DNA from: a virus
Direction: 5' to 3' (one strand)
IMG/VR virus record: IMGVR_UViG_3300030104_000331
Coordinates: 1 to 25,445 of that record
Length of the DNA: 25,445 nt
The first letter of the stretch is position 1; every line of letters starts with the position of its first letter. Below the pieces are notes generated by a model that ran no database searches, was not told the origin of the DNA, and was given only the letters and a program-made list of their open reading frames with translations. The translations under genes and the position numbers were made by a program. This document shows positions 1 to 25,445 of the stretch, piece after piece.

Positions 1-4
1 TAAT

Positions 5-40
5 CCCCTGCTTTCGTAATGAGGCAGGGGGTTTCTTTTT
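5..40 (+). terminator. Rho-independent terminator for rightward transcription
   Basis: A perfect 7-bp stem, CCCCTGC (5-11) with GCAGGGG (24-30), has a 12-base loop and is followed on the plus strand by GTTTCTTTTT (31-40), the classic hairpin plus T-tract. The T-tract lies on the right, so it works best on transcripts entering from the left, outside the window. The same hairpin directly follows the last gene of the minus-strand block. It could also stop leftward transcription, but only ATTA is visible beyond it on that side. This suggests two convergent transcription units meeting here. Confidence 0.8.
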
Positions 41-3000
41 ACTGAATACCTAACTCCATCATCTCTTTATCTACTGAAAATACAGTAGGATCTTCTTCGT
101 TCTCTACTCCACCAGTAAACGGACCAACTCTAGTTGAAAATGGCTGATTTTGTAATCCTCGACCAGTAGCCTTAACAGTTGCTTTTACTGCGTCACCTAC
201 TGCAGCGGTTGTACCACCAAAAAATCCTTTATCAGAGTAGTAGGTAAAATATTCTTTGATGGCTTGCCCAGTAGTTCGTCTAATTTTAGGGTTAGCACTT
301 AGCATTCCCATTAGGGTTTCGGGTTGCTTGAACAACTCTATCAAAGCAGCATTTTTATTTATGTTTGGAAACTTATCAAATTGGTTCTTGATAAACTGTG
401 AGCCGATTGCTGCAGCTTGTAGTGATGCATCACCTCTACCAAAGAGAACACCTAAGTTAGCACCTGCTATTCTGGCAAGGTTTCCTGCAATGTCTGGTAG
501 ACCTTTTATCACTTGATCAAATTGATCAGGAGACATTTTAGTTTTCTCAATACGAATTGCCTCAGCTAGAGCTATACCAATAGCATTCTGTTCCTTAGCT
601 GATATTACATTAGACTTTACCATTAAAGTCAGCAAGCTAGTGTCCTGACCATCTCTACCGCTTCGTGGTGTGAGTAGCTCATCTGCTAACTTAAATACGT
701 CTATGTCTCCGTTGGCGTTTCTTGATCTCTTTACTACACCATCGATAGTAGCATTTCTGAAATCAATCATTTGTTCCATGCTTTTAGCTTCTGTCGCCAA
801 TCTTGCGTACCCATCAACAGGATCATTATTTACAGCATCAATAATGGCATCAGGTAATTGACCAGTTTCAGCGGCATAGTTTAAATCATCTGCCATCTCT
901 TTAGCAATTCTCTGAGCATCAACCATTAGATCCATGTCAGCTTTTAGCTCTGGAAACCGTGTGATCAACTCTGCATTATTTGTATAAAAGTCTTCGACTG
1001 TTTGTAGATCAATCTGACCATCAGTACCCTTAAAAGACATAACCTTAGCTCGTAGGAAGTTTTCCTGAGCCTCAGACATCTCTGCCCCTAATTCTATTCG
1101 AGTTCCCTCATCCCTGATAGCTACCTTATTAGGAGTGTCTACACCTGCATTGTTATTAGGATCATAGAAATCACTAGCTCCATCGACAAACTCTTCGTCA
1201 GTAATAGGTTCAGGATTTCTTTTGTAAGTCGCTCCTTCAGGACGATTAAACTCAGCATCAAGTCTTCGGGCATCTGCAGAACTTTCTGGTGGGAAAATTC
1301 TAGTGCCATCATCCATCGTAAAGCCATCGGCTTGTTCTTCTGAGAAAGGAAAACTAGTATTCTCTGGGTATATCACATCATCTCTGGTAGCTATATTAGC
1401 ATCATCATCACTAGCTCTACGTCCATCATCCCCAAGTCTAGTTGCATTTACTTCAGCTTGTCTGGCTGCAATATCTGCTTCGGCTGCTTCTCCTAGTGGT
1501 CCTGCTTTTGTATCAGCTTGTGCAGCGGCTTCTTGCATCTCATCAAAATTAGTTCTGGCATCTCTACCACCGCCCCCAAATCCTGTAGATAAAACATCTT
1601 GAGGTCTTATATTAGTACCGCCAGTAGAAGACATTCCAAGAACTTGTTTGTTCCAGTATCTACTAAATTGCTCATTTAATGCACGACTGAAACCTCTAGC
1701 TTGACCGACTACTTCTCCTACGTCACCGCCAATATCATCGAGTTCATTTAAAGTAGCGTCTGCCAACAGGTCTAAAATACCTGCTTGTCTAAATTGATTA
1801 TTTGCAACCGCTGTTCGGGCATCATTCAAGAGAATACTTCTTAATTTAAGAAGATCTCCTATTTGAATGGATTCTTGATTTAATAATGCGTTTATTGAGT
1901 TGTTTAATTGAGGATCATCTGTAAGTGACATTCCTGGTAGTAATCTATTATCAATTACATCTCTAACCGTAGCAGCTAACTGTCGCCCTGATACACTTAT
2001 ATTTTTAGGTATTCGATCCCATAAGGCTGTCTCGGTAGCTCTCCAGTTATCTTTAGCCTCAAATAAAATTCTTTGGGCGGCAATAGATGCGCTATCAATT
2101 GCTGCATTATTAGTTAGGTTACTAAATTGTTTTTGAGCGTTTTGATTGGCTACATAAACTGCAGTCGAAATTGCTTTTTGATAAGCGTTCTGAGCTATAG
2201 CTTCTGCAGCTTTAGGGTTATTACCTCTAGCCAGTATGTCAGAGCTTTGTAGAAGACCACCGATAGCGTCAGTTATTCTTTTCTTAACATCTACGTCAAA
2301 CTCTGTATCGTTCTGTAAGGCTCTCTGAACGGCTGCTAGGGCAGGGTTATTGGAGATAGATCCTGCAGGTAATGCGCTTGGGGGTACACCTTCCTCTCTA
2401 AGGTTTTTCTGGTTAGTAACTGCCTCATCCATATTCCGAAGAATAACTTCTGGGGTGTATAATTTAGCTTCTTCTCTTAATGCAGTGGCTCTTTCTAGCT
2501 CATTATTTCTCTCAGCCAGAGTAGCCTCGTCTAGTAGTTTAGTCTCTGCTTCTTTTAAAGAAACTAGAAGAGAATTAAAGGCAGCGTCTTGTGCAGCCCC
2601 TTTTCCAATCCTAGCCTTAAAAGTTTTTATAACAGGACCACCTACTGCTTTTACACCTGAGTAGATTGAAGATGGATTTCTACCAAAAATGTTCCCTACA
2701 AATTCTGCAAACATTTCTAAAGGTGCGCTTGCTTCACCTGCAGTAGCTTCACTCAACCCTGCTACGGCTGCAGATCCCCCTGCAGTAGCGGCACTTTCAC
2801 CTGCTAGAACTTTTGCTGCGCTTTCACCGCCTTCTTTCAGTAATGTGTATAAGGTAGCACCTGCTACGATAGGGGCATTCTCCCCAATAATTTCCCCACC
2901 TTTAAATATAGATTTATTGACACCCTCAAATTCATCTGCGCTATCAGCATAATCAATCTGATCTACGCCCACAGCATCATATACAGGATTTACGACTGTT

Positions 3001-3440
3001 TCGACTGTATCTCGTACACTTTGACCACCACCTACAGGGTTTGGACTAGAGAATAGAAAATCATCAGGGTCAGTGCTGACATCCCCACCTAACTTATTTA
3101 TTCCTGTTCTAGCTAAACTCTCTACGCCTTGCAGAGCCATGTTAGTCATATCTACAGGCATACCAAGAAAATTAGTCAGACCAGTATTAACGCCTTGCAT
3201 CCCTGCATTAAAGGCTCCTACATCTCTAACGTCTTTTCCTGTACTTATATAATCAAGTATCTGGCTAGAGGTTATTTGACCCGACTCAATTGCCGATTTT
3301 ATGTCTAAGAAATCACCATTAACTGTTACAACATTGTCTCCAAGTTGTTCAACTAGTCGCTCGATAACCCTATCATCTTCATACTCTTCCCTAGCAGAGT
3401 TTAGAGTATCTATATCAAGTTGTGTTTGCTCTTCTGCCAT
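39..3440 (-). CDS. Giant internal virion (ejection) protein, putative
   Basis: This 1133-aa protein is the last and largest gene of the late block. No enzymatic motif is recognised; in particular I see no lytic transglycosylase signature like that of T7 gp16. The N-terminus is acidic, then a stretch rich in Ala/Gly (roughly 190-245) is hydrophobic enough to touch membrane. A long helical middle (about 280-600) contains ETALWDRIP and a region rich in Leu, Asp and Arg that looks coiled. About 620-790 is low-complexity and Asp/Glu-rich. Position and size match the internal core proteins that podoviruses eject to form a DNA channel across the envelope. It starts 8 nt after the upstream 872-aa gene with only a weak purine-rich ribosome site (GAGTGAGAA). 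The role is inferred from size, composition and position. Confidence 0.6.
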   Translation of the reverse strand: MAEEQTQLDIDTLNSAREEYEDDRVIERLVEQLGDNVVTVNGDFLDIKSAIESGQITSSQILDYISTGKDVRDVGAFNAGMQGVNTGLTNFLGMPVDMTNMALQGVESLARTGINKLGGDVSTDPDDFLFSSPNPVGGGQSVRDTVETVVNPVYDAVGVDQIDYADSADEFEGVNKSIFKGGEIIGENAPIVAGATLYTLLKEGGESAAKVLAGESAATAGGSAAVAGLSEATAGEASAPLEMFAEFVGNIFGRNPSSIYSGVKAVGGPVIKTFKARIGKGAAQDAAFNSLLVSLKEAETKLLDEATLAERNNELERATALREEAKLYTPEVILRNMDEAVTNQKNLREEGVPPSALPAGSISNNPALAAVQRALQNDTEFDVDVKKRITDAIGGLLQSSDILARGNNPKAAEAIAQNAYQKAISTAVYVANQNAQKQFSNLTNNAAIDSASIAAQRILFEAKDNWRATETALWDRIPKNISVSGRQLAATVRDVIDNRLLPGMSLTDDPQLNNSINALLNQESIQIGDLLKLRSILLNDARTAVANNQFRQAGILDLLADATLNELDDIGGDVGEVVGQARGFSRALNEQFSRYWNKQVLGMSSTGGTNIRPQDVLSTGFGGGGRDARTNFDEMQEAAAQADTKAGPLGEAAEADIAARQAEVNATRLGDDGRRASDDDANIATRDDVIYPENTSFPFSEEQADGFTMDDGTRIFPPESSADARRLDAEFNRPEGATYKRNPEPITDEEFVDGASDFYDPNNNAGVDTPNKVAIRDEGTRIELGAEMSEAQENFLRAKVMSFKGTDGQIDLQTVEDFYTNNAELITRFPELKADMDLMVDAQRIAKEMADDLNYAAETGQLPDAIIDAVNNDPVDGYARLATEAKSMEQMIDFRNATIDGVVKRSRNANGDIDVFKLADELLTPRSGRDGQDTSLLTLMVKSNVISAKEQNAIGIALAEAIRIEKTKMSPDQFDQVIKGLPDIAGNLARIAGANLGVLFGRGDASLQAAAIGSQFIKNQFDKFPNINKNAALIELFKQPETLMGMLSANPKIRRTTGQAIKEYFTYYSDKGFFGGTTAAVGDAVKATVKATGRGLQNQPFSTRVGPFTGGVENEEDPTVFSVDKEMMELGIQ

Positions 3441-3448
3441 TTATATTC

Positions 3449-6067
3449 TCACTCAGTATCTTCTGATTTTTGAAAGAAATCTGTATCGGTTATTTTGGTG
3501 TTTTTCTTTTGTGCCGTACCGTTGATGTCTTGGAAGATAGCATCTAACTCAGTGTAAACTTTTTGTAGTTCACCTAATTGTGTAAGCTGTTGAGTAATCT
3601 TACTCAAATCACTACCAGTAACCATGCCACTATCTCTATTAGTTTCTAATATACTTATACTATTACTAATTGCAGCTAAGGTATCTCGTACCTTGTTACC
3701 TGTTTCCATTGGACCCTGCCAGAACCTAGCAGTCTCAGGTAATGTACTTAGGATCTGTTGTTTCTGCCAGACACTATCTCTAGTTCCCTGCGCTGCAGCT
3801 AATGTAACCATAGTATAAACTCTGAGGTTAGTAACAAAGTTCATTGCAGCTAAGTTATCCTGCTTGGCTTTCCAACCACCTGCGTCAGAAACTTTACCGA
3901 CAACTCTGTTTATAACGCCTCTGATACCAACTGCACCTGCCATACCTTCTTCGACATCTTCAGGTATTTTATCTAAATCATTTTTAAATGCTGCAGCTTG
4001 ATCAATTTGGTCTTGGGTAACAGTAATCTGCAACTCACCATCCTGACCTACTACTTGTTCAATAGGTATAGGAGTACCCTTCACACCTTCGGAGGTTTGT
4101 GTAGTTAAGTCTACAATGGTAGTTCTACCTGCAAAGTCTTTACTTAGCTTATAAGTACCATTCTTAACACCTGCTATAATTCGCCTATTATCTTCAGTAT
4201 CGGCTAATCCAAGGTTGGTAAGCTGTACGTCAATTTCGCTAGGTTTATAGATTGAATAGCCTTTAGTTTCTGCATCCCTCTGTTCCTCCAGAGACTCTAC
4301 AGTCACTGACCCACCAGTAGAGTTAAACAAAGTACGAGATTGGAATGTATCTTTCGGTACAGCGGTTCCTGCCTTGTATTCTCGCTCAAACTTGAGAATA
4401 TTTTCATAAGTTTTTGGGTTATCAGTAAAGAATATTGCAGCCGCTTCTTGGTAAGCGTTGTAGTCAGTTTGCTCTTCGTTTTCTTTATCTAATAAAACCC
4501 TACGCTGTGCTAGTAGTGCTTTATAAGATTCCTCGTCTAACTCTTTTAACGTATCTATACCTTGCGTTGCTATAAACTGATCGATGTCGGTAGTAGAATT
4601 AAAATCAGTAGATATCATTCTTTCTATAACACTTGTATCTTGCATACTGTTATAGAAACCTTGAACTTTATTCTGTGCAGCTTCTGGCAATAGACCAGTA
4701 TCTAGCAAGGCTTTCATCTGTGTAGTAGTGAGCTTGAGTAAGTTTTCATCTTTTTCAAACCACTCTGGCGGCTTCTCTGAGATGTCGGTTAGTTCTTTCC
4801 AACTTTTCTCAAATTCTGCCATATCTCCAGATCCTGGATATTTAATAACGCCATTAGCTGCATCAGGTATGAAGAAACCATTCTCGTTTAGATATGCATC
4901 TAAGGCTAGTTCTTTTGCACTCTTACTTCTCTCGCTTTGGAATTTAGCGTCTTTTTCATTTTCTTTAGCTAATGAACTGAGTTTTGTTAGAGTTTTAAAG
5001 GTCTCTAAATCTTGTGCAGCCGTTGGGGAATTTGCATCTACTGGACCTAGTTTTGCTAATGCCGCATCATAGTATGAACTATCTTTATCTAACTGTTGTG
5101 ATGCTTGGGCTAGGTTTGAAGATTTGTCTATTGCTATTCTTAGCTGAATAGCACTGTCGATATTACCTTGGGCTTCTTTACCTAGCTTAAAGCTCCCTGC
5201 TTTGTATGCCTGTAATGTATTTAGGTCTAAAAGTGCAAGTTCTGCAGGATTATTCCAAGGCTGTTGGTCTATCTCTATTGCTTCCTCAATAACGATTGCA
5301 GCGTCAATTTCTGGAACTGCTCCATATTGCATCTTCAGTTTTCTGAGGTCAGCTAAAGTTTTACCATTTATATCTTTTTGGGTTAGTTGACCAACAACTT
5401 TGATTAGACCTCTACTTTTAGCCCACGCATCAATATCTGAAACCACATCAGGTCTTTGGTCGTTTACTGCTTGCGCTCTTTCTCCTTCCCAGTTTTCTTC
5501 GCGAAGTTTACCTAAGTCATAAGGCTCTGGCTGCTTACCAAATTCAAATGCACCTTTAGTCTCACCATCAAGTTCTCTCGATATTTCAGAAGCTTGACCA
5601 TCTGGTAGTGGTCCTAGTCCTAAAGTACTCATCTGATTATTGACAGAGTCTATCTGCATAGATGTAGGAGGTGCTACCTGATTTGTAATTACATCAGGAT
5701 TAAACTTTGCATTTTTCTCAAAAAATTCGGTTAATTTAGCAGGGTCATCGTAACCTGCATTTATTAAAGCTACTATTTGAGATTTTGCTACTGGACCTGA
5801 AGCACCCTGAGACAGCATAAAGGCGTCAGCTAAAGCGTCATTTTTCTTATCTTGTAACTCTTTAGCGTCCTGTGTCTTTTTTAATTCTCTAGCTGCAGCC
5901 CTATCTTCTCTGCGTTTATCCAGATCTTCCTGCATCTTAGCAGCCGCTTGCGTTTCAAGACCTGACACAAGAGGATCTACAAAACTAGCGAAGTAGTCGC
6001 GCTTCTTCTTGAAATCGCCTCTAGCAATACCTGCCCTGACTTTATTTGCTTCAGTCCTAAAACTCAT
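3449..6067 (-). CDS. Large putative internal virion protein
   Basis: This 872-aa protein has no recognised domain. The N-terminal 100 residues are strongly basic/acidic and helical (many Lys, Arg, Asp, Glu, Ala), consistent with coiled coil. The remainder is mixed helical with no signal peptide or clear membrane segment. The start is one base after the TAG of the 188-aa gene, and AGAGG lies 6 nt upstream of the ATG, so the two are translationally coupled. Lying between a 687-aa structural protein and a 1133-aa giant protein, it fits the set of two or three large internal proteins typical of podovirus virions. It could be an internal core protein or another virion component; the exact role is unknown. 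Confidence 0.6.
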   Translation of the reverse strand: MSFRTEANKVRAGIARGDFKKKRDYFASFVDPLVSGLETQAAAKMQEDLDKRREDRAAARELKKTQDAKELQDKKNDALADAFMLSQGASGPVAKSQIVALINAGYDDPAKLTEFFEKNAKFNPDVITNQVAPPTSMQIDSVNNQMSTLGLGPLPDGQASEISRELDGETKGAFEFGKQPEPYDLGKLREENWEGERAQAVNDQRPDVVSDIDAWAKSRGLIKVVGQLTQKDINGKTLADLRKLKMQYGAVPEIDAAIVIEEAIEIDQQPWNNPAELALLDLNTLQAYKAGSFKLGKEAQGNIDSAIQLRIAIDKSSNLAQASQQLDKDSSYYDAALAKLGPVDANSPTAAQDLETFKTLTKLSSLAKENEKDAKFQSERSKSAKELALDAYLNENGFFIPDAANGVIKYPGSGDMAEFEKSWKELTDISEKPPEWFEKDENLLKLTTTQMKALLDTGLLPEAAQNKVQGFYNSMQDTSVIERMISTDFNSTTDIDQFIATQGIDTLKELDEESYKALLAQRRVLLDKENEEQTDYNAYQEAAAIFFTDNPKTYENILKFEREYKAGTAVPKDTFQSRTLFNSTGGSVTVESLEEQRDAETKGYSIYKPSEIDVQLTNLGLADTEDNRRIIAGVKNGTYKLSKDFAGRTTIVDLTTQTSEGVKGTPIPIEQVVGQDGELQITVTQDQIDQAAAFKNDLDKIPEDVEEGMAGAVGIRGVINRVVGKVSDAGGWKAKQDNLAAMNFVTNLRVYTMVTLAAAQGTRDSVWQKQQILSTLPETARFWQGPMETGNKVRDTLAAISNSISILETNRDSGMVTGSDLSKITQQLTQLGELQKVYTELDAIFQDINGTAQKKNTKITDTDFFQKSEDTE

Positions 6068-6068
6068 T

Positions 6069-6635
6069 CTAAACCTCTTCTTCTACAGGTTCTTCCTCGC
6101 CACCCAACATGGCGGTCTGTTCTTCTTGCGTAGCTATAGAACCACTATCTGGAGAGGGCATAGACATCAGCCCCTGTAGAGGTTCAGGGATCTCTGGCTT
6201 TTCTTCTTCCAGTTTCTGATTTACATCCTCTGGATCTAGGGGTGTATCGGTAACTATGCTTAATGCGGAGCGTAGTAGAGTAGGGGTGATGACTATCCGA
6301 TCCTCATCATCGATACCCATGTCGTACTTCATATCCACACCTTTAGCCTGTATCTCTATAAATCGGGCTAGTGGACCTGCTATTAGTATAGCTAAGTCTA
6401 TTCCTACTTTACCTACTCGAATACCTTGAAGAAGAACTGTGGCTACAATAGTAGTAATCTGTGTATCTATCCCAAGCATGGCAAAAGTAAGTTCTTGTTG
6501 CTCAGGCTCTTCTAGCCTACTGATAAAATAATCGATAGCCTCGTCATACTCGTTTAAATCTGGTGGTCTATGCCAAGGCATATTCCTAGTATCCGAAGTA
6601 AAGTTCTCTCCAGGAATAGGTTGATCAAGCTTCAT
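6069..6635 (-). CDS. Conserved marine-phage structural-region protein, function unknown
   Basis: This is a 188-aa protein from the chosen start. An in-frame TTG at 6656 would add seven residues, but the ATG at 6635 has AGAGGA 8 nt upstream and begins MKLDQPIPGE, so I prefer it. The N-terminus, with PIPGE, NMPWHRPP and EAIDYFISRLEEPE (residues about 7-45), resembles from memory a family found in marine T4-like myoviruses and other marine phages that starts with a 'PGQSLT...PW.RPP' pattern. A hydrophobic stretch at about 60-93 (TTIVATVLL, LAILIAGPLA) could be buried helix or membrane-active. The C-terminus is acidic and Pro/Glu-rich. It overlaps the end of the 54-aa gene by 11 nt. No biochemical role is established that I can name. 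Confidence 0.7.
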   Translation of the reverse strand: MKLDQPIPGENFTSDTRNMPWHRPPDLNEYDEAIDYFISRLEEPEQQELTFAMLGIDTQITTIVATVLLQGIRVGKVGIDLAILIAGPLARFIEIQAKGVDMKYDMGIDDEDRIVITPTLLRSALSIVTDTPLDPEDVNQKLEEEKPEIPEPLQGLMSMPSPDSGSIATQEEQTAMLGGEEEPVEEEV

Positions 6636-6789
6636 CTGGTGTATCCTCTTCATCAAGTTTTTCTTCTAAGAGGTCAAAATACTCAGCGGTGTAGAAGAAA
6701 TCTTCACCTTTTGCTTCACGCAAGGCTTCTGGTGTTTTACCAGATAGAAAGCCTTTCACTGATTTTTTGATTGCTGTCTGAAAATCCAT
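6625..6789 (-). CDS. Small conserved-looking 54-aa protein
   Basis: An ATG-to-TGA reading frame of 54 codons (MDFQTAIKKS... ending in TPDEA) fills the otherwise empty gap between the 687-aa gene and the 188-aa gene. It begins 15 nt after the upstream stop codon and overlaps the following gene by 11 nt, the tight packing expected of a real phage gene. The N-terminal half is basic (KKSVKGFLSGK) and the C-terminal half acidic (LLEEKLDEEDTPDE). No domain is recognised. The packing suggests co-translation with the 188-aa protein. The ribosome site is weak (a few purines and AT-rich sequence upstream). Confidence 0.6.
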   Translation of the reverse strand: MDFQTAIKKSVKGFLSGKTPEALREAKGEDFFYTAEYFDLLEEKLDEEDTPDEA

Positions 6790-6804
6790 TTTTATTCCCT
6801 ATTA

Positions 6805-8868
6805 TTAACCACCAAGCCACCAAGGTTTAGTTGGTAGACCTAAAAGAGTACCACCTAGTTTAAATATCCCATCTAGGAATCCGCTACCGCCAGTTTGCTG
6901 ACTTTGTGCGTCCATCTGTGCAACCAATAATCTTAGTTCAGCATCTCTGTCTCCTGCAGCGGTCTTTTGAATAAAATCTAATAAGCTTTCTGCAGTATCC
7001 CAGATCCTGTTTTGTGCTTCTGTAGATATATCTAACTGATTTTTTACGTCTGTAGAGATAGCATCCCAAGTAGTCTCAAATTGCGTTAAAGTTACTTCTC
7101 TTCGCCACTTTGCATTAGATGTATCGATGTTATACTGCATCTCCTGATAGAACTTTTCACGACTATTCTGAATTTCAGCATTGAATGCTGACATGTCGTT
7201 TACTTCACCTGCATTGAATTGTCGTAAGCTATTTAATTCTGCAGTATTATGTCTCTGGATCTGTGTGTTTAATTCGTCATAAAACTTCGTAAAATCGTTC
7301 TTCTGTTCTGCAGTAAATAGACGCTGCGCATTTATAATTTTACTGTCTTCAAACAATGCTTGAGTACGATCTTGCTTATTAATCAGGGCAGCTTGTTGTT
7401 CGTTAGTTAAGTTCTTGAGATCCATTTCCAAGAAAGATTTAGCATTACTCACGGCTGCAGCTTGTCTGGCTCCTAAGTTAGCTTCCTCAAATCGAGCTAG
7501 TACGTTAGCTTTATTTATAATAGCTTGCTGTCTGTTGTCTAAATTCTTAACGGTAAGAGATTGAAAGAATGCAGACTCTTTCTCTGCTATCCCCAGTGTG
7601 GCTTCCATAATAGCTGTAGCCATTGCAGAGGTCTGGGCTGATCCAGTAATACCATCATAAGCCATTGTCTGAGCTACTGATCTAGCCATCTTCTGCGCCC
7701 ACTTAGGTATAACAGCTTGACCTTGATCGTTTACGAATTGCTCAGATATAATCTTTATCTGACCTGCAAGTGTAGCCTTCTCATCTAAGTAGTTGCCTTC
7801 TCCTAGTGCTTTCGCAAGGTTTCTACCTGATACAGTACTCATATCGATGATTGAGCTAAACTTTTGTGTGGCATAATCGTTTACTGCAACACCAACTTGA
7901 TTGACCGTACCGTCTTCGTTTCTACCAGTGGCGGCTCCTGTCATATCAGTCTCTATAGCAGAGGCATCAACGAGGTTATCATCATCGATAGTTCCAGTAG
8001 CAGCGGTCATGTCGAATGAACCATCTGCCATTTTCTCACTACTAGTCTCTGCAGTGTAGGTTGCTGCATCTGATGCATCAGTTTTAACCGCATCTACAGT
8101 AGCTACATTAGAGACTTGTGCGGCTGTTTGATTAAGACCATCAAAATCTATTTGATATTTAGGATCACTACCTAAGATATTAGTTCCTGTAGCGTTGGCA
8201 TTTAGCGTGGGTACGACATCCTCAAGCTTCATGTTTCTGTCAGCTAGAAACTTATTAGGATCGTCTACAATTGCTTGCATACCTGCTTGGTCTATACCTG
8301 CAGCCTTAGCCCATTCTAAAACTTTTTCAGTGATAGATAGCTCTGGCTCTACATTGTCAGCATTCTGTTCCGCTTCCTGTAAGACTTTAGCCGCGCCTTC
8401 ATCATCGCCACTATCTTTGAGCTTTTGTGCCATTGCTTGGTAACCTGTTAGCCCTGTTTTAGGATCTACAACTGTCAGCTTATCTACAAAATTACCTTGG
8501 TCGTTTTGAACGACTTCATATGGTAGACCTATAGCGTTGTAGGTATAGGTAAATCCATCTGCATTAGTATAATATTGTCTGCCATTTATGTTAGTAGTCT
8601 GATCTTCATCAGGATTTAAATTGTTAGCCCATCCTGCTAAATTACCAATAATGGATACAGGATTTAACATAGACATAACGCCACCAGACTGTGGTGCAGC
8701 CCCAGTTACATTATTACTGCTACCACCACCGTTTGGGTTTGGATCTACATAATTGTTTTCGCCATCACTATCGAAGACACTCCCTTCCGTAGAATAAGTA
8801 GAACCCGACTGACCTGCACCGCCACCATCGAACATATCAGTTACGCTATCAAATCCAAAAATACCCAT
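6805..8868 (-). CDS. Virion structural protein with FNA-type helical repeats
   Basis: This 687-aa protein has a Gly/Ser/Asn-rich disordered N-terminus (1-75) and a mixed middle with many Asp/Thr/Ala. About 440-590 is a long helical region with recurring Asn-Ala and Phe-Asn-Ala motifs (FNAGEVND, FNAEIQNS, SNAKWRRE). The C-terminus is hydrophobic and Gly/Trp-rich (FLDGIFKLGGTLLGL, then WWLGG). The helical repeat region closely resembles, from memory, a structural protein of marine T4-like myoviruses whose tail ends in a similar Gly-rich hydrophobic patch. The start ATG shares two bases with the Rz1 stop codon (TAATG), and GAAGGA lies just upstream. Internal virion protein is the likeliest role here; that is inference. 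Confidence 0.6.
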   Translation of the reverse strand: MGIFGFDSVTDMFDGGGAGQSGSTYSTEGSVFDSDGENNYVDPNPNGGGSSNNVTGAAPQSGGVMSMLNPVSIIGNLAGWANNLNPDEDQTTNINGRQYYTNADGFTYTYNAIGLPYEVVQNDQGNFVDKLTVVDPKTGLTGYQAMAQKLKDSGDDEGAAKVLQEAEQNADNVEPELSITEKVLEWAKAAGIDQAGMQAIVDDPNKFLADRNMKLEDVVPTLNANATGTNILGSDPKYQIDFDGLNQTAAQVSNVATVDAVKTDASDAATYTAETSSEKMADGSFDMTAATGTIDDDNLVDASAIETDMTGAATGRNEDGTVNQVGVAVNDYATQKFSSIIDMSTVSGRNLAKALGEGNYLDEKATLAGQIKIISEQFVNDQGQAVIPKWAQKMARSVAQTMAYDGITGSAQTSAMATAIMEATLGIAEKESAFFQSLTVKNLDNRQQAIINKANVLARFEEANLGARQAAAVSNAKSFLEMDLKNLTNEQQAALINKQDRTQALFEDSKIINAQRLFTAEQKNDFTKFYDELNTQIQRHNTAELNSLRQFNAGEVNDMSAFNAEIQNSREKFYQEMQYNIDTSNAKWRREVTLTQFETTWDAISTDVKNQLDISTEAQNRIWDTAESLLDFIQKTAAGDRDAELRLLVAQMDAQSQQTGGSGFLDGIFKLGGTLLGLPTKPWWLGG

Positions 8869-9113
8869 TATAGTTTTTCCTTCTCAGCATTACACTGGCG
8901 AATACGATCTCGCAGTAGTATGTAATCGGTAACCACTTCAGGAATTGCCTCATAAGCTTCATTTAAGACATCTAGCTCTGCAGCTAAAGTCTCAGTAAAA
9001 TCCTCTGAGTACTGTTCTACTGGTGGACAATAGATTTCTAAGTCGGTTCTATAGACCGTTTCCGCGCAGCCGCTTAATGAGACTAGGGCGATCAGTAATA
9101 CTATCTTTTTCAT
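8868..9113 (-). CDS. Rz1-like o-spanin lipoprotein
   Basis: This 81-aa protein starts MKKIVLLIALVSLSGC. It has a basic n-region, a hydrophobic core and the lipobox LSGC with lipidated Cys16, so it should be an outer-membrane lipoprotein. Spanin pairs join outer and inner membranes and disrupt the outer membrane in the last step of lysis of Gram-negative hosts. The frame stays open upstream to 9203, but the signal peptide only makes sense from this internal ATG (9113), so I trimmed it. The gene starts inside the last 22 codons of Rz in another frame (65-nt overlap), the hallmark Rz/Rz1 layout. The mature part has further cysteines (IYCPP and RQC) that could form disulfides. Confidence 0.88.
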   Translation of the reverse strand: MKKIVLLIALVSLSGCAETVYRTDLEIYCPPVEQYSEDFTETLAAELDVLNEAYEAIPEVVTDYILLRDRIRQCNAEKEKL

Positions 9114-9288
9114 GCTCTGCCATTTTCTTATAAAAGTCTGTTTTTTTCTTAGAGGCTTGGAGATCGTCTTTAAGTATTTTATTCTTTTCTTTATTAGCTC
9201 CAACGACTTTGCCCATCACATAAATGATAGGGATAGCCACTGCTAAAGCTCCAATAATGTAAGTTTTGATCTTACTAAAAATAAACAC
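9049..9288 (-). CDS. Rz-like i-spanin
   Basis: This 79-aa protein has one N-terminal membrane segment (about residues 9-30, TYIIGALAVAIPIIYVMGKV). A short Lys/Glu/Asp-rich helix follows (31-62), and the basic tail ends RLRGNGL. This is the topology of inner-membrane spanins. The start is GTG, overlapping the lysozyme stop (TAGTG), so translation is coupled. It is shorter than lambda Rz but within the range of small marine phage spanins. The identification rests on topology, position directly after a lysozyme, and the out-of-frame lipoprotein gene overlapping its 3' end. A small class II holin-like protein is the main alternative, but the long charged helix and overlapping Rz1 argue against it. 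Confidence 0.82.
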   Translation of the reverse strand: MFIFSKIKTYIIGALAVAIPIIYVMGKVVGANKEKNKILKDDLQASKKKTDFYKKMAEHEKDSITDRPSLIKRLRGNGL

Positions 9289-10019
9289 TAGTGGATGCCC
9301 TCTTTATTGTCTTTCCATCGAGCGTAGGCTGCTAGGGCTATGCCGCCAATTGCACATACTAAGAAGATGGTTTTTAGGCTATCTGCGTAGGCAACTAGCC
9401 CCTGTAGCTGACCTGCCATCTCATTCATTGCTGTAGCCGTACCTGCAATACCTACACCTGCCATAGTTTTACTCTTAACTAGTGACTTGGGTGCTTCTGC
9501 AGTAGGCTTCTGTACCATATCAGGACCACCTTCATCAGATGGCATGGCAGCATCTCTAGAGAAGATTGCGGCTTCTGCAGCCCTACGTCTTGTAAGACCT
9601 TTTAGTGGAGTAAGCTTTCCATCCACTCTAGCTTTATTCCAACGCATGATCTGTTCTGGTACGTCATCGTACAGACCTTTGTTTAGCTTTTTGAGTAGGG
9701 TGGAGCTACGAAAGTTACCTTCACCTAAGTTAAATACAAATGAGGTAAGCGCATCAAATTGTCCTTGAGATAGAGGTACTTGGACGTACTTCTTAACAGC
9801 TTTACCATGCTCTGCTAAGTCTTCAATAAGACGCATCTCACAGTATTCTTTAGTCCACTTAGTACCAGATCGAACACCTTTGGTTGCGCCCCATCCACAA
9901 GTCCACTTTCCTGCAGGACAGCGATATGCATGTACCATATCATCGGGCTGTACTCTGTGTAGCCCTTCAAACTTTTGTACTAGTTTAACACCATCATCTG
10001 AAATTTTTACAGGGTGCAT
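9288..10019 (-). CDS. Endolysin, GH24 lysozyme with C-terminal membrane anchor
   Basis: This 243-aa protein cuts the glycan strands of peptidoglycan. The GH24 (T4/P22 lysozyme) signature is clear: FEG with catalytic Glu18, then AYRCPAGKWTCGWG (31-44), where Cys34 replaces the usual Asp and Thr40 fills the conserved Thr position. QFDALTSFVFNLG (88-99) and GLTRRRAAEAAIF (141-153) follow. Typical phage GH24 enzymes are about 150-170 aa. The extra ~85 residues are a linker (about 157-210) and a hydrophobic segment TIFLVCAIGGIALAAY (217-232) with a charged tail, so the enzyme is probably anchored at the inner membrane by its C-terminus. GGAG lies 6 nt before the ATG. Rz and Rz1 follow directly. 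No separate holin gene is visible in the window. Confidence 0.92.
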   Translation of the reverse strand: MHPVKISDDGVKLVQKFEGLHRVQPDDMVHAYRCPAGKWTCGWGATKGVRSGTKWTKEYCEMRLIEDLAEHGKAVKKYVQVPLSQGQFDALTSFVFNLGEGNFRSSTLLKKLNKGLYDDVPEQIMRWNKARVDGKLTPLKGLTRRRAAEAAIFSRDAAMPSDEGGPDMVQKPTAEAPKSLVKSKTMAGVGIAGTATAMNEMAGQLQGLVAYADSLKTIFLVCAIGGIALAAYARWKDNKEGIH

Positions 10020-10034
10020 AAAATGCTCCTTAAT

Positions 10035-11564
10035 TTAATTTTGCTGAATGAATGGTTGGTTATTTTGTGCTGACATTAAGCCCATATTAGGAACAGAAAG
10101 ATTGCCAGACCGACTTCCTACCTGCCTGTATCCCATAGTATCTAATGCCGCCATTAGTTGATTTAGATCACTTTTCTTCTGATTAGATAAAGCACCTTGC
10201 CTATTATAGGTATTGGTTATTAGTATGTCGGCATTATCCATGCCTCGTCTTACTTGGTTACCATCTACATCAATAGACGCTGCTATAAGCGTACCATTAT
10301 CATTGAATGCGTTAGCTACTGTAGCATACTCAGCCCGAATGCTTTCGTCTAAGTTATTGCCCTGCGTTGCTAGTATTTGTTTAATGGTAGCTAATCTATT
10401 CAAGAAATCTGTTTGTTGAGGAGTGGCTTCCCCATTAGCAGCCTGACCACTGGCTAATTGTTTTGCAGTAGCTCCAAAGGTAGCTAAGGTGTTTGGTGCA
10501 GCTTGTTGTTGGATAGTGGCTTGGTTAGACGCTGATACCTGCGCGTTTTTAGCAGCCTGATTTTGCTGCGCAGCTTGATTTTCGGTTACATCATCAAATC
10601 CACCAGTAACTGTCTTGGCTAGTTCTGCCCTAGATTGATCTGCCAGAGTGTTGGCTTTTTGTTGATCAGTTCTTAAAGTGTCTAGCCCTGTTTGAACTCC
10701 ACCAATGTTATTCGTTATGGTAGCTTGATTAGCTGCAAGATCTCCATACTGAGTAGTCTGTTCATCTCTCATTGCGTTGAGGACATCAGTCATTGAAACT
10801 TGACCACTTAAAACGGCTTTCTGCATATCAGATACTTGGGTTTGCTGATCTGCAAATCCCTGACTTACATCTGCCCCCAAGTTCATTAGATTAGTATTTG
10901 CGGTATCTACGCCTGTTTGGACGTTTCCTACTGCACTACCTAACCCTGTAAGCGCAGTATTGGCTGTGTTTATACCTGTATTAGCTGCGTCAATACCTGT
11001 CTGCATTGCGGTTTGATTGCCAAGGATGTCTGTCTGACCTGCAGCTAGATTAGATTGACCACCTAAAATAGATCCTTGATTACCAATAATAGTACCTTGA
11101 TTAGCAACCGAAGTAGCAAAGCCTTGGTTTACCTGATCTACCTTTGCTAAGTCTGTAGTATCAATTTCGTTAACAATATTAGTTGTAGATCCACCACCAC
11201 CGAAATTATCAAACCTCTGGTTAATCAGATCCTGAGTTGTAGACTGCCCACCAATTAATTGTTCGGTATCTCCCTTAACCGTACCTGTTACGCCTACAGT
11301 TTTTCCACCTGCAGTCATCTGTTCGCCACCACCAATAACATTACCGTCTGCATCTGTTATTTCAGGGGTAGTAAAACCTACTGTGTTACCTGTTGTAGTT
11401 CCTGATGGTGAGGCAGTACCAATTGCGCCAGTAACTTGGGCTGTACCTGAATCAACAGCGGTCTGCACCTCTTCTGCACTGGCTCCACCACCGCCACCTT
11501 TGAATACAATCAACCCACTATTTCTTGGGTTAAGAAACTTAAAAAATGGGTTGTATAATGTCAT
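10035..11564 (-). CDS. Repetitive putative virion structural protein
   Basis: This 509-aa protein has a Gly-rich N-terminal segment (FKGGGGGA at about 21-28) and Gly/Thr-rich low complexity to about 130. A long Asn/Gln/Gly/Thr-rich region of quasi-repeats (about 150-260; units such as IGNQG, LGGQS, TGIDAANT, TGVDTANT) continues as Gln/Ala-rich helix to about 360. The C-terminus (about 440-509) is more globular. The composition suggests a fibrous, trimeric or coiled-coil structural protein, possibly an internal or tail-needle-like protein. The start has GGAG 7 nt upstream and lies one base from the stop of the GNAT-like gene. It precedes the lysozyme by 15 nt. No family is recognised with confidence. 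Confidence 0.6.
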   Translation of the reverse strand: MTLYNPFFKFLNPRNSGLIVFKGGGGGASAEEVQTAVDSGTAQVTGAIGTASPSGTTTGNTVGFTTPEITDADGNVIGGGEQMTAGGKTVGVTGTVKGDTEQLIGGQSTTQDLINQRFDNFGGGGSTTNIVNEIDTTDLAKVDQVNQGFATSVANQGTIIGNQGSILGGQSNLAAGQTDILGNQTAMQTGIDAANTGINTANTALTGLGSAVGNVQTGVDTANTNLMNLGADVSQGFADQQTQVSDMQKAVLSGQVSMTDVLNAMRDEQTTQYGDLAANQATITNNIGGVQTGLDTLRTDQQKANTLADQSRAELAKTVTGGFDDVTENQAAQQNQAAKNAQVSASNQATIQQQAAPNTLATFGATAKQLASGQAANGEATPQQTDFLNRLATIKQILATQGNNLDESIRAEYATVANAFNDNGTLIAASIDVDGNQVRRGMDNADILITNTYNRQGALSNQKKSDLNQLMAALDTMGYRQVGSRSGNLSVPNMGLMSAQNNQPFIQQN

Positions 11565-11565
11565 C

Positions 11566-12021
11566 TTATATCTCCATATCGAAAACGTAATAAAGGGGTT
11601 TATATTTGTTGCCTTGCCTAGAACTCAGGCTTGTCAATCTTCTATGCCAACCTTTTCGACCCCAAACTTGCATGTGGCTACAGCCGTTGTCTCTGGCAAA
11701 ATCTTCAAACACTCTATGGTCATGTTCGACTTGCTTTAGGGTTATACCATTGGTGGTGTTTGTTATTATCTGGCAGGTCTTTACCTGACCGTAGTGTAAA
11801 AATCTTAATGTGGTGGTGCAGACTATCTTGTTGTCTCTGTCGAGGGTTATGAAGATGAAGATCTTGTTGCTAAGTGCTTGCTTGCACATGTCCAAGATAG
11901 TGATTTCATTAATGCCGTGTTCGAGGGCTTTTTCTATGTCGGCTTCTATTAAGTGCCAGACTTTTAAGACTTCGTTTGGAGAGAGCAAGACAGTTCGCCA
12001 CTCAGGGGCTTCGACTGTCAT
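11566..12021 (-). CDS. GNAT-like fold protein, possible T7 gp13-type virion protein
   Basis: This 151-aa protein matches from memory a family of short phage proteins with an acetyltransferase-like fold. It has an N-terminal helix (VWHLIEADIEKALEHG, about 21-36), central beta strands (IFIFITLDRDNKIVCTTTLRF), and a C-terminal helix-strand FEDFARDNGCSHMQVWGRKGW (105-125), as in GNAT proteins where a helix precedes a strand with GR.GW. I do not see a convincing acetyl-CoA pyrophosphate loop (R/Q-x-x-G-x-G/A). In T7 the corresponding position holds gp13, also GNAT-like and needed for virion assembly. It is the first gene behind the promoter at 12057-12085, and AAGG precedes the ATG. Enzymatic activity is unproven. 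Confidence 0.62.
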   Translation of the reverse strand: MTVEAPEWRTVLLSPNEVLKVWHLIEADIEKALEHGINEITILDMCKQALSNKIFIFITLDRDNKIVCTTTLRFLHYGQVKTCQIITNTTNGITLKQVEHDHRVFEDFARDNGCSHMQVWGRKGWHRRLTSLSSRQGNKYKPLYYVFDMEI

Positions 12022-12056
12022 AAGTACCTTGATTTTATTTATTAAATCTTTAATTG

Positions 12057-12085
12057 ATTATAACAGTTATAGCTATAGTATTCAA
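12057..12085 (-). promoter_or_regulatory. Sigma70-type promoter with extended -10
   Basis: Read on the minus strand: -35 TTGAAT (12085-12080), a 17-bp spacer, then -10 TATAAT (12062-12057) preceded by TGT, giving an extended -10. It sits in the 68-nt gap between the 103-aa gene and the GNAT-like gene and would transcribe the internal-protein and lysis block. TATAAC-T-GTTATA, a perfect inverted repeat, overlaps the upstream edge of the -10 and could be an operator or chance in AT-rich DNA. The 5' leader would be about 30 nt. Confidence 0.72.
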
Positions 12086-12089
12086 GCGT

Positions 12090-12401
12090 TTATACTGGTT
12101 TTTCAGGAAAATCATCATCAGTAAGTGAGTTCCAATTTTCATGGGTTGGTAAATCGCGTAGTGCTTGTCGATAGGTAGCCCAAGAAGTCTTAGCTTCGTC
12201 TGTTAGTGGGCTGTCTGGCATCTGTGTCCAATCGCTTGAAGTAAGTAACTCATTACGAGTGTTTCTGTGTTCGGCTGCTAGTCTATCGTTAGCACCATCA
12301 GCCCACTCTTTAATTTCTGCATCTCTGGCTACTTCTTCTTCTTCGGTAAATTGACGCATACCTTGAGGTGTCGCTGCATATCTTGGATTTTCTCTAGACA
12401 T
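12090..12401 (-). CDS. Phage tail assembly chaperone-like protein
   Basis: This 103-aa protein has a C-terminal half that carries the pattern RNELLTSSDWTQMPDSPL (48-65) followed by WATYRQALRDLP (74-85). This is the hallmark of the phage tail assembly chaperone family (Pfam Phage_tail_APC). The N-terminal half is a charged helix (EEEEVARDAEIKEWADGAND). Members sit next to tail-fibre genes and are thought to help fibre folding or assembly; here it directly follows the distal-fibre genes and overlaps the preceding one by 8 nt. GGAG lies upstream of the ATG. The strong promoter at 12057-12085 lies just downstream of its stop. Confidence 0.8.
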   Translation of the reverse strand: MSRENPRYAATPQGMRQFTEEEEVARDAEIKEWADGANDRLAAEHRNTRNELLTSSDWTQMPDSPLTDEAKTSWATYRQALRDLPTHENWNSLTDDDFPEKPV

Positions 12402-13008
12402 TGTTCACTCCATATATCCGTATATTTCCACCTGCGGTAAAATCATTACTAGCTGTTTTAAATTGAAAACCAGTACATTCACCAGTGTTGCTATTGCTAC
12501 CTGCGCCAACACTAAAAGTTCCATTTCTTGTACCGCCACCACCGCCAATGTTCCAAGAGCTTATTGTTTTTACGCCACTCTCTGTTTTCGATATATTAAT
12601 GTAACCAGTTAAACCCTGACTAAAATCACTATTAGTAACCCTCCATCTTGAATCAGAAGTCTCGTAGTAAAAATTGTTATTACCGTACCCTCTCGCTCCA
12701 CTGTACCCATACTCAGATGTTATAAAACTTCCACCAATCTCTAAACGTATTTGAAAATAAGATTCATTAGCTGCTGTTGTAATTCTATCAAACACTATAT
12801 GGTAAGTACTAAATCCATCAGATGCACTAAAAACACTTGAGCAATCTATAGTAGAAACAGACGCAGGAATGTATACCTTACTTATAAACTGGTAAGGCGT
12901 GTTGTTCTTTATTAGCGTTGTTACATCAGACGTTGAAACGCCAGACGCTGCACTGCTACTACCAGAACTAGCAACTGCAAGACTGTTAGTATTTAAAGTT
13001 AATCCCAT
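12394..13008 (-). CDS. Distal tail fibre / adhesin-like protein
   Basis: This 204-aa protein is beta-rich and Ser/Gly/Asn-rich. It has a Ser/Ala-rich N-terminus (12-27), a middle YHIVFDRITTAANESYFQIR (about 69-88), and a Gly-rich turn (about 154-158). It closes with AGGNIRIYGVNNV, a terminal pattern (G.IRIYG) seen from memory in many phage distal-fibre proteins that start with a 'F...V...F' beta motif. It likely forms a trimeric tip or accessory adhesin for host recognition. GGAG precedes the ATG, and it is 9 nt after the 428-aa gene and overlaps the chaperone-like gene. The exact binding target cannot be read from sequence. Confidence 0.6.
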   Translation of the reverse strand: MGLTLNTNSLAVASSGSSSAASGVSTSDVTTLIKNNTPYQFISKVYIPASVSTIDCSSVFSASDGFSTYHIVFDRITTAANESYFQIRLEIGGSFITSEYGYSGARGYGNNNFYYETSDSRWRVTNSDFSQGLTGYINISKTESGVKTISSWNIGGGGGTRNGTFSVGAGSNSNTGECTGFQFKTASNDFTAGGNIRIYGVNNV

Positions 13009-13017
13009 AACAATCTC

Positions 13018-14304
13018 CTATGTACTTGTCACGCCACTTATTCGTAACTTCAGTGAAGGGCTTATACCGTATGAACGAGCATTAACTGTTGATGTACTTG
13101 GTGTCCGTACTACAGCAGTTAAGTCAGCCCCATAAGTAGTAAAATGATTATTTGTTCCAACAACACTGTGAGTAGGAGTATTTGGATCAAAATCCCAAGC
13201 AGCAACTTTTGGACCGTCATCGTTTAAGTAATAAAGCTTAGTTCCAATTACACTATGTTTAGCTGTTCGAGCATTAAAAATTTCACTATTTCCACTAGGA
13301 GTGATTTGTGTGTAACTAACACCACTTGCAAAAGTTGTTCCTGCCTCCCAATCATAATAACGTATTTCATTGTTGCCTGTAGGGATTACAAATCTGTAGT
13401 TCCCATTAGTTCTTTTAATGGCAAACCAATTTTGGTTATCTGTTTGCCCTGTACCATAAAGTGATGCTGCGCTTTGTGACGTACTAATCTTTGATGTACT
13501 ATTAGTTGCAGCATCATAGACGAAAGGGTAATCATTTTTATTAGACCAGAAAAATAATTTATCAAGAGTATAATCAGCATTTACAGTACCAAACATTTTT
13601 GGGTCCCCTGAGGGGGCGTTAACTCCAGTAGTATCTAGTAATCTACTTGAAGTTGCTGCGTATATGTCAATTCGATTTATACCATTACCGCTAGAGCCAC
13701 TTCTTGCACCGTAGTAATAAGCGTATTGTTTACCGTCAAACCACTTAGGCGTATTGTTGTCTTGATGTGCAAATTGTTGAGTACCACTATTATTATAAAT
13801 ATTAGCAGAAGTAGTAGCTCCTGAGTGGTTGTAATTGTGGTTATAGTGATAATTGTTAGGACCCATATTGGGAGCAAAAGTATTTTCTGTACTGTCCTCA
13901 GTTAAGTTCATACCACTGGTAACAGCCGCTGTATAAATATTTGTAAGAGCAAGATAGCCATTAACTTTTGCATCTGTTGTTGTTGTATATTGTGTGGCGT
14001 TTCTTCTTGTATTGAACTCTATGTCTTCATAGGTAAACGGAATAGATGCACTCTTAACTTTTACAGTTGAACTAGGTGCAATAATTTCAGTACCACTTGA
14101 GTTTCCTGTCAATGCAACAATATCAAAATCATTTATTTTAAGAGTGCCGTTTATTGGTACGTTTGTGTCAGTATCAGATACTTGAATGCTTTTTATTACA
14201 TGAGAGGTGCTACTGTTTGTAGTAACAATCGTAGCCTCTCCATTACTATCAAAACTACTTGATGTTAAAGTGTTTCGATAAATTTCTGCGAGTGTGTCAG
14301 CCAT
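13018..14304 (-). CDS. Putative tail fibre-associated beta-rich protein
   Basis: This 428-aa protein has an N-terminal ~110 residues (ADTLAEIYRNTLTSS..., VIKSIQVSD, GTLKINDFDIVAL) resembling the short beta-sandwich domain found in marine phage structural proteins. The rest is rich in Asn, Thr, Tyr and Gly, with recurring Tyr/Trp-Asp units (FVYDAATN, IRYYDWEAG, VAAWDFDPN). These could be blades of a beta-propeller or kelch-like fold; that is a guess from spacing. The ATG follows the TAA of the 128-aa gene with no gap (TAAATG), so the two are coupled. It is probably a receptor-binding or fibre-cap protein. No chaperone or enzyme motif is seen. Confidence 0.6.
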   Translation of the reverse strand: MADTLAEIYRNTLTSSSFDSNGEATIVTTNSSTSHVIKSIQVSDTDTNVPINGTLKINDFDIVALTGNSSGTEIIAPSSTVKVKSASIPFTYEDIEFNTRRNATQYTTTTDAKVNGYLALTNIYTAAVTSGMNLTEDSTENTFAPNMGPNNYHYNHNYNHSGATTSANIYNNSGTQQFAHQDNNTPKWFDGKQYAYYYGARSGSSGNGINRIDIYAATSSRLLDTTGVNAPSGDPKMFGTVNADYTLDKLFFWSNKNDYPFVYDAATNSTSKISTSQSAASLYGTGQTDNQNWFAIKRTNGNYRFVIPTGNNEIRYYDWEAGTTFASGVSYTQITPSGNSEIFNARTAKHSVIGTKLYYLNDDGPKVAAWDFDPNTPTHSVVGTNNHFTTYGADLTAVVRTPSTSTVNARSYGISPSLKLRISGVTST

Positions 14305-14691
14305 TTAATAATCTCCATATGCTAATGTTGCGGCATAGGAAAATCCTTCAATGCCTGTCAAAGCAGAGCCGTCTATAGCCCCAAGTTTTCCGTTACTATC
14401 TAGTTGCGGAATGTTGTTAGCAGATGTGCCTACGTTAAGGGTTGCTGCTGTACCTAATCCAGTTAAGTCTGATGCTGCACCGCTAGAAGCTACTGCGTGT
14501 AGACTAGCACTAGCCGCCTTAGTATTTATCTGAGTTTGAACGTCTGAAGAAACCCCTGTTAATCGGTTTATTTCAGTTGCCGAAACAGTTACGCCAGTTA
14601 TCTCGCCAACAGCTATCGCACCGTCTGCGAGGATGCCACTGGGGGTACTACCAGTTCTTATAAAATCAGCTAAATCTCTAGCTCTAGACAT
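14305..14691 (-). CDS. Short tail fibre anchor-like protein
   Basis: This 128-aa protein begins MSRARDLADFI, an N-terminus common in marine phage fibre proteins. It continues with the typical fibre segment GVTVSATEINRLTGVSSDVQ and ILADGAIAVGEITG, then Ser/Ala/Gly/Thr-rich repeats ending in NGKLGAIDGSALTGI. It lacks a long distal shaft or tip, so it may be a short fibre, an adaptor for the following 428-aa protein, or a fibre split into separate genes. AAGGAG precedes the ATG. A 19-codon relic of a related start (14703-14762) lies directly upstream. Confidence 0.65.
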   Translation of the reverse strand: MSRARDLADFIRTGSTPSGILADGAIAVGEITGVTVSATEINRLTGVSSDVQTQINTKAASASLHAVASSGAASDLTGLGTAATLNVGTSANNIPQLDSNGKLGAIDGSALTGIEGFSYAATLAYGDY

Positions 14692-14702
14692 TCAATGTCT
14701 CC

Positions 14703-14762
14703 TTAAATTTTAATTAAACAACTCTTTGATATTAAGTCTGCTAAATGTCTTGCTTTTGTCAT
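14703..14762 (-). pseudogene. 19-codon relic of a fibre-gene N-terminus
   Basis: The small frame MTKARHLADLISKSCLIKI, then TAA, lies in the 74-nt gap between two fibre genes. Its first 11 residues match the start of the next gene (MSRARDLADFI) at 7 of 11 positions: M, A, R, L, A, D, I. It keeps a good ribosome site: GAGGAG at the end of the glycine-rich gene lies 8 nt upstream of the ATG. The codons differ at many positions, so it is not a fresh tandem copy. It looks like the remains of a fibre gene that lost its body; it might still be translated as a leader peptide. Confidence 0.55.
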
Positions 14763-14765
14763 TAA

Positions 14766-15782
14766 TTAGCTCCTCGAAATATATTCAACAAAAATGACAC
14801 CATTGCCGCCTTTGCCATAATGCGCTGTTGCGTGATACCATCCATTACCACCACCGCCACCAAGTCCACCGTTACCACCCTGCATTCCTCCGCCTCCTCC
14901 ACCAAAAAGACCACCGTTTTGGGCAGGAGCGTCAGCATTATTTACATATGTGGGTGCGCCACCGCCACCAATACCTGCAGGTATTTGACTATTAAAGGAG
15001 TAGTTTGCCCCTGTCATTGCTTGAAAACCTCCACCAACGCCCCATTCTTTTATAAAATCAAAGCCTATAACTTTATCTGGTTTGCCTCCCGAAGCGATGC
15101 CGCCTATACAAGATTTAAAACCATTATTGTTATTCCAATTGTAACCTGAACCGTTATTACCGCCAAAACTTGGACCGCCTGATCCGCCACCGCCAGTATA
15201 AGCAACATAACTAGTGTTGGAATTGTTGTAGGCTTCCGCTGCTTTTCCACCTACGCCTCCACCTCCTGCAAATGCAGGACCGTTATTAACTCTTACATTA
15301 CCACCAGAAACATCAGAAGTTGAAACCCCTCTTAGGTTGACGGCTCCCCCACCTGCACCACCATCATAATTACCATTTCTTGTTCCACCTGATCCGCCTT
15401 GATAATTAACGTCACCACCCGAAGCAGTGCCGCCTGTTCCACCTGAGTTTCCAGACGTTCCACCGCCACCATTTGCTGTAAGAGAACTACTTCCATCTGT
15501 TGCAGTAGAGTTATTTCCTGCCGATGCTGCGGCAGTATTAGTAGCACCAACAGTAAAATTCCAAGATGTACCAGTTGCTAATGTAACTAACTTTCGTGAG
15601 TAGCCTCCTGCTCCTCCGCCTCCACCATAACCTGACTGTGGATTGCCTCCTGCTCCAATCACATGAATATAAGCCGTACCATCATAAGGAGGCGACCAAG
15701 ATGAATTACTAGTAAGAAAGGTAAAGTGTGGAAGGTAAACTTCACCACCGCCACCACCGAAAAAAGAACTTGTTGTACCCAT
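14766..15782 (-). CDS. Glycine-rich tail fibre adhesin
   Basis: This 338-aa protein is dominated by Gly runs (for example GYGGGGGAGGYS at about 51-62, and many GGGG/GGSGG blocks throughout) with interspersed Asn, Ala and aromatic residues. The N-terminal motif FTFLTSNSSWSPPYDGTAYI, then HVIGAGG (to about 46), is typical of glycine-rich fibre-tip domains. Glycine-rich loops of this sort are the receptor-contacting part of T4-like gp38 adhesins and similar phage tips, so a host-recognition role is likely. It follows the 890-aa fibre by 12 nt; AAGG is 9 nt before the ATG. A collagen-like shaft is less likely because Gly-X-Y periodicity is not regular. Confidence 0.75.
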   Translation of the reverse strand: MGTTSSFFGGGGGEVYLPHFTFLTSNSSWSPPYDGTAYIHVIGAGGNPQSGYGGGGGAGGYSRKLVTLATGTSWNFTVGATNTAAASAGNNSTATDGSSSLTANGGGGTSGNSGGTGGTASGGDVNYQGGSGGTRNGNYDGGAGGGAVNLRGVSTSDVSGGNVRVNNGPAFAGGGGVGGKAAEAYNNSNTSYVAYTGGGGSGGPSFGGNNGSGYNWNNNNGFKSCIGGIASGGKPDKVIGFDFIKEWGVGGGFQAMTGANYSFNSQIPAGIGGGGAPTYVNNADAPAQNGGLFGGGGGGMQGGNGGLGGGGGNGWYHATAHYGKGGNGVIFVEYISRS

Positions 15783-15794
15783 ATTATTTTACCT

Positions 15795-18467
15795 TTACGA
15801 AAATGCCCATCCAATGGTTGAGTCCACATATCTCAAAGAAAGAACAAGATATGCTGTATCTACTGTTAAATCACTTGCAGAACTCATTATGTTGCTACCG
15901 TTACGACCTATAATACAGTTTGTGTTACCTGCTACTTCGCTAATGCGAACTTCATCCCCAACCGTAGGAGATGATGGAAGCGTTAAAGTTATTGCTGATC
16001 CATTAAGATAATAATGATTATCCTTAGTAGCATTGCTGTTACCTGTAACAACATTAGTTGTAAAACCTACACCAGTTAAACCAGAACCATCACCTGTAAA
16101 AGCCGTTGCAGCTACTGTGCCAGTAATACTTGCACTTGCTGCGTTAATTGCAGCACTTGAAGTAATTGCACCAGTAACATCTAATGGCTTATTCATCGTC
16201 CACTTATCGCCAGTAGAGGCATAATTAAATGTGGCTGAAGCACCGTCTACGGTTAAACCTGCGCCAGATGCGGCTGCTGCGCTTGATGCACCCTTGGCTA
16301 CTGTAATGTTTAAATCATCAACATCTAAGGTAGTTGAATTTATAGTAGTGGTAGTTCCATTTACGATAAGCCCCCCAGTGACTGTGAGATCACCACCAAG
16401 AGATACGTTTCCAGAGGTATCCTCATTAACTAGAGGTATCCAGTTTCCACCATGTGCGTAATAGCCTTTGCCAGTGCCATGCACATGAGCAAACATACCA
16501 TGATATGTTGAAGCTGATGGAAGGTCACTAAGCGCAGAATAAACATTGGAGTACAAGATTTTACCAGTAGTGGTAATATTGTTTGCACCCATATCTATTG
16601 CACCAGTAAACGTACCTCCACTTAGTTGAGCATATCGGGCATCTGATTGTGTCTGTGTATAATGCGAAGATAAACTAAATGTGCCGTAGCTGACGATACC
16701 AACAGAATCTCCAGTAGCAGCCGCTGTAGCCAAAGTTACGCTAGTACCGTTTGAGGCAGTAAAATCTGATGCAGGGTCTAAACGCAAACCATTAAGGAAA
16801 ACATCGCAGAACGTGGGATCGTATGTGGCAGGGAACACTGTCGTAGAACCGCCATATGAACCGCTGCTTGTGCCTACTACATAGTCTTGTCTTTCAGCCG
16901 TACCATTTACTGATGAACCTGCGGCTTGGAAACCACCAGAGCCATACACTTTCATCAGGTTGTTTGTGGTATCAAACCATAAATCCCCAATCGTCAAATT
17001 TGAGCCAGAAGGTGCGGAAGATGCTACAAAGTATGTATCTAAAAAGTTTTGTGAGGCACTGATTGCAGACTGTGCCGTAGTAGCATGAGTAGCTGCATTT
17101 TGTTCTGAGGTAAGGGCTGCAGCCGCACTGTTTGCAGCCGCTGTAGCTGAACCTGCCGCTGCCGAAGCACTACCTGCAACTGAGTCCACATAAGCCTTAT
17201 TTGAAACATGGTCATTGGCAGTCGGAGTAGGTACACCGCTGACAGTATTATTGCCCATCGCAATAGCACCAGACATAGTGCCACCAGAGAGACTAAGCTT
17301 GAGAGCGTCTTGGGTATCTACATAAGATTTGTTTGTGAGGTCTGGTGTATTGGTGGGTGCATAAGTAGTCGTAATCTTTTGGCTACCCATGTTGATAGCA
17401 CCTGTCATAGTGCCACCTGCCAGAGGTAGTTTAGCTGCTATACTATTGGTAACATTAGTGGAGAAGTTTGCATCATCTCCCAGTGCAGCCGCTAGTTCAT
17501 TCAGAGTATCCAAGGCTGCAGGGGCAGAAGCTACAAGGTTTGATACTTCGGTATCAACATACCCCTTAGTCGCAGCATCATTTGTATTAGTCGGGGTAGT
17601 AAGGTTTGTAATAGTACCTGTCGTACCTGCGTCCATGTTCAACGTGCCATTGATAGTGACATCGTTAAAAGTAGATGATCCAGATGAAGCAGTTACGTTA
17701 CCAGTGATCCCACCTGTAAGGTTACCAGTTAGCGTTCCGTTAATGGCTACGTTATTAAAAGTAGATGTACCAGAACTTGCAGTAACATTACCTGCTACAT
17801 TACCAGTAAGATCCCCACTAAAACCACTACTGGCAGCAACCGTTGTACCTGCAATAGAAGTTGGGTTTGTATTACCAATTACGACACCGTTGATAGAGCC
17901 GTTACTTCCAGAGCCACCTACAGTTACTGAGCCTAGCGTAGAGGTTGTGGAGTTTAGTTGAGCTAGTGTACTTAGACCTGTTACGCCCATAGTGCCGCCA
18001 ACCAAGGCATTACCTGCTAGGTGAAAGTCTTTGTACTTCAGGCTAGAGGAGCCAATGTCTATAGTATTGGTTACTGTAGGAGTTATACTAGAGCCAGTAT
18101 TAGCTACAATCTCATGCCATTCGGCTGCAGAAGATGTTGCAGAAGCACAAATAAATATACGTTTTGTAGAAGTATTTATCCAGAGAGATCCCACTGCATA
18201 GCTTTGGGTGCTATCGTCTGTAATTGTAGGATTACTGGTAGTGATATTATTCTTACCGCCTGTACCACCATTAAGTGCAGGAAGTACCCCAGAAACAGAA
18301 GTGGCTAGTGGTATTTTGGGGGCATCCCCTGTAGCACCAGTATGTCCATGCCCAGTTGTAGCTTCAAAAGCCGCTAATAGTTGGTTAAATTCAGCATTTA
18401 GCGGTGGAGCCGTAATATCCGCGCCATTAATAATTTGGCTAACAGATTGGCGAGTGTATCCTGCCAT
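15795..18467 (-). CDS. Modular tail fibre protein
   Basis: This 890-aa protein has an N-terminal attachment region (about 1-60) with LNAEFNQLLAAFEATTGHGH, a motif typical of marine phage fibres. The shaft is built from repeats: GNVTASSG(T/S)STFN units at 226 and 256; (T/N)K(G/S/A)YVD at 300, 379 and 423; and GGT(M/F)(T/S)GAI.MG at 351, 395 and 617. An Ala/Ser-rich helix covers about 430-475. A DVFLNGLRLDPASDFTA domain (about 554-572) follows, then a C-terminal beta region ending RYVDSTIGWAFS. This is the long host-binding fibre attached to the tail tube. It begins 3 nt after the gp10-like gene stop, with AAGG upstream. No intramolecular chaperone (peptidase S74) motif is apparent. Confidence 0.88.
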   Translation of the reverse strand: MAGYTRQSVSQIINGADITAPPLNAEFNQLLAAFEATTGHGHTGATGDAPKIPLATSVSGVLPALNGGTGGKNNITTSNPTITDDSTQSYAVGSLWINTSTKRIFICASATSSAAEWHEIVANTGSSITPTVTNTIDIGSSSLKYKDFHLAGNALVGGTMGVTGLSTLAQLNSTTSTLGSVTVGGSGSNGSINGVVIGNTNPTSIAGTTVAASSGFSGDLTGNVAGNVTASSGTSTFNNVAINGTLTGNLTGGITGNVTASSGSSTFNDVTINGTLNMDAGTTGTITNLTTPTNTNDAATKGYVDTEVSNLVASAPAALDTLNELAAALGDDANFSTNVTNSIAAKLPLAGGTMTGAINMGSQKITTTYAPTNTPDLTNKSYVDTQDALKLSLSGGTMSGAIAMGNNTVSGVPTPTANDHVSNKAYVDSVAGSASAAAGSATAAANSAAAALTSEQNAATHATTAQSAISASQNFLDTYFVASSAPSGSNLTIGDLWFDTTNNLMKVYGSGGFQAAGSSVNGTAERQDYVVGTSSGSYGGSTTVFPATYDPTFCDVFLNGLRLDPASDFTASNGTSVTLATAAATGDSVGIVSYGTFSLSSHYTQTQSDARYAQLSGGTFTGAIDMGANNITTTGKILYSNVYSALSDLPSASTYHGMFAHVHGTGKGYYAHGGNWIPLVNEDTSGNVSLGGDLTVTGGLIVNGTTTTINSTTLDVDDLNITVAKGASSAAAASGAGLTVDGASATFNYASTGDKWTMNKPLDVTGAITSSAAINAASASITGTVAATAFTGDGSGLTGVGFTTNVVTGNSNATKDNHYYLNGSAITLTLPSSPTVGDEVRISEVAGNTNCIIGRNGSNIMSSASDLTVDTAYLVLSLRYVDSTIGWAFS
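17634..17792 (-). repeat. 90-bp tandem repeat in the fibre gene shaft
   Basis: Two adjacent units encode GNVTASSGTSTFNNVAINGT (fibre residues 226-245) and GNVTASSGSSTFNDVTINGT (256-275), with a 30-residue, 90-nt period. The DNA copies have diverged in synonymous positions. They probably extend the fibre shaft and offer homology for length change by recombination. Confidence 0.7.
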
Positions 18468-18470
18468 GTT

Positions 18471-20120
18471 CTACCTTCTCCCCGAAATCGAAAATTCAAA
18501 TACTAAACCTTGTAGACTGTAGGGTTCAGATTGACCTACCGTTACAAAGGTTGCTCTTGTTGAAAAACCAGATCCCTGCACATCTGCAGTAAGTATTGGT
18601 TTTGAGTTACCGCCATAAAGGGCGTTGGCATCTCCGTAGTCTAGGTTGAGAGCATTATACCTAACTGGACCGCCTGTAGATGCTTGAGTATATTCTGAGG
18701 GCTTACTGGTGTTGTAGTCGCCCCAATCATAATCAAGTGATAAGAAAAATGTTGTCGGACCTTCGGCTCTAACATAGGTGTTTACTTTGCGTAAAGTCTT
18801 CCTAATCTCGGTATCACCGAAGTCTAAATACGGTGTGGCATAAACTGCTACTATGTCATTTCCTGCAAAGTTAGTACCAGTTTCTTGTTGATAAACCTTA
18901 CCGTCATAATCACCGTGTACGATCTGTTCTTCTGAACCTATATAACCTGAATCCGTACAAGATGCTCTAATTCCAAGTAGTTCTCCAAATGACCACTCAA
19001 TAGATCCTTGTTTGTCGTATAACCCCCCAATAATTCCATAGCTATCTACTTGGGTGGTGGTACTGTCACCAACAAAAAATCTAACCTGTGACTTACCTCT
19101 TATAACTACTGAATTTACTGTATCGGAGTCATTATTTTTTATTAAATCTACAAGGGTAACTTGTATTGCTTTACTGACATTTTCTAATTCTACACCGTCT
19201 AATTTTGAGGTGGAGGAAATAGGTCTAAAACCGTCAGGTGCTAAAAATAATAAATCTCCACCAATTTCAACTACACTGTCTCTGGCGATGCACCCAACAT
19301 TATTTGTAACACTTTGTAAGGTAAAAGTAATTCCACCAGAGGAGTTTTTAGCCGTACTGACTTTTTTTATGCCATTTGTACCAAAAACAAATAGGTCATC
19401 ACGAAAAGGTTTTATTTGCACGATATTAAATGCAGGACTCAGACTTCCACCACCTGCAGCCGAAGTCCAAGTATACGGATCATTTGGTGCAGAATGTCGG
19501 ATAGTAGCTCTTGATGTCAGATCACCACCTACCCAGAGATGATTTTGATATTCTCCTACTATCGAGGGTGCGTCTACAATTTGGTTACCTCCTGGAGAAC
19601 TAGCACCACCAGAATTGGCTTGTAGTAATTCGTGCCAATTTGTTCCATCGAATACGACTGCAGGGTTAATACCGTCTACGAAACAAATTGCTGATCCGTT
19701 ACCCCAATCAAACTGTACCTGTCGTATTTTCTTAATTGTAAGACTACCAGAAACTGTGTTTCTAGTGGGTTGGTTTGCTATTACCTGCCAACCTGAAAAA
19801 GGAACAAATTTATAAAACTTGTAAGTAGTAGCCCCGACATCTTTTCTGGCAGCTATAAAGTAAGGGTTACCTATATGCTCGTTTTTATATAAGGATACCC
19901 CTAAAACTGCACCTTCTGCACTGGAGCCACCTACAGTAACGTCCATATTACCTAAATGACTATAGCCTTCTATACGTCTATAGCCTCCGTAGAGGCTAGG
20001 TTCAAAATTAACTAATCTAGTAGCTGCACCAGATTTTTTTTCTGAAAGTTCTAGATGGTTTTCATTACTATTCAAACCGCCTTGGCATATCAGTTTAAAG
20101 GACTCAATTTCATCTGCCAT
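18471..20120 (-). CDS. Tail tubular protein B / P22 gp10-like tail hub protein
   Basis: This 549-aa protein has an N-terminus with GGLNSNENHLEL, LVNFEPS and GYRRIEGY (residues about 14-53), the start pattern of phage stabilisation (P22 gp10) and T7 gp12-like nozzle proteins. Beta-strand-rich sequence with propeller-like units follows (VAVYATPYLDFGD, FFLSLDYDWGD). Its place in the tail is the distal tube or nozzle, closing the DNA exit and carrying fibres. The ATG overlaps by one base with the stop of the tail tube A gene, so they are translated together. The fibre gene follows 3 nt downstream. The family assignment from motifs and synteny is firm; which of the two structural types it resembles more is not settled. 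Confidence 0.85.
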   Translation of the reverse strand: MADEIESFKLICQGGLNSNENHLELSEKKSGAATRLVNFEPSLYGGYRRIEGYSHLGNMDVTVGGSSAEGAVLGVSLYKNEHIGNPYFIAARKDVGATTYKFYKFVPFSGWQVIANQPTRNTVSGSLTIKKIRQVQFDWGNGSAICFVDGINPAVVFDGTNWHELLQANSGGASSPGGNQIVDAPSIVGEYQNHLWVGGDLTSRATIRHSAPNDPYTWTSAAGGGSLSPAFNIVQIKPFRDDLFVFGTNGIKKVSTAKNSSGGITFTLQSVTNNVGCIARDSVVEIGGDLLFLAPDGFRPISSTSKLDGVELENVSKAIQVTLVDLIKNNDSDTVNSVVIRGKSQVRFFVGDSTTTQVDSYGIIGGLYDKQGSIEWSFGELLGIRASCTDSGYIGSEEQIVHGDYDGKVYQQETGTNFAGNDIVAVYATPYLDFGDTEIRKTLRKVNTYVRAEGPTTFFLSLDYDWGDYNTSKPSEYTQASTGGPVRYNALNLDYGDANALYGGNSKPILTADVQGSGFSTRATFVTVGQSEPYSLQGLVFEFSISGRR

Positions 20121-20809
20121 TAGAAGGCTATCCTTGTATCCCTGACATACTCAAAATTATTTATATAAAGTGTCTGAAGATCTTTTACCCCAACCATGAA
20201 GGCTTGGTATGTAGCATTAGCCGCGTCAATATTATCTTTAAACATGTAGAGGTGATACATAGCCCCATCTACAATTACCGTATCAAAGGCTTCAGGTATT
20301 CTGGTTACGTCACTACTGTTGGTTAGATCTGTATAATTTAGATAGTATCTAAATCGCAAACTGTAAGCTGCATTAGGCGAGGGGGTTACACCGAAGCCGT
20401 TTCCATGTGAGGGAAACACATTATCAGGAATACCTCTTCCTGCACTTCCTGCAGCGTAATCAGCATCTCGATGTCTGGCATACCACTCATCTCTATCCAT
20501 AAAACCTAATGATTTAAAGGAAGCTCCTAAAGCAGAGTTTTCTTGAATTTGGAAACTGTTCCAATCGGCTTTTTTAAAAGCATTAGGAAAAGTGTATTCA
20601 GATTGTCCTGCAGTTAAGGTCTGTGTAAATTCGGCTGCGTTAAAACCCCATTCAAATTCTGCTTGGTTTATTTTTGCAATTGAAGCTTTTACGGCATCTT
20701 TTACTAGGCTTTGTATACCTCTGGTATTTAGAAATTCAGCCGTAGCAATCTCTACTTCATTTAGCCTACGAAGAACCATGTTGCACAAGTTTATATAAGT
20801 AGAGGGCAT
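20120..20809 (-). CDS. Tail tubular protein A (T7 gp11 / P22 gp4-type)
   Basis: This 229-aa protein has an N-terminus INLCNMVLRRLNEVEI, a helical segment with VKDAVKASIAKINQAEFEWGF (36-56), then YTFPNAFKKADWNSFQI and the C-terminal helices IPEAFDTVIVDGAMYHLYMF (168-187). These fit the adaptor/gatekeeper proteins that dock the tail to the portal. Length is close to that of T7 gp11 (about 196 aa). The start has AGGA 9 nt upstream. It is the first gene after the coat-gene hairpin at 20836-20861, so its expression may depend on read-through of that structure. Confidence 0.85.
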   Translation of the reverse strand: MPSTYINLCNMVLRRLNEVEIATAEFLNTRGIQSLVKDAVKASIAKINQAEFEWGFNAAEFTQTLTAGQSEYTFPNAFKKADWNSFQIQENSALGASFKSLGFMDRDEWYARHRDADYAAGSAGRGIPDNVFPSHGNGFGVTPSPNAAYSLRFRYYLNYTDLTNSSDVTRIPEAFDTVIVDGAMYHLYMFKDNIDAANATYQAFMVGVKDLQTLYINNFEYVRDTRIAF

Positions 20810-20835
20810 TTAGCGTTGTCCTAATATGAGGATAA

Positions 20836-20861
20836 GGGGCTAGTACGCACTGACTAGCCCC
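20836..20861 (-). terminator. Hairpin after the coat gene, probable (leaky) terminator
   Basis: A perfect 9-bp stem, GGGGCTAGT (20836-20844) with ACTAGCCCC (20853-20861), has an 8-nt loop and lies 17 nt beyond the coat gene's stop. On the minus strand it is followed by TTATCCTCATATT, only partly T-rich, so termination is probably incomplete. Partial termination here would raise coat protein relative to tail proteins, as in T7 after gene 10. RNase processing or 3'-end protection is an alternative role. Confidence 0.68.
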
Positions 20862-20877
20862 CTAGAGTCGTTATTGT

Positions 20878-21936
20878 TTATGCAAGGTTGTAGTTTGCAG
20901 TGAACAATGTTTCTGGACGTAAGATCTTGCGCCCATATAAATTTAAGCCCCTATATATATCGGCAAAGGTTGTTGGTGAACGGAAAGTCTCTGTTTTAGC
21001 AATTTGCTGTGCAGTTGCTACCGCAGAGGCATGACCTGCTACCATTACACCAAAGTTGGCTTCAGAACCTGCAGTTGCTGCAGTACCTGGACCAGTACCT
21101 AGGTATGGTAGGTTGTTTGACTTGTAGACTGAGAAGCCTCGAATAGTACCTGGAAGTCTACCATTACGCATCTCATCACCGCCACCGAAGTCGCTGTTAA
21201 TGAGTTTTGATGATTCATCCATTAGTACTTCTGCGAAGACAGGATCTACTACCAACCAACGTCCATCTGTATCCACATTTGCGGAATCCATTAGACGAGC
21301 CATGCGGTTCATAATAGCTAGTGGAGAAGTGATACCACCTGCACCACCACCTGCAGCGATTGGGATAGATGTTACTTCTGAAGTACCACCTACATCTGAT
21401 CCACCGAAGTCTGTGATGTCTAGCTTGTTGGCTGCAAGCAATTCGTCATTACCTGCATTTGAGTCAGCTTTAGTACCGTTTATGTCACCTGAAGCTGCAC
21501 GTCTTGCCCATGAAGAGGGTGTCTTCCAACCTGATAGATAACCTAATACTTCAGCATCCATAGTGTCACGCAGTTTATACCCTGCATGGTCACTAGCTAG
21601 GTCACCAAAAGAAACATGACTGTGAGCTTCCTCGATGTCATCTAACGCAAATTGGAAATAATTTGCTTGATCAACAACCATCGTGAAGTCAGCGTCTGTT
21701 AGGTCTTGAGTTGCCAGTGCCGTACCACGCTCATATGTGGTGACGTTTACGGTTGGCTCCTTGACGATTCGAATCGAGTCACCAAAGTTTGCGATCTCAC
21801 CACTGTAATCAGTGTTGGTAACCGCGTCTACTACAGAAGCCTTTCTCAGGGCTAGCTGGACTTTTTTGGAAAAAATGATAGGCGAGAAGTTACCATTGGG
21901 TAAATTGCTATAGCCTGATGCGCTTGGAAATGCCAT
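20878..21936 (-). CDS. Major capsid protein
   Basis: This 352-aa protein follows the scaffold gene. Recognisable coat features are the N-terminal NGNFSPIIFSKKVQLALRK (14-32), YERGTALATQDLTDADF (69-84), and YFQFALDDIEEAHSHVS (93-109). Then come RDTMDAEVLGYL (123-134), RWLVVDPVFAEVLMD (226-240) and GTIRGFSVYKSNNLP (263-277). These fit the T7/P22-like HK97-fold coat proteins of marine podoviruses. It assembles with the scaffold into the procapsid. Its own near-consensus promoter (22148-22176), a long leader, a strong ribosome site (AGGAG, 8 nt before ATG) and a hairpin behind it all point to high, semi-independent expression. No Ig-like decoration domain is seen. Confidence 0.92.
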   Translation of the reverse strand: MAFPSASGYSNLPNGNFSPIIFSKKVQLALRKASVVDAVTNTDYSGEIANFGDSIRIVKEPTVNVTTYERGTALATQDLTDADFTMVVDQANYFQFALDDIEEAHSHVSFGDLASDHAGYKLRDTMDAEVLGYLSGWKTPSSWARRAASGDINGTKADSNAGNDELLAANKLDITDFGGSDVGGTSEVTSIPIAAGGGAGGITSPLAIMNRMARLMDSANVDTDGRWLVVDPVFAEVLMDESSKLINSDFGGGDEMRNGRLPGTIRGFSVYKSNNLPYLGTGPGTAATAGSEANFGVMVAGHASAVATAQQIAKTETFRSPTTFADIYRGLNLYGRKILRPETLFTANYNLA

Positions 21937-22141
21937 TGTGTTTCTCCTATATGAAATGGCTTTTAATTAGCCTCAACGTGAGGCAGCTAGATCAGATAAG
22001 TAAAACGCAGTGTCAGTGGTCATAGGAGTGTCATACTAAGTATGGTTCCCATCTTACTGGTGGACTTTGTTAGTAATTTATCTGGAAGGTTAAGGTGAGG
22101 GGTGTACCTAATAAGGTGTCCATCACTCTTAGTAATTCAAT
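21937..22141 (-). promoter_or_regulatory. ~200-nt leader of the major capsid gene
   Basis: This is transcribed sequence between the predicted start (about 22141) and the coat ATG. It holds a hairpin GCCTCA-ACG-TGAGGC (21970-21984) about 30 nt before the start codon, a small hairpin CATAC-TAA-GTATG (22032-22044), and two copies of AGTGTCA on the plus strand (22009-22015, 22027-22033). A third copy (22142-22148) straddles the -10 edge. A 17-codon frame (22070-22123) is present without a convincing ribosome site. It has no longer gene. Hairpins may protect the coat mRNA or control its translation; this is inference. Confidence 0.55.
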
Positions 22142-22147
22142 AGTGTC

Positions 22148-22176
22148 ATTATACCATAGACACCTATTTATATCAA
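22148..22176 (-). promoter_or_regulatory. Near-consensus sigma70 promoter of the coat gene
   Basis: On the minus strand: -35 TTGATA (22176-22171, 5 of 6), a 17-bp spacer, and -10 TATAAT (22153-22148, 6 of 6) preceded by TGG, an extended -10. It lies just after the scaffold stop and drives the coat gene. An inverted repeat GTGTC...GACAC flanks the -10 and could be an operator. A host-type promoter inside a late structural block suggests use of host RNA polymerase for late genes. Confidence 0.82.
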
Positions 22177-22186
22177 TAGTTAAGTG

Positions 22187-22969
22187 TTATCGGGCTGCGC
22201 CTGACACATCGTACTCGAATTTACCAGAGGATAATGCTTCTTGTATAGCTTCTTGGTTTTTCTCGAACTCTTTGTCAGACATTCTAGCGACTGCACTTTC
22301 TGAAAACACAGCCTTTGATTTGGCTGTAGGAGTAGAGGATGTAGTCCTACCTACGGCTTGGGCTGCACTCTTAGAGGTTTTTGTTCCTGTCTGAGCTTTA
22401 TACAAATCAATTGTACTAGCTGCCCAATCTGCATCTGTGTTGTTTTTATAGACGCTGTCTTGAACGGTAGGGTGTTGCCGTGAAACCCACTCATGGAATT
22501 TTCTACTCTCACGAATTTGTGCAAAGTCAGGATGTCTCTCAAGTAGTTTTTGTTCGGCTGATTTCTTATGTATCTGCTTTTCGAATTGTTCTACTTTTTC
22601 GAGTCTTTTTTCACCTTCGCGGAGAGCTTCATTAGCCCTTTTTTGGGCAATTGTATCAACAATCTTGGCAACATCAGGATACCTTTTAGACCAAGCTTCA
22701 ACCTCTTGATCAGTTTTTGGAAACTTGATTTGGCTTCTGGTGGCTTCATCAAGTTGCTTCTGCATTTCTGCAATTTGTGTAGAAGATTGATCCCTAACCG
22801 TTTGAATATGCCGCTGAATGTCTTGATACCGTTTTTTATAAGATTCTTCTTCAGCATTTAATTGTTCCACTGGTTCTTGCTCTTGACCCTGTTCCTGTAG
22901 CACTTCTTGGCTATATGATAAGTTATCTTCAGGTTCTGGAGCGCGACTATATTTTTGCTTTTTTGCCAT
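22187..22969 (-). CDS. Capsid scaffold protein
   Basis: This 260-aa protein is highly charged and helical. It has an acidic Gln/Glu-rich N-terminus (EPEDN, QEQGQEQEPVEQ), a long coiled-coil-like region (about 40-145; Lys/Glu/Gln/Arg-rich), and a segment LLERHPDFAQIRESRKFHEW (142-161) that is common in podovirus scaffolds. A Ser/Thr-rich linker (about 195-225) precedes a final helix SDKEFEKNQEAIQEALSSGKFEYD. Scaffolds direct coat assembly and are then removed. Position immediately before the coat gene is diagnostic. AAGGA precedes the ATG. Confidence 0.88.
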   Translation of the reverse strand: MAKKQKYSRAPEPEDNLSYSQEVLQEQGQEQEPVEQLNAEEESYKKRYQDIQRHIQTVRDQSSTQIAEMQKQLDEATRSQIKFPKTDQEVEAWSKRYPDVAKIVDTIAQKRANEALREGEKRLEKVEQFEKQIHKKSAEQKLLERHPDFAQIRESRKFHEWVSRQHPTVQDSVYKNNTDADWAASTIDLYKAQTGTKTSKSAAQAVGRTTSSTPTAKSKAVFSESAVARMSDKEFEKNQEAIQEALSSGKFEYDVSGAAR

Positions 22970-23008
22970 ATTAATCCTTCATGGGTCCGATAATCGGGTA
23001 TCCATTAA

Positions 23009-24274
23009 TTAGACTGCAAATGCGTATTTCTTTTTCTTCACATATGCAGGGAGGGGTTTGGACACTGGAGATATTTCCATATCTTCATCGTCATTTAAAT
23101 GATCGTCTACCTTCACAGTAGCGACCTCTACATCCATCTCTTCAGATGGAATTTCTTCTGATGCTTCGGCTTCCGCTTCGGCTTCTTCTTGTTTGGTATC
23201 ATGTGAGGCTTGTACTTCGGTGTCCTCAAGATCCTCGCTACTGGATTCACTTGTATGATACCCTGTCTCTTCACAATGCTCACAACCTCTCCCTTCGCAC
23301 ACTGGACACTCAGTAACCTCTTCTTCCACAGCTTGAATTAGTCCGTCAGTGTGCATTGCCATCAGACCCATTTCGGCTTCAGCTTGCATTCCCATAATAT
23401 GTTTAAGTCCGTGATATTTAACTACATGGGCAGGTAAGACATACTCACCACTGCTTAGATTAGCATCGATGTCATCTCGCACATTCTCTGCGGTTGAACC
23501 TAACGGTATAGGGTTACCAGATACTTCGTCATAACCCATCACTCCTACTACTTCTGAATTATCATCAGACTCGCAAAGCATCCCACCGTGGTATAAATTC
23601 ATCTCATCCTCATCTACTAATTCGTTGTTTTGTAATGCTAACTGCACTTCTCTCTCTGCAGGGGAAACAAAGCCATCTCCATCTCTGTCGGCTTCCGCAA
23701 TATCAACCTGTTCTTTGTTATCTGCTATTTCTTTGTCTTCCTCTGATCGACCTTTCATGCCATCGTCCTTTGTAATAAAACCGCCAGTATTAAAATTTTC
23801 TTTTAGGTAGTTGAGATAAGGGAAGGGGCTTTCTATCAGACCTGCTCTTGTGGCAGTGCTTAGACCTAAAGCTACTCCTGTCTTAGCGAGATCCCTGAAT
23901 GACATTTTTTCGTCTGGGTTCTTAAAGTCTTCATACTCATCTAGTTTTTCTTGAGCTTCTTCTGGTGTCCACTCATCAGACATAAGAAGTCTACCGTCCT
24001 CATCTTTGAATGTTTTTATTTCTTGTTCTCTTTGTTCAAGCTGTTGGACTGCACTTTCGCCAAAACCCTTTTCCCAGTTTACTCCTGACTTTTTTGCATT
24101 TTCTATGGCAACTTCTTTGGAGACTTCCTTCCCATCCCAGATAGTAGGTATTAACATTTCTCTGCCATCTATATTAACGATTATGCCTCTTACCGTAGAT
24201 AGAGTACCGTCATCGTTTCTTAGGGCTTTACCATTAGCTATGTTATAAAAATGATGCTGTGTTAAAGGGTCCAT
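23009..24274 (-). CDS. Head-region protein with EF-hand loop and zinc-knuckle-like motif
   Basis: This 421-aa protein of unknown function lies before the scaffold. Domains in order: residues 20-65 (LSTVRGIIVNIDG, MLIPTIWDGK, AIENAKKSG), a small module seen in many marine phage proteins; a charged helix (75-130); and a perfect 12-residue EF-hand calcium loop with Asp196, Asp198, Asp200, Gly201, Ser204 and Glu207. Then come DDIDANLSSGEYVLPAHVVKYHG (267-289), a motif widespread in marine podovirus head-region proteins, and CPVCEGRGCEHC (Cys323, 326, 331, 334), a compact DnaJ-like zinc knuckle. The tail is acidic and the C-terminus basic (VKKKKYAF). The ribosome site is weak (AGG 12 nt before ATG). 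Calcium and zinc binding are inferred from motifs. Confidence 0.75.
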   Translation of the reverse strand: MDPLTQHHFYNIANGKALRNDDGTLSTVRGIIVNIDGREMLIPTIWDGKEVSKEVAIENAKKSGVNWEKGFGESAVQQLEQREQEIKTFKDEDGRLLMSDEWTPEEAQEKLDEYEDFKNPDEKMSFRDLAKTGVALGLSTATRAGLIESPFPYLNYLKENFNTGGFITKDDGMKGRSEEDKEIADNKEQVDIAEADRDGDGFVSPAEREVQLALQNNELVDEDEMNLYHGGMLCESDDNSEVVGVMGYDEVSGNPIPLGSTAENVRDDIDANLSSGEYVLPAHVVKYHGLKHIMGMQAEAEMGLMAMHTDGLIQAVEEEVTECPVCEGRGCEHCEETGYHTSESSSEDLEDTEVQASHDTKQEEAEAEAEASEEIPSEEMDVEVATVKVDDHLNDDEDMEISPVSKPLPAYVKKKKYAFAV

Positions 24275-24329
24275 ATTACTTGTTACCTGTGATAAATTGT
24301 TGTAACTTACACTTAGTTAGGGAGAAATT
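24275..24329. promoter_or_regulatory. Divergent intergenic region
   Basis: These 55 nt separate the divergent starts of the 421-aa gene (minus) and the 50-aa gene (plus). A weak plus-strand promoter can be drawn as TTGTTA (24280-24285), 17 bp, TAACTT (24303-24308). A better extended -10, TGTTATAAA (24241-24249), lies inside the 421-aa gene but has no -35. The plus-strand gene has GGAGA (24321-24325) 5 nt before its ATG. No clear minus-strand promoter is seen. Confidence 0.35.
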
Positions 24330-24482
24330 ATGAAAGAATTAATTTTAGACGAAATTGAAAATGCTATCAAAATGTGTTTACCCGAAGACCAAGATGCGCC
24401 TTTTGAGGTAGATGGTCAGTTAGAGAAAATATCTGAATTAATAGATGCTCTCATTAAGCAGACATCAGACCACCGCGATTAA
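24330..24482 (+). CDS. Small acidic 50-aa protein on the opposite strand
   Basis: This is the only convincing plus-strand gene in the window. It is 50 codons, MKELILDEIENAIK... to TSDHRD, with an ATG and a clear ribosome site (AGGGAGA about 5-10 nt upstream). It fills a 179-nt gap in which I find no minus-strand frame. The product is strongly acidic (14 Asp/Glu against 5 Lys/Arg) and predicted mostly helical, with two amphipathic helices (2-16, 30-44) linked by a Pro/Asp loop. No family is recognised. Its last 29 nt overlap, tail to tail, the end of the upstream minus-strand gene. It may be a separately regulated accessory gene (moron), or its transcript may act antisense to the structural operon. 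Function is unknown. Confidence 0.6.
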   Translation: MKELILDEIENAIKMCLPEDQDAPFEVDGQLEKISELIDALIKQTSDHRD

Positions 24483-25445
24483 ATTTATATCTTACTTGAT
24501 TTACAATCTCCGCATCACCTTTTGCAGGTAGTGGGGTAGGAGCCTCTGATTTCTTCCAGTAGGTTACCCCTTTGGCAAAAACTCTATCTCTGTAGACTGT
24601 AGCAATATCAAATCCTTTGACTGCCTGTCCTGTTCTCATGTCGGTAAAGAGATGTTTGTCTTTTGGATTAATTCCTATTTGAACAACCGTGTCATCCATT
24701 TCATTGAGAACATTTCTTTGAGAGGTAAACTTACCCTGAACAGACATGGCAGGAGTTTTATCTCCTGTTTCAGCTATATTTCTTCTTTGAGTCTGATTTA
24801 CATGAAATGTACCATCTGTTACTGTAACTGCAGGTAAGTATGAGTCAGCCGCACTATAATTAGGAGTTCCATTTTTAATAGGGTGAACAGTCTGTAGTCT
24901 ATTAAATGGTGCAGGTGGACCCTCTGGGTCTATTTTAGAGTTTAGATTTAATCTGATAGATTTCTCTTCACCTTCTTTTACGGCTGCTCCTATTTTAGCA
25001 TTTGCTGAAGGTTTTCCTGCAGTGCTTTTACTTAAATCAATTGCCTCCAAGTCATCTAAATCATAGTTTTTTAATACAACATTAGGATTTTCGATATTAA
25101 ATTGGCTTGTGCCTATTTCTAATTCATCTGCAAAGAGATCCGACATTTGATTAGTCAAAGGTGGATCATTTAGAGGTGGACCACCATTATCACCAAATCG
25201 ATAAATTTTTCTATCGGGGGCTTCACCACCACCAGAGGGAAGACTTCGTAAGTACGCATCTCTGTCAGCTTCTTTAAGAATATTAATATATGTGTTAACT
25301 TCATCAACCATTTGATCATCAACAGGTTGAATAGTATTTGATCTAAATCCTAATGACCTTTGATCATCTTGTCTTTTATATCCACCTGCCCTGCGTTGCT
25401 CAAAAAAGTCTCTCATAAGAAGTTGTAAGGGTGCGTCTTTAAGTT
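24454..25445 (-). CDS. Head-region protein, 5' end probably outside the window
   Basis: An ATG occurs at 25416 (320 aa), but no ribosome site precedes it and the frame stays open through nine more codons to the window edge. The real start is therefore probably further upstream. The protein is hydrophilic with KIYRFGDNGGPPLNDPP, a Lys/Asn-rich middle and a C-terminal region (about 220-310). That region reads VVQIGINPKDKHLFTDMRTGQ, then FDIATVYRDRVFAKGVTYW, resembling from memory a domain of marine phage polyvalent proteins with the pattern 'QIGMNP.RHS.FYD..TG.P'. It precedes the 421-aa gene, so it belongs to the head or head-completion group. Its end overlaps the plus-strand 50-aa gene. The specific role is unknown. 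Confidence 0.6.
   Translation of the reverse strand, partial: LKDAPLQLLMRDFFEQRRAGGYKRQDDQRSLGFRSNTIQPVDDQMVDEVNTYINILKEADRDAYLRSLPSGGGEAPDRKIYRFGDNGGPPLNDPPLTNQMSDLFADELEIGTSQFNIENPNVVLKNYDLDDLEAIDLSKSTAGKPSANAKIGAAVKEGEEKSIRLNLNSKIDPEGPPAPFNRLQTVHPIKNGTPNYSAADSYLPAVTVTDGTFHVNQTQRRNIAETGDKTPAMSVQGKFTSQRNVLNEMDDTVVQIGINPKDKHLFTDMRTGQAVKGFDIATVYRDRVFAKGVTYWKKSEAPTPLPAKGDAEIVNQVRYKFNRGGLMSA

Follow-up and report, generated by a model that had tools for sequence, protein, structure and literature searches.

Does a 50-codon reading frame that stands alone on the plus strand, within a block of structural genes on the minus strand, encode a protein and, if so, what would such a gene do for a phage? 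The question is raised by the linear IMG/VR virus record IMGVR_UViG_3300030104_000331, the whole of which (25,445 bp) is referred to here as the window.

A reversed frame in a late gene block

By sequence, the window is a fragment of a podovirus of the HMO-2011 type. Phages of this group rank with the most abundant in the sea (PMC9038755), and most of their accessory genes have no known role. The late genes of the window are most similar to those of the Roseobacter phages CRP-738 and CRP-235, with ~68-70% DNA identity in the stretches that match, and are arranged in the same order as in these two phages and HMO-2011, namely, capsid, 'dn' (the late gene downstream of the frame under study), portal and terminase, all on one strand. 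In CRP-738, the replication genes occupy one strand, and the structural and packaging genes all lie on the other. Unlike the window, these three deposited isolates do not carry the mini-gene, and the two CRP-738 genes corresponding to its neighbours are 10 nt apart. The window further contains tail-fibre assembly and tail-fibre genes (12090-12401 and 15795-18467, minus strand) and an endolysin-like gene (9288-10019), which are ordinary late genes for phages of this type; an Rfam search of the window gave no match. The features of the locus are the following.

20878-21936, minus strand: major capsid protein (phrog_267 major head protein, E=2.5e-57; 'putative coat protein' in CRP-738), in the same late block
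23009-24274, minus strand: 'dn', downstream late gene, 421 aa, starting head to head with the mini-gene
24275-24329, between the two starts: divergent spacer of 55 nt, common to the mini-gene (plus) and 'dn' (minus), with putative promoter-like words inside
24320-24324, plus strand: ribosome-binding site of the mini-gene, GGGAG, read directly, 5 nt before the ATG
24330-24482, plus strand: mini-gene, 50 aa, MKELILDEIENAIKMCLPEDQDAPFEVDGQLEKISELIDALIKQTSDHRD, with homologues in 21 other contigs, third-position bias and pN/pS evidence
24454-24482, both strands: tail-to-tail overlap of the mini-gene and 'up', 29 nt
24454-25443, minus strand: 'up', upstream neighbour, following the portal genes and cut off by the window edge (25443+)

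The frame runs from an ATG at 24330 to a TAA stop ending at 24482. Its setting is as the original prediction had described it: the ribosome-binding site is good (GGGAG is kept in the close relative L001, and L003 has AGGGGA), stops close all three minus-strand frames in the 179-nt hole between the minus-strand ORFs (24275-24453), and the frame overlaps its neighbour tail to tail. The last of these arrangements recurs, with an overlap of 7-31 nt by the same measure, at every locus where it is visible. The other plus-strand ORFs of at least 100 aa in the window all lie opposite long minus-strand ORFs. The length of the frame alone proves little because, when the 208-nt stretch is shuffled with its dinucleotides preserved, 0.85% of the shuffles contain an ORF on the plus strand that starts with ATG and reaches 50 aa or more. 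In base composition, the frame has a GC content of 33% outside the overlap, against 42% and 37% in the neighbours and 41% in the window, measured on what is a very short sequence for such a comparison.

Homologues and selection on the protein

Searches with the mini-protein, and with alignments, as queries recovered homologues in 21 other IMG/VR contigs (50-70 aa, 32-100% identity). The protein is identical in L001 and L002, 90% identical in L003 and 54-56% identical in L025, L026, L032 and L033 (type 1), and type-2 proteins of 69-70 aa, with 32% identity, are encoded in L043, L065-L075 and L109-L111. The gene occupies the same site on the same strand, tail to tail with a member of the 'up' family, in 20 of the 21 contigs, those that reach far enough. 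All copies examined are open over their full length, with no internal stops or frameshifts, and conservation extends beyond the overlap.

The substitutions are of the kind expected of a coding sequence. In five disjoint pairs, with the antisense overlap excluded, codon positions 1, 2 and 3 differ 23, 11 and 48 times, respectively (p=2e-6), and pN/pS is 0-0.41, well below 1, for the mini-gene pairs with more than two differences; outside the overlap, the window and L001 differ by 5 synonymous changes and no nonsynonymous one. The codon-position bias, together with pN/pS below 1, identifies the plus strand as the coding one, and by this substitution pattern the mini-gene is a genuine protein-coding gene under purifying selection, as had been proposed for the lone plus-strand frame. 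The chance that it is instead a spurious ORF, or a conserved DNA element that yields no protein, is negligible: the length of the frame, which is not very rare among shuffles, would allow this, but the 21 further copies and the codon-position bias rule it out.

The family has so far gone uncatalogued. No homologue of the mini-protein was found in 50,697 phage records, where the only matches, to phage helicases, had E values of at least 8, and a pattern scan of GTDB species genomes with a profile gave none either, for the mini-gene or for the neighbour gene. Searches of Pfam, PHROG, NCBIfam, PADLOC and PDB sequences returned no family match (best E 0.011-0.8). The mini-proteins constitute a new small protein family, which such libraries have missed because its members are short, encoded in reverse and lacking in the isolates.

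An optional insertion with an exchangeable leader

Where the mini-gene is present, the stop of 'up' and the next late gene are 180-248 nt apart, except in L026; where it is missing, its two neighbours are directly adjacent, in most cases with -1 to 10 nt between them (0-2 nt in L027-L031, L034, L036-L039 and L041). Because the neighbours are adjacent in the relatives that lack it, the mini-gene is an insertion of ~180-250 nt in the late operon. Its distribution is patchy among 'up' relatives at 68-90% identity. In L008, L013 and L015, 'dn' genes of 76-90% identity, including the closest 'dn' relative (L008, 90%), lie behind an unrelated gene of the 909-aa type across a gap of 10 nt, with no mini-gene. 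The more distant 'up' relatives L046, L047 and L051 show other arrangements. This insertion-like presence and absence agrees with the original suggestion of an accessory gene, and the natural absence in relatives suggests that the gene is dispensable.

How often the gene was gained is a separate matter. The best topology of the 'up' tree, built without the last residues of 'up', needs at least 4 changes of mini-gene state, yet a single clade of carriers is not rejected (p-AU 0.35), so multiple independent gains, as opposed to a single origin with losses, are not established. The site is variable in other respects: further small genes are inserted there in L026, and in G001 (IMGVR_UViG_3300046167_000389, 46046-47798) several extra small ORFs lie between the mini-gene and the capsid gene, a place taken in the window by 'dn' and a gene of 260 aa.

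The spacers between the divergent starts are 30-56 nt long and fall into few types, which do not follow the type of the protein. The type-1 loci L025 and L026 share their leader and 'dn' with the type-2 loci L065-L068, and the type-1 loci L032 and L033 share theirs with the type-2 loci L070-L074; the shared identity extends about 10 nt into the mini-gene frame. By these comparisons, the leader and 'dn' have been exchanged independently of the mini-protein, and, since the same leader and 'dn' are combined with different mini-proteins, recombination at the start of the mini-gene is suggested. We envisage a gene that was inserted, against the direction of transcription, in the head and packaging end of an HMO-2011-type late operon, with the portal-adjacent gene on one side and the following late gene on the other, and that relatives may since have acquired, lost and swapped.

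With the late operon transcribed the opposite way, the mini-gene would need a plus-strand transcription start of its own within the divergent spacer, which would allow the protein to be made at a different time than the virion proteins. The spacer of the window contains a weak promoter-like pair of words on the plus strand, TTGTTA (24280-24285) and TAACTT (24303-24308), 17 nt apart, and the corresponding spacing, TTG-N20-TA or TTG-17-TAnnn[TA], recurs across the divergent leaders. Nevertheless, no host sigma-70 promoter stands out at this place: the leaders do not score above shuffles, 13-27% of which do as well for the window's branch, and the TTG coincides, in most of the leaders, with the Shine-Dalgarno sequence of the next gene read in reverse complement. 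Past the end of the mini-gene, a search for intrinsic terminators yielded nothing convincing, the single weak stem of 5 pairs at 24533-24546 (shuffle mean 0.3) not being kept, by eye, in L001. Since no convincing terminator follows, the transcript would run antisense into the 3' end of 'up', in line with the original prediction.

Such a layout brings to mind regulation of late transcription, in which plus-strand transcription from the spacer would dampen or time the late genes, antisense to 'up' and by interference with 'dn', and the protein would be of secondary importance or an autoregulator. The obligatory run into 'up' and the head-to-head starts, 30-56 nt apart, fit this proposal, as do the dyads TTAATTA-6-TAATTAA and TTAACTA-6-TAGTTAA, possibly an operator or a hairpin over the start region, which lie within 30 nt before the ATG in the leaders of L032, L033, L072 and L073 and of L075. 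There is also a precedent, the ant moron of P22, which is thought to influence late transcription (PMC2629481). However, selection acts on the protein, which matches no DNA-binding profile, the dyads occur neither in the window's branch nor in leader type A, and no terminator is found. We consider a primarily regulatory unit quite improbable, and a lesser alternative than the involvement of 'up' discussed below.

The mini-protein and its probable role

The mini-protein was predicted to be helical, and the AlphaFold2 model (eight sequences) accords with this, folding it into a two-helix hairpin (helices 2-16 and 25-48; pLDDT 85, pTM 0.57); the model of a type-2 protein is a similar hairpin with an additional low-confidence tail. 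Foldseek searches gave only insignificant matches (best E 1.3 in the PDB and 3.6 among viral structures).

The strong acidity that had been reported holds for the window protein (14 D/E vs 5 K/R, net charge -9, pI 4.21) but not as a trait of the family: a charge of -9 is confined to the window's branch, L075 has -8, and for all 12 other copies outside the branch for which the charge was computed it is -3 to -6, with 7-10 K/R over 58-70 aa in most relatives. A DNA mimic or another charge-driven inhibitor, which had been suggested and to which a charge of -9 in 50 aa would be well suited, is thus very improbable given the mild acidity of most of the family. The conserved positions include neutral A12, P18 and P24 and basic K14 besides acidic D7, E8, E19, E32 and D39. 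The net charges of most relatives do not fit a conserved strongly negative surface, and on this ground DNA mimicry is rejected as a family property.

What the predictions do point to is a soluble product of about 6-8 kDa, 5.7 kDa in the case of the window, which is a two-helix hairpin with no catalytic features. A protein of this kind would most likely act by binding a single protein of the host or the phage, in the manner of small phage inhibitors or of exclusion or anti-defence proteins, presumably to the benefit of the phage during infection; host takeover is a possibility. Taking these considerations together, we find it likely that the frame represents a genuine and optional moron-type gene, reversed, with its own start and with a hairpin product that binds a protein of the host or the phage. 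A more specific proposal, namely, that this new helical-hairpin family is a reversed cassette at a fixed head-module site and is aimed at a core or defence protein of the marine bacteria that HMO-2011-type phages infect, is tentative at best.

Independent transcription belongs to the original definition of morons, in HK97 and HK022. The mini-gene is probably a moron in a wider sense: it is inserted between genes that are adjacent in relatives and is patchily distributed, but it has no recognizable terminator of the intrinsic type and no promoter scoring above shuffles, which speaks against the moron reading. Nowadays the term is applied to simple insertions of genes as well, and the morons of SPP1, including ORFs in the head module, are mostly under 100 aa (PMC6316719). 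Like these, the mini-gene is short and additional to the core late genes, two of which it separates and which are adjacent in some relatives lacking it. It differs from morons as first defined in that neither a promoter nor a terminator is evident, in opposing the strand of the operon and in belonging to a family that is unmatched in the libraries searched. The ant moron of P22-like phages likewise consists of one or more accessory genes, of variable content, at a single site of the late operon (PMC2629481), whereas the mini-gene is a single gene located between the portal-adjacent and pre-capsid genes and has no repressor or antirepressor homologue. In phage Fc02, olg1 and gene 10 are oppositely oriented overlapping genes that also encode small proteins, one with exclusion activity (PMC9936078), although their overlap is extensive, as opposed to 29 nt here, and no sequence relation is known. 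The family is new but belongs to an ordinary, known kind of phage gene. Its proteins are small, clonable and under selection, and the cassette site is fixed, which makes the family a tractable choice when screening for interactions with the host.

The main alternative to the moron reading stems from the constancy of the neighbourhood. All 20 copies with a visible flank lie tail to tail with the 'up' family, while the other neighbour varies, an association that counts against a free-standing moron and would also fit a dedicated partner of the 'up' product (a chaperone, an immunity protein or an antitoxin-like protein) serving a portal-adjacent cargo. Proteins that are small, acidic and helical often act as partners of large variable proteins encoded next to them. 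The 'up' protein is 749 aa long in L001, and its C-terminal part matches PF25735 (Phage L5 gp82) and phrog_586. However, 'up' genes with the same C-terminal region, 70-77% identical, lack the mini-gene in L027-L031, L034 and L036-L041; conversely, in L110 (3429-5030, minus strand) and L111, 'up' is shortened to 534 aa, which correspond to residues 15-488 of the 749, so that the PF25735-like C-terminal third is lost, and the mini-gene is still present tail to tail. Moreover, partners normally share a strand. The mini-gene thus does not consistently co-occur with the effector domain, which weakens the case for an immunity protein or antitoxin in particular, and we regard a dedicated partner of 'up' as unlikely.

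The portal-adjacent slot itself (24454-25443+ in the window; 11304-13811 in L004) carries different large proteins across relatives: the PF25735 type in the window, the 909-aa type in L008 and a DUF7178 protein in CRP-738, the last with a weak match to a phosphorothioation-related methyltransferase model.
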